Source: Bdellovibrio sp. NC01 (GTDB lineage: Bacteria > Bdellovibrionota > Bdellovibrionia > Bdellovibrionales > Bdellovibrionaceae). From it: DNA of 64,000 nucleotides. Below the pieces are notes generated by a model. The model was not told the origin of the DNA, did not search any database, and saw only the letters and a list, made by a program, of their open reading frames with translations. Shown here piece after piece: positions 1 to 64,000 of this stretch (position 1 is its first letter; each line of letters opens with the position of its first letter). The translations under genes were made by a program, and so were the position numbers. The stretch covers positions 2,790,001 to 2,854,000 of the forward strand of contig NZ_CP030034.1 in NCBI RefSeq assembly GCF_006874625.1, read 5' to 3'.

Positions 1-145
1 CAATGGGATTGAGTGCGGCATCGTCATCGAAAGGGCCGCCGGGAAGAAGCTTAAGTAATAAAAAGCTCAGCGCCGCGAGTACCACTAGCGACGCTGTTAT
101 TTCGATTAACTTTTTAAAAAGAAACCTAAGCCAAATAAAAATCAA
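1..145 (-). CDS. ABC transporter permease, OppB/DppB type (partial, N-terminus only)
   Basis: An open frame runs off the left edge of the window. Translated from a TTG that overlaps the stop codon of the upstream lytic transglycosylase gene (TTGA overlap), it gives about 48 residues with a basic stretch, one long hydrophobic helix, then LLKLLPGGPFDDD. This matches the usual start of OppB/DppB-type dipeptide or oligopeptide permeases, where a first membrane segment is followed by a P-G-x-P-F/D motif at the periplasmic side. The rest of the gene and any other transporter genes lie outside the window. The TTG start is inferred from the tight overlap and a GGGA about ten bases upstream. Family is fairly likely; substrate cannot be told. 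Confidence 0.6.
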   Translation of the reverse strand, partial: MIFIWLRFLFKKLIEITASLVVLAALSFLLLKLLPGGPFDDDAALNPI

Positions 146-2529
146 ATGTCATCCCAGTTTTCCTTTCCCACAAGTTCGGCGTTTACTTTCACCGGAACTG
201 GCTCTGACAAGTATGGGAAAAGATCTTTTTTGTTGCCGTACAATTTTGCATAAACATAAGCGTTCGAAACAACGCGTTTTACGTAGTTTCTAGTTTCCAA
301 GAACGGAATGTGTTCAATGAACTCATCCGTTTCCAACCCGCCAAAAGATACCAACCAATTTTTTACACGATGTGGACCTGCATTGTAACCTGCAGCGACC
401 AACGGAATCGTGTTATCAAATCTGTCCATCAAACGTTTCAAGTAGCGCGAACCAACTTTCACAGCCGTTTCTGGCTCAAGCAACATTGGAGCCTTAAACT
501 CTTTATCGCCGATCAATGTTGCAACTTTGTGCCCTGTGAATGGCATAACTTGCATCAAGCCCAACGCACCCACTGGTGAAATCGCGTCACAGCGGTAAGA
601 ACTTTCCGCTCTCATGATGCCCCAAACCAGTTCTTCAGGAACCACGAACTTCTTCGTGTATTTTTCAACAGAGTCATTGAACGCACGAGGATACGCAAGC
701 TCCCACAAGTAGCGAACACCGTCAACACCATGAGCGGCACGTTGACCACCGAATGTCACTTGCGCCAAGTACGAAGAACGATTGAAGTGACCAGCAGTGC
801 TGTATTCCGTCATCAAAGTGCGAAGGTATTCACGATTCGCCGTTTTTCTTTCGATGTCATACAAATCCCAACGAGCCCATTCATTTTCACCAACGATCAT
901 CAAATCGCGGGCTCTTTCAAAACGACGCATCAACACGGGGCTAGAGAATGAAGCTGAGTTTTCACCGGCAGTGGCTTCATCTTTATCAGTTGCGTTTTGC
1001 ACAACCTCAACAGCTTGTTGATCGGTTGAGTCGCTACCGTCCGCTTCTTCCTCTTCACCTTTTTCGTCATCAGCAGAATACTGAGTGATCAACATTGTCT
1101 CTTCAGATTCTGAATCGTCACCGCGGTACGTGTCTTCAACTGACGGCATCAAGAACTCGCCGGCAGAAAATCTTGAAATCATACGAGGTGCAGTTGGCAA
1201 TGGACTTTGCGCCAATTTAGCTGCTGGCAAAGTCGCTTCCATTTTTTTCAATCGCGCTTGCGCTACAATCGCATAGTAACCAAGAAGAGGATCTTTTGCC
1301 AAGCCTTCCATCATACCACGAGCTTGCTCGGTCTTACCTTGACGATACAAACTCATCGCCATCCAGTAAGTCACACGATCATTCGGGAATGCTTTCCACG
1401 CTTTTTTATTTTTATGCTTCAGCGATTGCATATCAGAAAACGCCTTATAAGCGCCTTGATAATCACCCTTCAAATATTTCAACCACGCCAAGTGCCATTT
1501 TGCATCGCGATTCAAACCAGAGTTCGAATACACTTTCATGAACTCTTGGAATCTGCGAGCGGCACCGTCATAATCTTGGAACTGATAGCTCAAGAATGCC
1601 GACTGGTATAAAGCTTGACGACCCGTTTTTGAACGCGGGCTTAATTTATAAGCTGAATAGTAAGAACCGACTGCCTGTTGCACTTCACCCGCACGCGCCG
1701 TTGCTGATGCGAACAAAATCAAATAATCGAAATTCTTTTTCATGCTCTCGTAATACGGAGTCAGAATTTCAACAGCTTTCGTCAACTCGCCTTCTTGCAA
1801 ATAGAACTGCGCTTGCAATTTATCGGCAAGATATTTATCGGTCTTTGCAAGCTTCTCTTTCATCACGTTGATTTCGGCTTGCGCTTTTTGATCAAGACCT
1901 GCGAATAACAAATAACGAACGCGTGTGCGGAAATCTTCCGTCGTCACATTACAACCTGAAGGCTTGCCGTTGAATTCGTTCGCAGCAAGATCGACACTCC
2001 AATCTTGCACTTTTGAATAACCTGGATATTTTTCGTAAAGTTTTTCCAACCATTTGCATGTTTGGGAATGCTTTTTCATACCGTCTTCAGCAAGTGCTAA
2101 GTTGTAAATGATCTCTGGATAAGATTCTGTGTTGCGTGTGCGCTTTTCAAGTTTTGTAAATAACGCCGCTGCTTGTTTATAGCTTTTCTTTTCTAGTGCA
2201 ATTTGCCCCTGCAAGCTTGACGCTTCGATCGACATTTTTACGTTGGGCGATAACGCTTGGAGTTTATTCAACTCTTTTTCAGCGTCATCCATCTTGCCCG
2301 TTTTCATGTACGACTGCGCCAAATAGAAATATGCGTATTCTTCTAAATCAGTTTTTTGTTTCGCGATTTCTTCGAAGGCCGGAATAGCGGCTTCGTATTT
2401 AGAAGCCTTAAAAGACTCCATAGCCTTTTTAAAGCTCTCTAATTCATCCTTGCCCGATTGAGCAAATGCTGTTGAGGCCACAGGGCCCGCTGCCAAAGAA
2501 AATAATAACCATTTCAGGGAGGTCTTCAT
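142..2529 (-). CDS. Soluble lytic murein transglycosylase (Slt-like), periplasmic
   Basis: This 795-residue protein cleaves the glycan strands of peptidoglycan with formation of 1,6-anhydromuramyl ends. It starts with a signal peptide (cleavage probably after AFA, near residue 23), followed by a long helical region with TPR-like repeats over roughly residues 30-430, as in the ring-shaped part of Slt70. The SLT catalytic domain occupies about residues 630-770. The catalytic Glu lies near residue 642 in RAESSY, followed by GLMQVMP, AGYNAGP and the IPFLETRNYVKRV motif of family 1 enzymes. An odd acidic, Ser/Asp-rich insert lies around residues 490-515. The ATG at 2529 gives a clean signal peptide; an ATG nine bases upstream is possible. 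The next gene starts inside its stop codon. Confidence 0.93.
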   Translation of the reverse strand: MKTSLKWLLFSLAAGPVASTAFAQSGKDELESFKKAMESFKASKYEAAIPAFEEIAKQKTDLEEYAYFYLAQSYMKTGKMDDAEKELNKLQALSPNVKMSIEASSLQGQIALEKKSYKQAAALFTKLEKRTRNTESYPEIIYNLALAEDGMKKHSQTCKWLEKLYEKYPGYSKVQDWSVDLAANEFNGKPSGCNVTTEDFRTRVRYLLFAGLDQKAQAEINVMKEKLAKTDKYLADKLQAQFYLQEGELTKAVEILTPYYESMKKNFDYLILFASATARAGEVQQAVGSYYSAYKLSPRSKTGRQALYQSAFLSYQFQDYDGAARRFQEFMKVYSNSGLNRDAKWHLAWLKYLKGDYQGAYKAFSDMQSLKHKNKKAWKAFPNDRVTYWMAMSLYRQGKTEQARGMMEGLAKDPLLGYYAIVAQARLKKMEATLPAAKLAQSPLPTAPRMISRFSAGEFLMPSVEDTYRGDDSESEETMLITQYSADDEKGEEEEADGSDSTDQQAVEVVQNATDKDEATAGENSASFSSPVLMRRFERARDLMIVGENEWARWDLYDIERKTANREYLRTLMTEYSTAGHFNRSSYLAQVTFGGQRAAHGVDGVRYLWELAYPRAFNDSVEKYTKKFVVPEELVWGIMRAESSYRCDAISPVGALGLMQVMPFTGHKVATLIGDKEFKAPMLLEPETAVKVGSRYLKRLMDRFDNTIPLVAAGYNAGPHRVKNWLVSFGGLETDEFIEHIPFLETRNYVKRVVSNAYVYAKLYGNKKDLFPYLSEPVPVKVNAELVGKENWDDI

Positions 2530-2551
2530 GTCCGCCACTCCAAAACAAAAA

Positions 2552-2566
2552 TCCGACTACGTCGGA
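2552..2566. repeat. Triloop mini-hairpin, TCCGAC-TAC-GTCGGA
   Basis: A perfect 6-bp inverted repeat with a three-base loop sits between the divergent transglycosylase and radA genes. The same arms with loop TTC occur at 22145-22159, and related triloop hairpins occur at 8140, 30427 and 46971. Confidence 0.5.
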
Positions 2567-2618
2567 GCAAGCAAAGTGCATCCTTGTCACTCAGCTTTAA
2601 TAATGATACCGAATATCC

Positions 2619-4010
2619 ATGGCAAAATCGAAGACGAAAACGATCTATACCTGTCAAAATTGTGGAGCCCAACGTCCTAGGTGGGAAGGAAAATGTTCCG
2701 ACTGCGGCGCGTGGAATTCCTACGTGGAAGAATTGCAGCTGGCAGAGGTTAAAACCCGAGGTTGGTCTACAGGGCCTTCTGACACGGCAACAGCAGCAAA
2801 CAAGCCTGTGTCACTGGACCAAAGACTTGAAGAGATCAAATTGGATCGCTTCGATACAGGTTTTGAAGAACTGAACCGCGTTTTAGGTGGTGGTTTAGCA
2901 CGTGGAAGCTTCGTTCTTTTGGGCGGCTCCCCTGGTATCGGCAAATCGACTTTGCTTTTGCAAATGGCCGGTGGCCTTGCAGATAACAAACATAAAATCT
3001 TGTACATCTCGGGCGAAGAAAGCGTTTCACAAACGGGTTCACGTGCGCATCGCTTGGGAATTCGTACTCCGTTGATTGAAATTGGCTGTGAAAGTAATCT
3101 GCATAACGTGATGGAGCTTGCTCGTCACAAAAAGCCAGATGTGCTTGTCGTCGATTCTATTCAAACGATGTATCTTCCTGATTTGCAGGCAGCTCCTGGT
3201 TCCGTATCGCAAGTTCGCGAATGCGCAGGTCATCTCATGGGTCTTGCGAAACAAGAAAACATCACTGTGATCTTGATTGGTCACGTCACAAAAGATGGCA
3301 ACATCGCGGGTCCTAAAGTGCTTGAGCATATGGTGGACTGCGTTCTGTCTTTTGATGGTGATATCTCTTACAACTTCCGTTTGCTTCGTGCTTTGAAAAA
3401 TCGTTTTGGTGCCGCTCAGGAATTGGGCGTTTTCCAAATGAACACGAAAGGTCTGGAAGAGGTTTCAAATCCTTCCGAATTATTCCTTGAAGAACGTGGC
3501 GATCAATTGATCGGTTCTGCGGTCTTTGCTTCGATGGAAGGCACTCGCCCACTTCTGTGTGAGGTTCAAGCGTTAACACTGTCGACCCATATGGCGATGC
3601 CTCGTCGTACCGCTTTGGGTATCGATGTGAATCGTCTGCATCTGTTAACGGCGGTTTTGGATCGTCATTTGGATGTGCGCTTAAGTTCGAATGATATCTT
3701 TATCAACGTTGTTGGCGGTTTGAAATTGATTGAACCAGCGGCAGACCTTGCGGTCGCAGCTGCGATTCTATCAACGGAAAGTCGTCGCGATCTGGATTCA
3801 AAAACTTGTTTCTTTGGAGAGATCGGTTTGACTGGCGAAGTTCGTGGGGTTTCTTTCGTAGAAAATCGCATTAAAGAAGCGGATAAGCTCGGATTTAAGC
3901 ACTTCGTGATCCCGTATTCTAACAAACGCCACCTTTCCGAGGTCAAAATTTCGAAGGATAAGAAGATTTCATTTGTCAAAAACGTCCATGAACTGAGTAA
4001 AATTATATAA
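2619..4010 (+). CDS. radA: DNA repair protein RadA
   Basis: RadA is a RecA-related, DnaB-like helicase that drives branch migration of recombination intermediates. The 463-residue protein has the normal family length and layout: a four-Cys zinc finger (C12, C15, C26, C29), a RecA-like ATPase with Walker A GGSPGIGKST at 102-111, the RadA-specific KNRFG motif at 260-264, and a C-terminal Lon-protease-like domain from about 280 on. No strong ribosome binding site precedes the ATG, but the zinc finger fixes the start. It is divergent from the transglycosylase gene and followed after a short hairpin by a cyclic-nucleotide-binding gene. Confidence 0.97.
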   Translation: MAKSKTKTIYTCQNCGAQRPRWEGKCSDCGAWNSYVEELQLAEVKTRGWSTGPSDTATAANKPVSLDQRLEEIKLDRFDTGFEELNRVLGGGLARGSFVLLGGSPGIGKSTLLLQMAGGLADNKHKILYISGEESVSQTGSRAHRLGIRTPLIEIGCESNLHNVMELARHKKPDVLVVDSIQTMYLPDLQAAPGSVSQVRECAGHLMGLAKQENITVILIGHVTKDGNIAGPKVLEHMVDCVLSFDGDISYNFRLLRALKNRFGAAQELGVFQMNTKGLEEVSNPSELFLEERGDQLIGSAVFASMEGTRPLLCEVQALTLSTHMAMPRRTALGIDVNRLHLLTAVLDRHLDVRLSSNDIFINVVGGLKLIEPAADLAVAAAILSTESRRDLDSKTCFFGEIGLTGEVRGVSFVENRIKEADKLGFKHFVIPYSNKRHLSEVKISKDKKISFVKNVHELSKII

Positions 4011-4038
4011 GAGCTGATTTATGCGGCTCTTATTTTCT
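4007..4038 (+). terminator. Hairpin with T-rich tail after radA
   Basis: ATAAGAGC and GCTCTTAT form an 8-bp stem around an 11-base loop, followed by TTTTC. The stem begins within the radA stop codon. The loop is longer than usual, so termination may be partial. Confidence 0.5.
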
Positions 4039-4052
4039 CAAGGACGATAATA

Positions 4053-4430
4053 ATGAGCGATGCAATCGTAAAAGAAACTTATCCCGCTGGTGACTACATT
4101 TTCTTCGAAGGTGATTTGGAAAGACATTTCTACATCATCGAAACAGGAACGGTCAGCATCTGCACGATGAATCGCCAAGGCCAAAAAGTTGAATTAGGCC
4201 AAGTCCACGATGGCGAATCCTTTGGTGAATTCGCCCTTCTTGAAAACAAACCGCGCTCTGCCTCTGCCATGGCAGTCACCGAAGTGACACTTGTGCGCGT
4301 TTCCGAAGAAGGCTTCCAAGAATTGCTTGAAGATCTTCCAGTCTGGGCAAACTGCATGTTAAAATCATTCGCAGATCGCCTAAAGAAAACCACAGCCGCC
4401 CTTAAAGACGCCGAAGATAAACTACGCTAA
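4053..4430 (+). CDS. Stand-alone cyclic nucleotide-binding domain protein
   Basis: The 125-residue protein is a single CRP-type cNMP-binding beta-roll. The phosphate-binding cassette GESFGEFALLENKPRSASA has the Gly, Glu, Arg and Ser residues expected for cAMP or cGMP contact, and a helix follows. There is no helix-turn-helix domain, so it should not be called a CRP-family transcription factor. An AAGGA motif precedes the ATG. Such lone domains may act as small regulatory partners or ligand sinks; no partner is evident here. It lies just downstream of radA and ends close to the convergent PilZ operon. Confidence 0.85.
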   Translation: MSDAIVKETYPAGDYIFFEGDLERHFYIIETGTVSICTMNRQGQKVELGQVHDGESFGEFALLENKPRSASAMAVTEVTLVRVSEEGFQELLEDLPVWANCMLKSFADRLKKTTAALKDAEDKLR

Positions 4431-4463
4431 CGCACTGTAGACCCAAAAAAACGACAGACACCT

Positions 4464-5153
4464 TTATTTGGCGGATTTGATGAAGAGTTCGCGTTGGAGG
4501 TCGGTCATTAATTGGAGCATTCTTGTTTCCATGACTTTATCGACTTCCATGAAGCGTGTGCCGGCTGTATAGGTTGTGCCATTGTCGTGTTCGCGTTTTT
4601 GTACGAAACGCACTTCAAGATCGAATTCCATCGCGCGACGAGCGCCTAATCTTAGACTGCCCTTTACGACATCGCCGATTTTTAAATCGGGCTTTTCGCC
4701 GCTGAATTCAATTCTGACTCCGCCGGCGCTGACATCTTTCACTGTGCAATCTTTAAAATATTTTTTGCCACCATGGCCGTGCAATGTGAACAATGCATCG
4801 AATTCTTCTGGAATGGGCACGCGCACGTTCGCACGACGTTGAAGTTGGTACACTTCCACATTGGTATTGATATAAAGTTTGTTATTTTCAGAGCGCACGT
4901 ATGTTTTTAGAAAATAGCGCTGATTATCAAAATCCAAATTCACAACGACATCTTGAGTTTGAATTTTGACTTGAACATCGTCAGTGGGTTGACACTCCAA
5001 CATTTCATCGTCAATCCCGATAGCTTTTACGTGAAAAGACTCGCCACCGGCTCCGCGCAATAGCAACTGTCCTTGTTCGGCAACAAGGTTTTGGAAAAGC
5101 TCTTTACGATCCGAGATAGCGATGTTTTTAAAAGCGGATTGTCCAATGATCAT
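4464..5153 (-). CDS. PilZ domain protein (c-di-GMP receptor), second copy of a tandem pair
   Basis: This 229-residue cytosolic protein has a YcgR-like N-terminal half and a PilZ domain in the C-terminal half. The c-di-GMP-binding residues are present: RRANVR at 106-111 and DVSAGG at 140-145. The C-terminus ends in a helix with MTDLQRELFIK. It closely resembles the gene just upstream, including LQRRAN, SAGG, LRLGARRA and LMxDLQRE, so the two arose by tandem duplication. The start codon overlaps the upstream stop as TAATG, which indicates translational coupling in the glpK operon. The target of this receptor cannot be inferred from sequence. Confidence 0.9.
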   Translation of the reverse strand: MIIGQSAFKNIAISDRKELFQNLVAEQGQLLLRGAGGESFHVKAIGIDDEMLECQPTDDVQVKIQTQDVVVNLDFDNQRYFLKTYVRSENNKLYINTNVEVYQLQRRANVRVPIPEEFDALFTLHGHGGKKYFKDCTVKDVSAGGVRIEFSGEKPDLKIGDVVKGSLRLGARRAMEFDLEVRFVQKREHDNGTTYTAGTRFMEVDKVMETRMLQLMTDLQRELFIKSAK

Positions 5154-5842
5154 TATTTTTTTCCAGAATACTTGATGTAGATTTCTCGCTGTAGATCCAT
5201 CATCAGACTGAGTAATCGGTTTTCTTTCGTCAAATCGATATTCATAAACTGCAAGCCCGCGACTTGCGTTTTATCGTTTACCTTTGCAAAACGCACTTCA
5301 AGATCAAATTCCAAAGCGCGGCGTGCACCCAAGCGAATGGTCCCTTTGATGCGCTCCCCGATTACAAATTCAGGAGTCACGAAAGGACATTCGATTTTAA
5401 TACCACCGGCACTGATGTCTTTGATTTTGCTTTCAAGGAAATAATTTTTTCCACCGTGAAGATACAGCGTGAAAACGGCTTCGTATTTTTCAGGCAAGTC
5501 GATGCGTGCATTTGCACGTCGTTGCAGTTGAAACAGATCGCCATCGATTTTTACGACAGCCCAACCGGAATTAAAACTTAATTCCGACTGAAAGAAATAG
5601 CGCTCGGTTTTGAATGGGAAATTGACCATGACCTTTTGCGCGACTTCGTGTTTCTTTGAATCTTCCGTGTGATGACAAAGTAGCTCTTCATCTTTTTCAG
5701 TTTGAATGGCGATCAAATGAAAAATATCGTCGCCTTCGCCTTTCAGCGAAATCTGCGCGCGATCCGAAGCGAGTTCCCTGAAAAGCATTTTCTTTTCAGA
5801 GACCGCAACTTTTTTAAATATCATCTGACCTTGATCAGCCAT
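5153..5842 (-). CDS. PilZ domain protein (c-di-GMP receptor), first copy of a tandem pair
   Basis: This 229-residue paralogue of the following gene has RRANAR at 108-113 and DISAGG at 142-147, the two PilZ signatures for c-di-GMP binding, after a YcgR-like N-terminal half. The start is the ATG at 5842, which overlaps the glpK stop codon as TAATG; a longer frame upstream lies inside glpK and is unlikely. The three genes glpK-pilZ-pilZ therefore form one coupled unit. The N-terminal halves of the pair have drifted more than the PilZ halves, suggesting shared ligand and different partners. That last point is inference. Confidence 0.9.
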   Translation of the reverse strand: MADQGQMIFKKVAVSEKKMLFRELASDRAQISLKGEGDDIFHLIAIQTEKDEELLCHHTEDSKKHEVAQKVMVNFPFKTERYFFQSELSFNSGWAVVKIDGDLFQLQRRANARIDLPEKYEAVFTLYLHGGKNYFLESKIKDISAGGIKIECPFVTPEFVIGERIKGTIRLGARRALEFDLEVRFAKVNDKTQVAGLQFMNIDLTKENRLLSLMMDLQREIYIKYSGKK

Positions 5843-7326
5843 TAAACTCTCTCTAAAGCTCTTTCCCAACGTGCCATGCGTGCTTTACGGGCCTTGGGAT
5901 CCATTTTAACTTTAAATTCTTTATTGGTCTTCCAAACTTTTTTAAGTTCTTTGATATCTTTCCAGAAACCGCAACCAAGGCCTGCCATAAACGCGGCACC
6001 CATGGCTGTTGTCTCAAGATTTTCAGGGCGGATCACATTGAGACCCAGATAGTCAGCTTGTAGTTGCATTAAAAGATCGTTCGCGGCAGCACCGCCATCG
6101 ACTTTCAAAGACTTCAACTTCTTGCCCATATCTTTTTGCATCGTCACCATGACGTCGACGTTTTGCAAAGCCATGGCTTCCAAAGTCGCGCGCGCAATGT
6201 GTGCTTTCGTCGTTCCGCGAGTCAGGCCACAAATCAAACCGCGAGCTTCCGGCTGCCAGTGAGGCGCCCCCAAACCCGTCAATGCGGGAACAAATTCAAC
6301 GCCCTCGGTATCGTCGACCGTTTTTGCTAATTTCTCAATATCAGACGATTGTGCAAATAGTCCCAAACCATCGCGCAACCATTGAACCGCAGCTCCGCAC
6401 ACGAAGGCACCACCTTCAAGAGCGTAAACTGTGTCTTCGTTTTTTAAGCGCCAAGCGATTGTCGCCAGCAATTTATTTTTTGAAGTGACAGCTTTTTTAC
6501 CGGTATTAACCAGCACGAAACTGCCCGTGCCGAACGTACATTTTGTATCACCGGGTTCAAAACAGATTTGCCCGAACAAGGCCGATTGTTGATCGCCCAA
6601 AATTCCTGTGATTGGAATTCCGTCTGGCAAGAAGCCCAAACCTTGCGTGCGACCGAACTCTGCATTCGAAGGACAGATTTCTGGCATCAACGCAGCCGGC
6701 ACATTAAAGAGTTTCAACAACTCTTCATCCCACCAGCCTTTATGAATATTCATAAGCATCGTGCGGGAAGCATTGCTGACGTCCGTTTTGTGCGATTGTT
6801 TTCCCGTCAAACGCCACAACAAATAGGTATCGACGGTGCCAGCTAACAATTCACCGGCTTTGGCTTTTTTAGCTGCTCCATTTACGTTTTTTAAAATCCA
6901 TTGAATTTTTGTCGCAGAAAAATAAGGATCCAAAACCAGGCCCGTGCGCGCTGTAATGAATTTCTCTTTTTTGGCTTTCTTTAATTTTTCGCAGATGTCT
7001 TGGGTACGACGGCATTGCCAAACGATAGCGTTGTAAACGGCTTTACCTGTTTTTTGATCCCACACCATGACAGTTTCACGTTGATTTGTGATTCCAATGG
7101 CAGCGATTTGCGAACCTTGCAATTTGGCTTTTTCCAAAACTGTGCGCATCGCTCGTTGCGTGGAATACCAAATATCTTCGGGGTCGTGTTCTACCCAACC
7201 TGGTTTGGGGAAAATCTGTTTGAAGGTTTCACGTGCCTCGGCAACAAGACCTCCGGCTTGATTGATAATGCAAGCTCTAGAGCTGGTTGTTCCCTGGTCG
7301 ATGGCCATGATAAAAGTAGAAGACAT
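5842..7326 (-). CDS. glpK: Glycerol kinase
   Basis: GlpK phosphorylates glycerol to sn-glycerol 3-phosphate with ATP. The 494-residue protein matches the FGGY-kinase family in length and motifs: the nucleotide-binding loop DQGTTSSRA near the N-terminus, WVEHDPEDIW, and a C-terminal ATPase subdomain with DGGAAANDLLMQ. The ATG at 7326 has GGGAG at a good distance; a longer frame to 7428 would overlap the divergent acyltransferase gene. No glpF or glpD is adjacent. Instead, two PilZ genes follow with overlapping stops and starts, an unusual partner set. The acyltransferase on the other strand uses glycerol-phosphate derivatives, so lipid synthesis may be the shared theme. Confidence 0.97.
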   Translation of the reverse strand: MSSTFIMAIDQGTTSSRACIINQAGGLVAEARETFKQIFPKPGWVEHDPEDIWYSTQRAMRTVLEKAKLQGSQIAAIGITNQRETVMVWDQKTGKAVYNAIVWQCRRTQDICEKLKKAKKEKFITARTGLVLDPYFSATKIQWILKNVNGAAKKAKAGELLAGTVDTYLLWRLTGKQSHKTDVSNASRTMLMNIHKGWWDEELLKLFNVPAALMPEICPSNAEFGRTQGLGFLPDGIPITGILGDQQSALFGQICFEPGDTKCTFGTGSFVLVNTGKKAVTSKNKLLATIAWRLKNEDTVYALEGGAFVCGAAVQWLRDGLGLFAQSSDIEKLAKTVDDTEGVEFVPALTGLGAPHWQPEARGLICGLTRGTTKAHIARATLEAMALQNVDVMVTMQKDMGKKLKSLKVDGGAAANDLLMQLQADYLGLNVIRPENLETTAMGAAFMAGLGCGFWKDIKELKKVWKTNKEFKVKMDPKARKARMARWERALERV

Positions 7327-7363
7327 AAACACTCCCAAAATCGCTGGATGATCACTCTCAATC

Positions 7364-8134
7364 ATGAAGAAATTTTTGCCGAAACCCAACGAAAAAATTT
7401 TTGGTCTAAAATCTCTGGATAGAGACACGCTGATCTATCGTGTTCTTCCCCGCTTTCTTTTAGAAATCCTACGCAAATACTTCCGCCTTGAGGTGGAGGG
7501 TGCTGAAAACATCCCACGCCGTGGTGCCGTTATCATTGCGCCTAATCATTCGGGCTATTCAGGATTTGATGCGTTTCTTTTGGGTCACGTCATTCAAGAG
7601 GAAGCGAAACGTGTGCCGCGCGTTTTGACTCACCACTTCTGGTTTCTGACAGAAACGACAGCGATCCCAGCACAAAAAATGGGTTTTACGGAAGCAACTT
7701 ATGAAAATGGCCTCAATGCCCTCAAAAAAGGAAATGCCATTGTGCTTTTTCCTGAAGGCGAGCAAGGGAATTTCAAACCCACGACTGAAAGATATCAACT
7801 GCAAGAATTCAAACGTGGTTTCGTGCGCATGGCTTTAGAAGCTGGCTGCCCGATTGTACCGGCGATTGTTTTGGGCGCGGAAGAGACTCACATCAATTTG
7901 AAGAAATTGAAATTCACGAAATTCTTAAAAGGCTCCGTCATTCCGTTGCCGCTGAATGTTTTGCCATTGCCAGCGAAGTGGCGCATTCGCTTTTTAGAGC
8001 CGATTGAACTTCCCTACAAAGCGTCCTCAGTTAATGATGCGGAACTTGTGCACGACATTGCCCAAGATATTCAAGAAAAGATGCAAGCCGCGGTTGAAGA
8101 AGAAATCGCCAAACGCGGAAATGCATTTCTTTAG
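7364..8134 (+). CDS. Lysophospholipid/glycerol-phosphate acyltransferase (PlsC superfamily)
   Basis: This 256-residue membrane-associated enzyme should transfer an acyl group to a lysophospholipid or glycerol phosphate. The first motif is NHSGYSGFD, where the His and Asp are separated by six residues rather than the four of classical PlsC; this spacing is known in a PlsC subgroup with NHxGxxxxDG-type motifs. The glycine/glutamate motif is FPEGEQG. Only 37 bases separate its start from glpK, so the two divergent promoters must overlap each other's 5' coding region. The exact acceptor is not clear. Confidence 0.8.
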   Translation: MKKFLPKPNEKIFGLKSLDRDTLIYRVLPRFLLEILRKYFRLEVEGAENIPRRGAVIIAPNHSGYSGFDAFLLGHVIQEEAKRVPRVLTHHFWFLTETTAIPAQKMGFTEATYENGLNALKKGNAIVLFPEGEQGNFKPTTERYQLQEFKRGFVRMALEAGCPIVPAIVLGAEETHINLKKLKFTKFLKGSVIPLPLNVLPLPAKWRIRFLEPIELPYKASSVNDAELVHDIAQDIQEKMQAAVEEEIAKRGNAFL

Positions 8135-8139
8135 AACCT

Positions 8140-8158
8140 ACTTCAGCGAAGCTGAAGT
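8140..8158. repeat. Triloop mini-hairpin, ACTTCAGC-GAA-GCTGAAGT
   Basis: A perfect 8-bp inverted repeat with loop GAA lies between two convergent genes. It lacks a T-run, so it is a weak terminator candidate at best. It belongs to the set of triloop hairpins seen at several gene boundaries in this window. Confidence 0.5.
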
Positions 8159-8167
8159 GCGGACCAG

Positions 8168-8356
8168 CTAGTTATGTTTATCAGGAATGTCAGCGCCGAC
8201 TGTGCGCAAGACGGCATTCCATTTCGTCGTAAGAACCCCACCGTCATCACGATCACGGCTGACAAGATTCTTCGTTAGAATTGCGGCAAGGCCTAATGAA
8301 ATCACCATCAAAAGAACCCATTCGATGATGACCTGACCTCGATTATTTTTAATCAT
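8168..8356 (-). CDS. Small Flp/TadE-like membrane protein
   Basis: The 62-residue product begins MIKNNRGQVIIEWVLLMVIS, a short polar leader with Gly followed five residues later by Glu and then a hydrophobic helix. This resembles the N-terminus of Flp-type pilins and TadE-like pseudopilins, where processing occurs after Gly and Glu sits near +5. The remainder is short and polar. No tad genes are adjacent; the gene lies 15 bases downstream of an unknown gene and probably shares its transcript. No clear ribosome binding site is seen. Function as a pilin subunit is inferred only from the N-terminus. Confidence 0.6.
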   Translation of the reverse strand: MIKNNRGQVIIEWVLLMVISLGLAAILTKNLVSRDRDDGGVLTTKWNAVLRTVGADIPDKHN

Positions 8357-8371
8357 AGTGGGATTAGGATA

Positions 8372-8803
8372 TCACAGCTCGACGTCTGCGACAGCGCGAA
8401 GACGCTCAACTGGACGCCAATTTTCCATTGTGATACGCAAAGTATCTACCAAAAGATCCAGGTTTTCGTCTTCAATTGGGCCGCGAAGACCGATAACCAC
8501 GTCTTCGTTCCACTTCTCAACTTGTAAGCAAGTCTTCATTGGATTTGCATCTTCAAAAGATAACTCGAAGCTTTCAACTGTTGGGTAAACCATCACCAGA
8601 ATGTTCGCGCCTGAAGCTTTCGAACGATCTTTCGCGACAGCGACTTCGTTCAACAAGCGTTGTTGGATCATGAAGTAAATCTTCAGCGCCAACGACTCAT
8701 GAAACTGAGCGAAGTAGATGCGGATGGGACCATCAAAGATGGCACTGTTAAAAGCAGGATTAAAATATTTCGACTGCATTAAAGTGGTATACGATGATCT
8801 CAT
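8372..8803 (-). CDS. Conserved hypothetical protein
   Basis: A 143-residue soluble protein with no signal peptide or membrane helix. The ATG at 8803 is preceded by AGGGGGAA at ideal distance; an upstream ATG adding ten residues lacks this. The sequence is mixed alpha/beta with an acidic middle and a C-terminal WRPVERLRAVADVEL. I do not recognise a family. It sits directly upstream of the Flp/TadE-like gene on the same strand, so a role with that small membrane protein is possible but unproven. Confidence 0.7.
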   Translation of the reverse strand: MRSSYTTLMQSKYFNPAFNSAIFDGPIRIYFAQFHESLALKIYFMIQQRLLNEVAVAKDRSKASGANILVMVYPTVESFELSFEDANPMKTCLQVEKWNEDVVIGLRGPIEDENLDLLVDTLRITMENWRPVERLRAVADVEL

Positions 8804-8902
8804 TGTTGTAGCTTCCCCCTCACCACAACCCAAGACTAGAAAGAAACTTGCACTTTATTCAAACAAATAATTTAAGAATCTTAAATTTCTTAACGCAAGC
8901 TA

Positions 8903-10138
8903 TCATTTCAAAGGGTCAAAAGCCTTCTTTCCTCGAATGAAAACCTGCTTTTCAGAGGCCTCACCCACGCTATAGAACAAAGTCCGCCAATCTTGCGGAG
9001 TGCACACAAGATCAGCACTCTTGCCAACCTCCAAAGATCCGACTTCGTTTTGCAAATTCAAGGCGTACGCGGCACCCACTGTGTAAGCTGCCAGCACTTG
9101 AGGTAAAGACATTTTCATTTCAAGGCGTGCAAGCAAACCTACAAGATTCAGATCCTGCGTTGGCGAGGTGCCTGGATTAAAATCAGTCGCTAAAGCCACA
9201 CGAGCCCCCGCTTCGATCAATTCTTTTGCCGGAGGATATTTCGTACGCGTGTAAAGGTCCGCTGACGGCAACATCACACAAGTCACTTCCGATTTTGCCA
9301 AGGCTTTGATTTCTTTATCTGTGATTTGCAACAAGTGATCGCCTGATAAAGCGCCCAATTTTATCGCCGTATCTGCGCCCCCACTTAATGTCATTTGATC
9401 AGCATGAATCAAAACATCAAACCCGAGTTCTTGCGCACGACGCAGATATTTTTCTGACGCCTCTTTCGGGAAAAATCCTTTTTCAATAAAGACATCCACC
9501 CTGCGTGCGAGCTTTTTCTTTTTCACTTCTGGCAGAACTTTTTCCGACAAGAAATCCAAATAACTTTCGTAAGTTGAAAATTCAGGTGGCAGAGCATGAG
9601 CCCCCAGGAACGTAGCAACGGTTCTTGCGCCTTCAAGCTTCTGAACGGCTTGAAGGACTTTCAATTCATCTTTTAAGTTCAAGGCATAACCTGACTTCAC
9701 TTCAACCGTCGTGACACCTTGACTGATGAAATGGTTCACGCGCTTTTGACCTTGCTTCACAAGATCGTTTAAAGAAGAACCGCGCGTATGCTTCATGGTT
9801 GAAAGAATACCGCCACCCTTAGCCGCGATTTCCTGATAGCTAACACCTTGGTTGCGCATTTCAAATTCTGCGGCACGGTCACCTGCAAAAATCAGATGTG
9901 TGTGACACTCAACAAATCCAGGCAGGACTGTCATGCCTTTCATATCGAATTCTTTGTGATTTTTTTTGGCGAATTCTTTTGGCAACTTGTTGCCAATCCA
10001 CGCGATCTTGTCTTTTTCAATTAAGATCGATTGTTTGTGGGAAATGCTAAGATCTTCTTCAACAATATGGCGTCCGTGTTTTTCGCGCGCGCCTTGAAGA
10101 GTCAAAAGTGTCGAGATGTTTTTTAAAAGAATGCCCAT
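8903..10138 (-). CDS. hutI: Imidazolonepropionase
   Basis: HutI hydrolyses 4-imidazolone-5-propanoate to N-formimino-L-glutamate, step three of histidine breakdown. The 411-residue protein is of the amidohydrolase superfamily with the metal site HTH in ECHTHLIFAGDRA near residue 70, a His in HADQMTL, and a downstream ATDFNPGTSP stretch typical of HutI. The domain begins at MGILLKN (start 10138), but neither that ATG nor one at 10162 has a clear ribosome binding site. Both ATGs lie in the arms of a strong hairpin. The upstream neighbour is a small heat-shock gene 48 bases away; the other hut genes are at 38.5 and 45.3 kb. Confidence 0.95.
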   Translation of the reverse strand: MGILLKNISTLLTLQGAREKHGRHIVEEDLSISHKQSILIEKDKIAWIGNKLPKEFAKKNHKEFDMKGMTVLPGFVECHTHLIFAGDRAAEFEMRNQGVSYQEIAAKGGGILSTMKHTRGSSLNDLVKQGQKRVNHFISQGVTTVEVKSGYALNLKDELKVLQAVQKLEGARTVATFLGAHALPPEFSTYESYLDFLSEKVLPEVKKKKLARRVDVFIEKGFFPKEASEKYLRRAQELGFDVLIHADQMTLSGGADTAIKLGALSGDHLLQITDKEIKALAKSEVTCVMLPSADLYTRTKYPPAKELIEAGARVALATDFNPGTSPTQDLNLVGLLARLEMKMSLPQVLAAYTVGAAYALNLQNEVGSLEVGKSADLVCTPQDWRTLFYSVGEASEKQVFIRGKKAFDPLK

Positions 10139-10162
10139 GTGTTCATTCAAACACACGGGCAT
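10131..10162 (-). promoter_or_regulatory. 13-bp hairpin enclosing the hutI start codons
   Basis: Read on the reverse strand, ATGCCCGTGTGTT and AACACATGGGCAT form a 13-bp stem with one mismatch and a six-base loop. Both possible hutI ATGs are in the stem. TTCTTTT follows directly, so it could also act as a terminator for the upstream heat-shock gene. It may therefore limit hutI expression from hsp20 transcripts; this is inference. Confidence 0.55.
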
Positions 10163-10186
10163 GAGGGATCAAGGACTTTGGAGTTC

Positions 10187-10621
10187 CTATTGAATTTTAA
10201 TCGAATGACTGCGTGCGCCTTCCTGTTTTGGAATCGTCACATGCAATACACCATCTTTAAATTCCGCTTGAACTTTATCTGCGGCAACATGCGCTGGTAA
10301 GCTGAATGATCTTTGGAATTTTCCATGAACACGTTCAGCGTATTTACCTTCGCCTTTGGTTTCTTTTGTACGTTCACCAGAAATAGTTAAGACGTTGTCT
10401 TCAATATCAACCTTGATATTTTCTTTCGTCATTCCTGGCAAATCGGCTGTGACTAGATAAGCGTTTTCACGTTCATCGATGTCGACAGCAGGATTGAAAC
10501 TCATTCCACTGCGTGACAAAGCAGGCGAGCGATCAAACTCATTAATAAACTCTTCAAATTGCGAAAATAAATCGTTCGCAGGACGTCTTGCAGCCCAAGG
10601 GGCTAATGATCTCATAGGCAT
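10187..10621 (-). CDS. Small heat-shock protein, Hsp20/alpha-crystallin family
   Basis: A 144-residue holdase chaperone that binds unfolding proteins and keeps them soluble. The alpha-crystallin domain spans about residues 45-135, with PAVDIDERENAYLVTADLPGM at its start (shortened here), the DNVLTISGER strand and the terminal GVLHVTIPK motif. A good AGGAGG site precedes the ATG. A promoter with a heat-shock-like spacing lies about 70-95 bases upstream. Family is certain; the exact client set and oligomer size cannot be seen. A terminator-like hairpin follows, overlapping the start of hutI. Confidence 0.95.
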   Translation of the reverse strand: MPMRSLAPWAARRPANDLFSQFEEFINEFDRSPALSRSGMSFNPAVDIDERENAYLVTADLPGMTKENIKVDIEDNVLTISGERTKETKGEGKYAERVHGKFQRSFSLPAHVAADKVQAEFKDGVLHVTIPKQEGARSHSIKIQ

Positions 10622-10686
10622 AAAATCCTCCTAGTTTTGAGTAATAAAACATTGCGAAGGTATTTTCCGGAATCACTTCTCAAGGT

Positions 10687-10716
10687 TAGTATGTGGTCGT
10701 CTTCAAAGGTGTCAAG
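10687..10716 (-). promoter_or_regulatory. Candidate heat-shock (sigma-32-like) promoter of the hsp20 gene
   Basis: On the reverse strand, CTTGAC is followed after 14 bases by CCACATACTA. This resembles the sigma-32 pattern CTTGAA with a 13-17 base spacer and CCCCATNTA. It also contains a TTGACA -35 hexamer, so a housekeeping promoter with a weak -10 is the alternative. Confidence 0.45.
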
Positions 10717-10770
10717 TTAGGCAGAAAAAAGAAATTATCCTTAAGTCGAAACCAGGATTTCACGTTGTGA

Positions 10771-10803
10771 CTAAAAACAAAGGGCCGGTCTACTGACCAG
10801 CCC
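10771..10803 (-). terminator. Rho-independent terminator of the minor-pilin operon
   Basis: GGGCTGGTC and GACCGGCCC (reverse strand) form a 9-bp stem with one G-T pair and loop AGTA, followed by TTTGTTTTT. It lies 33 bases after the stop of the EF-hand protein gene, so it should end the four-gene prepilin transcript. Confidence 0.85.
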
Positions 10804-10835
10804 TTCTTTGATTTAACATTTTTAAATATATGGCC

Positions 10836-12047
10836 TTAGTGATTTTCTGGAGCAAACCACAAGTCGATGACTTCGCCCTTTTTCTCTTTACCTTTTTCAA
10901 TAAAGATAAATGAACTGCGTTCGCGCACTTGCGCACGACCCGCAACACTGTTCACGGCCGAGCCATCATATTTTAAACTGATGGATTTGATTTTTGTTTT
11001 AAGCGGAACCAATTCACCTTTTTGTGAAATGCCGTCACCGTTTTTATCAAACCACAAAAGCAATTTTCCAAAGTCTTTGTCTTTGCTGTCAATAACGCCG
11101 TCTTTGTTGCTATCGAATTCACGAAGCGCTTCAAAACCATTTTTGTATTTGCCGCTTTCGTTACCGAACAACTCTTCAGCCTTTGTGATTTTACCATCGC
11201 CATCACGATCAATCGCAATGAAGGCACCTGGTGCACCCGCCTCTGGCCACATTGATTTGCCCGAAGGATTCAATGGGAAGTCCACAGACGCTTTAAACTC
11301 TGGGCGCTTATCATCAAAGAACACCATCAATGGAGAAAAGAAGCCTCCGCAGAAACCATTCTCCCCAGGGAAGTAGGCAGCGACATTATAAGTCTTTTTA
11401 TCTTTCGAAGCCGCTGTGTAAACGCTGGCTGAAAGAGGTCCCGTATAACCGCGATAGTCGTCAGGGTTCACAGAACTTTTCATACCATTTTCATAGTACG
11501 GTCCTGAGTATTGACCACGATTGCCCGGAGTTTCAAACTCTTGATCAAAAGAAACAGATCCCAATTCCGCAGCGATACTTGCCTGCGAAATATTGCCGTT
11601 TTCATCCACTGTTACAGAGGACGCAATCGGCAGATTCAAGCGCACGACGTTGCCGGAAACGGCACCAGTCACATTCATACCCGCTGGAGCAGAAATCGCT
11701 GAAGCAGGAATTGCCAGCGAATTCAAACCGCCACTTGGTGTAACAAGTGAAGCAGGATATTTAACCATGATCTTTTTTTCCACGCCGTGGTCTTTAACGA
11801 TCAAGGTCATATTCACAATACTGTATGGAGAGATTGGATTCGTCACAAAACGAAGATTCGTACCGAAGCACGTATTCGTGATAACGATGCTGAGACCGTC
11901 ATCAGTAGAGCGTGTGACTTGACCAGAAAGAACGACGCCTTGGAAACCAGCCGTCGAACCCGCCCCCGAGTTCACTGTTCCAGGGTCACCCGCAAAGGCG
12001 ACACTTGCCATGGCACCAACGAATGGCACCAAAGACCACTTAAACAT
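10836..12047 (-). CDS. Secreted EF-hand calcium-binding protein of the minor-pilin operon
   Basis: A 403-residue protein with a signal peptide (cleavage near SVAFA-GD). The first 260 residues are beta-rich with no family I recognise. The C-terminal part carries three EF-hand-type calcium loops at about 280-291 (DRDGDGKITKAE), 312-323 (DSNKDGVIDSKD) and 334-345 (DKNGDGISQKGE), in the LFG...FEAL...LWxDxNGDGxS arrangement known from RTX-like secreted proteins. AGGGGG precedes the ATG. It is the last gene of a prepilin operon, 12 bases after a PilW-like gene, where PilY1-type tip proteins often sit. A calcium-controlled pilus-tip or adhesion role is inference. Confidence 0.8.
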   Translation of the reverse strand: MFKWSLVPFVGAMASVAFAGDPGTVNSGAGSTAGFQGVVLSGQVTRSTDDGLSIVITNTCFGTNLRFVTNPISPYSIVNMTLIVKDHGVEKKIMVKYPASLVTPSGGLNSLAIPASAISAPAGMNVTGAVSGNVVRLNLPIASSVTVDENGNISQASIAAELGSVSFDQEFETPGNRGQYSGPYYENGMKSSVNPDDYRGYTGPLSASVYTAASKDKKTYNVAAYFPGENGFCGGFFSPLMVFFDDKRPEFKASVDFPLNPSGKSMWPEAGAPGAFIAIDRDGDGKITKAEELFGNESGKYKNGFEALREFDSNKDGVIDSKDKDFGKLLLWFDKNGDGISQKGELVPLKTKIKSISLKYDGSAVNSVAGRAQVRERSSFIFIEKGKEKKGEVIDLWFAPENH

Positions 12048-12059
12048 ACAAGCCCCCTA

Positions 12060-13019
12060 TCATTTCCCCGTTCGAACAATATTAAAGTAAACCACTGAGT
12101 CGTGTGGATCTTTACGCGAAAACTCAACGCGATCGATGTCATAGGCAACCAATGACGGCGATGTAAATTGAGAACCCTTGTAAATGCTCCTCCACAAGTT
12201 CACTTTTTTAGTTTTACTGTCCTGATCTAAATAATACTTGATAATCGATACAGCCTTCAAGCGCACAAGAGGAGCGGCTCCTCCCATCGGCGGTATTTCT
12301 CTTAAGAACGAATCTTCGTTCTCAATCGTCTCATTCGGATACATTGGATTTGTACGAATCAGCAAATTGAGCTTAACCGGTGTAAGCCTTGTTTCACCCA
12401 TCGCACTGACTTCACCCACAAAAATCGGAGAGCGTGCCGGGCGATTGTAGTTAGGACCAAACGCCGTCATTTCGCGAACCATTGCGGGTGTATCAAGCAT
12501 TAATAACACTCCAGGCTGCCAGAACAACGGCTGCGCTTGCGCCACGGCATTGCCTTGATTCAAAGAAACAAAGTTTAACGGTGCCGCGACATTTGGATCT
12601 GTCGGAATATATGGAATCTTGTAAGCCGAGCGCGGCGTATACATCACCGATGAACCGAGTTTTTCATTCACGATCATCACCGTGAAATCTTTTTTACCCG
12701 TGATCGACATCGTGTATTTGCGTGGCTCATTGTCCATCGACTTTGACGAGCGTTCGGATTCAAAATCAAAAAAGTTGCGGCCCGTATCATCGCTTAAGCT
12801 GAAATTATTAAACGACGGCTCTGAGTATTTTAAATCTTTTAGTAACACACGCTCGGCGATGATGCTGTCCGTTTTATCTTCGATGTCATTGACGATTTCA
12901 TTGCGAGTTTTTGAAGAAAACACGAAGAACGAAGCCGTGACCATCCCCACGATGGCCATCAAAGCAACACCGACTAAAAGTTCTGAAAGAGTGAAACCTT
13001 TATTGTTTAACTTCTTCAT
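12060..13019 (-). CDS. Minor pilin/pseudopilin, PilW-like
   Basis: The 319-residue protein starts MKKLNNKGFTLSELLVGVAL: a short basic leader, Gly then Phe at the prepilin peptidase site, and Glu at +5 of a long hydrophobic helix. It is a type IV prepilin by this N-terminus. The size and position after a PilV-like gene fit PilW-type minor pilins, but the C-terminal domain is not close enough to assign by eye. Its ATG overlaps the upstream stop (ATGA). The C-terminal domain should lie in the periplasm or at the pilus tip. Confidence 0.85.
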   Translation of the reverse strand: MKKLNNKGFTLSELLVGVALMAIVGMVTASFFVFSSKTRNEIVNDIEDKTDSIIAERVLLKDLKYSEPSFNNFSLSDDTGRNFFDFESERSSKSMDNEPRKYTMSITGKKDFTVMIVNEKLGSSVMYTPRSAYKIPYIPTDPNVAAPLNFVSLNQGNAVAQAQPLFWQPGVLLMLDTPAMVREMTAFGPNYNRPARSPIFVGEVSAMGETRLTPVKLNLLIRTNPMYPNETIENEDSFLREIPPMGGAAPLVRLKAVSIIKYYLDQDSKTKKVNLWRSIYKGSQFTSPSLVAYDIDRVEFSRKDPHDSVVYFNIVRTGK

Positions 13020-13501
13020 TGTGCATTCACCACAAACTGATAATCCATGTAACCGTATGTGCCCACCGCTGTCGGAGTTCCTTCAGCCGTCGGTGTACCC
13101 GTCGCCCAATCTTTATGACTCATACGAACCGTCACAAGATAAAGACCCTTCATATTCGGATACGCTTGAATCACATAACCATAACGACCAGGGCAACCCG
13201 GGCATTGCTCCGCGGTCGACAACGTTCCGTTACCCCAAGCCATCGGCAACTTATCGACTTGCAGAGCTTTATCACGCTCTTCATCGCTGGTTGCATAATT
13301 GATTTGGTACATACGAACGTTAGGACGAATATTTTCGATCACATCATTGATTTGTTTGTACAAAGAGTTCTTCGTTCCTGAATCCTTGGCGACCTTCTTC
13401 ATTCCCAACATACCGGAAATAAAGAACGAGCCCACGATGGTAATCATCGCTAAACCCAAAAGGGATTCAATAATCGTAAGACCTTTATTGTTTAACTTCA
13501 T
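13016..13501 (-). CDS. Minor pilin/pseudopilin, PilV/GspI-like
   Basis: A 161-residue prepilin beginning MKLNNKGLTIIESLLGLAM, with Gly-Leu at the cleavage site and Glu at +5. The start is the ATG at 13501, which overlaps the stop of the giant upstream gene by ATGA; longer forms would lie inside that gene. A Cys pair sits in EQCPGCPGRYGYV, which could form a disulfide or bind metal. Order and size in the cluster are like PilV between PilX-like and PilW-like partners. Confidence 0.83.
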   Translation of the reverse strand: MKLNNKGLTIIESLLGLAMITIVGSFFISGMLGMKKVAKDSGTKNSLYKQINDVIENIRPNVRMYQINYATSDEERDKALQVDKLPMAWGNGTLSTAEQCPGCPGRYGYVIQAYPNMKGLYLVTVRMSHKDWATGTPTAEGTPTAVGTYGYMDYQFVVNAQ

Positions 13502-16254
13502 ATGCCTGACTCCCTTGCCACTTCCAGAACATAGAAACGCACCATGCGATTTTTGCACAGATGCGAACTGACGCCTGGAACTGCACCGCAATCAGGATCT
13601 ACGGTCGTCCAACGGAATGGATCGGCTTTGGATCTTAAAGAAATCGCGTTACAACGGTACAAGTTCGATAAGTCTGTAATAGATGGACTTGGATGCCATA
13701 CCGGGAACCTGTTGATCGAAGTACAATCAACGTTGTTCTGACCTTTCAAGACACCCGCTTGACGTAATTCAAATGTCGCTTGTGGATGATAGATCGTACT
13801 CCAACGAATTCCTGATTTATAAGCTGAATCATCGATCTCTACACCTTGAGAAACGATGATCGATGCAATGATACGCAACGGAGTCGAACGACTTTCAATA
13901 CGCAATTTTTCACACGTTAAGAAGCCCGTCACAAAATCCGCAGAGCTTTTAATAATGCACGTTCTTGCAATCGAGTGAACTTCAAAATTCACTGAACCAT
14001 TCGCGCGCGAAGCATTGGTGTTGTCGAAGATAATGTCTTTACGATCATCGTAAGCATCCGTGAAGGCCCACGAGTTTCGAGAACTACCGGTAAACGAAGT
14101 TCCCCAATCCGTACCACCAAATGCTGTTGAACCATTCAGACCTTGAATGGCGCAAAGTTTTTCCAAGTTCTGATTGATGTCACCCAAAGGCAAGCTGCCC
14201 TTGCTTGTTCCAGAATAATCAGACACAGAGTCAAATGGGACGTAATCGCCACCTTGATATTTAAAGTTTAAATACCCGTTCGTTTTTTGGAACATACTCG
14301 GGCGCAAAGAAGAACGACGGTCGAAACTGACGTCATAAGCTTGCAGCTTCAACGACATATCCAACGGTTCGCCCATGCTATTTACGAGCATTTCAGGATG
14401 CTCGATTTGAATATGCAAATCCTTAAATGTTGGATTTGTATTTTCAGGATCTGGTGCATCCATGGAAATAGTAATTTTCGGTTGAACCTTTTCGTCTGAT
14501 TCCGCTTTTGAAAGCTTATCTTGCAAAGCCACAAGATTTGCTTTGATCGCATCCATTTCTCTATCTTTAGCTGCTTTTTCAGCCTTACGACGTTCAACAC
14601 GGTTGCGATCCGATTCGACTTCAGCTTCAAGATCGGCAATTCGGCGTTTGTCTGGTGGCGACTGCGCACGAGCGGCCTCTAAAGCATCGCGTGAACGTTC
14701 AAAATCACGTTCCGCATCAGCAATTCTTGCATCTAATGCATTTAGTTCCGTGTTCAAACGATCACGGTCTTCTTGCGCATTGCTAAGCTGTTTATTCAAC
14801 GAGTCTTTAAGTTTCGAAAGATCGACTTTAGGCTCCAACGTGACTGAACCATTGTTTGGAATGTCACCATTCACTTCCAATGTCGTATTCCAACCGTTGG
14901 CACTAAGTGGCGCCAATACCAACTTAAAGTTGGCAATCGCACCCGTGTTAGCACTCATACTTGAATCAGCAAGAGCGCCTCGTGCTGCATACGGCGCTTG
15001 CGCTTCACCACGCTGAACTGAGAATTGATTTTGTTTTGTCAGACCTAAACGATAATCAAAGTTGCTTCCGGATTTTTTCGTCAAGACACCTGTCAAAATA
15101 CTGTCTTGTGTCTGCTTCAAAGATGTCATCGCCAATGTTCTGTCGATACATTGTTTCATCAAAGTTTTATCAACAGTTTGTTGTGCCGTTTTTCCAGACA
15201 AGTTATCAAGACCGCCATCACGGCCGCCGTCAACGTCGACACCTTTTAAAAAGCCACCGAATTCAGAAATATTAGACCAAAACTGATCCGTCGCGCCCCC
15301 CGCTGAACTTGGGCGGAATTCTTTTTGCGAGCGCATGATCGGACCTTCACCCATGATGACTTTTTCATTGAAAGTCACTGGAGAATACATCGAATCTGTC
15401 GCTGATTTATCAGCAGGATTTGGCAAATAAATAGAGCCATTCACATAAACCGGGCTGTCAAAAACAAGCCCTGGATACTGACCCGCCTGCGCTTTAGAAT
15501 TGAACATTTTAAAGGCAACGTCGCCCACAACCGGCGACACACTTGTGGCTTGATCCAAACGCATGTCACCCGCAACCAGCAACGCAAAACTGCCCACTTC
15601 ACGTGGGTAAACGCCGACAAACGATGTCGCGATCAGTTTGCTGCCTGCAACTTCGATCACTTTTCCGGCGTCATCCAAAAGTTGCACTGTCACTTTGACA
15701 TAAGTTTCGCGACCGTATTCAGGAATCAAAGCACGTTTATCGCGTTCAATCGTGATATCGAAAGCGCTGACTTTGTAGCCTTTAAGATCGGCGATGATTT
15801 TATAAACCGGATGTAACGCTGAAAAACTGTTGATTGAAATTCGCGCCGCAATTTTATCTATCGGTGCTGCGGCAGCATTGCCATAACCCGTTGCTTTTAA
15901 GAAATCGACAGTCTCTTGTTTCATCAACAAGCGCTCAACGGAACGCGGATGCGATAGCAATTCAGACGTTGTTGCCGGAGTGCTCTTACCACAATTTTCT
16001 GGCATCCATGAATCTGAAAAACACCAGCGTTGTTTCACTCCTAGCAAAGTGAAATCAAGCATCGAATGCAAAGCCAAACGTGTTGTGATGATTGAAGCTG
16101 TTTTGGAAACTTGTTGGCGATGTTTAATAACTGTTGGTGAAAGATAATAGATCATCGCGCCAACGATGCCGATGGCAACTAATGCCTGAATAAAGGCGCT
16201 TCCTCGCTCAGAACGAACGAGGGACTGGGATGTTTCAGTATCCAGTGGTTTCAT
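13498..16254 (-). CDS. Giant PilX/GspK-like prepilin with coiled-coil insert
   Basis: A 918-residue protein whose N-terminus has a long polar leader, then ERGSAFIQALVAIGIVGAM. The Gly-Ser site and hydrophobic helix are prepilin-like, but +5 is Gln rather than Glu, as often in PilX/GspK tip subunits, which lack Glu5. Around residues 478-588 there is a strongly charged heptad-rich coiled coil. The C-terminal part is beta-rich with several Cys. This is several times larger than PilX (about 200) or GspK (about 330). The start at 16254 fits GGGGAG nine bases upstream; an in-frame TTG at 16260 is too close to it. It opens the four-gene operon. Confidence 0.75.
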   Translation of the reverse strand: MKPLDTETSQSLVRSERGSAFIQALVAIGIVGAMIYYLSPTVIKHRQQVSKTASIITTRLALHSMLDFTLLGVKQRWCFSDSWMPENCGKSTPATTSELLSHPRSVERLLMKQETVDFLKATGYGNAAAAPIDKIAARISINSFSALHPVYKIIADLKGYKVSAFDITIERDKRALIPEYGRETYVKVTVQLLDDAGKVIEVAGSKLIATSFVGVYPREVGSFALLVAGDMRLDQATSVSPVVGDVAFKMFNSKAQAGQYPGLVFDSPVYVNGSIYLPNPADKSATDSMYSPVTFNEKVIMGEGPIMRSQKEFRPSSAGGATDQFWSNISEFGGFLKGVDVDGGRDGGLDNLSGKTAQQTVDKTLMKQCIDRTLAMTSLKQTQDSILTGVLTKKSGSNFDYRLGLTKQNQFSVQRGEAQAPYAARGALADSSMSANTGAIANFKLVLAPLSANGWNTTLEVNGDIPNNGSVTLEPKVDLSKLKDSLNKQLSNAQEDRDRLNTELNALDARIADAERDFERSRDALEAARAQSPPDKRRIADLEAEVESDRNRVERRKAEKAAKDREMDAIKANLVALQDKLSKAESDEKVQPKITISMDAPDPENTNPTFKDLHIQIEHPEMLVNSMGEPLDMSLKLQAYDVSFDRRSSLRPSMFQKTNGYLNFKYQGGDYVPFDSVSDYSGTSKGSLPLGDINQNLEKLCAIQGLNGSTAFGGTDWGTSFTGSSRNSWAFTDAYDDRKDIIFDNTNASRANGSVNFEVHSIARTCIIKSSADFVTGFLTCEKLRIESRSTPLRIIASIIVSQGVEIDDSAYKSGIRWSTIYHPQATFELRQAGVLKGQNNVDCTSINRFPVWHPSPSITDLSNLYRCNAISLRSKADPFRWTTVDPDCGAVPGVSSHLCKNRMVRFYVLEVARESGI

Positions 16255-16311
16255 TATCAAAGACTCCCCATGGATTCTTCGACATAAAACCTCTGGACCT
16301 TAACTACAAAT

Positions 16312-16334
16312 TCTCGGTTTTTCTCAAATCGAGA
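16312..16334 (-). terminator. Weak hairpin after gpmA
   Basis: TCTCGGTTT and AAATCGAGA form a 9-bp stem (one G-T pair) with a five-base loop between gpmA and the prepilin operon. No good T-run follows, so termination would be weak. Confidence 0.35.
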
Positions 16335-16337
16335 CGA

Positions 16338-17084
16338 TTACTTCGCTTTTCCTTGATTCGCGACCGATTCAATCGCCGCTTTGACCTCTTCAGGGTCACC
16401 GATGAACTCTTTTTTCAGGACTTTTAAGTCTTTATCAAGTTCATACATGAGTGGAATTCCTGTCGGCATATTCACGCCCATGATTTCATCAGGAGTCATG
16501 TTTTCAAGATGCTGCATCAACGCACGCAAGCTATTACCATGAGCCACGATCAAAACTTTTTCGCCGCCTTTAATTTTTGGCGCAATCGTGTTGTTCCACA
16601 AAGGAAGGAATCTTGCGACCGTGTCTTTCAAAGACTCTTGGCTTGGCAGAAGATGCTTGTCCACATGCTTGTAACGCGGATCATGAGAAGGATGGCGAGG
16701 ATCACTCGTCTCCATTGCTGGAGGTGGAGTGTCGTAACTGCGACGCCAGATTTTTACTTGGTCTTCACCGTGACGAGCCGCAGTCTCAGCTTTGTTCAAA
16801 CCCTGTAGGGCTCCGTAGTGTCTTTCGTTAAGACGCCAGTCTTTGTGGACAGGAAGCCACACTTGATCGATCTCATCGAGAACGTAATTCAGAGTTTTAA
16901 TCGCTCTTTTCAGAACTGATGTGTACGCAATATCAAATGTAAAGCCTCTGTCTTTGAGGGCTTTTCCACCTTTTAGAGCTTCGGCTCGACCTTTTTCAGA
17001 AAGATCTACGTCTTGCCAGCCTGTGAATCTGTTCTCTTGGTTCCACACACTCTCACCGTGTCTAATTAGCACCAACTTGTACAC
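16338..17084 (-). CDS. gpmA: 2,3-bisphosphoglycerate-dependent phosphoglycerate mutase
   Basis: GpmA interconverts 3- and 2-phosphoglycerate in glycolysis and gluconeogenesis. The 248-residue protein has the phospho-acceptor His in [10 protein letters not shown] (residue 9), the family signature [27 protein letters not shown], and the second catalytic His in VAHGNSLRA. The start is GTG at 17084, with AAGGAG eight bases before it. It diverges from sucA across a 184-base gap that should hold both promoters. The assignment is secure. Confidence 0.96.
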
Positions 17085-17268
17085 GTTTAAACTCCTTCAT
17101 TTTGGCTTAGAAAAGAGCTATCATGACAGAGCTTTCGTTGAACATCAAAACCCGCGATTTTGCTACGCATTAATGAGTTACAAAGCCTCGAGTTTTTGAA
17201 AAATTAGGGAAGCATTTTTAGCGTCATACAAAGCCTACGTAAACTTAGGCCAACAAGAGGAACATCTC

Positions 17269-19965
17269 GTGAACAATAATGGCATTAACAGTTCGAATCT
17301 TGAATACATTGAACAGCTTTACGCTGACTTCAAAGCAAAACCGGATTCACTCGCTTCAGAGTGGAGAAGCTTCTTTGAAGGAATGGAATTTGCCCAAGAA
17401 GGTAAATTCGGAATGTCTGACAAAGAGTTGGCTGTTTACCAATTGATCCAAGCTTACAGAGCAAATGGTCACCTTGAAGCAAACTTGAATCCTCTGTACC
17501 CACCACAAGCAAACGAAGCCTTGGCTTTGAAAACTTTTGGTTTGAGCGACAAAGACTTAAACGCGAAATTCCAAATCGGTTCATTGATCGGCAAAGCAAA
17601 TGCAACTCTTGCTGATATCGTCGCGACGTTGAAGAAAAACTACAGCGGCACAATTTCTTTGCAAGCATCTGATGCGGCTCCTGCTGAAGTGAAATGGTTG
17701 ACGCAAGAATTTGAAGCGCCAACATTCAAACTTTCTGTTGATGAAAAGAAAAACACTCTGACGTCTTTAACTAAAGCCGAGACTTTGGAAAAATTCGTTC
17801 ACACTCGTTACGTTGGTACAAAGCGCTTCTCGATTGAAGGTGCTGATTCTATGTTGCCGATGCTAGAGACAATCACGAACAAAGGTTCTGCTGCTGGCGT
17901 AAAAGAAATTTTCGTCGGCATGGCTCACCGTGGTCGTGTGAACACTTTGGTAAATTACTTCGGCAAACCTGAAGAATATGTTTTCGGTGACTTCAATGGT
18001 CCTTTGGAACTTGAAAAACCAGTTGAAGACTTCGACGGCGACGTGAAGTACCACTTGGGTTATAAAACTGAAAAGAAAACTGCAACAGGTACTGTTAAAG
18101 CAACGATGGCCTACAACCCGTCACACTTGGAAACTGTGAATGCCGTAGCTTTGGGTATGGCGCGCGCAGCGCAAGACTTGAACGGCGGCGATAGAAAAGC
18201 GGTTGTTCCTGTTTTGATTCACGGTGATGCAGCCTTCGCGGGTCAAGGTATCATCCAAGAGACAATGCAATTGGCTGGCGTGAAACCTCACACAACTGGC
18301 GGCACGATCCATATCGTGGTTGATAACCAAGTTGGTTTCACAACAAACGGTAAAGACACTCGTTCAACTCGTTATGCATCTGATGCTGCGAAAATGACAT
18401 TCACTCCGGTACTTCACTGTAACGGTGATGATGTTGAGGCGTGCGTGCGCGCTGCTGATATCGCAATTCGCTACCGCCAACAATTTGGCAAAGACATCGT
18501 TATCAATTTCATCTGCTACCGTAAATACGGTCACAATGAAGGTGACGAACCTGCATTCACGCAACCATTGATGTACGATCTGATCAAAGCTCATGCGACT
18601 GTGCGTGAACTTTACGTTAAAAAATTAACTGCTGAAAATTCAGTAGATCAAAAAACGGCCGACGATCTTTACCAACAAGCGATGGATCGTTTGCAAAAGA
18701 TTTTCGAAGATACTAAAAAATCTCCTCCGAAATTGAAAAACTTCAAATTCGATGGCAACTGGGAAGGTTTGCGTAAAGGTGTAGAAGCCGATATGGACAA
18801 ACCCGCTGATACAAAATTCGATTTGGCGAAATTAAAACAAATCGGTGAAAAAATCGGTTCATTCCCTGCTGACTTCACTCCGCATCCAAAATTGATCAAA
18901 TTGCTTGAAGCGCGCAAAGCTATGGGCGCTGGTAAAGAGATGGTTGACTGGGGCATGGGTGAACTTCTTGCTTACGGTTCATTGTTGTCTGAAGGAACTT
19001 CAGTTCGTTTGACTGGTGAAGACTGCGTTCGCGGTACATTCACTCACCGTCATGCGGGTATGTACGATGTTAAAACAAACAAAGCGTACTTCCCTCTTGC
19101 TGATTTGAATCCAAAAGCAAACTTGCTTGTGGCCGAGTCGATTCTTTCGGAATACGGCGTGATGGGTTACGAATACGGTTACTCTGTGCAAGATCCTAAA
19201 TCACTTGTGATGTGGGAAGCGCAATTCGGTGACTTCGTCAACGGCGCACAAATCGTATTGGATCAATACTTGGCTGCTGGCGAATCTAAATGGCAACAAA
19301 TGTCAGGCTTGGTTCTTCTTCTGCCTCACGGTTATGAAGGTCAAGGGCCAGAGCACTCGTCGGCACGTCTTGAGCGCTTCTTGCAAAGCTGTGCTTTGTA
19401 CAACATGCAAGTGTGCAACTTGACGACTCCTGCGCAAATTTATCACGCCCTTCGCAGACAAGTTCGCAGAGACTTCAGAAAACCATTGGTTATCATGACG
19501 CCAAAATCTTTATTGAGACATCCTCGCGCTGTATCTTCAATTGAAGATCTTGCGAAAGGTTCGTTCCAAGAAGTGATCGCAGACACTGTTGATAAATCAA
19601 AAGTGGATACAGTGGTTTTCGTTTCAGGAAAGCTTTACTACGAGCTTCTTGAAGAAAGAGAAAAATCTAAAAAGGAAAACATCGCGCTCGTTCGTCTAGA
19701 GCAGATCTATCCATTCCCAGCACAACAAGTGACTGAAGTATTGAAGTCTTACCCTAAAGCGAAGACTTTAATTTGGGCGCAAGAAGAACCTAAAAACATG
19801 GGTGCCTTCCAAAACGTCTACTTCAAGTTTGTTGAAGTTGTGCAAAAAGCAGGTTTGCAATTGCGCTTTGAGTACGTGGGTCGTCCTGAAAAGGCGTCTC
19901 CGGCAGTGGGCTCTATCTACCGCCACAAAGCAGAGCAAGCAGAAATTATTAAAAGCATTTTTTAA
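17269..19965 (+). CDS. sucA: 2-oxoglutarate dehydrogenase E1 component
   Basis: SucA is the thiamine-diphosphate subunit that decarboxylates 2-oxoglutarate and reductively succinylates the lipoyl arm of E2. The 898-residue protein is a little shorter than the usual 930. It has the N-terminal E2-binding helix (LEYIEQLYADFKAKP), HGDAAFAGQGI of the ThDP-binding region, GHNEGDEPAFTQP and the C-terminal transketolase-type domain with EYGVMGYEYGYS. Start is GTG at 17269 with GAGG upstream. It is followed by sucB after 34 bases. No sucCD genes follow here. Confidence 0.97.
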   Translation: MNNNGINSSNLEYIEQLYADFKAKPDSLASEWRSFFEGMEFAQEGKFGMSDKELAVYQLIQAYRANGHLEANLNPLYPPQANEALALKTFGLSDKDLNAKFQIGSLIGKANATLADIVATLKKNYSGTISLQASDAAPAEVKWLTQEFEAPTFKLSVDEKKNTLTSLTKAETLEKFVHTRYVGTKRFSIEGADSMLPMLETITNKGSAAGVKEIFVGMAHRGRVNTLVNYFGKPEEYVFGDFNGPLELEKPVEDFDGDVKYHLGYKTEKKTATGTVKATMAYNPSHLETVNAVALGMARAAQDLNGGDRKAVVPVLIHGDAAFAGQGIIQETMQLAGVKPHTTGGTIHIVVDNQVGFTTNGKDTRSTRYASDAAKMTFTPVLHCNGDDVEACVRAADIAIRYRQQFGKDIVINFICYRKYGHNEGDEPAFTQPLMYDLIKAHATVRELYVKKLTAENSVDQKTADDLYQQAMDRLQKIFEDTKKSPPKLKNFKFDGNWEGLRKGVEADMDKPADTKFDLAKLKQIGEKIGSFPADFTPHPKLIKLLEARKAMGAGKEMVDWGMGELLAYGSLLSEGTSVRLTGEDCVRGTFTHRHAGMYDVKTNKAYFPLADLNPKANLLVAESILSEYGVMGYEYGYSVQDPKSLVMWEAQFGDFVNGAQIVLDQYLAAGESKWQQMSGLVLLLPHGYEGQGPEHSSARLERFLQSCALYNMQVCNLTTPAQIYHALRRQVRRDFRKPLVIMTPKSLLRHPRAVSSIEDLAKGSFQEVIADTVDKSKVDTVVFVSGKLYYELLEEREKSKKENIALVRLEQIYPFPAQQVTEVLKSYPKAKTLIWAQEEPKNMGAFQNVYFKFVEVVQKAGLQLRFEYVGRPEKASPAVGSIYRHKAEQAEIIKSIF

Positions 19966-19999
19966 GTTTTAAAGTTTAATCATCGTAAGGACGTTCAAA

Positions 20000-21268
20000 A
20001 TGAAACAAGAAATCAAAGTTCCCGCAGTCGGCGAATCGATCACTGAAGCGACGATCGGCAGTTGGACTAAAAAATCTGGTGACTTCGTAAAACGCAACGA
20101 AGTGCTTATGCTCCTTGAAACAGATAAAGCCAGCGTTGAGGTCGTTGCAGAAAACGACGGCGTATTAACTATTCTTCCAGGTAGTGAAGCTGGCGCGACG
20201 GTACAAATCGGCGCGACTGTAGCGACACTAGATACAGATGCAAAAGCTCCAGCAGCAGGTGCCGCGGCACCAGCAGCGGAAGCTCCAAAGGCAGCGGCTC
20301 CGGCACAGGCAGCGACTCCAGCGGCGGCCCCTGCAGCAGGTGGTTCTAACCAACACCTATCCCCTGCAGTTCAAAGAATCGTCACTGAAAATCAAATCGA
20401 TCCTTCAACAGTTCAAGGAACTGGCAAAGATGGTCGTTTGACGAAAGGTGATGTTTTGAATGCTCCGGCGGGTTCTGCGAATGCAGCTCCAGCACAAGCG
20501 GCGGCACCAGCGGCGAAAGCTCCTGCAGCTCCGACCGTAACACCAGTTGCAACGGGCCCATCAAAACAAGGCGAGAAAAAACTTGTTCCGATGACGACGA
20601 TCCGTAAACGTATCGCAGAGAAATTGAAAGAAGCGCAAAATACTGCGGCTCTTTTGACGACTTTCAACGAAATCGACATGACGAAAGTGATGGAGCTTCG
20701 TGCGAAATACAAAGACAAGTTCAAAGAAAAATACGGTTTGAACTTGGGCTTCAACGGCTTCTTCGTAAAAGCTTCTGTTGAAGCTTTGAAAGCGTTCCCT
20801 GCGGTAAACGCATGGATCGTTGGCACTGACATCGAATACCACAACTACTTCAACATCGGTATCGCGGTATCGACTGAAAAAGGCTTGATGGTTCCAAACG
20901 TAAAAGATGCTGATACATTGTCATTGGCAGGTATCGAGATCGCTGTACGTGATTTGGCGGCAAAAGGCCGTGATGGCAAAATCTCCCCTAATGATTTGGG
21001 TGGCGGTACGTTCTCTATCACGAACGGTGGTGTGTTCGGTTCGTTGCTTTCAACTCCGATCTTGAATGCTCCTCAATCTGCGATCTTGGGTCTTCATAAA
21101 ATCCAAGACCGCCCTATGGCGATCAACGGTAAAGTTGAAATCCGCCCTATGATGTATGTAGCATTGACGTACGATCACAGAATCGTAGACGGTAAAGAAG
21201 CCGTCAGCTTCCTAGTGAAAATTAAGGAGCTTGTCGAGGACCCTGAAAGACTTCTTCTTGAAGTGTAG
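20000..21268 (+). CDS. sucB: Dihydrolipoyllysine-residue succinyltransferase (2-oxoglutarate dehydrogenase E2)
   Basis: SucB forms the core of the 2-oxoglutarate dehydrogenase complex and moves the succinyl group to CoA. The 422-residue protein has one lipoyl domain with the lipoylated Lys at 43 (ETDKASVEV), an Ala/Pro-rich swinging linker (about 83-115), a peripheral-subunit-binding domain (about 119-153), a second Ala/Pro linker, and the catalytic domain ending with [10 protein letters not shown] (His393, Asp397). It lies directly after sucA and ahead of a strong terminator. An acetyl rather than succinyl specificity cannot be excluded by eye, but the sucA neighbour settles it. Confidence 0.95.
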
Positions 21269-21293
21269 TCTTTAAAATTGTTCTGATTCAGTC

Positions 21294-21329
21294 AAAAAAG
21301 CCTGGGTATCCCCCGGGCTTTTTTCTTTT
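21294..21329 (+). terminator. Rho-independent terminator of sucAB
   Basis: AGCCTGGG and CCCGGGCT make an 8-bp stem with a five-base loop and a TTTTTT tail, 30 bases after the sucB stop. Confidence 0.88.
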
Positions 21330-21479
21330 AATGGCCTTCATTCTCTTCGGTGTCCCGCAGATGTTCGAAGTGTCTACATTCCGAACAGGTAGAAACTACT
21401 CAACTAAGTTACATTTATGAAAGAGACTTTTCTACACGAGTGTTTTCGGTTATTTAATGGACTCTCATTAGGACGTAAT

Positions 21480-22127
21480 ATGGAAATCGAAAAACAGCTC
21501 GAACTAGATCTGGCAGCAAGCTATCGCCAGAACTTACAAGATCTTTCCTCTTTGCTAGAGCAATTTGGATATACAGTCGTGCCCTTTAACGATGCCAGTC
21601 TTCCACACTTCCATAAGCTCAGTCGTGAACATCAAGTCGACGTTGAAAAAGCATTGGGCGTTTACGTAAACACTCTGCGCTCTGAATACGTCAGTGGTTC
21701 ATTCGATCAAGAACGTTTTGTGATGCAGTTTCTTTTCCGCATGGGCATTTTGTCGTCAGACGATTTGCACGAAACAATTCGCAGCGAAAAATACATCCAG
21801 ATCTACAATCGCGATCAACTGCAAATCTTCAGAAGTCTTGCGTGCTATGAGCGTTGCTCGTTCACTCTGGAACAACTGACGACTCGTCCATGGTTTGACC
21901 TGTGGGAACGTGATAGCTTGTTCTATTACGCTTGTTATGGCTTGGCTGCGACAGCACTTAAGATCATGAAATTCACAAAGCTGCGTTTGGATTTCCCGCA
22001 CCACAAAGTGACAGAGCAGGAATCCGCTTTTGGTTATTCTTTCGAATACAAAATCAAAAGCCTTAGCGCTTTGACTCGCCAAGGAAAATTGCAAGCCGCT
22101 TTGTTGGTTGAAGACTGGAAGTTCTAA
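21480..22127 (+). CDS. Conserved hypothetical protein
   Basis: A 215-residue soluble protein, mostly helical, without signal peptide or membrane helix. The ATG at 21480 follows TTAGGACGTA, a usable ribosome binding site; a more upstream ATG at 21417 has none. Recognisable features are a heptad-like N-terminal stretch (MEIEKQLELDLAASYRQNL), several aromatic residues (PWFDLWERDSLFYYACYG) and no known catalytic motif. It stands alone between the sucAB terminator and a convergent LysR gene. I do not recognise the family. Confidence 0.7.
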   Translation: MEIEKQLELDLAASYRQNLQDLSSLLEQFGYTVVPFNDASLPHFHKLSREHQVDVEKALGVYVNTLRSEYVSGSFDQERFVMQFLFRMGILSSDDLHETIRSEKYIQIYNRDQLQIFRSLACYERCSFTLEQLTTRPWFDLWERDSLFYYACYGLAATALKIMKFTKLRLDFPHHKVTEQESAFGYSFEYKIKSLSALTRQGKLQAALLVEDWKF

Positions 22128-22144
22128 GTTGGTCTACTCTACAC

Positions 22145-22159
22145 TCCGACTTCGTCGGA
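22145..22159. repeat. Triloop mini-hairpin, TCCGAC-TTC-GTCGGA
   Basis: Perfect 6-bp inverted repeat with identical arms to that at 2552-2566, lying between convergent genes. No T-run on either side. Confidence 0.5.
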
Positions 22160-22166
22160 CTACAAC

Positions 22167-23063
22167 TTAGTCCTTCAAAAACTTCGGGAACTCTTCGACG
22201 ATCGTATCCATTAAAGCTCGCACTCTTTTCGACATATAACGATTCGACGGCGTCACGATGTAAGCGTCGTGCCCTGACTCCAGACGATCATTCAATTCAA
22301 TTTCGACCATCTCTTTTTTGCGTAATAGTTCATTAGCATCCCAGTGCGAGCGAATGGCGATGCCCGCCCCGGCTTTCGCAAGCTCCGTTAAGAAAAGTCC
22401 GTTGTTTGAAATCATCGAGGTCGTGCTTGCGACTTCCGAAAGTGTCAGTCCACTTTTTTGAAAACGACGTGCGCGGTGGGCCGGTACAAACATCAACGGA
22501 TGCTCTTTGAGCTCTTTCACTGTTTTTGGTGTGCCCGCTTTTTTCAAATAAGCTTTGCTTGCGATGATTTTTAAATAGTTAGGTCCCAGTCGGCGTGCGA
22601 TCAACGTTGAATCGGCCATCGTCGAAAAACGAATTGCTAAATCAAATCCGCCTTCCACCAGTTTTTCAAAGGCATCACTGAAATGCACATGCACTTCGAC
22701 AAGGGGATGCTTCTGACGGAAGTTCGTAATGATTTGTGCGATCGGCCCTTGGGTCAAAGTCCACGGCAGCGTCAAACGCACGACGCCTTTTAGTTCGTTG
22801 GAATCAACGAATTGTTCTTCGATCTCTTTAATGTCGCCAAACAATCTTTGTAAGTGTGGGATCAGGCCTTTGCCCTCTTCCGTTAAATGCACAGCGCGAG
22901 TACTGCGCTGAAACAATCTTATACCTAAGGCGCCCTCTAAGCGTGCGATTCGTTTGCTTAAGACTGAAACCGGAACTTCTAAGGTACGGGCCGCTTGGGA
23001 AAAGCCACCGGCTTCGGCGACACTTAAAAAGGCTGTGAGATCTTCCAAATTCTGTATTTTCAT
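22167..23063 (-). CDS. LysR-family transcriptional regulator
   Basis: A 298-residue regulator with the winged helix-turn-helix at about residues 4-62 (LTAFLSVAEAGGFSQAARTL, then SVLSKRIARLE) and a periplasmic-binding-like effector domain from about 90. The start is the ATG at 23063. It diverges from a DoxX/SDR pair, the classic layout for LysR control of neighbouring genes. A 7-bp inverted repeat with a T-N11-A core touches its own start codon, and a half-site lies nearer the doxX side, so autoregulation and control of the pair are likely. The effector is unknown. Confidence 0.92.
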   Translation of the reverse strand: MKIQNLEDLTAFLSVAEAGGFSQAARTLEVPVSVLSKRIARLEGALGIRLFQRSTRAVHLTEEGKGLIPHLQRLFGDIKEIEEQFVDSNELKGVVRLTLPWTLTQGPIAQIITNFRQKHPLVEVHVHFSDAFEKLVEGGFDLAIRFSTMADSTLIARRLGPNYLKIIASKAYLKKAGTPKTVKELKEHPLMFVPAHRARRFQKSGLTLSEVASTTSMISNNGLFLTELAKAGAGIAIRSHWDANELLRKKEMVEIELNDRLESGHDAYIVTPSNRYMSKRVRALMDTIVEEFPKFLKD

Positions 23064-23064
23064 A

Positions 23065-23122
23065 TTTTCTATTTTAGAAAAGATGTTTCTACAAAACAAG
23101 GGATTATCATTTAAATAGAAAA
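23065..23122. promoter_or_regulatory. LysR-type operator region between lysR and doxX genes
   Basis: TTTTCTA-TTT-TAGAAAA at 23065-23081 is a perfect 7-bp inverted repeat holding the LysR-box pattern T-N11-A. A second copy of the half-site TAGAAAA is at 23116-23122. Binding is inferred from position and symmetry. Confidence 0.6.
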
Positions 23123-23153
23123 GGTCTAAAGTGACGTCATAAGGAGTTCGTTT

Positions 23154-23567
23154 ATGACTAACAACAAGCACCAACCTATCGCTTATGCTGTCTTACGCTT
23201 CGCTTTGGGACTTAACATTTTTCTGCATGGACTTGTGCGCATCGGTCCGAATTATTCTAAGTTTATTGATTGGACGATGGGCATTTTTAAAAATGCTCCG
23301 TTGCCTGATTTTGCCGTGCAGGGTTTTGCTTACGCCATCCCACCACTTGAATTGCTGGTCGGCGGATTCTTACTTGTCGGTCTTTTCACGCTGCCCGCTT
23401 TGGTGTTGGGATCGCTTGTGATGATCGCGTTAATGGCCGGTATGTGCATTGTACAGAACTGGGAAATCGTCGGCATTCAGATGATTTATATCTTGCTCTA
23501 TGCGGTTCTGACTTTTGGATTTCAGTATAACACTTACTCTATCGATTCAGTGATTCGTAAAAAATAG
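23154..23567 (+). CDS. DoxX-family membrane protein
   Basis: A 137-residue inner-membrane protein with four hydrophobic segments. RFALGLNIFLHGLVRIG near the start and PPLELLVGGFLLVGLFT are DoxX/SURF4-like. AAGGAG precedes the ATG. DoxX proteins are quinone- or redox-linked membrane proteins of poorly known function. It is nine bases upstream of an SDR gene and divergent from a LysR gene, so it is probably induced with the reductase by an unknown compound. Confidence 0.82.
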   Translation: MTNNKHQPIAYAVLRFALGLNIFLHGLVRIGPNYSKFIDWTMGIFKNAPLPDFAVQGFAYAIPPLELLVGGFLLVGLFTLPALVLGSLVMIALMAGMCIVQNWEIVGIQMIYILLYAVLTFGFQYNTYSIDSVIRKK

Positions 23568-23576
23568 GAGATCCAT

Positions 23577-24368
23577 ATGGCGAAAAATAAATTAGCACTT
23601 ATCACAGGTTCCACAGCAGGTATTGGTTTTGCCATCGCAGAAAAAATGGCTCGTCATGGACAGTTCGACGTTATCATCAACGGTCGCACTGAAGAGCGTG
23701 TGAATAAAGCCATCAATCAACTGCTTGCCGAAGGCGTGAATAAAGCACGCTTGCACGGAGTCGCCGCCGATCTTTCCACGGTTGAAGGCATCCAAAAAGT
23801 GCAGGAACTTTTTCCTGACATCGACGTCCTGGTAAATAATTTCGGTATTTTTGAGCCCAAGGATTTTGCAGACATCACCGATGGCGATTGGGAAAAAATG
23901 TGGAACGCCAACTTCATGTCAGGGGCACGCCTTTCGCGTTACTACTTCCCACGCATGCTGAGTAAAAACTCGGGCCGCGTGATCTTTATTTCCAGTGAAT
24001 CGGCCGTTCAGATTCCTGTTGAGATGATTCATTATGGTGTGACAAAAACAGCGCAAGTAGCGTTAGCTCGCGGCATGGCCGAAGCGGCCGCAAATACCAA
24101 GGTCACGGTGAACTCGATCCTTGTCGGTCCTACGAAGTCCGAAGGTGTCGGTACGTTCTTGAAGCAACTTGCCGAAAAAGATCAGGTCAGCGAGGCCGAA
24201 GTTGAGAAAAACTTCTTTAAAACGGCTCGCCCGACTTCGTTATTGAAACGCTTTATTAAGCCTGAAGAAGTTGGAGCCCTTGTCGCATTTGTCAGCAGTG
24301 ACGAAGCGTCTGCGATAACGGGTGCTGCGCTACGCGTGGATGGCGGCCTGCTGAAAGGAATCCTGTAA
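23577..24368 (+). CDS. Short-chain dehydrogenase/reductase
   Basis: A 263-residue classical SDR oxidoreductase. It has the NAD(P) motif TGSTAGIG near the N-terminus, the NNFG structural motif, the catalytic Ser in ISSESA and the YGVTK (Tyr-x3-Lys) active site. The C-terminus has the usual DGGLLKGIL-type end. It follows the DoxX gene closely and is under the same LysR-type control in this layout. Substrate cannot be read from sequence. Confidence 0.93.
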   Translation: MAKNKLALITGSTAGIGFAIAEKMARHGQFDVIINGRTEERVNKAINQLLAEGVNKARLHGVAADLSTVEGIQKVQELFPDIDVLVNNFGIFEPKDFADITDGDWEKMWNANFMSGARLSRYYFPRMLSKNSGRVIFISSESAVQIPVEMIHYGVTKTAQVALARGMAEAAANTKVTVNSILVGPTKSEGVGTFLKQLAEKDQVSEAEVEKNFFKTARPTSLLKRFIKPEEVGALVAFVSSDEASAITGAALRVDGGLLKGIL

Positions 24369-24509
24369 AGACCTTGGCGGAGTAGCGCGTCTAACCCTTT
24401 GTCGAGACCTATTGTGAAGCATACTACGTGACCGATTATGCTAAAATGGCGTATAAATAACTCCGTATAGTCCCTATTTGCAGCAGTGTTTTCTAAAAAG
24501 GAATTTCTC

Positions 24510-25919
24510 ATGGCAGACAATCAATTTGATCTTATTGTTATCGGCTCGGGCCCTGGTGGTTATGTTGGTGCGATTCGCGCGGCACAACTTGGTCTTAAAG
24601 TAGCTGTTGTTGAAAAAGATAAAACTTACGGTGGCACATGCTTGAACGTAGGTTGCATCCCTTCAAAAGCTTTGCTTGAAAGTTCTGAACACTATGTAGC
24701 GGCTCAACATGATTTCGCTTCTCACGGCATTAAAGTTCCAAAGGTTGAGTTAGATTTAACAACGATGCTTGCGCGTAAAGATAAAGTTGTTAAACAAAAC
24801 ACAGAAGGCATCGTTTTCCTTTTCAAGAAAAACAAAATCACAGGCTTCAACGGCTTCGGTAAAATCACAGCTCCGGGTAAAGTTGAAGTCAAAGGTGACG
24901 ACGGCAACACACAAGTCTTGACGACAAAATCAATCTTGATCGCAACAGGTTCAGTACCAGTTGAATTGCCGTTCTTGAAATACGATGAAAAACGTATTGT
25001 TTCAAATACGGGTGCCTTGATCATCCCACAAGTTCCGAAAAAAATGATCGTTGTCGGTGGCGGCGTGATCGGTTTGGAATTGGGTTCTGTATGGCAACGC
25101 CTTGGCGCGGAAGTGACAGTGATCGAGTACACAGCTCGTTTGGGTGGTGCGACTGATCAAGACTGCATGAAAGTGCTTCAGAAAAATCTAGAAAAAGAAG
25201 GCATGAAGTTCCTTCTTTCAACTAAAGTTACGGGCTCAAATGTTGTAGCAGATGGCGTTGAAGTCACTTATGAAGCTTTGGCTGACGGTAAAGCTGCAAC
25301 AGTGAAAGCGGATGTTGTTCTAGTAGCAACAGGTCGTAAACCATTTACTGGTGGCTTGGGACTTGAAGACGTTGGCGTACAAAAAGATCCTCAAGGTCGC
25401 GTGATCGTTGATAAACACTATCAAACAAACGTTCCAGGCATCTATGCCATTGGTGACGTTATCGCGGGCCCAATGCTTGCGCATAAAGCAGAAGAAGAAG
25501 GCGTTGCTTTGGCAGAGATGCTTGCAGGCAAAGCTGGTCACGTAAACTACGATACAGTTCCAGGTGTTATCTATACTCATCCAGAAGTTGCAACTGTTGG
25601 ATTGAATGAAGAGCAATGCAAAGAAAAAGGTATCGAAGTAAACGTGGGTAAATTCCCATTCCTTGCGAACGGCCGTGCTCGCGCGAAAGGTTTCACTGAA
25701 GGTTTCGTGAAAATCATCGCGGATAAAAAGACAGATAAAATCTTGGGCGCACACATGGTTGGCCCAGGCGTTTCTGAACTGATCCATGAAGTGATCGTGT
25801 GCATGGAATTTGGTGGTAGCAGCGAAGACCTAGCAAGATCATTCCACGCCCACCCTACTTTAAGTGAAGTTGTGCGTGAAGCGGCTTTGGCTGTAGAAAA
25901 ACGCCAAAGACAAATGTAG
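24510..25919 (+). CDS. lpdA: Dihydrolipoyl dehydrogenase (E3)
   Basis: Lpd reoxidises the lipoyl arm of E2 with FAD and NAD+. The 469-residue protein starts with the FAD site VIGSGPGGYVGA, followed by the redox disulfide GGTCLNVGCIP (C44, C49), an NAD Rossmann motif (VGGGVIGLELGS), and the C-terminal His-Glu pair in HAHPTLSE. The ATG at 24510 has AAGGAA at proper distance. It serves the sucAB complex 3 kb upstream but is separated from it by the LysR/DoxX/SDR module and an unknown gene. Its own promoter is expected in the 140 bases upstream. Confidence 0.96.
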   Translation: MADNQFDLIVIGSGPGGYVGAIRAAQLGLKVAVVEKDKTYGGTCLNVGCIPSKALLESSEHYVAAQHDFASHGIKVPKVELDLTTMLARKDKVVKQNTEGIVFLFKKNKITGFNGFGKITAPGKVEVKGDDGNTQVLTTKSILIATGSVPVELPFLKYDEKRIVSNTGALIIPQVPKKMIVVGGGVIGLELGSVWQRLGAEVTVIEYTARLGGATDQDCMKVLQKNLEKEGMKFLLSTKVTGSNVVADGVEVTYEALADGKAATVKADVVLVATGRKPFTGGLGLEDVGVQKDPQGRVIVDKHYQTNVPGIYAIGDVIAGPMLAHKAEEEGVALAEMLAGKAGHVNYDTVPGVIYTHPEVATVGLNEEQCKEKGIEVNVGKFPFLANGRARAKGFTEGFVKIIADKKTDKILGAHMVGPGVSELIHEVIVCMEFGGSSEDLARSFHAHPTLSEVVREAALAVEKRQRQM

Positions 25920-25947
25920 TTCCGACGACATTTACAGATAAAACATC

Positions 25948-25976
25948 AAAGCCCGGTTCAAGCCGGGCTTTTTTTA
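25948..25976 (+). terminator. Rho-independent terminator of lpdA
   Basis: GCCCGG and CCGGGC with flanking A and T runs form a compact hairpin followed by TTTTTTT, about 30 bases after the stop. Confidence 0.88.
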
Positions 25977-26054
25977 TTGGTGTCATCTTGAATGGCACTC
26001 GAATTGCTTTTCCCTTTCTTGGTCATCACTTTGACACCATTAAAGGGGGATTTA

Positions 26055-26465
26055 ATGAAACTGCTACTGATCTTTGCTGCACTTATGTTTGTAGAAACAA
26101 CATACGCATCTATTGAAATCATTCAGGATGGCAAACGCTATACCTGTCAACCGGCGGAACAAAGCTTCGACAACACTTGTGCGGGCGCAAGTTTAAAAAA
26201 AATGGGTTACGTCACTTCTGACTGCAAGCGAGTACAAAATGATTCGCAAGACATCTGCGCTGCACGATCAATCGAAAAGATGGGTTATGTAACGTCGGAC
26301 TGTTTGTCACTTCAAGGTGGCGGACAATGTGCCGTCGCTTCACTTGATAAAATGGGATACATCACATCAGATTGCAAAAGAGTCGCAAACGGTCGCCAAG
26401 ATACTTGTGCCGCTGCTTCGATTCAAAAAATGGGTTACGTGACTTCTGATTGTTTAAGTCTTTAA
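26055..26465 (+). CDS. Small secreted protein with four Cys-framed repeats
   Basis: A 136-residue protein with a signal peptide of about 18 residues (MKLLLIFAALMFVETTYA). It then has four near-identical units of the form C-A-x-x-S-[LI]-x-K-M-G-Y-[VI]-T-S-D-C, with Cys at 42/57, 68/83, 92/107 and 118/133, each pair 15 residues apart. The linkers alternate (KRV... then LSL...), so the protein is an ABAB duplication. One more Cys is at 31. AGGGGGA precedes the ATG. I do not recognise the family. The even, paired Cys suggest disulfide-stabilised mini-domains in the periplasm or outside the cell; this is inference. Confidence 0.85.
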   Translation: MKLLLIFAALMFVETTYASIEIIQDGKRYTCQPAEQSFDNTCAGASLKKMGYVTSDCKRVQNDSQDICAARSIEKMGYVTSDCLSLQGGGQCAVASLDKMGYITSDCKRVANGRQDTCAAASIQKMGYVTSDCLSL

Positions 26466-26479
26466 TTTCGAAAATAAAA

Positions 26480-26512
26480 AAAGCCTCTGCATTTTCGGTG
26501 CAGAGGCTTTTT
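26480..26512. terminator. Bidirectional terminator between repeat protein and endonuclease I genes
   Basis: AAGCCTCTGCA and TGCAGAGGCTT form an 11-bp stem with a seven-base loop, with A/T runs on both sides, so it can stop both convergent transcripts. Confidence 0.9.
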
Positions 26513-26533
26513 AGTTTTTACTAATCAAAGAAA

Positions 26534-27385
26534 TCAGAAGCTTTGGATTTTGTCTACTAGCTCTGGGAAATCGATGAATGGATTTCTGTTGCCTTGGACT
26601 TTCCAGATTTCTTCGTTACGACGAGCTTCTTCTTCGTCTACTGGATCATCGTGATTCCATTTTCTCAAGATCGCTTCTTGGTTCGCGCTCATTTTTGCAC
26701 CGTAGTTTACTGCGAAGTAGAACAATGCACGAGCTACGTTACCTTTATGACCTTGAGGTGGTTCGAAAACATCCGCGCTACCTTTGCTTGATTTACCGAA
26801 GCGAGATACGGGGCATTTCAACGGTTTAGAGTCTTTTACAACTTCACCGAATTCGTTGTTACCACGGATCGAATTCATTTTGTTATCTGCTGGATACAAG
26901 TGGTGCAAATCTGATTTCTGCATGTTCTTGTCGAACTTGCCTACGAATTTGCTTTGTGGCCATGTGTGCTCTGTATTCAAGATGTTGCCATCAGGAATTA
27001 CGCGCGGGCCTGGAGGATTGCTTGGGAAATCACTCGTGTGTTTGTAGTTCGCGCAATAAACGTCTGGAAGTGCGTAACCGTTAGCATCTTGTACTAGATA
27101 ATAAACGCCCATCATCCACACACGTGCACGGTCATATCCCAAAGAGATATGTTGGTAGCAACCTGAACCGTTGCAGTTACCGATTTCATCAAGACCGTTG
27201 TCTACGGAACGATGTTGGCTGCGCAAAACTGTTTGCAAGCTCTTTACGAGTGCATCGTTAGTTACACCAGACGCTAGGTCTTGGTAAAACTGCTCACCAT
27301 AATATGGAATTTCGCTTGAAGAAAGAGCCGCGTGAGAAACGCCACCCACTAGAACTAACACGAACGACAAAAGCATTGCCTTCAT
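26534..27385 (-). CDS. Secreted endonuclease I (EndA/NucM family)
   Basis: A 283-residue non-specific nuclease, exported by a signal peptide (cleavage near VSHA-AL). The endonuclease I beta-beta-alpha-metal active site is clear: NTEHTWPQS (His140), DLHHLYPADNKMN (His161-162, Asn168) and the nearby RGNNEFG. Cys residues at 71, 76 and 111 could form disulfides. GGGAGGGG precedes the ATG. In a predatory bacterium such an enzyme could digest prey DNA, but that is inference from lifestyle. It stands alone, with terminators on both sides. Confidence 0.93.
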   Translation of the reverse strand: MKAMLLSFVLVLVGGVSHAALSSSEIPYYGEQFYQDLASGVTNDALVKSLQTVLRSQHRSVDNGLDEIGNCNGSGCYQHISLGYDRARVWMMGVYYLVQDANGYALPDVYCANYKHTSDFPSNPPGPRVIPDGNILNTEHTWPQSKFVGKFDKNMQKSDLHHLYPADNKMNSIRGNNEFGEVVKDSKPLKCPVSRFGKSSKGSADVFEPPQGHKGNVARALFYFAVNYGAKMSANQEAILRKWNHDDPVDEEEARRNEEIWKVQGNRNPFIDFPELVDKIQSF

Positions 27386-27513
27386 TTACCCCTCCCATAG
27401 TCAGACATTCTTGGTGCCTGGTAGAAACATTGCGCCCTATTCGCAACATATACGGAACGCAATCGTTAAACTATGGAAGAGGGAGTGAATTCAAGCTCAA
27501 AAAACGCTTTTAA

Positions 27514-27535
27514 CACAATTCGAACAGAAATTGTG
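27514..27535 (-). terminator. Possible weak terminator after the 27.6-28.0 kb gene
   Basis: CACAATT and AATTGTG form a 7-bp A/T-rich stem with an eight-base loop, followed on the reverse strand by TTAAAAGCGTTTTTT. The T-run is displaced, so confidence is low. Confidence 0.3.
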
Positions 27536-27577
27536 CAGAGCGCATTATGGAAATACTGTGAATGAAAATACTTAAAT

Positions 27578-28006
27578 TTACTTACAAAGAGACTGCAAAG
27601 CATTCCAGCCGGGTTTTACCGCAGGCTCAGAAGGGCCTTCATCCGCAGTAGGATCAAATTGATTGAGCATATCTGCTTCATATCGGGCACAATCTTTTTT
27701 ATGAAAGTCTTTTTCAGCAGGAATGGAATCGATCACTGCTAGCATCAAATCCATGTACGCTTCATCTTGCGCAGTTTGTGTAACTGCATTTTCACGAAGA
27801 GCAATAATTTGATCCTCAACACGATCCAATGCGCGGAATCTTTCGCGATTATTTTTTGCAGCCGCGACTTCCTTTTCCATCAATTCAGCATAGCTGTCGA
27901 CTTGTTGACGGATGGTGCGCCCACTGTTCACCGGAATCTCTCGACCTGCTTGGGCGATAGAAGTAATGGCTACTAAAGATAGGATTAAGGCTGATTTGAA
28001 TGCCAT
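27578..28006 (-). CDS. Small secreted hypothetical protein
   Basis: A 142-residue protein with a signal peptide (cleavage near SIAQA-GR). The mature part is highly charged and helical (QVDSYAELMEKEVAAAKNN and following, shortened), with two Cys in the second half (KKDCARYEAD and SLCK). GGAGGTGCC precedes the ATG. No family is recognised. It stands as a single gene between endonuclease I and a divergent secreted-protein gene. Confidence 0.72.
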   Translation of the reverse strand: MAFKSALILSLVAITSIAQAGREIPVNSGRTIRQQVDSYAELMEKEVAAAKNNRERFRALDRVEDQIIALRENAVTQTAQDEAYMDLMLAVIDSIPAEKDFHKKDCARYEADMLNQFDPTADEGPSEPAVKPGWNALQSLCK

Positions 28007-28177
28007 GAGGCACCTCCGACACCCTTAATATGAAACTCTACAAAGCATTTTTCAATACGCACCCACCCGAGGTAGGCAAAGAACATCTCGTGCTAACGTC
28101 TAGAGTATTAAACTGGCCCTCCACGTTGTTTTACACCCTTGCTAACGTGAATATAGAGAACGTTTGAGGGGATCAAC

Positions 28178-28744
28178 ATGAAATTACTCGCACTAGCGTC
28201 CGTCCTGTTTCTTGCTAAGTCTTCAGTTGCAATCGCAAGCCAACAACAATTGCCAATGACCTTGCTTTGCATGACAGAAATTCCAACAACTTCTTTTGTC
28301 GTTCGTGACGTCGATGACACAACAGTTGTTGAAGTCTTCCACCACAACGGTGTGAAATACATGCCGATTTTTGATGGCATTGCGACTCCTAATGATGTGC
28401 CGACTCTAGCAACAAAAGGTGATGTTCTGACAACTCTTGGCAGCTATATGCGCTTCGAGTGGCCACGCGCAAAATGTAAAAAACAAGATGATCTAGTTTC
28501 AAATTGTTTCGGCAGCACGGATGAACAAGACATCAATGGCCACAAAGTCAAAGCCTGGAATTTCGATACATCCCTTGTGATGGAGAAAACTTACTCTGGT
28601 AAGTACAACTCTTACAAAGTGTCTTTGAATTTAGATGTGGATGGCGAATCGCTGTCTGTACCGATGAAATACGATCAAAGCGAATGCACAGATCAAATGG
28701 TCATGAAAGCTCCGATCAAAGAGCTTCAGCAAAAGAAGAAATAA
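28178..28744 (+). CDS. Secreted hypothetical protein
   Basis: A 188-residue protein with a signal peptide (MKLLALASVLFLAKSSVAIA) and a beta-rich mature part. It has Cys residues in TLLCMTE, AKCKKQ, SNCFGS and SECTDQ, enough for two disulfides. GAGGGGA precedes the ATG and a terminator follows the stop directly. I do not recognise the family. It lies in a run of unrelated exported proteins, which is typical of predator-specific or envelope regions. Confidence 0.75.
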   Translation: MKLLALASVLFLAKSSVAIASQQQLPMTLLCMTEIPTTSFVVRDVDDTTVVEVFHHNGVKYMPIFDGIATPNDVPTLATKGDVLTTLGSYMRFEWPRAKCKKQDDLVSNCFGSTDEQDINGHKVKAWNFDTSLVMEKTYSGKYNSYKVSLNLDVDGESLSVPMKYDQSECTDQMVMKAPIKELQQKKK

Positions 28745-28772
28745 AAAAAGGCGGCCCGCGGGTCGCCTTTTT
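28743..28772. terminator. Bidirectional terminator
   Basis: AAAAAGGCGGCCC and GGGTCGCCTTTTT pair (one G-T) with a T-run on each strand. It separates the convergent genes ending at 28744 and 28794. Confidence 0.88.
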
Positions 28773-28793
28773 AGTTTTTGCACTGAATGCAAA

Positions 28794-30407
28794 TTAGAAT
28801 TTTAAGTATTTATCTTCCGTACAAGTTGCGTGGCCTAATTTCTTTTCAAGCTCTACATACTTCACAGCAATAAAGCTTAAGTAACCAGGTGCTCCGCCTG
28901 CTTTCTTGGCGTGGCCGATGCGCACGAATTCAGGGAACGTCAAGCGCGCTGCTTTTTCATAAGAATTATCAAGCCACGTTTTGCGCTCTTTTTCTACGTA
29001 TGTTTGTACGGCAAGTTCGATCTTCTTTTGTTCCGCTTCAGGAAGTTTATCGATGCCTTTAAACTGCTTTTGAACGTAAGTGCGAAGTTCGGCATAGCGG
29101 CCTTGCAACTTCTTAGCATCCATTTTCAAAACATTAAACACTTCGACAGACTTTAAAGCCGCACGATAATCATCGTTTGTACCAGACAAGCCCTTCCAGA
29201 AAGTACGGAAGTTCGTCAGTACTGCCCATTTGCCCGTCTCTGTATCTTGGAAATTGAAGTCACTGTCCGCCAACTTCAATTGCGATTTTTCTCTGAACGT
29301 TAGATAGTCATCCAAAATATTTTTCGGAGCAGCGATACCCGCATTGAAACCCAAGCTCATGATCATTTGTTTGATCACTTCTTGGTCTGGGTGAGAGACA
29401 CCTAGTTTTCTCATGCGTTCAACATAGTCACTGCGACGGATGTAACCACCATAAGGTGTGCCCTTTTGATATGGTTGACCATCAAGATAGTCAACGCCGC
29501 CTTTATAGACGATACCCGTTGTTCTTTGTTGATTGTTTTTATAAAGAATCGCCGTCGTCAAAACGTTGCGAAGTGGATTTGCTGGCACGGCCAAGAATTC
29601 ACAACGAACATCTTTACGCCATACACGGTAGCACGTCGGATCGTTCTGCGCTTGTTCTGTCGAGCACAATTTTTGTCCCGCTGGAACAGCAAAAGTAAAT
29701 GCAGCAGGAACATTGGCGATACGTTTGCACGATGGCTTATCTGATTTCAGCATCTCTGCCACATACCATTCAAAGCCTGATGGATTTTTTTCTTCACCGT
29801 TATAGCGTTCGAACACGTCACCTGAAAGGGCGTTATCAGTCAATTGACCAACACCCGAGTCACCGCCAGAAGCCCACGTATTAATGTGCAAACCGCTTTC
29901 ATTAAATAGTTTTGGGAAAAGTTCCTTCAAAGGGATATTGAAACACTCTGCAACATCCACCAAAGAGTTATAGACGCTGTTGACGTAAGTTTCAGTCACG
30001 CATGGAGATTGGAAGTACTCTGGTTTGCCTTCAGCATTCGTTTTAAACGAACGCACTGGAGCTGCCAGCTTTTCACCTTTTTCATTGCGGCATTGCGAAC
30101 GAAAACTCATCGGCGTATCTAACGATGCGAAGTTCTTCATAATATAGCTGACACATTGACGAGGTGGCTGACCTTTTTCAACACTTTGACGAGTGTTTCT
30201 AAATTCTGGAGAAATCTGCAAAAGATCTTTTTCCAAATAGTTGCGTTCGTCACCGCACTGTTGTGGGGTTTCGAATTCAGCTTCCGATGCCATCTCTGTT
30301 TTGCCTTGAGGAGCGTCTGTATTGAATTGCATATGGTAGTAACCAAATGCTGCAAAACTTAGAAAGCAAAATGCATATGCGAAATATGTACGACCTGAAT
30401 GTTGCAC
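28794..30407 (-). CDS. Exported lysozyme-fold (transglycosylase-like) protein
   Basis: A 537-residue protein with one N-terminal hydrophobic segment (about residues 8-25). Around residues 166-190, LFPKLFNESGLHINTWASGG then GVGQLT looks like the lysozyme-like core of lytic transglycosylases: catalytic Glu170 followed by Ser, and the Gly-Val-Gly-Gln-Leu motif. A downstream MSLGFNAGIAA may stand for the NAG motif. The rest does not match any Slt family I know; many Cys suggest disulfides. Start is GTG at 30407 with AGGAG upstream. It probably acts on peptidoglycan, but activity is inferred. Confidence 0.65.
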   Translation of the reverse strand: MQHSGRTYFAYAFCFLSFAAFGYYHMQFNTDAPQGKTEMASEAEFETPQQCGDERNYLEKDLLQISPEFRNTRQSVEKGQPPRQCVSYIMKNFASLDTPMSFRSQCRNEKGEKLAAPVRSFKTNAEGKPEYFQSPCVTETYVNSVYNSLVDVAECFNIPLKELFPKLFNESGLHINTWASGGDSGVGQLTDNALSGDVFERYNGEEKNPSGFEWYVAEMLKSDKPSCKRIANVPAAFTFAVPAGQKLCSTEQAQNDPTCYRVWRKDVRCEFLAVPANPLRNVLTTAILYKNNQQRTTGIVYKGGVDYLDGQPYQKGTPYGGYIRRSDYVERMRKLGVSHPDQEVIKQMIMSLGFNAGIAAPKNILDDYLTFREKSQLKLADSDFNFQDTETGKWAVLTNFRTFWKGLSGTNDDYRAALKSVEVFNVLKMDAKKLQGRYAELRTYVQKQFKGIDKLPEAEQKKIELAVQTYVEKERKTWLDNSYEKAARLTFPEFVRIGHAKKAGGAPGYLSFIAVKYVELEKKLGHATCTEDKYLKF

Positions 30408-30426
30408 TTCAGTCTCCTAATCACCT

Positions 30427-30445
30427 ACTCTGGTGAAGCCAGAGT
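30427..30445. repeat. Triloop mini-hairpin, ACTCTGGT-GAA-GCCAGAGT
   Basis: Seven Watson-Crick pairs plus one G-T pair around a GAA loop, in the gap between two same-strand genes. Related hairpins lie at 2552, 8140, 22145 and 46971. Confidence 0.45.
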
Positions 30446-30540
30446 GTAAGCCAGTCTATTCAGTTACTTATCTGTTCTCGTGGAACAAAACTGAATGAAC
30501 TAAGGTCTAGAATGTTGAAGCGATCTAGATAAAGGGCTAG

Positions 30541-31116
30541 CTAAAAACTGTAAGCAACGGCCAAGATTGCGTTGGCACCACCTAAAAATGCGAAAACGGC
30601 CTTGGCGTCGTGATCGGTTTCACGAGCTGCACTATATATATTCACTGCCGCGATCAGCGCGTGGGTCGCTACACGAATCCATTTACGTTGTTCTTGTTTT
30701 TGGCGCTCTTTTTCTAAATAACGTTGCAGGATTTTATTTTTCTCGACCATCGAAATAGTCGACTTATCTAAAGCATAAAAGAATGAATCGTACTCATTCC
30801 CCGTCCAGGAATAACTTGCACCGACACCGATCGCCGCAATACCGATTGTTGAAGTGATCGCAAACATCGTGCGACTAAAAACTTCGTCAGCCGCATAATA
30901 TCCATAGGCGCCACCGACAGTCGCGATAGCCCCCGAGATCATGTAACTTAAACCCAGTTTTTCATCTTCTTCTTGGCGTTCTAAAACGAATTGTCTGAAA
31001 TCAGACCACTGCGACTGGCCGTCATAGCTGACAGATTTTTCTTTTGTATTAGAGCCTGCAAACGCTGGATATGGCAGTGCCAGCAACACACACATGAAAA
31101 GACTCAGCGGCTTCAT
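30541..31116 (-). CDS. Membrane protein with signal sequence, third gene of an envelope operon
   Basis: A 191-residue protein with a signal peptide (ending PAFA-GS), then two hydrophobic segments around residues 58-100 (glycine-rich, ISGAIATVGGAYGYYAADEV), a charged helix (EKNKILQRYLEKERQKQEQR) and a C-terminal hydrophobic stretch. No family recognised. Its ATG overlaps the upstream stop as ATGA, so it is made with the outer-membrane-like protein and lipoprotein before it. Confidence 0.7.
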   Translation of the reverse strand: MKPLSLFMCVLLALPYPAFAGSNTKEKSVSYDGQSQWSDFRQFVLERQEEDEKLGLSYMISGAIATVGGAYGYYAADEVFSRTMFAITSTIGIAAIGVGASYSWTGNEYDSFFYALDKSTISMVEKNKILQRYLEKERQKQEQRKWIRVATHALIAAVNIYSAARETDHDAKAVFAFLGGANAILAVAYSF

Positions 31117-32138
31117 AACGTCACGCCCAACTGCATGAAGACGCCGCGCTGATCTTTATCGTCCCAGTACGACAAACCACCGGTGAAATTTTTAAAGCCT
31201 AAAAGAAATCCGGCAGAATGATCAAATTCTGAGGCACTGACCACCGCTTGTAAAATTCCAATCTGATAAGAAATCGCCGCGCGAATCGCATCACGCACAT
31301 TTTCTGTTTCTGAATTCACACCAAACTGCACGCCCAATTCTAATAATCCGAGAGGCAATAGCGGTTTGATAGATGCCCCTAGAAGACCTTCTGGCTTGAT
31401 GGGAAATTGCTCGGTCTTGTGACTAGAAACGCCCCACTGCATGAGGCTCGCAGAAACTTGTGGTGACCACGTGGCATCTTCCCACGCATATAAAAATCCG
31501 GGTTCAAAATAAAGCAGTTCTTGCGTTTGCGACTCGAAAAGATTTTTAGAATTTTCAGCCAAAGCTTCACTGACCATGAAGTATTGACCAATGAAACGCA
31601 CATGCGAATAGCGCGCTTGCAAACCCGCATAGAAATTTTCATGCACATAACTTGCTAATTGAAACTTCACCGTCTGCTGTTCAGCCGCAACAAAGTCCAC
31701 TGCAGGTAACGAGGGGTTTTCAATATGCGAATAGAGAATCACTCGATAAGGCTCAATCGAAACACCCCAGGTTTGCGCTTGATAAGCAGCTTCAACGGAC
31801 GCTTCAGCTTGCGAGTAGTCACGACGGGAAGCTAATTTTGCGACAGTGCCTTGATCGGCCTGCCCGTCTAGGATTTCTTCAGCATCTTTTAAATAATCGA
31901 CGTTGCTTCCTAAAAACAAATCCCCATCGAAACGACGTTGTGCTTGTTTTGCAACGAACGCGGGATTGCAGGGCAAACCTCGTTCGACACTGTCCATGCT
32001 GTAACAAGCATTACCTAATGAACGTGATAAAAATCGCGAACTGCCGTCACGCATGAACGATGGCAATTCAATACCGTGAGCAGCCGCACTGAAAAATAAG
32101 GAAGTCACAACAGTGGGACCCAACCACTTTAAAAGCAC
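31113..32138 (-). CDS. Exported beta-rich protein, probable outer membrane protein
   Basis: A 341-residue protein with a signal peptide (cleavage near AAHG). The mature part has many alternating short strands and aromatic-belt residues, such as QFLASYVHENFYAGLQARYS (slightly reordered by eye) and a final FMQLGVTL-type terminal strand, as in small outer-membrane barrels or conjugal transfer TraF-like proteins. Start is GTG at 32138 with GAGGAGGA upstream, overlapping the end of the lipoprotein gene. It forms an operon with the flanking lipoprotein and membrane protein. Function unknown. Confidence 0.68.
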   Translation of the reverse strand: MLLKWLGPTVVTSLFFSAAAHGIELPSFMRDGSSRFLSRSLGNACYSMDSVERGLPCNPAFVAKQAQRRFDGDLFLGSNVDYLKDAEEILDGQADQGTVAKLASRRDYSQAEASVEAAYQAQTWGVSIEPYRVILYSHIENPSLPAVDFVAAEQQTVKFQLASYVHENFYAGLQARYSHVRFIGQYFMVSEALAENSKNLFESQTQELLYFEPGFLYAWEDATWSPQVSASLMQWGVSSHKTEQFPIKPEGLLGASIKPLLPLGLLELGVQFGVNSETENVRDAIRAAISYQIGILQAVVSASEFDHSAGFLLGFKNFTGGLSYWDDKDQRGVFMQLGVTL

Positions 32139-32863
32139 TGGTCCTCCTCTGGCAGAGTGATACTTTGCGCTTGTTCACGCACGCGGTGAATATTTTTACG
32201 AGCTTCTGTTAATTCTTTCTTTGATGGAAATGCGCCTTCAAGTTCGATCGAGAATTGTTCGATACCCGCAAGCACGCTTAAAGCCCAATTCCAATAAGGT
32301 TTGATGTCGTGAAGACAGATGCGTTTTTTCTGCGACAGATTCCAATTACGCACACCTTCATCAACGACGGATTTCAAAATCACCGCCTGCAACGTGGCAC
32401 TGTATAGATGCACACCAGGAATTTCCTCACCACGCAGAACATTCACGGCACTTTGCAAATCTTCACGCGCGCTTTTACTAACGGAAGGAATTTTCGCCCA
32501 CACTGCTGAATAGCGCGCCAGATTGCGCAGAAGTTCTGCCACTTGTTGATCGTAAGAAGTGGTTGTGCGCAGATTTAAAGTTGGAATGTCACCCGGACGA
32601 GCGGTGACGAAGTTATAAATGTTTTCAATCTTCACGCCGGCGCGAGCTGCATAAGCAGAAGCCCATGCGAGCTTCACCTGATAGTGCGAATCTTTTTGCG
32701 CAAGCTCTGCAAAATATTGAATCGCTTCATCGTACTGACGATGATCAAGCATTGTGAAACCCTTGCTTAGTGCGGTTTCGCGCGTGTCCGCATCTGGTTT
32801 TGCAGAGCAAGACAGCATTGAAAGAATCAAGCAAATGTAAGCGAGAAATAATATTTTGCGCAT
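32129..32863 (-). CDS. Lipoprotein with TPR-like repeat
   Basis: A 244-residue protein with a lipobox (SMLSC, Cys19) and a TPR-like segment in the first 80 residues (DHRQYDEAIQYFAELAQKDS). The rest is helical. It is the first gene of a three-gene envelope operon with overlapping junctions. Lipoproteins of this kind often scaffold outer-membrane assemblies, but no specific partner can be named. Confidence 0.78.
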   Translation of the reverse strand: MRKILFLAYICLILSMLSCSAKPDADTRETALSKGFTMLDHRQYDEAIQYFAELAQKDSHYQVKLAWASAYAARAGVKIENIYNFVTARPGDIPTLNLRTTTSYDQQVAELLRNLARYSAVWAKIPSVSKSAREDLQSAVNVLRGEEIPGVHLYSATLQAVILKSVVDEGVRNWNLSQKKRICLHDIKPYWNWALSVLAGIEQFSIELEGAFPSKKELTEARKNIHRVREQAQSITLPEEDQCF

Positions 32864-32994
32864 AGTGGCGTAGAGTCTTAACGCCGAGCGACCACTTTTT
32901 CACCTGTGCGCACGGCGAAATATACTAATTTCATTGATCCTTACTCCCCTGCAATATAACCCTGCACGCGTGTAATACTTCGAAGGAGAGTGAC

Positions 32995-34308
32995 ATGTTT
33001 CGTGCATTAATTCTGGCAGCCTCATTGATCGTGGGCATCGGGTTTCAAGCCAAAGCAGCGGTTTGGAACGACGTGAATCAGTGGTCTCCGGCGTGGGAAG
33101 CGCGCTTTGCTGAGTGGGTTCGTACTTCATGGCAAGTAGACTTCTTTTCGCGCTCAACACTTCCAAATGGCCAAAGCAATCCGTACGCGGGCTTGCGTTT
33201 GGACTGCGCGGATACTGTGTATTCAATGCGTTTGATTTTCTCTTACGAAAACAAATTGCCATTCGTGATCCAAGATCCGACAGCTTCAGGCAAAACTCTT
33301 TCAAATAAAATGTCTCGTTGGGATGGCCAAAGCGAAACACAACGTATTCGCGGCTTCCTTGTATTCATGTTCCAAACTGTTAGCACAAAATCTTTGCCGA
33401 ACGATACGTATCCAACTGCGATTAGCAGAGATGCGATTCATTCCGGTTCTTTGATTTTGACTGTCGCAAAAAATCACCACTCTTGGTCAGTAAAAGAAAT
33501 TTTGCCGATCGGTGTGCCGTACTTGGTTTACAACTCAACTGTGGGTGCGACTTCTGGTGCAGGTTTGCAACAACGTCAATCTTGGCCAAATCCTGAATGG
33601 GTGTTTGAAGAAAACTTCACGCCAGCTGGCAACGCTGGTTTCCGTTACTGGAGACCGCAAGCATCTTTGAACCAACCGGTTTGGAAAACTCCTGGTTACA
33701 GTGAAGAACAATACCATATTCCACTTGGAAAATGGGTTCGCACTGTTCAAGCGAAACTGGCTTTGCGCCAAGAAACTGACGCGCAAATGATGACTCGTAT
33801 GATGAAAACAACGTGCGAGGATTTAACAGGTCGTGTGTCTGCAGTGAACGACGGTTTGAACTACCTGAAAAACAATTCTCGTTGCATGGACTATGCAACT
33901 TACGACACGTATTCGACTCCGAATCGTGACCAACGTGCGTTTGATGACTTTGTGGCTCTTCGTAGAGCGTACCGCGAGATCTTAACTGCGAATGGTGGCA
34001 ACCAATTGTCTTTGGAAATGAAACAACAATTGGCGAAAATCTTCCCGTACATTTCTGAAAGCACACAGTCTGAAACAAATAAAATGGCAGCTCAAGGTGT
34101 TACTTCAGCGTCTATTTGTGTGACTGAGTACTTGCCAGGCAAACGCATGGACGTGGCTGAATTTAAACGCAGATTGTACACAGGCTTGATCTCAAACAAT
34201 CCGCATGATGATGGTGCGTATCGTTGGGGTGACCTACGTGGACCTTCGCAGCGTGCAAAATCTTGCCAGTCATGGGACCCTTGGACTCCTGACTTGAGTC
34301 AGAACTAA
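32995..34308 (+). CDS. Secreted protein with NlpC/P60-like Cys-His features
   Basis: A 437-residue protein with a signal peptide (about 22 residues, ending FQAKAA). LRLDCADTVYSMRLIF places Cys71 at the start of a helix after a short loop, as in NlpC/P60 and CHAP papain-like hydrolases. NHHSWSVKEI at 160-169 gives a His that could complete the dyad. The second half has more conserved-looking Cys residues and no known domain. GAAGGAG precedes the ATG. Peptidoglycan peptide cleavage is a reasonable guess, not shown. It is followed after 13 bases by a membrane-anchored gene. Confidence 0.6.
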   Translation: MFRALILAASLIVGIGFQAKAAVWNDVNQWSPAWEARFAEWVRTSWQVDFFSRSTLPNGQSNPYAGLRLDCADTVYSMRLIFSYENKLPFVIQDPTASGKTLSNKMSRWDGQSETQRIRGFLVFMFQTVSTKSLPNDTYPTAISRDAIHSGSLILTVAKNHHSWSVKEILPIGVPYLVYNSTVGATSGAGLQQRQSWPNPEWVFEENFTPAGNAGFRYWRPQASLNQPVWKTPGYSEEQYHIPLGKWVRTVQAKLALRQETDAQMMTRMMKTTCEDLTGRVSAVNDGLNYLKNNSRCMDYATYDTYSTPNRDQRAFDDFVALRRAYREILTANGGNQLSLEMKQQLAKIFPYISESTQSETNKMAAQGVTSASICVTEYLPGKRMDVAEFKRRLYTGLISNNPHDDGAYRWGDLRGPSQRAKSCQSWDPWTPDLSQN

Positions 34309-34321
34309 TTAAAAAGGAATT

Positions 34322-35017
34322 ATGGGACCGATCAAATTTAAAACTTGGCTTACGTGGGCAATCATTTTGTTCTTCTTGGGTCTACTTGCAGACTACTTTT
34401 TCCTTCATAAACTTTTTAAGGAAAAACAAGATCTGCTAAACGGAGCGGTCCCTGCTTCCGCTGTTATCAAATCTTCTGACGTTGCTGAAGCTACTACGGT
34501 GACAGCAACAACTCCAACCGCTACTCAAGAGCAAACTCAACCCGCACCCACTCAACAAGACACGTTCTTAGTTTCGTTGAAACAGTGTGCACCAGAGATC
34601 GCCGCGCAAACTGTGGCGACTCCGGAAGCGTTGATTGAATACTTGCGCAAATCTATCGGCATCAAAAACGAAGACATCACGGTTGAAAACTACCACATGA
34701 TTTGGAAAGACGGATCAAAACGTCGCGTTCATGTGGTTGCATCCGACAATACGAACTCTAAGGTAAAAAAAGAAGTTCGTTTGTTTAAAGTCGATGACGA
34801 AGGCTATCCCGATCCGGTTCCGCTTAAAGGTAACGAGACGAAAGAGTCTTTGTTAGCAATGGGCCAAGTTGAAAACACAGAAGTAAAATCATCATTGCAA
34901 TTGAAAGACGGCGGCAACGTTGAACTTGAAATGCATAACAATTCTGTTTACGAATTTCAGTACACTCATAACGGCAAAGTGCTTTCTTGCCGTCTTAAAG
35001 ACTGTCAATGCCCATAA
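34322..35017 (+). CDS. Membrane-anchored hypothetical protein
   Basis: A 231-residue protein with one N-terminal membrane helix (about 8-28), a Thr/Pro/Gln-rich linker (about 55-85) and a periplasmic domain with C-terminal CRLKDCQCP. AAAAGGAATT precedes the ATG. No family recognised. It starts 13 bases after the NlpC/P60-like gene and is probably cotranscribed with it. Confidence 0.72.
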   Translation: MGPIKFKTWLTWAIILFFLGLLADYFFLHKLFKEKQDLLNGAVPASAVIKSSDVAEATTVTATTPTATQEQTQPAPTQQDTFLVSLKQCAPEIAAQTVATPEALIEYLRKSIGIKNEDITVENYHMIWKDGSKRRVHVVASDNTNSKVKKEVRLFKVDDEGYPDPVPLKGNETKESLLAMGQVENTEVKSSLQLKDGGNVELEMHNNSVYEFQYTHNGKVLSCRLKDCQCP

Positions 35018-35144
35018 TTTCAGGAATATCCGTGAGCGCTGAACGCCCGCGCGCACGCCTGAAGTCCAGCCTTAGATTAATTCCCTGTTAGCTTGTTTCA
35101 AAGTACACAGCCTCTGTTAGGATGAATGACAGAGGTGTGGCGAC

Positions 35145-35576
35145 ATGCAAAAGACTGGTTCTTTTTTGCACGATAGAAATATTTGGATCTATTACGCCCT
35201 GTTTTTTTCAGGAACGTTGGTTTTGGTCTATCAAGTTCTTGGTTTAAACTTGGTTGGCGATTCCGTGAATTTCTTGTGCATGCTGTTTTTATTCAACGGC
35301 CTTCACGTTCGTCGCTTCATTAACATCATCGAAAATTCTTTACTGATGACTGTCGGTTATATCCTGCCACTATTAATTCGAAACTCATTGAAACTCAGTT
35401 ATGCCGAGGCTCCATCAATGTTTGATTTCGCAAAGCTTGCGTTGATCTCAAGTATCACAACAATGGCTTTGGGGGCGTTGTTCACTACGGTCGGCTTCTT
35501 GTTTAAACACTTCTTAAAAAGAGCTGTGCATTCCAAATCGCGTATCACGACTCGTGGTACGACCAGCGAAGACTAA
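35145..35576 (+). CDS. Small multi-helix membrane protein
   Basis: A 143-residue inner-membrane protein with four hydrophobic segments and a basic C-terminal tail (FLKRAVHSKSRITTRG). No known family or catalytic motif is visible. A GAGGTGTGG stretch precedes the ATG. It lies alone, 127 bases after the preceding gene, and is followed by a terminator. Confidence 0.68.
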   Translation: MQKTGSFLHDRNIWIYYALFFSGTLVLVYQVLGLNLVGDSVNFLCMLFLFNGLHVRRFINIIENSLLMTVGYILPLLIRNSLKLSYAEAPSMFDFAKLALISSITTMALGALFTTVGFLFKHFLKRAVHSKSRITTRGTTSED

Positions 35577-35605
35577 GCATTTCTTTTGTGGCGGCAATCG
35601 CTAAA

Positions 35606-35636
35606 AAGCAAAAAACCCGCTTGCGCGAGTTTTTTG
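35606..35636. terminator. Bidirectional terminator
   Basis: AAAAACCCGC and GCGAGTTTTT pair with one mismatch around a TTGC loop, with A and T runs on both sides. It separates the membrane-protein gene and the convergent ABC operon. Confidence 0.7.
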
Positions 35637-35662
35637 TGAGTTTATCAATTTTAAGAAGAATT

Positions 35663-36469
35663 TTAGTCGCCTGTTGAACCACGCATCTGCGCTTGTTGGA
35701 AGCGGTTTTGTTCTTCCATGACCAGATTCGTAAGTTCCTTCTTCAAATCATTGAAGGCTTCATCTGTTGGATTGCGTGGGCGCGGAATATTCACGATGAT
35801 ATCTTTTTTTACCGTGCCCGGACGATACGTCATCACCACAATACGATCCGCCAAATAAATGGCTTCTTCCATACTGTGTGTAACGAACACCACCGTCTTT
35901 TTCGTTTCATTCCAGATTTTGACTAACTCGTCCTGCAAAGATCTGCGTGTCAATGCATCCAAAGCTCCGAAGGGCTCATCCATCAACATGATCGGTGGAT
36001 CTAAAGCCAACACACGGGCAATCGCTACACGCTGTCTCATCCCGCCGGAAAGATCTTTAGGGAAACGTGAACGGAACTCTGTCAGTTTCAATTTTCCAAG
36101 CAGTTCAGTAAGCTTTGCTTCGATCTTTTTTGGATCTTCTTTACGAAGTTTCAAGCCGAAAACGATATTTTCCTCAACGGTCATCCACGGGAACAACGCA
36201 TATTCTTGGAAAACCATGCCGCGATCTGGGCCTGGTTCAAAAACTGTTTTACCATGCACACGAATGTCGCCGTCTGTTGGTAATGAAAAACCCGCGATTG
36301 CGTTTAGCAACGTACTTTTGCCGCAACCCGAAGGTCCTAGCAAACACACGAATTGGCCCGGTTGAATTGTAAAGTCGATATCACGAAGAGCGATGACATC
36401 TTGTTGCTCTGCTGTTTTAAAAACTTTATGAACGTGATTGATTTCGATTTCTGCTGTTGAATTTGCCAT
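35663..36469 (-). CDS. ABC transporter ATP-binding protein, SsuB/TauB type
   Basis: A 268-residue ATPase of the nitrate/sulfonate/taurine uptake group. It has Walker A GPSGCGKSTL, the signature LSGGMRQRVAIARVLALDPP, Walker B LMDEPFGALD and the H-loop FVTHSMEEA. Its ATG overlaps the permease stop (TAATG). It powers the importer encoded by this three-gene operon, whose order is binding protein, permease, ATPase. Confidence 0.94.
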   Translation of the reverse strand: MANSTAEIEINHVHKVFKTAEQQDVIALRDIDFTIQPGQFVCLLGPSGCGKSTLLNAIAGFSLPTDGDIRVHGKTVFEPGPDRGMVFQEYALFPWMTVEENIVFGLKLRKEDPKKIEAKLTELLGKLKLTEFRSRFPKDLSGGMRQRVAIARVLALDPPIMLMDEPFGALDALTRRSLQDELVKIWNETKKTVVFVTHSMEEAIYLADRIVVMTYRPGTVKKDIIVNIPRPRNPTDEAFNDLKKELTNLVMEEQNRFQQAQMRGSTGD

Positions 36470-37293
36470 TATTCAAGACCTCGGTGCCAACGTAGCAAAT
36501 GATTATTTAAACGATCTACAACAGTGTCGATAGCTAAACCTAACAAACCGATGCTGAACATCCCTGCGATAATTTTGTCTGACCAGAAGTATTCACGTGC
36601 TTCAAGAATACGGTAACCAAGACCGCTGTTCACCGCGATCATTTCTGCAACGATCATACAAATGAAACCCGTACCGATACCAATACGCACACCACTCAGA
36701 ATATACGGCATTGCTGCTGGAACCATAATTTTCATGAACATCGTCACCGGGCCTGCGCCCATGTTTTGCGCCGCACGAATGTAGATACTATCTACTGAAC
36801 GCACGCCAACGATCGTGTTCATCAAAACCGGGAAGAACGCACCTAAAGCAATCAAAAAGATCGCCGGAGGATTTCCCAAACCGAACCACAAAATTGATAA
36901 CGGAATGTAAGCAATCGGTGGAATCGGACGAAGAACTTGAATCAATGGATTGAAGTAATCGTAACCTTTACGACTTGAACCCATTAACAAACCCAATGGC
37001 AGCGCTAACACGGCACCGATAGCGAAACCAACGATCACGCGGTAAAAACTCGCAATCGTATCTTGGATGAGTTCACCTGAAAACATCCAAGAAATATAAG
37101 AACTTTGAGCGGGGTCATACGGTTGCAAAGGCAGCAGGTAGTGATACCAACGGATCAACACTGCTGAAGGCGACGGAAGAACCTGTGGGTTCGCCCATCC
37201 AATTCGTACTACAAGTTCCCACACAATCACAACGACTGCGGGAACGACCATTCCTTTTAATCTTGCTGACCACACACTGCCTTGCATACTCAC
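36469..37293 (-). CDS. ABC transporter permease, SsuC/TauC type
   Basis: A 274-residue inner-membrane permease with about six membrane helices and the cytoplasmic EAA-type loop (IYIRAAQNMGAGPVTMFMKI). This is the usual BPD_transp_1 fold of the sulfonate/nitrate/taurine group. It starts two bases after the end of the binding-protein gene and overlaps the ATPase gene at its stop. Substrate is not evident. Confidence 0.93.
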   Translation of the reverse strand: MSMQGSVWSARLKGMVVPAVVVIVWELVVRIGWANPQVLPSPSAVLIRWYHYLLPLQPYDPAQSSYISWMFSGELIQDTIASFYRVIVGFAIGAVLALPLGLLMGSSRKGYDYFNPLIQVLRPIPPIAYIPLSILWFGLGNPPAIFLIALGAFFPVLMNTIVGVRSVDSIYIRAAQNMGAGPVTMFMKIMVPAAMPYILSGVRIGIGTGFICMIVAEMIAVNSGLGYRILEAREYFWSDKIIAGMFSIGLLGLAIDTVVDRLNNHLLRWHRGLE

Positions 37294-37294
37294 C

Positions 37295-38266
37295 CTATTT
37301 CACGCCCAAAGATTTTTTCGCGTCAGCAAGCAAATCAAGTTTAACCCAGTCCGCTGCTTTCGGCGGATTCTGCATACGACCCACGCCATATTTTTGCATG
37401 AAGTCTGTCGTGATTTGAATATGTTCAACTGTTAGATCGTAAGTGTACGGAGAATTTCCGATAGCATCTTTGAAATCTTGTGCCGTGATTTGGCCTTTAA
37501 ACATTTTGTCGATCACGAATTTTTGCGCGACTTCGGGTTTTTCGATGAAAGTTTTCGTCGCTTCAACGAAACACTTCATGAAACGCTCTGCAACCGGGCG
37601 ACGCTCTTTGTACATCTTTTCTGTCATCACAAGAGTACGGATGGGTTCACCCATTGGAGTGTCATAGGGTTTCATCAGCTCAACGCCGTAGTTTTTATTA
37701 ATTGCTTGCGATGCTTGCGGTTCTGATTGCGCCATACCGTCGATGCTTTTTTGCATCAACGCTTGATTCAAATCCGCGAATGCCATGTAAACGATGCGCA
37801 CATCTTTACCTGGTTGATCAGACCATGTTAGGCCCGCTTTGCTAAGTTCCGCCAAAAGCAAAAGCTCTTGAGCGCCACCACGAGCAACACCCACTTTTTT
37901 GCCTTTAAAGTCTTTCATTGATTTGATACCCGCATCGCCACGAACAACGATACGTGCACCACCTTCTGCAAAACCTGCAACAGCGTATATTGGAACGCCC
38001 GAAGCACGACCTGCAATCGCCGCATCGGCAGCACTTGCAGACACATCAATTTCGCCGGCGATAATTGCTGGCATGATGTCCAAGCCTTTAGCAAACACAC
38101 GCTCTTGAACTTTCAAGCCGTATTTACCGCAGATTTCTTGCATGTAGGAAACTGCACCGTAGTGCGCGAATTTTAAGTTACCAACGCGCACAAGATCTTC
38201 TGCGCGAGCTTGCATCGAGAATGTCAGAGCAAGAACAGGTAATGCCCCCAAAACAGTTTTCATCAT
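37295..38266 (-). CDS. ABC transporter substrate-binding protein, SsuA/NMT1 type
   Basis: A 323-residue periplasmic binding protein with a signal peptide (cleavage near MQARA-ED) and an NMT1-like domain: VGNLKFAHYGAVSYMQEICG then an IDVSASAADAAIAGRASGVP region, as in sulfonate, taurine and aromatic-acid binders. GGAGG lies six bases before the ATG at 38266. The gene is preceded by a 20-base palindrome and lies between its permease and hutU. Uptake of a histidine-pathway compound is possible through this neighbour, but the family suggests small organic acids or sulfonates. Confidence 0.88.
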   Translation of the reverse strand: MMKTVLGALPVLALTFSMQARAEDLVRVGNLKFAHYGAVSYMQEICGKYGLKVQERVFAKGLDIMPAIIAGEIDVSASAADAAIAGRASGVPIYAVAGFAEGGARIVVRGDAGIKSMKDFKGKKVGVARGGAQELLLLAELSKAGLTWSDQPGKDVRIVYMAFADLNQALMQKSIDGMAQSEPQASQAINKNYGVELMKPYDTPMGEPIRTLVMTEKMYKERRPVAERFMKCFVEATKTFIEKPEVAQKFVIDKMFKGQITAQDFKDAIGNSPYTYDLTVEHIQITTDFMQKYGVGRMQNPPKAADWVKLDLLADAKKSLGVK

Positions 38267-38279
38267 GACGTACCTCCAA

Positions 38280-38299
38280 ATTGTACAAACGTATACAAT
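38280..38299 (-). promoter_or_regulatory. Operator-like palindrome upstream of the ABC importer operon
   Basis: ATTGTACAAACGTATACAAT is an imperfect 20-base palindrome (arms ATTGTA-yA and TR-TACAAT), 14 bases before the binding-protein start codon. Its form is like GntR/HutC-type operators. No regulator gene is adjacent. Confidence 0.5.
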
Positions 38300-38429
38300 T
38301 ATGGTCTGACGAACAGCACAGGAAAGCAACCCTCAAAACCAAACTATGTGTCTTATAAGTTTCTTGGGAATACTAAGCTTTCTGCTCTGAAACAAATTTG
38401 TCCGCAAGCTAACGAATAGACAAAATAAA

Positions 38430-38470
38430 AAAGCCGATTTCCCTCTGAAAATGAGAAAAATCGGCTTTAT
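38430..38470. terminator. Bidirectional terminator after hutU
   Basis: AAGCCGATTT and AAATCGGCTT form a 10-bp stem with a 17-base loop and A/T runs on both sides. On the reverse strand it ends the hutU transcript. Confidence 0.75.
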
Positions 38471-38516
38471 GCTTTACTTACTAAAGTTAATTACTTCAAC
38501 AGTGTCGAACCGTGAA

Positions 38517-40163
38517 TTAGAGCCACAAGCTCTTCACACCACGCTCTACGGCGATGTCATGAGCAAGTTCATAACCTGCATCAAGATGTCTAAACACACC
38601 CATTGCTGGATCTGCCGTTAACACACGCTCAAGACGTTTCGCTGCTTTCTCTGTACCGTCAGCAACGATCACTTGGCCTGCGTGTTGGCTGTAACCCATA
38701 CCTACGCCACCACCGTGATGCAAGCTCACCCATGTGGCACCGCAAGCTGTATTTACAAGGGCATTCAACAACGCCCAATCGCTGACTGCATCGGAACCGT
38801 CTTTCATCGCTTCTGTTTCGCGATTTGGTGACGCCACAGAACCACAATCCAAATGGTCGCGACCAATCACGATCGGTGCTTTCACTTTACCTTCAGCAAC
38901 AAGTTTGTTGAACATCAAGCCTGCTTTTGCGCGCTCGCCGTATTCCAACCAGCAAATACGTGCTGGCAAACCTTGGAACGCGATACGCTCTTCCGCCATA
39001 TCCAACCAACGAAGAAGATCTTTTTTGTGAGGGAATAATTCTCTCATCGCATCGTCAGTTACTTTGATGTCATTGGGATCGCCAGACAATGCAACCCAAC
39101 GGAATGGGCCCGAGCCTTTGCAGAACAATGGACGGATGAATGCCGGTACGAAACCTGGGTAATCAAAAGCATTTGTTACGCCCGCTTCCAAAGCACGTGC
39201 ACGCAAGTTGTTACCGTAATCGAAAGTCACAGCACCGCGATCTTTCATCGCAAGCATACCGCGAACGTGTTTTGCCATCGAAGCATAGGCTGCTTCCAAA
39301 TATGCTTTTTGATCTTTTTCGCGGAATGGTTTTGCAGATTCAACTGTGTAACCTTCAGGGATGTAACCAACCAACGGATCATGTGCAGAAGTTTGGTCTG
39401 TCAAAAGATCCGGAATGAAATTCTTCTCAAGCAACTGGTGAATCACTGTTGCCATGTTACCAAGAAGCGCGATTGATTTCGCCTCGCCTGCTGCTGTGTA
39501 TTTTTTGATTCTTGCAATAGCATCGTCGATGTCGTTGGCAACTTCATCGATGTATTTTGTTTCAAGACGTTTTTGAATACGAGTTGGATCGATTTCAACC
39601 GCAAGCACACAGGCACCTGCGAACACACCTGCCAGAGGTTGCGCTCCACCCATGCCGCCCAAGCCTGCTGTCAAGATCGTGCGACCTTTCAAGCTGCCGT
39701 TGAAATACTGGCGACCCGCTTCAACAAAAGACTCGTATGTGCCTTGAATGATACCTTGAGTTCCGATGTAGATCCATGAACCCGCCGTCATCTGGCCGTA
39801 CATCATCAAACCTTTTTTATCGAGCTCGTTGAAGTGTTCCCATGTCGCCCACTTCGGTACTAAGTTTGAATTCGCCAAAAGAACACGTGGCGCATCTTCG
39901 TGAGTTTTCAAGATACCGATTGGTTTTCCTGATTGCACAAGAAGTGTTTCATCGTTTTCAAGATTTTTAAGAGCCTCCAAAATTTTATCGAAGCTTTCCC
40001 AGTTGCGCGCGGCTTTACCGATACCACCGTACACAACAAGATCTTCAGGGCGCTCTGCCACCATCGGGTCCAAGTTATTTTGAATCATGCGATATGCAGC
40101 TTCTTGCAACCAGCCTTTACATACCATTTTATTGCCCGTAGGTGCTCTCACTACTCTAGACAT
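38517..40163 (-). CDS. hutU: Urocanate hydratase (urocanase)
   Basis: HutU hydrates urocanate to imidazolonepropionate with NAD+ as an electrophilic cofactor. The 548-residue protein has family length and motifs: the N-terminal [17 protein letters not shown], the NAD-binding [11 protein letters not shown] stretch, and the conserved Cys in [12 protein letters not shown] near residue 415. A CAGGAGG site precedes the ATG. It is alone in its operon here, with an importer gene set downstream on the same strand and hutH 5 kb away. Confidence 0.97.
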
Positions 40164-40382
40164 GTGTGTCGTCCTCCTGAATTAAATGAATCATCAAATT
40201 CCTATCAAAGAGACACTCATAAGACAACGAGTTGCGCTGCGGCAACAAACTTGATCTACGTCGAAACACCCTGGGAAGAGCTTTTCTCAAGCTGAGATAT
40301 GTCCACCATGTCGTCTCAGGAGTGGAACATTATTCACTTCATGTTTAATCAAAGCCCCTAAATTCCAGCGTTTTTCGCTCCG

Positions 40383-43300
40383 ATGAGACCTATAAGCACT
40401 ATGGAACGTCGAGGAATTCTGCACTTATTCTTGCACCTGACTATACTCATGCCATTTCTGGCAGGGTGTTCTATATCCACAAATATCGAAAGTGCGCTTC
40501 TGCCTTCGGAATCGAAATTTTACGGTGTTGACGGCACGCTGAACTCAGTTCCCACAGTGAAGGTCGGCGACTCGACATCAAACTTTACGGTTACAGGTGT
40601 GTGCCATCCTGATGGCAGTCAAATCGAAATTCGTAGCGAAGATGGACAAACAGTCTTGGGCTCCGCGGTCTGTGGCAGCAGCCAGTTCACGGCAAATCTC
40701 GATTTGCAATCCTCTACACAGGGTCCTCACAATCTTAAGATCACCACGACGGACACCACAGGTGCGAAACAAACCAACACATCCACTCTGTTTGTCGACA
40801 CTATCGCTCCGGCATTATCGCTGTCTCAAGATTTACCCGGAGGTTCGCTGAATGCTACGGCTGTTGCGAGCCTTCCGTTGCAAGGCGCTTGTACAACGGG
40901 TGATCAAGATGTTGAGATCGATGGTGCTGGTCTGCATCTAACAGCCGCTTGCGTGAATGACCATTGGAGCACAACACTTGATGCTACTTCCGTGGCGGAT
41001 GGAGTGTTGCACTTTACCGCAAAACAAGTCGACAGCGTTGGCAACACGACGACCGTTGCTTTAACCGCAATTGAAAAAGACACGCTTCCACCGAACATGA
41101 TTACGTTGCCAACAATGACGGCAACGATCAGTCCTGATCCTTCAATCCGCAACGTTGCGCTGAATATTCCGGCCGATGTTGTGGCATATAAAATTTTGCA
41201 GATCAAAGATGACACCTGTGCCAATCAAAGTGCAGCCCTCGATGCGACGTCGACAGTCAACGCAAGCACGACGCAATTTAATTTAGATCCAAACAGTGGT
41301 GATGGTGTTTATCGCATTTGTGCTTACGGTTGGGATGCCGCGGGCAACCGTCAAACCATTGTCACACAAAGCCCGACTTTGACGATCGATACAGTTCCAC
41401 CTGCTTTGACTTTGACGTCACCAGCAAATAATTCTTCGTGGCAATCTGTTGTAACATTGACGGGAGCCTGTGAGATTGGTCTTGCCATTAATGTCAGCGG
41501 TGATTTCAGTGGCTCCCCACTGTCAGCGTCTTGTTCAAGCGGAAGTTATTCATTGCCCATCGCTCTTGCAGGTGCTGATGGCGCGAAAAATATGACCGTC
41601 AGTCAAACGGATGCAGCGGGAAATTCCTCGAATTCATTTCTGACTTTAAATAAAGACAATATCGTTGCTGCTCCAGCAATTACCGCTGTGACTTCAAGTC
41701 CGACAAAACTTGCAGTAGCGACTTTCACCTCAGCCTCCTGCGGTGACATCAAATACATCTTAGTCAATGAAACAGGCTCTGTCCCTTCAGTATCAGATCC
41801 CGCGTGGCAAACTTGTGCGACGACTGTTGGTGCAATCTCTTACGATCTTTCGACGGCGGGAACGCAGGGTCCTCGCAGCTTGAAGTTTTTTGCGAAAGAT
41901 GCTGCGGGAAATATTTCGACTGCGACGACGCTTTCTATTGTTTACGACACCCTTGTACCCGCGTTGACGATTCTGCCCATTCCAAATCTTCAAGCAAACG
42001 GTTCATATACTTTGCGTTGGTCAATTACTGAACAATATATTTTATCGACGTCTGCGATGCAGCTTGAGTACACAACCAATGGTGGCACAAGCTGGACAAG
42101 TATCGCATCGGTCCCCGTCAGCGAAGACTATCCTGCGACTACAAAATCTTATAGTTACAATTGGACGGTTCCGACCGCGGCCGCAGCCGTGCAAGTGCGA
42201 GTCAGACTGACGGACTTAGCGGGAAATGCCGGCTCAACGACAAGTAATACCTTTGCTATTTTGACTGACATCACAGCGCCAACAATCAGTCTGTTAAAAG
42301 TAGATGGTGTCAGCTCTCCGCGCACAAGTCCTTTCACTTATGGCAAAGTGAATTTGACGGCGAATGACGGTCAAACGGCGGTCACACAGTTTTGTTTAAA
42401 AATCGATTCTGCGGCCCCTGCCTCGAATCACACGTGTTGGATTAACGTCAACGCCCCCGTACCTGGCTTACCTGTGCAAGCGAATTTAACGCTGACGAAT
42501 TATGCGACCTTAATCACGCAAGTGCCTGGCACGGTAACGCTGTATGCTTGGGTGAAAGATATGGCTGGTAATATCTCTGTGAACTCTGGCACCGTGAATG
42601 TGGATTCATTCGTATACACATACACTCCCGATGCGCCGCCAAGTGCGAGTGAGTTTTTAGCGTTTAATCAAAACACAGTTCCTAATCCCGTGTTACCTGC
42701 TCACACGACTGTTGCAACTGGTGGTGCGATTTATTTGAACTGGAAAGCGACTGACAATGGCAGTATCGCGGATGTCACATTATTAAAATCAGAAGATGGA
42801 ATTAATTTTACTCCTGTGGTCACGGGTCTGCAGAACACAACTAACGGTACGGCGTGTACGAAAGTTACGAACGACAGCTCACATGGTTGTTATATTTGGA
42901 ATTCCGATGTGGCGGATGGAATTTATTTTAAACTGCAACTGCAAGTCACAGACAACTTGGGTCAAAGTGCAACGACAGTCAGCTTACCAATGAATGCCAG
43001 CAATTTTGCGGTGATGGCCGGCAATATGGATTCAGGTTACAACGGCAATGGCAAAAAAACCGTGATGCTTCCATACGAGTACAACACGCCAACTCCGGGA
43101 CAATTCGTCGTCAGCAGTGATGGTAAAATTGTCGTTTTAGATTCGATCAATGGCTTAGTTTATTTTGATCCTGAAACGAATAACTCATCATTGCTTTTAA
43201 AGATGGATACCTATGGCACCCCTTCTGGCCATAACGTTGATGTACATCAAGCGCGTGCCGGAAAAATTTATGCGATTGCAATCGACTTCATGGATCGTGT

Positions 43301-45266
43301 GATTGTGCAGGAAGAAAAAGTGATTCGTCGAATTGACTTACGCTCTTCACCGATGACCATTGAAAACATCATTGGTGCCGATTCAAGTTTTGCCTATGGA
43401 ACTGATGATTCCGCCAATGTAGCTGATCCAAGAAATTTGAAATTTAATTTTGGCTTAAATGACAAACTTGATTTCGGTAATAGTTTCGTGCTGCAAGCGT
43501 TACCCAATGGCGACATCTATTTCTCGAGTGAAAAGGAACGCTCCACGCCAACGGCGGGTCGTACAATTCGCATTTATAAAGGATCTTCGCCAACTCCTTA
43601 TATCGCAACGGTGACACCTGGTGGTTCAGGCGCAACGAATATCGATAACACGTTCGACACTTCTTATGATCTTAATGCTTATCCGTACCGCATGACTTTG
43701 GAATTCAATCCGAATACGTCGGCGATTTCGCGTGTGGTGATGTTTTCGCAAAAATCCATTCCCGGCGATACGTGGAGTTATCCAACTTATTTGAACACAG
43801 GAACATTCCAAGGTTTAGGTTCAGGACCGACTATGCCTTCACCGGTGAATACTTCCGATGGCAATCCTCATCGCAGTAATATTTATCGCACGGCCAGTGC
43901 CTTGAACGGCAATACTTATATTCTGTATAACTACGCTAACATGTGGGTTGGTATTCGCCATCTTAAATCCGATGGCACGTGGGAAACGATGCTTGGATCC
44001 GGCGATCGCGGTTTCTGTGCTGACGGCACTGTTGCGACTTCATGTGATACGTCTGTGAATGATGTGTTTGTGAATCGCTTAGGCCAAATTTATTTCCTTG
44101 ATACTGGTCGCATTCGCACGATCTTTAACGGCAAAGTCTACACGATTTACGGGGCCGATCGCACAACAGGCGATGGCGGTCTTGTTGGCGATATGCACAT
44201 GGGTAACGTTTACTACATGGATCACGGCTTAAATAACGGCGTGATCATCAGCGACTTCACGGGTCTTCGTCTGCGTGAAATTCGTCCTGGTCAAAGTCCT
44301 GAAGTGCGCACGATTGCAGGTAACGGTCGCTTGGACGGCGTGAATACAGCAGTCGCTGCGACAGCCACTTCGATTGACACATCTGCATGGGGATCGTCTG
44401 CGCCGATTGCGACCGACCCCGCAACCGGTGACGTCTATTCCACGGTTGGTTATACGATTTCAAAACTCAGTCGCGGTACCGGAATGTGGTCTACGGTCAT
44501 ATCTGCTGGCGGAGCGGCCGCCTCGGATTCGTTTACTCATGGCAATCTGGCATTTACCGATTTCAAATCGGCATGGGGAGTAGGAGTCACACCGTGGGGT
44601 TATCAGCCGACAGCAGCGGGCTTCTTTGGCGGTTATCTTTATACGCATCACTTGTTCTGGGGCGGCACCGAGCATGTGAATTCGACACTTAGAAAAAATA
44701 ATTTAGGTACGACAACGTCGGCATTCTTCGTTGGTTACATCGGATCGGATCAATCAGGCTGTCCAAATCTTTCGCCTGTGGGCAGTTGCGCATTTAGATA
44801 TGCCGGCGTGAATGCGGGCATTCAGCCGACGTCCTATTCGCCGATCGCAAGTGCGATGTTGATACCAGGTCAAACGATCGTACCGAATCCAGATGGTGGC
44901 ACGATGAATTTGGATGATCGCTTGCATGTAGTTTCTGGTGCGACTGCCTATACACTGATGCGCTTGGCACAACCGGCTTTAGCAATTTTAGAAGTGGGCG
45001 GAAATATTTATTACTGCGGTAAGAATGATACGAAACTTTATAAAGTGACAATCCCCGGGGCTTTACAAACCGCAACCGGCTCGTGGCCTTTAACGGCTGG
45101 CGTGAATGGTGTCACCGAAGCTGCGGTCGCATTCCCCCACAGCAGTTATCGTTGCGGAGGAAGTCGCATGTTATTCAAGGCAGCCAGCGGTGGACTGCCT
45201 GATCGCATTGTCTTTATAGGATCACAATATGGTGTGAACGGTTTGATGGTTTACTATCTACCGTAA
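40383..45266 (+). CDS. Large surface lipoprotein with Ig-like repeats and a C-terminal beta-propeller
   Basis: A 1627-residue protein with a lipobox (LPFLAGC-type, Cys29). Residues about 40-860 hold a chain of bacterial Ig-like domains, marked by recurring DTIAP, DTVPP and DITAP linkers and VGDSTSNFTVTG-type strands. The last 750 residues are rich in YxxDG-type and AGNG turns (IAGNGRLDGVNTAV) as in NHL-like beta-propellers. Start may be the ATG at 40383 or one at 40401; neither has a clear ribosome binding site. It is probably an outer-surface adhesion or recognition protein. Its stop is directly next to the hutH stop, with no gap. Confidence 0.78.
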   Translation: MRPISTMERRGILHLFLHLTILMPFLAGCSISTNIESALLPSESKFYGVDGTLNSVPTVKVGDSTSNFTVTGVCHPDGSQIEIRSEDGQTVLGSAVCGSSQFTANLDLQSSTQGPHNLKITTTDTTGAKQTNTSTLFVDTIAPALSLSQDLPGGSLNATAVASLPLQGACTTGDQDVEIDGAGLHLTAACVNDHWSTTLDATSVADGVLHFTAKQVDSVGNTTTVALTAIEKDTLPPNMITLPTMTATISPDPSIRNVALNIPADVVAYKILQIKDDTCANQSAALDATSTVNASTTQFNLDPNSGDGVYRICAYGWDAAGNRQTIVTQSPTLTIDTVPPALTLTSPANNSSWQSVVTLTGACEIGLAINVSGDFSGSPLSASCSSGSYSLPIALAGADGAKNMTVSQTDAAGNSSNSFLTLNKDNIVAAPAITAVTSSPTKLAVATFTSASCGDIKYILVNETGSVPSVSDPAWQTCATTVGAISYDLSTAGTQGPRSLKFFAKDAAGNISTATTLSIVYDTLVPALTILPIPNLQANGSYTLRWSITEQYILSTSAMQLEYTTNGGTSWTSIASVPVSEDYPATTKSYSYNWTVPTAAAAVQVRVRLTDLAGNAGSTTSNTFAILTDITAPTISLLKVDGVSSPRTSPFTYGKVNLTANDGQTAVTQFCLKIDSAAPASNHTCWINVNAPVPGLPVQANLTLTNYATLITQVPGTVTLYAWVKDMAGNISVNSGTVNVDSFVYTYTPDAPPSASEFLAFNQNTVPNPVLPAHTTVATGGAIYLNWKATDNGSIADVTLLKSEDGINFTPVVTGLQNTTNGTACTKVTNDSSHGCYIWNSDVADGIYFKLQLQVTDNLGQSATTVSLPMNASNFAVMAGNMDSGYNGNGKKTVMLPYEYNTPTPGQFVVSSDGKIVVLDSINGLVYFDPETNNSSLLLKMDTYGTPSGHNVDVHQARAGKIYAIAIDFMDRVIVQEEKVIRRIDLRSSPMTIENIIGADSSFAYGTDDSANVADPRNLKFNFGLNDKLDFGNSFVLQALPNGDIYFSSEKERSTPTAGRTIRIYKGSSPTPYIATVTPGGSGATNIDNTFDTSYDLNAYPYRMTLEFNPNTSAISRVVMFSQKSIPGDTWSYPTYLNTGTFQGLGSGPTMPSPVNTSDGNPHRSNIYRTASALNGNTYILYNYANMWVGIRHLKSDGTWETMLGSGDRGFCADGTVATSCDTSVNDVFVNRLGQIYFLDTGRIRTIFNGKVYTIYGADRTTGDGGLVGDMHMGNVYYMDHGLNNGVIISDFTGLRLREIRPGQSPEVRTIAGNGRLDGVNTAVAATATSIDTSAWGSSAPIATDPATGDVYSTVGYTISKLSRGTGMWSTVISAGGAAASDSFTHGNLAFTDFKSAWGVGVTPWGYQPTAAGFFGGYLYTHHLFWGGTEHVNSTLRKNNLGTTTSAFFVGYIGSDQSGCPNLSPVGSCAFRYAGVNAGIQPTSYSPIASAMLIPGQTIVPNPDGGTMNLDDRLHVVSGATAYTLMRLAQPALAILEVGGNIYYCGKNDTKLYKVTIPGALQTATGSWPLTAGVNGVTEAAVAFPHSSYRCGGSRMLFKAASGGLPDRIVFIGSQYGVNGLMVYYLP

Positions 45267-46802
45267 TTACCACTCAAGTTCGCCGACAGTTTTATTCACA
45301 ACCGCCATAATTTCACCAGACGTCATCATTGCTTTAATAGCTTCAACGTCCTTAGAGAAAATGCGGTCTTCTTTTGCGAATGGCACTGTTTTACGAATAT
45401 GCGCATGAACCGCGGCAACTGCTGCTGCCGGTTTTGCTGGCGCTAGCAAGTCAAGAGCTTGACATGCCGACAACAATTCCATGGCAACTACGTTTTCCGC
45501 ATTACGCAGAATTTGTGCAAATTTACGAGCAGCAATCGTACCCATCGACACGTGATCTTCTTTTTCCGCAGATGTTGGAATTGAATCCACTGATGCTGGA
45601 TGCGCCAAAACTTTGTTTTCGCTGACCAAAGATGCCGCAGCCACTTGCACGATCATGTGACCGGAATTCAAACCACCGTTTGGTGTCAAGAATGGAGGAA
45701 GTTCTGACATCTGTGTCGAAATCATTTTTGAAATACGGCATTCGCTGATGCTTGCTTGCGAGCTGATAGCAATACCTGCGAAATCCATCGCGTGCGCCAC
45801 TGGCATCCCGTGGAAGTTACCGCATGACAAAACTTTGTTCGCATCAGCAAAAACCAATGGATTGTCTGTTGAGGAATTGGCTTCAGTTTCCAAAACTTTG
45901 ACGATGTACTGAAGAGCATCTTTCGCAGCCCCATGAACCGCTGGCATACAACGAAGTGAATACGCATCTTGGACACGGTGATCGTCAGTCAAATGTTGTT
46001 GACCGATTTCAGACATCTCGCCCATCAACTTCATAAGATTGCGCGCCGTTTTCGCTTCGCCCGGATGCGGACGTGTTGCAGAGATCAATGGATCAAACGC
46101 TTTACGTGAACCACGCAAGCCTTCTAGTGACATTGCACCGGCAAGATCCGCCGTCCACAGCAAACGACGCGCTTCCCACAATGACAACAAACCAACTGAC
46201 GTCATCACTTGGCAACCGTTGATCATTGAAAGACCTTCTTTGGCTTTCAGATCAAGCGCCTTGATATTTTTCTTTTTAAGCAAAGTTTGAACTTCAACGG
46301 GTTTACCATCTTCGCCCCACGCATCACCTTCACCGATGATTGCCAAAGCCAAATGCGACAATGGAGCCAAGTCACCACTCGCACCCACGGAACCTTGTGA
46401 AGGCACGACTGGAATGATGTCGTTGTTCAGGAATTCCAAAATTTTCTCAACAACAGTTGGACGAATACCGCTATGACCTTTTGCCAAAGCATTCGCACGC
46501 AACATCATCATCGCACGAGTTTCAGTTTTCGTGAACGGAGCACCAATGCCCATTGAATGCGAACGAATCAAGTTACGTTGCAGTTGTTCGATTTCGCCAT
46601 CAGAGATTCTTACAGATGAAAAGGCACCGAAGCCAGTGTTCACACCGTACATCACTTCGCCGCTTGCAATACGTCCCTCGATATAATCACGAGACTTTTG
46701 CATTTGCGCTTTTGCAGAAGCAGCCAATTCAACTTTCATTGATGGCGTATTAGCTGCCGCATAGAGGTTTTCTAAAGTGATGTTTTCACCTGTAATTTGC
46801 AT
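45267..46802 (-). CDS. hutH: Histidine ammonia-lyase
   Basis: HutH deaminates histidine to urocanate, step one of histidine breakdown. The 511-residue protein has the self-cyclising Ala141-Ser-Gly143 that forms the MIO cofactor, within SQGSVGASGDLAPLSH, and YGVNTGFGAF near the N-terminus. CAGGAGTTAGGT precedes the ATG. No terminator separates it from the convergent lipoprotein gene. Other hut genes in the window are hutI (8.9 kb) and hutU (38.5 kb); hutG or a hutF/G pair is not seen. Confidence 0.97.
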   Translation of the reverse strand: MQITGENITLENLYAAANTPSMKVELAASAKAQMQKSRDYIEGRIASGEVMYGVNTGFGAFSSVRISDGEIEQLQRNLIRSHSMGIGAPFTKTETRAMMMLRANALAKGHSGIRPTVVEKILEFLNNDIIPVVPSQGSVGASGDLAPLSHLALAIIGEGDAWGEDGKPVEVQTLLKKKNIKALDLKAKEGLSMINGCQVMTSVGLLSLWEARRLLWTADLAGAMSLEGLRGSRKAFDPLISATRPHPGEAKTARNLMKLMGEMSEIGQQHLTDDHRVQDAYSLRCMPAVHGAAKDALQYIVKVLETEANSSTDNPLVFADANKVLSCGNFHGMPVAHAMDFAGIAISSQASISECRISKMISTQMSELPPFLTPNGGLNSGHMIVQVAAASLVSENKVLAHPASVDSIPTSAEKEDHVSMGTIAARKFAQILRNAENVVAMELLSACQALDLLAPAKPAAAVAAVHAHIRKTVPFAKEDRIFSKDVEAIKAMMTSGEIMAVVNKTVGELEW

Positions 46803-46908
46803 ACCTAACTCCTGTTTTCTAGAGTCGGCATCCTAGCTAAAAGAGGCTTAAAAGGCAGCACGGAAGGCGTTCGACGCACTGGATAATGGCGAATTTTAGG
46901 CATAAAAA

Positions 46909-46932
46909 AAGGGATGGTTTAACCCATCCCTT
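46909..46932 (-). terminator. Rho-independent terminator of the small outer-membrane protein gene
   Basis: AAGGGATGG and CCATCCCTT form a 9-bp stem followed on the reverse strand by TTTTTTT. Confidence 0.88.
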
Positions 46933-46970
46933 AAGAAACACAATCTATAAAACCTAAATAGGCTTTCCTA

Positions 46971-46987
46971 CTCCGACAGAGTCAGAG
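46971..46987. repeat. Triloop mini-hairpin, CTCCGAC-AGA-GTCAGAG
   Basis: A 7-bp stem with one mismatch and a three-base loop, just after the stop codon of the outer-membrane protein gene. Arms share TCCGAC with the hairpins at 2552 and 22145. Confidence 0.4.
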
Positions 46988-46989
46988 GA

Positions 46990-47535
46990 CTAAAAATTCA
47001 ATGGCAAAGAAACCGAGAACATCACGTTCTCACTTTGAATATCATCAGCACCTGTCAATGAACCGCCATCAACTTTGTCCACTTTTGCCTTAATGTATTC
47101 AACGTTCAAAGAGATGAATGGCAAACCTGTGAAACCAACACCCACTTTGTATGTTTTATTTTTCAAAGTTGAATTGTGTGGAGAATCCAATTTTTGATCA
47201 TCCATAAATGCATAACCAGCCCAAGCTCTTAACAAAACTGGTAAGTCGATACCAACAACACCATACAATGAGTTGCGTTTCATATCTGAATTTGCAACCG
47301 AACCGCTATCTGGTTTGAAGTTACCGCTGATACCCAAGTTACCATCAAGCCCCAACCACAACATGATTGGCGTGTGATAAGCTAAACGTGCACCGATATT
47401 TACGCCATCGCCTTTGCCATCTGGATCAGAGAACTTACCAGTTTCGTAACCCAAATATGGTTCAAACATAATGCTGGCATTTGCAACTCCGGAAACGCCA
47501 AGCATCAATGCTAGAGCGATAATAAACTTCTTCAT
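46990..47535 (-). CDS. Small outer-membrane beta-barrel protein
   Basis: A 181-residue protein with a signal peptide (cleavage near VANA-SI). The mature part has eight or so amphipathic strands starting MFEPYLGYETGKF and ends with a terminal Phe (VSLPLNF), as expected for BAM recognition. It resembles OmpW/OmpA-barrel or Ail-like small porin-type proteins. The start at 47535 has AAAAGGAG upstream. It has its own terminator. The exact family is not certain. Confidence 0.85.
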   Translation of the reverse strand: MKKFIIALALMLGVSGVANASIMFEPYLGYETGKFSDPDGKGDGVNIGARLAYHTPIMLWLGLDGNLGISGNFKPDSGSVANSDMKRNSLYGVVGIDLPVLLRAWAGYAFMDDQKLDSPHNSTLKNKTYKVGVGFTGLPFISLNVEYIKAKVDKVDGGSLTGADDIQSENVMFSVSLPLNF

Positions 47536-47653
47536 AAATGTTCTCCTTTTGTAACCCAAAAAATTTCACAGATACTTTACAATTCTGGAAGCAGTCGAAG
47601 AGATCGTCAAAGGAATCTCGTAGCGCAAATAGGTCCAAGGTCCGGAGGTTTTT

Positions 47654-48169
47654 ATGTTGAACGCCTATAAAGATGATAAAGAATATTACGACTCTCTTCC
47701 GCGCAAACGTATTGGAACTGGCGCTTTAATATTTTATAAAAACCAAATCCTCGTCGTGCAGCCAACTTACAATCCAAGTTGGCTACTTCCAGGTGGAACC
47801 GTCGAAGCGGAAGAGTCTCCCCTTGAAGGCTTGCACCGTGAAATGAAAACACAACTGAATTTAAAAATTGAACCAACACGTTTGATCGCTGTGGATTACA
47901 TTCACAATCGCGACGTCAAAGGTGAATACGTACAATTCTTATTTGAAACAAAAGAGTTGAATGAACTGCAAGCTCAAGGAATCAAACTCGCTTCTGAAGA
48001 ACTGAAAGACTATAAATTTGTCGATATCGAACAAGCGATCGGCATGTTGACGGCATCTGCCGCCAAACGTTTAGAGAGTGCTTTGATTTCTTTGCAAGAT
48101 GGTCAACTGACGACTTATTTAGAAGACGGCAACTTGCCATCTTTCAGAGCCCAAATGGCGCTTTTATAG
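47654..48169 (+). CDS. Nudix-fold protein with degenerate catalytic box
   Basis: A 171-residue protein with a Nudix domain. The box at 48-70 (GTVEAEESPLEGLHREMKTQ, then LNL) keeps the Gly, the first Glu and the Arg-Glu, but the two following catalytic Glu and the Gly are Thr66, Gln67 and Asn69. Metal-dependent diphosphate hydrolysis may therefore be lost or altered. GGAGG precedes the ATG. The 3' end overlaps the convergent rpe gene by 55 bases, with no terminator between. Confidence 0.82.
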   Translation: MLNAYKDDKEYYDSLPRKRIGTGALIFYKNQILVVQPTYNPSWLLPGGTVEAEESPLEGLHREMKTQLNLKIEPTRLIAVDYIHNRDVKGEYVQFLFETKELNELQAQGIKLASEELKDYKFVDIEQAIGMLTASAAKRLESALISLQDGQLTTYLEDGNLPSFRAQMALL

Positions 48170-48777
48170 TCGTTGCCGAATACGTAGGAACCGGCGACAA
48201 AGACGTCGGCTTCGTGACACAACAACGCAGTTTCCGCATTGATACCGCCATCGACTTCAATCAAACATTTCAGATTTTGTTTTGAAATTTCCGCACGCAA
48301 TGCGGAGATTTTGGCGATCTGATCATGCATGAAAGATTGGCCACCAAAACCAGGCTCTACAGTCATCACAAGAACCAAATCACACAGTGACAACAACGGC
48401 AGAACATCTTGCACAGACGTTCTTGGGCGAAGAGTAATCCCCGCCTTTGCACCAAGTGCTCTGATGTTTTTTAGAACAGCCGCAGGATCTTTTGTCGATT
48501 CCACGTGAATCGTCAGATAATCACTGCCCGCCTTTACGAATTGTTCGACGTACTTTTCTGGTTCATCGATCATCAAGTGAACATCAAGCGGTAACGGAGA
48601 AATTTTCTTTAACGACTTCACAACCGGAATTCCGATTGTGATATTCGGAACGAAGTGCCCGTCCATCACATCCACGTGAACCCAGTCAGCACCTGCTGTG
48701 GCAATGGCCTTAATTTCTTTTTCAAGATTGGCAAAATCCGCACTTAAAATTGAAGGAGCGACCATCTTAGACGCCAA
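48115..48777 (-). CDS. rpe: Ribulose-phosphate 3-epimerase
   Basis: Rpe interconverts ribulose 5-phosphate and xylulose 5-phosphate. The 220-residue TIM-barrel has APSILSADFANLEKE, VHVDVMDGHFVPNITIG and VMTVEPGFGGQ, the standard motifs with metal-binding His and Asp. The TTG at 48777 has AGGAG six bases upstream and is preferred; an ATG four codons on (48765) has no site at good distance. Either way it starts within or next to the fmt stop. It is the last gene of the def-fmt-rpe run and overlaps the convergent Nudix gene. Confidence 0.94.
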   Translation of the reverse strand: MASKMVAPSILSADFANLEKEIKAIATAGADWVHVDVMDGHFVPNITIGIPVVKSLKKISPLPLDVHLMIDEPEKYVEQFVKAGSDYLTIHVESTKDPAAVLKNIRALGAKAGITLRPRTSVQDVLPLLSLCDLVLVMTVEPGFGGQSFMHDQIAKISALRAEISKQNLKCLIEVDGGINAETALLCHEADVFVAGSYVFGNDYKSAIWALKDGKLPSSK

Positions 48778-49714
48778 GCTTATCTCCTACTTTTAGATCG
48801 TGACCTTTTAAGAAATCAGCAACCGGCATGCGCGTGCGCGACTCGGGCTGAACTTCAAAGAGTTTCAAAATGCCTTCACCTGTCGCAACGGAAATATAAT
48901 CCGGTTGCACCGAAGTGATCGTCCCTGGCTCAACAGTCGTGACACCCGAAACCGGTTGCACGCGGTGAATTTTCAACTTTTTACCTTGCAGTAAAGTGTA
49001 AACACCAGGTCCATAAACGAAACCACGAACTTTGCCGTCGATCGCCTTTGCAGACGTCGACCAATCAATTTGTGATTCATGTTTTTCAATTTTTTTCGCG
49101 AACGTCACTTGCGATTCATCTTGTGGAATTGGCGCCAAGTTTCCGCGCACGTAATCCATCAACTCCACTTTCAAAAGTTCAGCACCAAGGACTGCCAATT
49201 GATCGTGCAATTGCATCGCATCCATTTCAGGAGTGATTTTCACGCGACGAATACCGATGATGTCACCGGCATCAAGTTTCTTAACCATTTTTTGCAGTGT
49301 CACGCCGCTTTCGACATCACCGGCTTCAATCGCACGTTGAATCGGAGCTGCCCCACGCCAGCGTGGCAATACGGAACCGTGCACATTCACGCAACCAAAG
49401 CGGAATGAATCCAAAAATTCTTGAGTCAAAATTTGTCCGAAGGCCACAACCACAGCGACTTCAGCGCCCCAGTTGCGGATTTCTTCTAAAATAAGTGGAT
49501 TGGATTTTAAAGATTCAGGCGCAAGAACTTTAAGACCGTTCATTTGCGCAACTTGTTTGACCGGAGACGGAGTCAGCTGCAGTTTGCGACCCGCAGGACG
49601 ATCCGGTTGAGTCACCACGCCTACCACTTCAAAGTGCTCATCAGAAAGAAGCGATTTCAAAGATGTGACAGCAAATTCTGGAGTACCTAGGAAGCAGACG
49701 CGGACTTTACTCAT
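48767..49714 (-). CDS. fmt: Methionyl-tRNA formyltransferase
   Basis: Fmt formylates initiator Met-tRNA using 10-formyltetrahydrofolate. The 315-residue protein has the N-terminal fold with FLGTPEFAVTSL, the NVHGSVLPRWRGAAPIQRAI catalytic region (Asn, His and downstream Asp) and a C-terminal tRNA-binding domain. Its start overlaps the def stop as ATGA, the usual def-fmt coupling. The rpe gene is coupled downstream. Confidence 0.97.
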   Translation of the reverse strand: MSKVRVCFLGTPEFAVTSLKSLLSDEHFEVVGVVTQPDRPAGRKLQLTPSPVKQVAQMNGLKVLAPESLKSNPLILEEIRNWGAEVAVVVAFGQILTQEFLDSFRFGCVNVHGSVLPRWRGAAPIQRAIEAGDVESGVTLQKMVKKLDAGDIIGIRRVKITPEMDAMQLHDQLAVLGAELLKVELMDYVRGNLAPIPQDESQVTFAKKIEKHESQIDWSTSAKAIDGKVRGFVYGPGVYTLLQGKKLKIHRVQPVSGVTTVEPGTITSVQPDYISVATGEGILKLFEVQPESRTRMPVADFLKGHDLKVGDKLGV

Positions 49715-50313
49715 TTCGTTTCGGCTTTCTCTGGTGCTGATTCTGTTTCTTCGTCTTTTTGTTTTGGTGGATAGCCGTGTTTTTTAATCTGAGTTTTGAT
49801 TTTGTTGCTCTTCACGAAACTCAAGTGATCGATAAACAACGTCCCTTCCAAATGATCCAGCTCATGCTGCATGCAAATGCCAAGAAGACCGTCTGATTTT
49901 ACGCGGAATTCTTTACCGTTAACATCGAACGCTTTCATCTCAACAACTTGATTGCGAGTCACAGTTTCGAAGTAACCAGGAACTGACAAACAACCTTCAT
50001 CATAAGTTGTTTTGCCTTCACCGTTTACGATTTCTGGGTTGATCAAAATCAATGGTTGTTTCACAGCCTTTTCAAGCTCTGTCATGTCTTCGTCTTTGTA
50101 ACGACGACCTTTATCATCGCGCGGGCGTGTGTCGATAACGACCATACGGATCAACTCACCGATTTGTGGTGCTGCTAAACCAATACCGTGCGCATCGTAC
50201 ATGGTCTCGATCATGTCGTCGGCAAGCTTTTGTAGCTCTGGGCCGAACGTTTCCACAGGCTTCGATACTTCACGAAGACGTGGGTCTGGGAATGTGAGGA
50301 TTTTCCTGATCAT
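49711..50313 (-). CDS. def: Peptide deformylase
   Basis: Def removes the formyl group from nascent proteins. The 200-residue metalloenzyme has the three motifs GIGLAAPQIG (44-52), EGCLSVPG (Cys108) and QHELDHLEG (His150, Glu151, His154) that hold the metal and catalytic Glu. A charged C-terminal tail of about 25 residues follows. GGAGGTCT precedes the ATG. It starts the def-fmt-rpe unit, after the LptF/LptG gene on the same strand. Confidence 0.97.
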   Translation of the reverse strand: MIRKILTFPDPRLREVSKPVETFGPELQKLADDMIETMYDAHGIGLAAPQIGELIRMVVIDTRPRDDKGRRYKDEDMTELEKAVKQPLILINPEIVNGEGKTTYDEGCLSVPGYFETVTRNQVVEMKAFDVNGKEFRVKSDGLLGICMQHELDHLEGTLFIDHLSFVKSNKIKTQIKKHGYPPKQKDEETESAPEKAETK

Positions 50314-50343
50314 ATGAGACCTCCAAATCAGGCCCCCATTATA

Positions 50344-51423
50344 TCAGCGTTTCGTGCGTTTGAGAAGGACCAAGGCCAAGAGCCCCATGAGTATGTTTGG
50401 TGCCCACGCTGCCGCTAAAGGTGGCAACGTTCCGTGTTGTCCAAGAGTGATTCCAGACGAATATAACACGTAATAAGCGAAAACCAGGGCCAAACAGATC
50501 CCCACGTTCAGCATTGTGCCCCCCGAACGAGCACGACCGACACTGAAAGGGATGCCTAAAAGACACATCACAAGGCCAGCAAACGCGAAGCTAATTTTCG
50601 AGTGATAATCGACCTCATAAGCGATCGTATCCAACCCCGCCTCTTTATTTTTATTGATGAAATGTTCCAGCTCTTTTTGTGTCATCATGCTGGAAGTTTG
50701 CCCGGCACTTTGCAGGTCTTTCGAGTCTTCGGCCATCACGATGCTTTTCGTTTTGAATTGCGTCGTTAAAGGGAAACTTGAATCCTTACTGAAAATCGTG
50801 ACCGTTCCGTTTTCAAGAAGCCACTGTGTGCCTTTGATTTCGACATCGTGGGCCGTCATCATTTGCACTAAATCCCACGCCTCGTTGAACACATACATTG
50901 TCAAACCTTGAGCTTTATCCCCTTGGGCACTCAGAGTTTTAATATTGAAAATGGAATCTTTGGTGCGGTACCAGATCTTATTGGTCTTGACCGTTGAAAA
51001 GCGATGCGGCTCTTTTTTAATGTCGTAGTAAAAGATGTAGTTCTTTTCACGAGTCGCTGCGGGAATCAGACGATCACCAGCAGCATAACCAACCGCAGAA
51101 AGCACAATAACCAACGATAAGAGCGGCGTTGAGATTCTTAAAAGACTCATCCCGCTTGCAAATAACGCAACGAGTTCGTTGGCTTTATTCAAGCTTGTGA
51201 GCGTCAAAATAGTGCCCATCAAACAGGCGACCGGAAGCAGCTTTGAAATGATCTCTGGGAATGAATAAAGGTAATAGTTTAAGAGCGTGCCGGGAGCTAC
51301 GTTCTTATACGAAGACAGCGTCGACATCGCATCCACGGCAGTAAAAAGAGTCAGAAAAATCAGAAGGCCACCGATGAAGTAACCAATAAATAGCCATGAT
51401 GTGTAACGGTCGATGCGGTTCAT
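50344..51423 (-). CDS. LPS export permease, LptF/LptG family
   Basis: A 359-residue YjgP/YjgQ-family inner-membrane protein with three N-terminal and three C-terminal helices around a periplasmic beta-jellyroll-like domain. This is the LptF/LptG layout of the LptB2FG complex that extracts lipopolysaccharide. The N-terminal MNRIDRYTSWLFIGYF and the long central domain fit; I cannot tell LptF from LptG. No partner gene is next to it. No clear ribosome binding site is seen before the ATG. Confidence 0.88.
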   Translation of the reverse strand: MNRIDRYTSWLFIGYFIGGLLIFLTLFTAVDAMSTLSSYKNVAPGTLLNYYLYSFPEIISKLLPVACLMGTILTLTSLNKANELVALFASGMSLLRISTPLLSLVIVLSAVGYAAGDRLIPAATREKNYIFYYDIKKEPHRFSTVKTNKIWYRTKDSIFNIKTLSAQGDKAQGLTMYVFNEAWDLVQMMTAHDVEIKGTQWLLENGTVTIFSKDSSFPLTTQFKTKSIVMAEDSKDLQSAGQTSSMMTQKELEHFINKNKEAGLDTIAYEVDYHSKISFAFAGLVMCLLGIPFSVGRARSGGTMLNVGICLALVFAYYVLYSSGITLGQHGTLPPLAAAWAPNILMGLLALVLLKRTKR

Positions 51424-51472
51424 ACTGGTATTATGTCTTGACTCAATACGAAAATACTATTTAACTTTCCTT

Positions 51473-52633
51473 ATGGCTTTACGCGTCTTACTTGCAGATG
51501 AAAGTTCCACAATTAAAAAGGTTATGCAACTGGCTTTGTCAGACTTCGCGGTCGACGTTAAAGCCGTGCCTGTGGGCCTTGATGTTTTGCCTGTCGCTAA
51601 GACATTTAAACCTGACATCGTTTTCGCAGATGTGCTTATTGCCAAACGCAATGGCTATGAAGTGTGTTCTGACTTAAAAAACGATCCTGAAACTGCCAAC
51701 ATTCCTGTCGTTTTGATGTGGAGTGGATTCATGGAAGTCGATGAAGCTAAAGTAGCAGCTTCCGGCGCCAATGGCCGTTTAGAAAAACCTTTCGATGCAG
51801 ATCATTTGCGCAACTTAGTAAATGACCTTGTTCAAAAGGCTAAAACAAATCCTGTTAGCTCATTCTTGCAATTCCCAGAGATGCCAGACTTCGAAGAAAC
51901 TCCTGCTGAAAATGCAGTCGTATCTGACGATGCCATTGGCAACGACGACGTTTACGCAATCCCAGAGGAAAGCGGAACTGGTTTCGCAGTTCTTCCTGAA
52001 GTTTCTGATGCTGATGCAAATCCCCTAGAAATTCCAGGTGAGGAATTCTCTGCAGTGCCTTTGACTTCTCCTCGTGGCGAAGAAGAACACGATGAAGGTG
52101 GCTGGGCTCACCAAGATTTGACGAAATTTAAAATCAATATCCCAGTTGAAAATGAAGCGACTGATTTTGCTTCGAAATTTGTGATTCCTCAGGATGATCT
52201 TTCGAATGCAACGTTTGAAGTTTCTGGCGACTTTGAAGAAGTTAGTTTCCACGGCACTGATGCTGAATTGGGACCTGACTTAACACAAAGACCTACAACA
52301 TCAACAGGTGTGAAACCTGCGCCTGCGAAGCAAGCTCCTGTGGCTGCGAAAGCAGATCCTGCTGCTGGATTTGTAGAAAACATTCAGCGTTCCGTTAAAG
52401 ATCAAATGATGGAATCCCTCAAAAAGGGTCCGTCTGCAGCGACTCCTTCTGCTGCAAAGTCCAATATCCAATCTCAAGGTGACATGAACGCCGAGATGAT
52501 GGAAAAGATTGTTCGAGAGGAAGCTCGCGAAGTGATCGAAACCATCTGCTGGAAAGTCCTTCCCGAGATTGCAGAACGTATCATTCGCGAAGAGATCAAC
52601 AAGATCCTTCGTGAAACTGAGAAATCTATTTAG
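51473..52633 (+). CDS. Response regulator with receiver domain, disordered middle and C-terminal helix
   Basis: A 386-residue protein with a CheY-like receiver at 1-120 (Asp9-Glu10 acidic pocket, phospho-Asp53 in FADVLIAKRNG, Lys105 in RLEKPF). Residues about 125-330 are acidic and low complexity (many Glu, Asp, Pro, Ala), probably disordered. A C-terminal helix of about 40 residues (EMMEKIVREEAREVIETICW, then PEIAERIIREEI) follows; similar tails occur on deltaproteobacterial regulators. There is no DNA-binding or enzyme domain, so output is likely through protein contacts. The ATG at 51473 is inferred from the receiver start. It diverges from lptF/G. Confidence 0.82.
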   Translation: MALRVLLADESSTIKKVMQLALSDFAVDVKAVPVGLDVLPVAKTFKPDIVFADVLIAKRNGYEVCSDLKNDPETANIPVVLMWSGFMEVDEAKVAASGANGRLEKPFDADHLRNLVNDLVQKAKTNPVSSFLQFPEMPDFEETPAENAVVSDDAIGNDDVYAIPEESGTGFAVLPEVSDADANPLEIPGEEFSAVPLTSPRGEEEHDEGGWAHQDLTKFKINIPVENEATDFASKFVIPQDDLSNATFEVSGDFEEVSFHGTDAELGPDLTQRPTTSTGVKPAPAKQAPVAAKADPAAGFVENIQRSVKDQMMESLKKGPSAATPSAAKSNIQSQGDMNAEMMEKIVREEAREVIETICWKVLPEIAERIIREEINKILRETEKSI

Positions 52634-52658
52634 TTTTATTTAAGCAGCCTGCCGCTAT

Positions 52659-52682
52659 CCTCTCGCGCAACTGCCCGAGAGG
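52659..52682 (+). promoter_or_regulatory. Hairpin covering the nadC ribosome binding site
   Basis: CCTCTCG and CGAGAGG form a 7-bp stem with a ten-base loop. GAGAGG in the 3' arm is the nadC Shine-Dalgarno, eight bases before the ATG, so the stem could restrict translation. Confidence 0.5.
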
Positions 52683-52689
52683 TATTCAC

Positions 52690-53514
52690 ATGACATTGCT
52701 TGAACTTATTCGCGCCGCAATCAAAGAAGACATGCCTAATGGTGACGTGACGACTGAGTCGTTAGCGCTAAAACCACGTCAAGGCCGCGCACGCTTGAAA
52801 GCAAAAGAAGACATCGTCCTTTCTGGTGCTGCTGCCTTCGAACAAACAATGCAACTGTTGGAACCAAGCTGCCGCGTGAAGTGGCACTTCGAAGAAGGTG
52901 ACGAGATCTTGAACGGTCAAATCATCTGCACAATCGAAGGCGATCTTTTGCAAATCTTGAAAGCGGAACGCGTGGCTTTGAATTTCTTGGGCCATCTTTC
53001 TGGCATCGCGACACTTACTCGTCGTTTCGTAAAAAAAGTTCAAGACACTTCAACGAAGATTCTTGATACACGCAAAACAACTCCGGGCTTTCGTGATCTC
53101 GAAAAGCGTGCGGTTGTTCATGGTGGAGCTGTCAATCACCGCATGAATTTAAGCACGGCTATTCTTATTAAAGACAATCACATCTCGGTGATGGGTGGAA
53201 TTAAAGAAGCTATTTCACGTATTCGTGAACACAGCAATTTGCCAATCGAAGTTGAAACTCGCACTTTGGATGAAGTGAAAGAGGCGATTTCTATGGGCGC
53301 GACTCATCTGTTGTTAGATAATATGAATAACGACATGTTGAAACAGGCTTTGGCGTTAATTCCTGAAGGTGTAAAAACTGAAGCCAGCGGCAACATGAAT
53401 TTGGATCGCGTGCAGTCTGTTGCGCAATTAGGTGTAACTTACATCTCTGTCGGCGCGTTGACTCACTCTGCTCCGTGCGCGGATGTCAGCCTTGTTTTCC
53501 AGTGGGAAGAATAA
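52690..53514 (+). CDS. nadC: Nicotinate-nucleotide diphosphorylase (carboxylating)
   Basis: NadC makes nicotinate mononucleotide from quinolinate and PRPP in NAD synthesis. The 274-residue protein has EDMPNGDVTTESL, the LDTRKTTPGFRDLEKRAVVH (His, Arg, Lys) active-site stretch and VEVETRTLDEV. Its stop overlaps the birA start as TAATG. No nadA or nadB is near. The ribosome binding site sits in a hairpin that could be regulatory. Confidence 0.96.
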   Translation: MTLLELIRAAIKEDMPNGDVTTESLALKPRQGRARLKAKEDIVLSGAAAFEQTMQLLEPSCRVKWHFEEGDEILNGQIICTIEGDLLQILKAERVALNFLGHLSGIATLTRRFVKKVQDTSTKILDTRKTTPGFRDLEKRAVVHGGAVNHRMNLSTAILIKDNHISVMGGIKEAISRIREHSNLPIEVETRTLDEVKEAISMGATHLLLDNMNNDMLKQALALIPEGVKTEASGNMNLDRVQSVAQLGVTYISVGALTHSAPCADVSLVFQWEE

Positions 53515-54263
53515 TGGACACTCCAGTAGCAGATATCAAAATTGGTGATATCACAGCTCGTTGGGCTGAAAACAATCACCTATTCGCGTCTTATCACGCT
53601 TCGATTGAAAGCACGAACACACTTGCCAAAGAAGAAGCTTTTCACGAATCGATGCTGCAAGAATCTTTGTGCTTGTACGTGACTGATTCCCAAACAGCAG
53701 GTCGCGGTCGTGGTAAAAATTCTTGGATTCATGATCAAGTGGGATCGGCTTTGTTAAGTTCATGGTCGTATTTGTTGAATGTGAAGCCTCAACCGACATT
53801 AGCATGTCTTGTGGGCCTTGCAGTTTACAGAGCATGCTCGACGACGTGGCCCTTCTTACAGTGGAATTTGAAAGCTCCGAATGACATTTATATCGGCGAC
53901 AAAAAAGTGGCTGGTATTCTGCTAGAAAACGTTGTGCAAGGTAACGATGTTCGTTTGATCATTGGTCTTGGTTTCAACGTCACAGCTTCACCAGAGGCAG
54001 TGACAACATCGACAAGTCTTTTGGAAGAGCTGCCACCGGGTGCTCCCCTTTTGGGTCAAGATTACTTGGCGTTCTTGGATCGTTTGTTGTTTGAATTGAC
54101 GGATGCAGTTTCACATTCTGATGAGCAGCTTTCGCCAACAGATCAATTGTCTTTGCTGACAGCTTTGAATCTTCATCCTTTGTTGAAAGAAAAATACACA
54201 ATGGTTGAAGCCAACGGCAGTCTTCTAGTGGGTGATAAAAAAATCGACTGGATGAGTTTATAA
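53514..54263 (+). CDS. birA: Biotin--[acetyl-CoA-carboxylase] ligase
   Basis: BirA joins biotin to the carboxyl carrier protein. The 249-residue single-domain form has ESTNTLAKEEA, the biotinyl-AMP loop AGRGRGKNSW and LKAPNDIYIGDKKVAGILLE. There is no N-terminal DNA-binding domain, so it is not the repressor type. It is coupled to nadC by TAATG and followed by a thioredoxin-like gene after 13 bases. The linkage of NAD and biotin steps is common in some bacteria through shared coaA/coaX type operons, but no such gene is seen here. Confidence 0.93.
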   Translation: MDTPVADIKIGDITARWAENNHLFASYHASIESTNTLAKEEAFHESMLQESLCLYVTDSQTAGRGRGKNSWIHDQVGSALLSSWSYLLNVKPQPTLACLVGLAVYRACSTTWPFLQWNLKAPNDIYIGDKKVAGILLENVVQGNDVRLIIGLGFNVTASPEAVTTSTSLLEELPPGAPLLGQDYLAFLDRLLFELTDAVSHSDEQLSPTDQLSLLTALNLHPLLKEKYTMVEANGSLLVGDKKIDWMSL

Positions 54264-54276
54264 AAGGAGACTTGCG

Positions 54277-54825
54277 ATGGCTTTGACATTTACTCCGTTC
54301 GCGGAACTTGGATCTGACTGTCCTCAATTTACTTTACCTGCGATCGACGGCAAAACTTACTCGTCGAAGGACTTTGCTAATGGCAAACCTTTAGTGGTGA
54401 TGTTCATCTGCAATCACTGTCCGTATGTACAAGCGATTGAAGATCGTTTGATTCAATTAGGCACTGATCTTAAAAAAGATGCGATCAATGTGGTTGCAAT
54501 CTGCTCAAACGATGCGGCCGACCATCCTGAAGACTCATTCGAAAACCTGCAAAAACGTGCACAGGAAAAACACTACCCGTTCGTTTACTTGCACGATGAA
54601 TCACAGGACGTTGCCAAAGCCTTCGGCGCTGTGTGCACGCCAGATTACTTTGTCTATGATGGCAATTTAAAATTGTCTTACCGTGGTCGCCTTGACGATT
54701 CATGGAAAGACGCTTCGAAAGTAACTAAAAGAGAATTATATGACGCCGTTCAAACCCTCGCAAAGGGCGCGAAGGTGTCTGATGAACAAACGGCCTCTAT
54801 GGGCTGTTCAATTAAGTGGAAGTAA
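54277..54825 (+). CDS. Thioredoxin-like redox protein (AhpC/TSA group)
   Basis: A 182-residue cytosolic thioredoxin-fold protein. CNHCPYV at 45-51 is a CxxC motif at the start of the second helix, and VCTPDYF gives the cis-Pro region. No signal peptide. This is the same type as small alkyl-hydroperoxide-reductase-like or redoxin proteins. AAAGGAGA precedes the ATG. It probably shares a transcript with birA upstream and the GyrI-like gene downstream (one base between stop and start). Confidence 0.87.
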   Translation: MALTFTPFAELGSDCPQFTLPAIDGKTYSSKDFANGKPLVVMFICNHCPYVQAIEDRLIQLGTDLKKDAINVVAICSNDAADHPEDSFENLQKRAQEKHYPFVYLHDESQDVAKAFGAVCTPDYFVYDGNLKLSYRGRLDDSWKDASKVTKRELYDAVQTLAKGAKVSDEQTASMGCSIKWK

Positions 54826-54826
54826 A

Positions 54827-55405
54827 ATGAAATACGTATTGGTATTTATTATCGCAGCTATGATTTCGTTCGGTGTTTACCTTGCAACATACCTTGGTGC
54901 CTTTAAAGGTGTTGAAATCACTCAAGCGAAACAAGGTCCTTTCAAAATCGTTTACATCGATCACATCGGTCCTTATCACAAAATGAATAAAGAAATCGAA
55001 ATCGTTGAAAAGTACTTTGTTCAATTGGGCAAACCTTGCGGCAGAACTTTCGGCGAATACTTGGACGATCCACAGACAGTTGAAGAAGCTCGCTTGCGTG
55101 CAAAAGCAGGCTGCTTGGTAGAGGAAGTTCCAGCGAATATGCCAGAAGGCTTCAAATCTGGTGAATTCCCAGTGCGTGATTATGTCGTAGCAAGCTTCAC
55201 GGGATCGCCTGGTATTGGTCCGATGAAAGTGTACCCACGCGTAAATGATTTTATGAAAGAACACGGCCTTAAACAAGAAGGCGCTGTGATCGAAATCTAC
55301 GAAATCCATTCTATCACTGAAAAGAATGCGATGACGACAACGTACTTGTTCCCGCTTCCTTCTGCATCAGCAGAGGCTGCCCCAGCAGCAACAGCTACGA
55401 AATAG
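54827..55405 (+). CDS. Membrane-anchored GyrI-like domain protein
   Basis: A 192-residue protein with an N-terminal membrane helix (about 2-22) and a GyrI/SOUL-like effector domain. FKIVYIDHIGPYHKMNKEIE, then VRDYVVASFTGSPGIG and the final IYEIHS match this group, which usually binds drugs or heme-like ligands. It is one base after the thioredoxin-like gene, so the two are cotranscribed. A membrane-tethered GyrI domain is unusual; the role is unknown. A terminator follows. Confidence 0.75.
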   Translation: MKYVLVFIIAAMISFGVYLATYLGAFKGVEITQAKQGPFKIVYIDHIGPYHKMNKEIEIVEKYFVQLGKPCGRTFGEYLDDPQTVEEARLRAKAGCLVEEVPANMPEGFKSGEFPVRDYVVASFTGSPGIGPMKVYPRVNDFMKEHGLKQEGAVIEIYEIHSITEKNAMTTTYLFPLPSASAEAAPAATATK

Positions 55406-55410
55406 CAAAT

Positions 55411-55446
55411 AAAAAGGGCCTTGCGATTAGCAAAGCCCTTTTTTTA
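55411..55446 (+). terminator. Rho-independent terminator
   Basis: AAAGGGC-c-TTGC and GCAA-a-GCCCTTT pair with one internal mismatch around a five-base loop, followed by TTTTTTT. It ends the nadC-birA run and can also act on the convergent SIMPL gene. Confidence 0.88.
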
Positions 55447-55469
55447 TTTCATAAAATCAGTGTCTGTAC

Positions 55470-56183
55470 TTAGTTGATTTCGTATTCTGCTGTCACTTCA
55501 ACGCGAACTTTGATCTGTCCACCTGAAAGTTCAGTGGGTGCGCTATCCCCCGCTGCCATTGCTTTCATCGCAAAGCCACGATTCATCGGCATTGGCGGTC
55601 TGATTGCTGAAGCACCGTGAGAAATACGCGCCACATTTTTGATTTTTACGCCCGCAGCTTTGGCAATTTCTTCCGCTTTTGCTTTTGCTGAATGAACAGC
55701 ATCTGCCAATGCCGCTGTTTCAACCCTTTGTCTTTGATCTGAATCCCAGTTGATGTTGTTCACGTTCACACCAGAATCCGTGCCTTTTTTCTCGACCACC
55801 AAGGCATCCAAGAAATTTCCAGCATCAGCTACGTTTCTGAATGTCACAAGCACGTTGTTCACAACTCTGAAACCGACCATTTTGTTTTGTTGCGTTTTTT
55901 GATCGTAAATATATTCCGGATTCAAAGAATAGTTATCCGTTTGGATATCTTCTTTTTTGATTTTGAAATCGTCGAAAGTTTTCTTCACTTGTTTGTATTG
56001 AGTCGCGGCAAGCTGTTGAGCTTGTTTCGCAGTCGTGGCTTTACTCCATACCTCGACGTTCATGATAACCATGTTTGGATCAAGACCTTTTTCGGCTGAA
56101 CCAGATACGATGATCAAGCGATCATCCGCGTGAGCGATACAAGTAGCAAATGTGAGAATCAGGGCTGCAATTGTCTTTTTCAT
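55470..56183 (-). CDS. SIMPL (DUF541) periplasmic protein
   Basis: A 237-residue exported protein with a signal peptide (cleavage near IAHA-DD). The SIMPL/YggE-like fold is shown by VSGSAEKGLDPNMVIMNVEV, TTAKQAQQLAATQYKQVKK and DAVHSAKAKAEEIAKAAGV. YggE-type proteins are linked to oxidative stress and envelope quality, mechanism unclear. The ATG at 56183 has AAAGGCAG upstream. It diverges from the OmpA-type lipoprotein gene. Confidence 0.9.
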   Translation of the reverse strand: MKKTIAALILTFATCIAHADDRLIIVSGSAEKGLDPNMVIMNVEVWSKATTAKQAQQLAATQYKQVKKTFDDFKIKKEDIQTDNYSLNPEYIYDQKTQQNKMVGFRVVNNVLVTFRNVADAGNFLDALVVEKKGTDSGVNVNNINWDSDQRQRVETAALADAVHSAKAKAEEIAKAAGVKIKNVARISHGASAIRPPMPMNRGFAMKAMAAGDSAPTELSGGQIKVRVEVTAEYEIN

Positions 56184-56349
56184 AATCTGCCTTTCGTTTT
56201 TTGAAACACTTAACGATAAAACGAAGAGAACTCGGGTCGCAAATGTATTAGTTTGAATCGTGAAACCTGGACGCGGCGTTCTTCCTCTTGCGTAACTTAT
56301 GTCAAATTCCAGATAATGTTGAAGTTCTAGTAAAAGGAGAAATAGTTCC

Positions 56350-57003
56350 ATGAAAAAAATGATCGTAATGGCGAGCATGTTCGCAGTAATTTTGAGTGCT
56401 TGCGCGACTATTGAAGATAATAAAAAAACGGCTGCGGGTGCTGGTATCGGTGCCGTTGTTGGTGGTGTTGCAGGTGCGGTGATTGGTCACCAAACTGGCA
56501 ATCGTAATGCGGGTGCCCTGATCGGCGCGACACTTGGCGCAGGTGTTGGTGGTTTGATCGGTAATCGTTTAGATAAACAGCAAAAAGAACTAGAAAAAAT
56601 TGCTGAAACAAAAAGAACTGAACAAGGCCTTATCACGAAGTTGAAAAGCGATATCTTGTTTGACACAGGTAAAGCTGATTTGAAGCCAGCAGCTAAAGAA
56701 AACATCAATCAACTAGCTGCAATCATGAAAAAATACCCAGAGAACGTATTGACGATCAAAGGTTACACTGACAGCACGGGTTCAGACAAAGTGAACAAAC
56801 CACTTTCTGAAAAACGCGCTCAGGCAGTTCGTGATCAATTGCTTGTGGCTGGTATCCCGGCAAACACGGTGTCTTCATTGGGCATGGGTTCTGAAAACCC
56901 AGTTGATGCTAGCAAATCTAAAGATGCTTACGCAAAAAATCGTCGCGTAGAAATCGAAATCACTGTTGATGAATCTAAAGTGCCAAAACAAAAAGGCGCA
57001 TAG
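56350..57003 (+). CDS. OmpA-family lipoprotein with glycine zipper
   Basis: A 217-residue lipoprotein (LSAC lipobox, Cys18) with a glycine-zipper segment at about 31-75 (GAGIGAVVGGVAGAVIG) and an OmpA-type peptidoglycan-binding domain at about 90-205. The binding motif GYTDSTGSDKVNKPLSEKRA and NRRVEIEI is clear. This is the YiaD/Pal-like layout, tethering the outer membrane to the wall. AAAGGAG precedes the ATG. Confidence 0.94.
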   Translation: MKKMIVMASMFAVILSACATIEDNKKTAAGAGIGAVVGGVAGAVIGHQTGNRNAGALIGATLGAGVGGLIGNRLDKQQKELEKIAETKRTEQGLITKLKSDILFDTGKADLKPAAKENINQLAAIMKKYPENVLTIKGYTDSTGSDKVNKPLSEKRAQAVRDQLLVAGIPANTVSSLGMGSENPVDASKSKDAYAKNRRVEIEITVDESKVPKQKGA

Positions 57004-57027
57004 TTCTTCACTCACCTAGTGAAAATA

Positions 57028-57060
57028 AAAAAGCCGGTTTCAACAACCGGCTTTTTTTAT
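57028..57060. terminator. Bidirectional terminator
   Basis: AAGCCGGTT and AACCGGCTT form a 9-bp stem with loop TCAAC and long A and T runs. It ends the OmpA-type gene and the convergent HD gene. Confidence 0.92.
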
Positions 57061-57069
57061 TTACGAATG

Positions 57070-57642
57070 TTACTTCATCAATTCGCGGGCTAATTCCAAG
57101 AAGCGCGCTTCTGTCACTTCCGGCTGCCATGGAATGATTGGGAAATCAAACGGCTCATCTTCACGAATACCCCATGACTTCAAATCTTTCGTGATCAAAT
57201 CGCGAACTTCAGTCGCAAGCAAGCGACGATCAATTTGTTTCACAATCTTAGGAGCTGGGAATTCAAGATTGAATTTCTTAGAAATCGCCCAGTGAATGCG
57301 CGATTCAATAATTTCAAAATCAGGAAGCAATGCTTTAACCGGAGACACCAAGTCACCAATATACGTTTCCGTCGCATCATGAAATAGCATCTGCAAGGCC
57401 ACTTCTTTCGTTGGCGAAACTTGCGCACCCAAACAAGAATGCTGACCTACGCTATAGAAAAAACGCGTATGACCGTTGAAGCGTGCCTGACGTGCTAAAG
57501 CACAAGCGATGTCTTCAATACGAATCGCATCGGGCTCTGGTTTTAGAATGCTAAAACGATTTCCTGAAAGGGTTACGACCCATGATTTCTCAATCACTTC
57601 AGGTTTGTTCAATCTTTCTGGTAAAGCAGCTAGTTCAATCAT
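57070..57642 (-). CDS. HD-domain phosphohydrolase (YfbR-like)
   Basis: A 190-residue HD-superfamily hydrolase. The metal ligands are His68 in VGQHS, the His88-Asp89 pair in MLFHDATETYIGD, and a later Asp in KQIDRR. This is the layout of 5'-deoxynucleotidase YfbR-like and phage HD proteins. The ATG at 57642 is chosen because the upstream in-frame extension overlaps the divergent MarC gene and reads poorly. Substrate is not known. Confidence 0.8.
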   Translation of the reverse strand: MIELAALPERLNKPEVIEKSWVVTLSGNRFSILKPEPDAIRIEDIACALARQARFNGHTRFFYSVGQHSCLGAQVSPTKEVALQMLFHDATETYIGDLVSPVKALLPDFEIIESRIHWAISKKFNLEFPAPKIVKQIDRRLLATEVRDLITKDLKSWGIREDEPFDFPIIPWQPEVTEARFLELARELMK

Positions 57643-57791
57643 GGGAAAAACGGATATCCCAGGCGGATCGAAGTTGCATGACAAATCTGGGTCAATACGG
57701 TGTGTTATTTGGCTTTTTAATGCCCTGTTCTTAGGCAGCCCGACTCTACAAAACTTTACGGAGTTTGAGGAAACCGCTGTCATATTTAAAG

Positions 57792-58481
57792 ATGTTTAGG
57801 GAATATGCTTTAACCTTTTTTAAGGACCTCTTTTTGGTCATGGCGGCCTTGATCCCTATTCTGAATCCCATGGGCCAAATGCCGATTTTCTTATCGCAAA
57901 CCCAAGATATTCCCGCAGTGGATCGCAAAATTTTGGCGCAAAAAATTGCGACCTATGGATTTTTTATTTTAGTCGGCTCAATGTTCATCGGCACTTATCT
58001 TCTAAAATTTTTCGGAATCTCGCTTCCAGTTGTGCAAGTGGGCGGTGGCTTGCTTGTCAGCCTAACGGGCTGGAGCCTGTTGCAATCACCGGACACACCC
58101 GCAGGAACACTGACGCCGAATCAGCAACAAGCCGTCGACAACGAAGCGATTCGTGCTGCTTATTCGCGCCGCGCTTTTTTTCCACTGACGTTTCCATTAA
58201 CAGTGGGCCCCGGAAGTATTTCCGTCGCAATCACCCTGGGCGCAAACTTACGCACGCAAGCGACCGGTGAAGGCATCATTTTAGTTTCAAGCATCCTTGG
58301 AGTCGTCGCTGTCGCAGCTACTGTTTATTTTTGTTATCGCTATGCAGATCGTTTGGTTTCTCGGCTTGGAGAAATAGGAGCCGTCATCGTTCTGCGTCTG
58401 TCGGCATTTATTTTATTGTGCCTAGGAATTCAAATCATGTGGAACGGATTAAGCGAATTACTCAAATCGCTTCACATTTAG
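57792..58481 (+). CDS. MarC-family (UPF0056) membrane protein
   Basis: A 229-residue inner-membrane protein with six or so helices and the MarC signature LIPILNPMGQMPIFLS near the N-terminus, plus the matching FPLTVGPGSISVAIT in the second half, as in this internally repeated family. Its function is unclear and it is not a proven drug exporter. The ATG at 57792 is chosen by the family start; a TTG at 57765 is in frame, neither has a strong ribosome binding site. Next gene is eight bases away. Confidence 0.85.
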   Translation: MFREYALTFFKDLFLVMAALIPILNPMGQMPIFLSQTQDIPAVDRKILAQKIATYGFFILVGSMFIGTYLLKFFGISLPVVQVGGGLLVSLTGWSLLQSPDTPAGTLTPNQQQAVDNEAIRAAYSRRAFFPLTFPLTVGPGSISVAITLGANLRTQATGEGIILVSSILGVVAVAATVYFCYRYADRLVSRLGEIGAVIVLRLSAFILLCLGIQIMWNGLSELLKSLHI

Positions 58482-58489
58482 GAGCCCTC

Positions 58490-60193
58490 ATGGATTTCAA
58501 ATTACTGATCGCAAATCACCCCGAGATTACAATTTTTTTCGCGATCCTGCTTGGAAATTTCATCGGTAAAATTAAGATCGGTCATTTCTCCTTGGGAGCC
58601 GTCATTGGAACTTTGATTGCCGGTTTAATCGTCGGTATTTTTGTGGTGCCTGATATTCCTGAAATCGTGCGCTGGGCGTTCTTTGATTTGTTCTTGTTCG
58701 CAATTGGTTATTCAGTGGGGCCGCAATTTTTTTCTTCTTTGCGACGATCGGCTTTGCCACAAATTATCATCACTGTGACTGTGAACTTGGGCGGTTTGTT
58801 CGCGGCCATTGCCTGCGCTTATTTCTTTCGCTTTGATACGGGTACAACAGCGGGTGTTTTATCAGGGGCACTGACCCAATCCGCTGCTTTGGGTACGGGT
58901 ATCAACGCCATTCACAGTTTACCAATTTCCGAAGATCAAAAAGCAGTTCTAACAACGAATGTTCCAATCGCCGACGCCATGACATACGTGTTCGGTGACT
59001 TAGGATTAATTCTTATTTTAGTCGTGATCTTACCTGCCCTTTTCAAAATTGATTTGAAAAAAGAAAGTGCCGCCCTTGAAGAGTCGTTAAAAAAAGACGG
59101 CATCGGAGGTGCTTCGGAAAGCTTTTTCAAAACTGCGAACAAAGAAACCGTTCGCGCTTATGTCGTCACCAACCCCAAATATATTGGTCGGCCGATCTCT
59201 GAAATTGAACATGAATTCAAAGACAATCGCATGTTCATTGAAAAAGTCAGCCGCGATGGAAAAGTTCAAGAGGTCGACACCAATTTCGTTTTACAAAAAA
59301 GCGACTTGGTCACGGTCACGGGCTGGCGTTCGGGATTCATTCACGGCGTTGAGGCCATCGGCCCTGAAGTTGACAGCCACCAAATGCTGACTGTTGAAAC
59401 TCAAGAACGAAAAGTATTTATCACCAACAAAGAATACGACGGCATGAAGATGTCACAACTTGCTGAACGCGGTCGAGGCCTGTATTTAAGAAAAATCACC
59501 CGCGGAGGAGTCGAGCTGCCTATCGGTGCCAACCTTGAATTGCATCGCGGTGACGTCCTTTATCTGATCGGCGCACCAAAAGATTTAAACGTTGCGACTT
59601 CTAAATTAGGTTTTGCGGAAAGCGATCCAAAAAAATCGGATCTGGCATTTATCGGTGCCTGTATTTGTATTGGTATTATTTTAGGTATGTTCAGTTTGCA
59701 GGTTCATGACATCCCTTTGGGATTAGGCGCCAGCGGCTCCGTCCTTGTCGTCGGCTTGATCGCAGGTTGGGCACAAAAAAGAGTTCCGTACATTGGTTCA
59801 ATCCCAGAATCCGCGCAGCAAATATTAATCGATATTGGCTTGATTGTATTTATCGCTGTTGTCGGGCTGAAAGCTGGCCCGCATGCGGTCGATGCCATTA
59901 AAGAAGGTGGTTACCCGATGGTTCTTAAGATCCTGGGGGCCGGAGCGATCACGACAGTCGTAGGACCATTTTTGGGTTTTTTCGTGGGACGCTTTCTATT
60001 AAAACAAAATGCCGCGACGACGTTAGCGACCATTGGTGGCGCACAGACCGCAATGCCTTCTTTAAATGCGATTCAAGACGCATCCGGCAGTAAGGTTCTT
60101 GCCACTTCCTTTACATTGCCTTATGCGATCGGAAATATTCTTCTGACGCTATGGGGCCCGGTGATTGTTGCAGTCTCGCGATTGTGGCAGTAA
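58490..60193 (+). CDS. AspT/YidE-type transporter with two RCK_C (TrkA_C) domains
   Basis: A 567-residue inner-membrane transporter of the aspartate:alanine exchanger (AAE) family. Two five-to-six-helix halves (about 1-190 and 390-567) flank a cytoplasmic loop with two TrkA_C domains (about 210-365), marked by VTNPKYIGRPISEIE and ITNKEYDGMKMSQLAER. The duplicated GxxxGAxxxTPALN-type motif is seen as LTQSAALGTGIN and GGAQTAMPSLNA. AGGAGCCC precedes the ATG. Natural substrate unknown. Confidence 0.9.
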   Translation: MDFKLLIANHPEITIFFAILLGNFIGKIKIGHFSLGAVIGTLIAGLIVGIFVVPDIPEIVRWAFFDLFLFAIGYSVGPQFFSSLRRSALPQIIITVTVNLGGLFAAIACAYFFRFDTGTTAGVLSGALTQSAALGTGINAIHSLPISEDQKAVLTTNVPIADAMTYVFGDLGLILILVVILPALFKIDLKKESAALEESLKKDGIGGASESFFKTANKETVRAYVVTNPKYIGRPISEIEHEFKDNRMFIEKVSRDGKVQEVDTNFVLQKSDLVTVTGWRSGFIHGVEAIGPEVDSHQMLTVETQERKVFITNKEYDGMKMSQLAERGRGLYLRKITRGGVELPIGANLELHRGDVLYLIGAPKDLNVATSKLGFAESDPKKSDLAFIGACICIGIILGMFSLQVHDIPLGLGASGSVLVVGLIAGWAQKRVPYIGSIPESAQQILIDIGLIVFIAVVGLKAGPHAVDAIKEGGYPMVLKILGAGAITTVVGPFLGFFVGRFLLKQNAATTLATIGGAQTAMPSLNAIQDASGSKVLATSFTLPYAIGNILLTLWGPVIVAVSRLWQ

Positions 60194-60203
60194 GCTTTAT
60201 GAC

Positions 60204-60707
60204 ATGAGTTCATACGTGTTTTTGACAGAATGTGCAGATTTTGGTGAAGCCCAAGTCGTAAAATCTTTTTTGGTGTCGCAAGGCTTTCACCCGAAAGTTC
60301 GCGATGAACAAATGCGTACGGTCGCTCCCCATCTTCAAAATCTTCTGGGTAAGCTTGTCATCGAAATTCCAGAAGTCGAATTCATGAGCGCTTCTGAAGC
60401 TCTGGAAGGTTTAGAAAAACAACGTCTGGAGATTGTGCGCCCTGAAGATCATGACGAACAGGCTGCGGCTCTGGCTATCACTCAAGGGACTGCAAAACGA
60501 TCTTTGATCAACGCCGTATTAGGATGTGTGTTTATTCCTGTTTTGTGCAACTTGTACTCGATGTTTCTTACATGGAAAGTTCTTGCAGAAGAAAGACCTC
60601 TGTCACGCATCAGCCGAACTCGCATTGCACTTGCGACTATTTTTAATATTCTTGGATTTTATTTTTGGCTTACGTTTGGTCTGAAACACTTTTTGCAGAA
60701 TATGTAA
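60204..60707 (+). CDS. DUF2007-like protein with two C-terminal membrane helices
   Basis: A 167-residue protein. The first 80 residues (TECADFGEAQVVKSFLVSQG, then HPKVRDE) resemble the DUF2007 putative signal-transducing domain, which folds like a small ferredoxin-type unit. Two membrane helices follow at about 105-125 and 140-160. It starts 10 bases after the AspT-type gene with a weak ribosome binding site. Function unknown. Confidence 0.7.
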   Translation: MSSYVFLTECADFGEAQVVKSFLVSQGFHPKVRDEQMRTVAPHLQNLLGKLVIEIPEVEFMSASEALEGLEKQRLEIVRPEDHDEQAAALAITQGTAKRSLINAVLGCVFIPVLCNLYSMFLTWKVLAEERPLSRISRTRIALATIFNILGFYFWLTFGLKHFLQNM

Positions 60708-60751
60708 AGTCACACGTACTCGGTGCCTAGCGCTTCGAGTATCCTGTCAGC

Positions 60752-61534
60752 ATGAAATCTTGCTTTATTTTTCTGACTTTCTTTTGTGTGATCATCTTTT
60801 GCCCCAAAGGATTTTCAGAGGTAAAAACCAATGAATTCGAATTCGTCGGTTACGAAGTCGAACCGTTCTATTTTAAATCTGGCACAGAAGGCATCACTGG
60901 CGCTTATTTCGAAATCATGACCGAAACCTGCAAGCATTTGCAGATGCGCTGTAAATTCAGAATCATTACGAACTTCCGCGAAGTATTCAAACTGGTTCGT
61001 GATGGCAAGGTGGATTCTTCAGGACCGTATGCGTTTATTCAACCCCGCGAACAAGCGTTGTATTTCAGTCCCCCTCTCTTTAAAACTGGTTATGGCTTTT
61101 ATGGTTTAAAGAAGAATGTCACACCAATTAAATCACTCAACGATCTTCGAGGGCTTTCCATCGGGGTCCTTTATCCGTCGAATACCTCTTTGAGCCTTAC
61201 CCGCATCAACGAATTTGTAGACGGCAAAATTAAATTCGTCCCTGAAACATCGGTTCCGAAACTGCTGCAAGGAGCTGAGCACAATAACTATCCTTTAATT
61301 TATTTAAATACTGATGCGGCACGAGTGCAGATTGCAAAACGCCACAGCCCCCTTGAGCAAGTTCCCAAGCTGGGCGAGACCGCAGAATATTATATCGTAT
61401 TTTCAAAGCAGCTGGTGACGCCTGAACGTTTCGAGAAAATCAAAAAAGCTCTTGAAGAATTGCGCGGTTCCATTTTCTTCCAAGAGGTTGCAAAGAAATA
61501 CCAATTGCAACCCTCTGACGAAAAAACCAATTAA
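60752..61534 (+). CDS. Periplasmic amino-acid-binding-type protein (SBP_bac_3 family)
   Basis: A 260-residue exported protein with a signal peptide (about 22 residues) and the solute-binding family 3 fold. EVEPFYFKSGTEGITGAYFE, then SSGPYAFIQPREQALYFS and LRGLSIGVLYPSNTS match. No transporter genes are adjacent, so it may be a stand-alone sensor or binding protein, which is common in this lineage. Its stop overlaps the convergent gene by four bases. Confidence 0.82.
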   Translation: MKSCFIFLTFFCVIIFCPKGFSEVKTNEFEFVGYEVEPFYFKSGTEGITGAYFEIMTETCKHLQMRCKFRIITNFREVFKLVRDGKVDSSGPYAFIQPREQALYFSPPLFKTGYGFYGLKKNVTPIKSLNDLRGLSIGVLYPSNTSLSLTRINEFVDGKIKFVPETSVPKLLQGAEHNNYPLIYLNTDAARVQIAKRHSPLEQVPKLGETAEYYIVFSKQLVTPERFEKIKKALEELRGSIFFQEVAKKYQLQPSDEKTN

Positions 61535-62682
61535 CCAAAGACAGGCCCACACGCGCGACGTGAAGAGTTCACTTTGTTCGTGATCGCATTATAAAGATCC
61601 ACAAACTTCATCGCTACAAGTTTGAACGACCCGCGCACATCACCAATTTGCAAACGCACGAATCCTTTAACCACTGGTGACACTGTGATGCGCACCCAGT
61701 TATGACGTTCTGATTTATTCGTGAACGTCAAAAGATCTGCCAATGGTGGAGGTGGCAATCCCAAACTAGAACTTAAGCCTGCGGAAAAATAGTCCGGAGA
61801 AGCCGAACTATATCCCGGTACCGCTGGTGGATAGAATGAAGAACCTTTGATGGTGTCGGCACCTTCGCGACGGCCTAATGAAATACCCGCTTTACCAACA
61901 ACACCGACAACGCTGACTGCAGCCTTTGTGTTATCAAAAACTTCTGAGTTATGGAAAAGTTCAAAAACGAATGCACGGCTTTTTTTATTGTAAGCGAGTG
62001 AAAAACCAAGCTCTTCAGCTCCGCCGCCGCCCTTGCGTAATACGCCCGTTTCCGCAACGATACCGACAGAAGCACTTAAACCAAATTCATTTGATTCAAT
62101 AACCAATGGCGCTTGCGAAAACAGTTTATAGTCGATGCCTTTAAGAATCGCCGCCACCGCATCCTGACGACGTTGCTGAAACGTACGTTTTTCTTTTGGT
62201 TCAGACGGTTTGCCTTTGCCGATGGCTTTCATCGCACCTGACTTCACAACACTTAAAGCATCACCGACAAGACTGCCAACACCAAATACAACGCTTGTCG
62301 AACTTAAGATACGCGCCGCATTTGATAAAAATAACACGCGCATGTCTTGAAACTTCTTTTGGCTTTCTGGCGTCATGCTTTCATAAGGTTGCAACGGGTC
62401 TATTTCTTCCAGTGAACCACCACGCGCGATGATTTGTTCTTTGACCTTGTCTGGAATTTTTAAACCCAAAGCTTCCTTCATCGCCTCGCGATCGGGAATT
62501 TGTTCGAAAGAAAAGATTTTGGCCTCAGAAACTTTGATCAGCAGTTGCTCGCGCTGCGCGACCTGTGCGGGCTCTAGCAACGTTTCTGACGTTTCCATTT
62601 CTGGAACGTCATCAGCGTGAGCAAAACGCAGCGGAAGTGCCACTGCCAAGATCATCAATAAGGATGTTACTAAGTTCTTCAT
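61531..62682 (-). CDS. Secreted hypothetical protein
   Basis: A 383-residue protein with a signal peptide (cleavage near FAHA-DD). The first half has a charged helical region (QREQLLIKVSEAKIFSFEQI) and a hydrophobic patch; the second half is beta-rich with Gly-rich turns (VSVVGVVGKAGISLGRREGA). No known family. AAAAGGAC precedes the ATG. It follows the deamidase-like gene by 54 bases on the same strand and may be its partner or immunity-like protein; this is a guess from position. Confidence 0.7.
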   Translation of the reverse strand: MKNLVTSLLMILAVALPLRFAHADDVPEMETSETLLEPAQVAQREQLLIKVSEAKIFSFEQIPDREAMKEALGLKIPDKVKEQIIARGGSLEEIDPLQPYESMTPESQKKFQDMRVLFLSNAARILSSTSVVFGVGSLVGDALSVVKSGAMKAIGKGKPSEPKEKRTFQQRRQDAVAAILKGIDYKLFSQAPLVIESNEFGLSASVGIVAETGVLRKGGGGAEELGFSLAYNKKSRAFVFELFHNSEVFDNTKAAVSVVGVVGKAGISLGRREGADTIKGSSFYPPAVPGYSSASPDYFSAGLSSSLGLPPPPLADLLTFTNKSERHNWVRITVSPVVKGFVRLQIGDVRGSFKLVAMKFVDLYNAITNKVNSSRRACGPVFG

Positions 62683-62736
62683 AGTCCTTTTACTTTCTTA
62701 TCGTTCGCACACGCACGGGGTTTGTTTTTAAAACTT

Positions 62737-63957
62737 TTAAATTCCAATTCTTAAAACTGACAAAGTCCAATCGAAGATCTTGATCCACACCGACTTCTTT
62801 GGAAGTTCGTTGTTCGCTTTTAAGCGATAGTATTGGATCAAATCTTTGAAGTAGTTGTTATAATATTCTTCCATCAGATGAGCGCGGTTGTAGCGTGCAC
62901 CATCTGTCGCGCCCAATCTTGAAGCTTCAGTCACGTAAAGGCGCAAAGTTCCTTTTGTGTCTTGCTTGTACATTTTCGCGTACCATTGATCGAGTTTCAC
63001 TGGCTTACCAACGAACGGATCAATCACCCACCAACCGCCATCGCTGCTTTTAACTGCCGTCGCGACATGGAATTGCCAGATGATATCGCCGACGATAGCT
63101 TTCATAGACCCCGCCACAAAGACTTTGCGGATCGAGTTCTTATCGATACCCATGTACAACGCTTCCAGATGTGCAGTCATCGCACGGCCAAAACAGAATC
63201 CCATTTTATGATCGGGATCGTATTTGTTTACTTTTAAAAGTCGCGCCACCGGATGACGTGTCACTTCTTCATAAAGCTTACGCACCGTTTGTTTATCAAG
63301 CGCATTGATCTTTTTGCCTGAATACGTAGCCGCAGATTCAGCATTCATCTGCTTTAATACTTCGTTATTCATCGCCACAGCTTCTTCAGGAGTTTTAGCT
63401 GTGTTATCCCAGATCAAGTTTTCTGCTGTGTATTTCGTAAGAATGTCTTCAACAAATTTATTTCCGACGATGGCGGCCCGTTCTTCGAAACTGAATCCGG
63501 CAAGATCTAAAATACGATCTTTACGCTCTAATTGCAGTTCTGTGTAATTGCCTGAAAACGCGCTTAAATTTTTGTTTTCGCCTTTTTCAGTGCGACCTAA
63601 TGCGCGAGCAAGCTTCAAAGCTGTCGCTTGCTCTTTCGTCAGCGTGCGACCTAGCAGGCTTGTTACATCTTTTGAAAGTTTTAGGTCTGCGATTTCAAGA
63701 TCTTTAAGGATAGCTTGGAATTGAGCGCGCGCTTCCGGTGTGATTTCAGCACCACGATTCACGACCTTGTCGATGAACGCCATGTTGAAATCATTCAGGA
63801 CGAGATTGAATTCATTGCCGATGAAACTGCGTGATGGTTCTAGATAAGAACTTGGCTCTTCACCCAATAAAGCAAACTCGCAGCGTTCCGCCGCGGAAAC
63901 CGCTCCTGCAACCAGGAGTGGTAGTATTGCCAATAGAGCATGCCTCATGAAGTTCAT
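62737..63957 (-). CDS. Secreted Cys-His-Asp protein resembling protein-glutamine deamidases
   Basis: A 406-residue exported protein with a signal peptide (MNFMRHALLAILPLLVAGAVSA). After a helical N-terminal part (about 40-240), GFCFGRAMTAHLEALYMG gives Cys255, QFHVATAV gives His297 and WWVIDPFVG gives Asp313. This Cys...His...Asp order and spacing (42 and 16) is like bacterial protein-glutaminases and transglutaminase-fold enzymes. Start at 63957 is the first ATG giving a clean signal peptide; a TTG at 63975 is in frame, and no good ribosome binding site is seen. It could modify prey or own envelope proteins, which is inference. Confidence 0.65.
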   Translation of the reverse strand: MNFMRHALLAILPLLVAGAVSAAERCEFALLGEEPSSYLEPSRSFIGNEFNLVLNDFNMAFIDKVVNRGAEITPEARAQFQAILKDLEIADLKLSKDVTSLLGRTLTKEQATALKLARALGRTEKGENKNLSAFSGNYTELQLERKDRILDLAGFSFEERAAIVGNKFVEDILTKYTAENLIWDNTAKTPEEAVAMNNEVLKQMNAESAATYSGKKINALDKQTVRKLYEEVTRHPVARLLKVNKYDPDHKMGFCFGRAMTAHLEALYMGIDKNSIRKVFVAGSMKAIVGDIIWQFHVATAVKSSDGGWWVIDPFVGKPVKLDQWYAKMYKQDTKGTLRLYVTEASRLGATDGARYNRAHLMEEYYNNYFKDLIQYYRLKANNELPKKSVWIKIFDWTLSVLRIGI

Positions 63958-64000
63958 CACAACAGTGAATTTCAAGGTTTATGCCGCGATTTCACTGCCT

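What the first reader, a model, noticed from the sequence alone, without database searches (positions are those of the whole stretch)
26055..26465. ABAB tandem repeat protein with four Cys-x14-Cys units
Four almost identical 16-residue units with paired Cys are joined by linkers that alternate in type, which shows a two-step duplication. I know no named family with this motif. Secreted, Cys-paired, short-repeat proteins are often toxins, inhibitors or surface coats.
Basis: seen in the sequence. Interest (0 to 1): 0.58.

Follow-up and report, generated by a model that had tools for sequence, protein, structure and literature searches.

The report
Secreted cysteine-clamped helical repeat protein
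A predatory-type bacterium encodes a small secreted protein built from four near-identical segments, each carrying a pair of cysteines; it belongs to a rare undescribed family whose job is not yet known.

Summary
Window 26055-26465 (+) encodes 136 residues: signal peptide, short head ending Y-x-C, four C-x14-C units, linkers of 10, 8 and 10. No curated family or solved structure matches. Of 368 genomes of the phylum, 6 carry the repeat, in three taxonomic families, with 1, 2, 4, 4, 6 and 6 units. Spacing is 26/24/26/24 without one indel in all five multi-unit members, so the evolving block is a 50-residue pair. AlphaFold2 gives confident tandem helical hairpins; no close PDB fold turned up. 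The same head precedes other Cys-paired arrays, above all a commoner KAYxGPxxxxEAxxLC array with the same predicted layout. Function is inferred: a disulfide-clamped multivalent binding scaffold in the envelope. Main rival: a metal or thiol accessory, because two of six genes lie within 3 kb of, and divergent from, CusA/CzcA efflux operons and a third beside an ArsR-like regulator. The window's own copy has no such neighbour.

The parts
26042..26050 (+). G-rich Shine-Dalgarno (AAAGGGGGA)
   Evidence: sequence; similar G-rich runs upstream of several relatives
26055..26465 (+). whole gene, 136 aa precursor (P0001)
26055..26108 (+). signal peptide, residues 1-18 (by inspection, cleavage after A18 inferred)
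   Evidence: sequence
26109..26147 (+). head, residues 19-31, predicted beta hairpin ending Y-T-C31
   Evidence: strands 20-24 and 27-31, lower confidence; shared head
26178..26225 (+). unit 1 (type A), C42-C57
26226..26255 (+). 10-residue A-to-B linker
26256..26303 (+). unit 2 (type B), C68-C83
26304..26327 (+). 8-residue B-to-A linker with GGG
26328..26375 (+). unit 3 (type A), C92-C107
26376..26405 (+). 10-residue A-to-B linker
26406..26453 (+). unit 4 (type B), C118-C133
26454..26465 (+). short fixed C-terminal tail LSL and stop
   Evidence: tails LSL, LRM, KSL, FRL, LSL, LSLP in the six members
26478..26512 (.). bidirectional terminator shared with the convergent endonuclease I gene
25948..25971 (+). 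terminator-like site after the upstream lpd gene, so the repeat gene is probably transcribed alone

Best explanation
A small exported protein. After removal of the signal peptide, a short beta-hairpin head is followed by a rigid rod of tandem mini helical hairpins, each pinned by one disulfide between the two Cys of a C-x14-C unit. Two hairpins of slightly different length (first helices of 9-10 and 14 residues) make the repeating block, so the array grows or shrinks by whole AB pairs. Most likely it works as a protease-resistant multivalent binding scaffold in the periplasm or at the cell surface; the left-over head Cys may join it to a partner or to a second copy. Shown here: repeat, spacing, family, shared head. 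Predicted: helices and export. Inferred: which Cys pair, location, binding role, partner.
For: Invariant Cys and spacing in five multi-unit members. AlphaFold2 pLDDT 92-96 over residues 41-136 with helices 42-50, 55-59, 63-76, 81-84, 91-100, 105-108, 113-126, 131-134. G338 lacks the head Cys and has exactly 12 Cys in 6 units, which fits pairing inside units. The KAY relatives with the same head give the same predicted layout. Disulfide-tethered helical-hairpin repeats are known in secreted Helicobacter Hcp proteins, one of which binds another protein (PMC3851747 passages; PMC3608669 passages).
Against: No experiment. Cys pairing across linkers (x10, x8) is not excluded. Coordinates of the model could not be read, so Cys-Cys distances were not measured. 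The head is predicted at low confidence. No binding partner is known, and the metal-linked neighbours of some relatives point to another role.
Confidence: 0.45

Rival explanations
1. Periplasmic metal or thiol accessory: the Cys pairs bind soft metal ions, or are oxidised and reduced, as part of heavy-metal or thiol stress defence.
For: G349: gene 2.4 kb from, and divergent to, an OEP / CzcB-like / CusA-CzcA operon (TIGR00914 over cut-off). G212: about 0.65 kb from, and divergent to, another such operon. Both operons start with a small secreted Cys-rich (P0009) or His/Cys-rich (P0010) protein. G014: divergent from a protein resembling ArsR/SmtB metalloregulators (48.2 bits, under the NCBIfam cut-off of 55; Pfam HTH_5 over its cut-off), a cation-efflux family protein about 6 kb away and a CusA 9 kb away. 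Chance of 2 of 6 within 3 kb of an over-cut-off CusA is 6e-4.
Against: Chosen after seeing the data. 3 of 6 loci (G000, G338, G210) show no metal gene among the neighbours looked at. The two efflux proteins are only 31% identical. No conserved His. Periplasmic Cys pairs are usually oxidised (general knowledge).
Confidence: 0.25
2. Exported toxin, inhibitor or effector used against prey or competitors.
For: Small, exported, Cys-paired, patchy distribution, array number changes; host genus is Bdellovibrio by the title of a record labelled same genus.
Against: No PADLOC or toxin-family match; protein sequence conserved while third codon positions have drifted; relatives occur next to efflux operons.
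Confidence: 0.15
3. Structural coat or envelope spacer protein.
For: Rod-like array with fixed geometry.
Against: Only 6 of 368 genomes, one copy in the own genome; no multimer evidence.
Confidence: 0.08

Closest known systems
Helicobacter cysteine-rich proteins (HcpB, HcpC), Sel1-like repeats PF08238
   Same: Secreted, tandem helical hairpins stabilised by disulfides, expanded by duplication (PMC3851747 passages; PMC3608669 passages).
   Different: Sel1-like units are usually 36-38 residues against 24-26 here; Hcp disulfides tether one repeat to the next; no Sel1 match here even at E 1.
SCREPs (secreted cysteine-rich repeat proteins), a descriptive class
   Same: Secreted, repeated Cys-bearing segments, at least 4 Cys; the class includes bacterial entries (PMC6262176 abstract and passages).
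   Different: A label from data mining, not a homologous family; its best studied members are two-domain spider toxins (abstract).
KAYxGPxxxxEAxxLC array proteins of the same phylum (unnamed)
   Same: Same signal-plus-head (hhalign probability 96.4% over 34 columns) and same predicted head-plus-hairpin layout.
   Different: Unit period about 29, C-x17-C, long C-terminal helix; the profile comparison aligns only signal and head, not the arrays.
CzcI-like or CusF-like periplasmic metal accessories (recalled)
   Same: Small, exported, near metal efflux operons in two loci.
   Different: No family match; not adjacent to efflux genes in the window.

Membership tests
Sel1-like repeat (PF08238) | Match to the Pfam profile | tested here: not met
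   no Sel1 row at E up to 1 for P0001; for P0002; for P0005-P0007 at E up to 0.1
Helicobacter Hcp family | Disulfide joining the end of one repeat to the start of the next | not testable with these tools
   pairing not measured
Helicobacter Hcp family | Fold similarity to HcpB/HcpC | tested here: inconclusive
   absence from the rows is not exclusion
SCREP descriptive class | Exported, at least 4 Cys, repeated Cys segments | tested here: met
   export by inspection of the signal peptide; other filters of that paper not applied
Head-plus-Cys-array family of this phylum | Head A-D-S-F-x-I-I-x-x-G-x-x-Y-x-C after the signal peptide | tested here: met
   (the window protein was a seed in 81 and 89)
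Periplasmic metal-resistance accessory | Linked to a metal-efflux operon | tested here: inconclusive
   2 of 6 loci within 3 kb, a third 9 kb away; window copy not
Periplasmic metal-resistance accessory | Binds metal | not testable with these tools
   none
DGYLTSADW repeat proteins of G052 | Cys-paired units | tested here: not met
   those repeats lack Cys; chance similarity

The most novel reading that the evidence does not exclude
Bdellovibrionota use one conserved exported head (beta hairpin with a spare Cys) as a common carrier for several unrelated Cys-paired repeat arrays, so that arrays are swapped and resized behind a constant head, with the head Cys coupling all of them to the same partner.
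Probability: 0.3. Interest if true: 0.65.

Novelty: new variant of a known kind. Interest (0 to 1): 0.42.

Why it matters
It adds an undescribed repeat family to the small set of secreted disulfide-clamped helical arrays and gives a natural ruler: a pair of hairpins is the unit of duplication, kept to the residue across distant taxonomic families. The shared head on different arrays would be a testable rule for recognising a whole class of unannotated small secreted proteins in predatory bacteria and their kin.

Tried and rejected
Weak Pfam, NCBIfam and PHROGs rows are mostly below cut-off, cover pieces of the repeat, and differ from member to member; two Pfam rows top their cut-off by a point or so (PurK_C 23.2 against 22.6 bits for P0002; ANKLE2_3rd 28.5 and 27.4 against 27 for two KAY proteins). 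Taken as chance. G052 hits are DGYLTSADW repeats without Cys. The other weak rows (L005, L006, L008-L012) were looked at, where minus-strand loci were read on the wrong strand; L010's place (G002) was re-read as L045 and carries the head; L005, L006, L008, L009, L011 and L012 gave nothing and were dropped.

Head as a general tag in the own genome: the DNA pattern for G-K-x-Y-x-C occurs 15 times against 26 for the reversed control, and only the window gene shows it shortly behind a signal peptide (by eye). So the head is not a common motif in this genome.

Shine-Dalgarno masking by the leader: the window leader folds better than shuffles (z -2.95), but in 14 genes of head and target family the SD is paired clearly more than in shuffled leaders in only 1 (5 or fewer of 100 shuffles as high). 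Rejected as a shared control. No Rfam match.

Homogenisation of dimers: mean identity within proteins 70%, between 57%; the tree puts the dimers of G014, G338 and G349 each on one side of a branch with moderate to good support, those of G000 not; lineage-wise expansion or concerted change is likely, not proven.

Structure searches of the KAY model gave TALE-type superhelices (Foldseek best E 0.35; VIA Z 9.6, 3.3 A over 132), taken as a common arrangement only. Hcp chains did not appear in the rows. Predicted viral structures, viral contigs, phages and plasmids: nothing convincing. Outside the phylum only two pattern scans of genome contigs were possible (patterns from P0001, then from P0001 plus P0002); they found one locus, the G014 genome, and would miss members as far as G338.

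Literature, search listings only unless named: 'Bdellovibrio + cysteine-rich + repeat protein + secreted' (1 paper, off topic), 'Bdellovibrio + disulfide + tandem repeat' (1, off topic), 'Bdellovibrio + Cys-rich + secreted proteins + predation' (0); CzcI and Bdellovibrio with metals gave nothing on this protein. That it is undescribed rests on these searches and on the family libraries.

Full report
OBSERVATION. The gene at 26055-26465 (+) encodes 136 residues. Four C-x14-C units start at residues 42, 68, 92 and 118, spaced 26, 24, 26; linkers are 10, 8, 10 residues. Self-overlap peaks at offset 50 (38 identities; best of 1000 shuffles 16), then at 26 (28) among the offsets printed. The DNA copies have drifted (88 of 135 bases, 16 of 45 third positions), so the protein repeat is old and selected. 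The gene probably stands alone: a terminator-like site follows the upstream lpd gene (named by inspection) and a bidirectional terminator separates it from the convergent endonuclease I gene.

FAMILY. A profile of 11 dimers (A4) was run on all 368 genomes held of the phylum; 30 have a match at E up to 0.1, but the list breaks sharply: 6 genomes at E 1e-8 or better (G000, G014, G349, G338, G212, G210), then G052 at 5e-4, which is a Cys-free repeat, then scattered short rows from 0.009 upward that I did not read. The first five were seeds of A4; G210 had been found with A1. They lie in three taxonomic families (f1, f7, f26). Units: 4, 6, 4, 6, 2 and 1. In the five multi-unit members the spacing is 26, or 26/24/26, or 26/24/26/24/26 without exception, and the last unit is followed by three or four residues. 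The AB pair is therefore probably the ancestral block.

GAIN OR LOSS. Of 24 genomes of the genus, only G025, besides the window's own, has lpd next to this endonuclease in the stretches fetched, and it has no repeat gene between them. G014 carries its copy elsewhere. So the gene was gained in the window's lineage or lost in G025's; which, cannot be told.

STRUCTURE. AlphaFold2 with six sequences gives pLDDT 92-96 over the array and short helix pairs; A-type first helices have 9-10 residues, B-type 14 because the 10-residue linker adds to them. The head is a beta hairpin at lower confidence. Foldseek finds nothing better than E 1.7 in the PDB; designed helical repeats give VIA Z 4.0 at 4.4 A over 102 residues. 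This is a prediction; Cys distances were not measurable here.

THE HEAD. Profile comparison links the target family with KAYxGPxxxxEAxxLC proteins over signal peptide and head only (96.4%, 34 columns); signal peptides help such a score. A head profile (A7, 12 seeds) run on 368 genomes returned its 12 seeds at E 5e-14 or better, then non-seeds from 3e-5 upward, mixed with plain signal peptides. I read eight of these loci that reached the head Cys, plus a second gene in G349. Four of the eight are KAY arrays (G206, G277, G155, G183), which is independent support for the head. Others carry different Cys arrays: the second G349 gene (E 3e-5), G113, G289, G057; G002 was already a seed; G258 has no clear array. 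After adding nine sequences (A8) a second round gave 27 hits at E 2.1e-5 or better, 21 of them seeds: 16 with KAY arrays, 4 with the target's array, 5 with other Cys arrays (G002, G057, G289, G113, G349 second), and 2 without a clear array (G258, G022). Apart from the second G349 gene and G002, the heads on other Cys arrays had first-round E-values of 0.0017 to 0.0054, which is weak. The KAY model shows the same layout: strands 21-25 and 28-32, then four helical hairpins and a long C-terminal helix. Of ten headed proteins with Cys counts (G000, G014, G349, G212, G002, G014 second, G024, G034, G023, G020), eight have an odd number in the mature part, so one Cys is left over; G212 and G024 are even. 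G338, without head, has twelve.

NEIGHBOURS. G349 and G212 carry the gene divergent from CusA/CzcA operons; G014 carries it divergent from an ArsR-like regulator whose NCBIfam score is under the cut-off (48.2 against 55). Over-cut-off CusA genes number 1, 3, 4, 3, 1, 4 in G000, G014, G349, G338, G212, G210. Two of six genes within 3 kb has chance 6e-4, three within 10 kb 7e-5; counting all 38 rows the figures are 3e-3 and 1e-3. These are after-the-fact tests on one category among many. Ten loci of KAY and other head proteins and the whole 64 kb window showed no match to the ten efflux, ArsR, CDF and neighbouring proteins used as queries.

READING. The most economical account is an exported, disulfide-clamped helical array that binds something in the envelope, resized by whole AB pairs. 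The metal link is the best specific lead but fits at most half of the loci. Compared with what is known, Hcp proteins work most alike, but profile, unit length and perhaps disulfide logic differ, so this is not filed as Hcp or Sel1-like.

Noticed in passing
L121 (G022), directly downstream of lpd: A secreted protein with a head-like NVAVINGKKYTC start but no Cys array sits next to lpd, the same gene that precedes the repeat gene in the window.
   Followed up: partly
L201:4829-5293 (G349): A second head-bearing protein with a two-fold array of many Cys, about 11 kb from the target homologue and beyond a CusA operon and a CDF-like frame.
   Followed up: partly
L142:3509-5363 (G014): Three consecutive frames that look by eye like TIR-like and caspase-like proteins (possible defence genes) beside a recombinase-like fragment, close to the repeat gene.
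   Followed up: no
L029, L036, L030, L031: Further secreted arrays of Cys-paired short units without the head (CYKQAYNxxYDxxKAxxLC, CFDEASGRNLxARQKVALC, CYxATPxxLDxxxSVxLC types) in the same taxonomic family.
   Followed up: no
window 25970-26075: Leader of the repeat gene can pair a CUUUUCCCUUU stretch with the G-rich Shine-Dalgarno (z -2.95); not shared by relatives.
   Followed up: partly
window 26534-27385: Secreted endonuclease I gene, convergent with the repeat gene; one to four matches in each of 24 genomes of the genus.
   Followed up: no
L143:6818-7147 and L145:4423-4833: Small secreted Cys-rich and His/Cys-rich proteins that open two CusA/CzcA operons; the L145 frame matches no Pfam or NCBIfam family, the L143 one was not tested.
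   Followed up: partly
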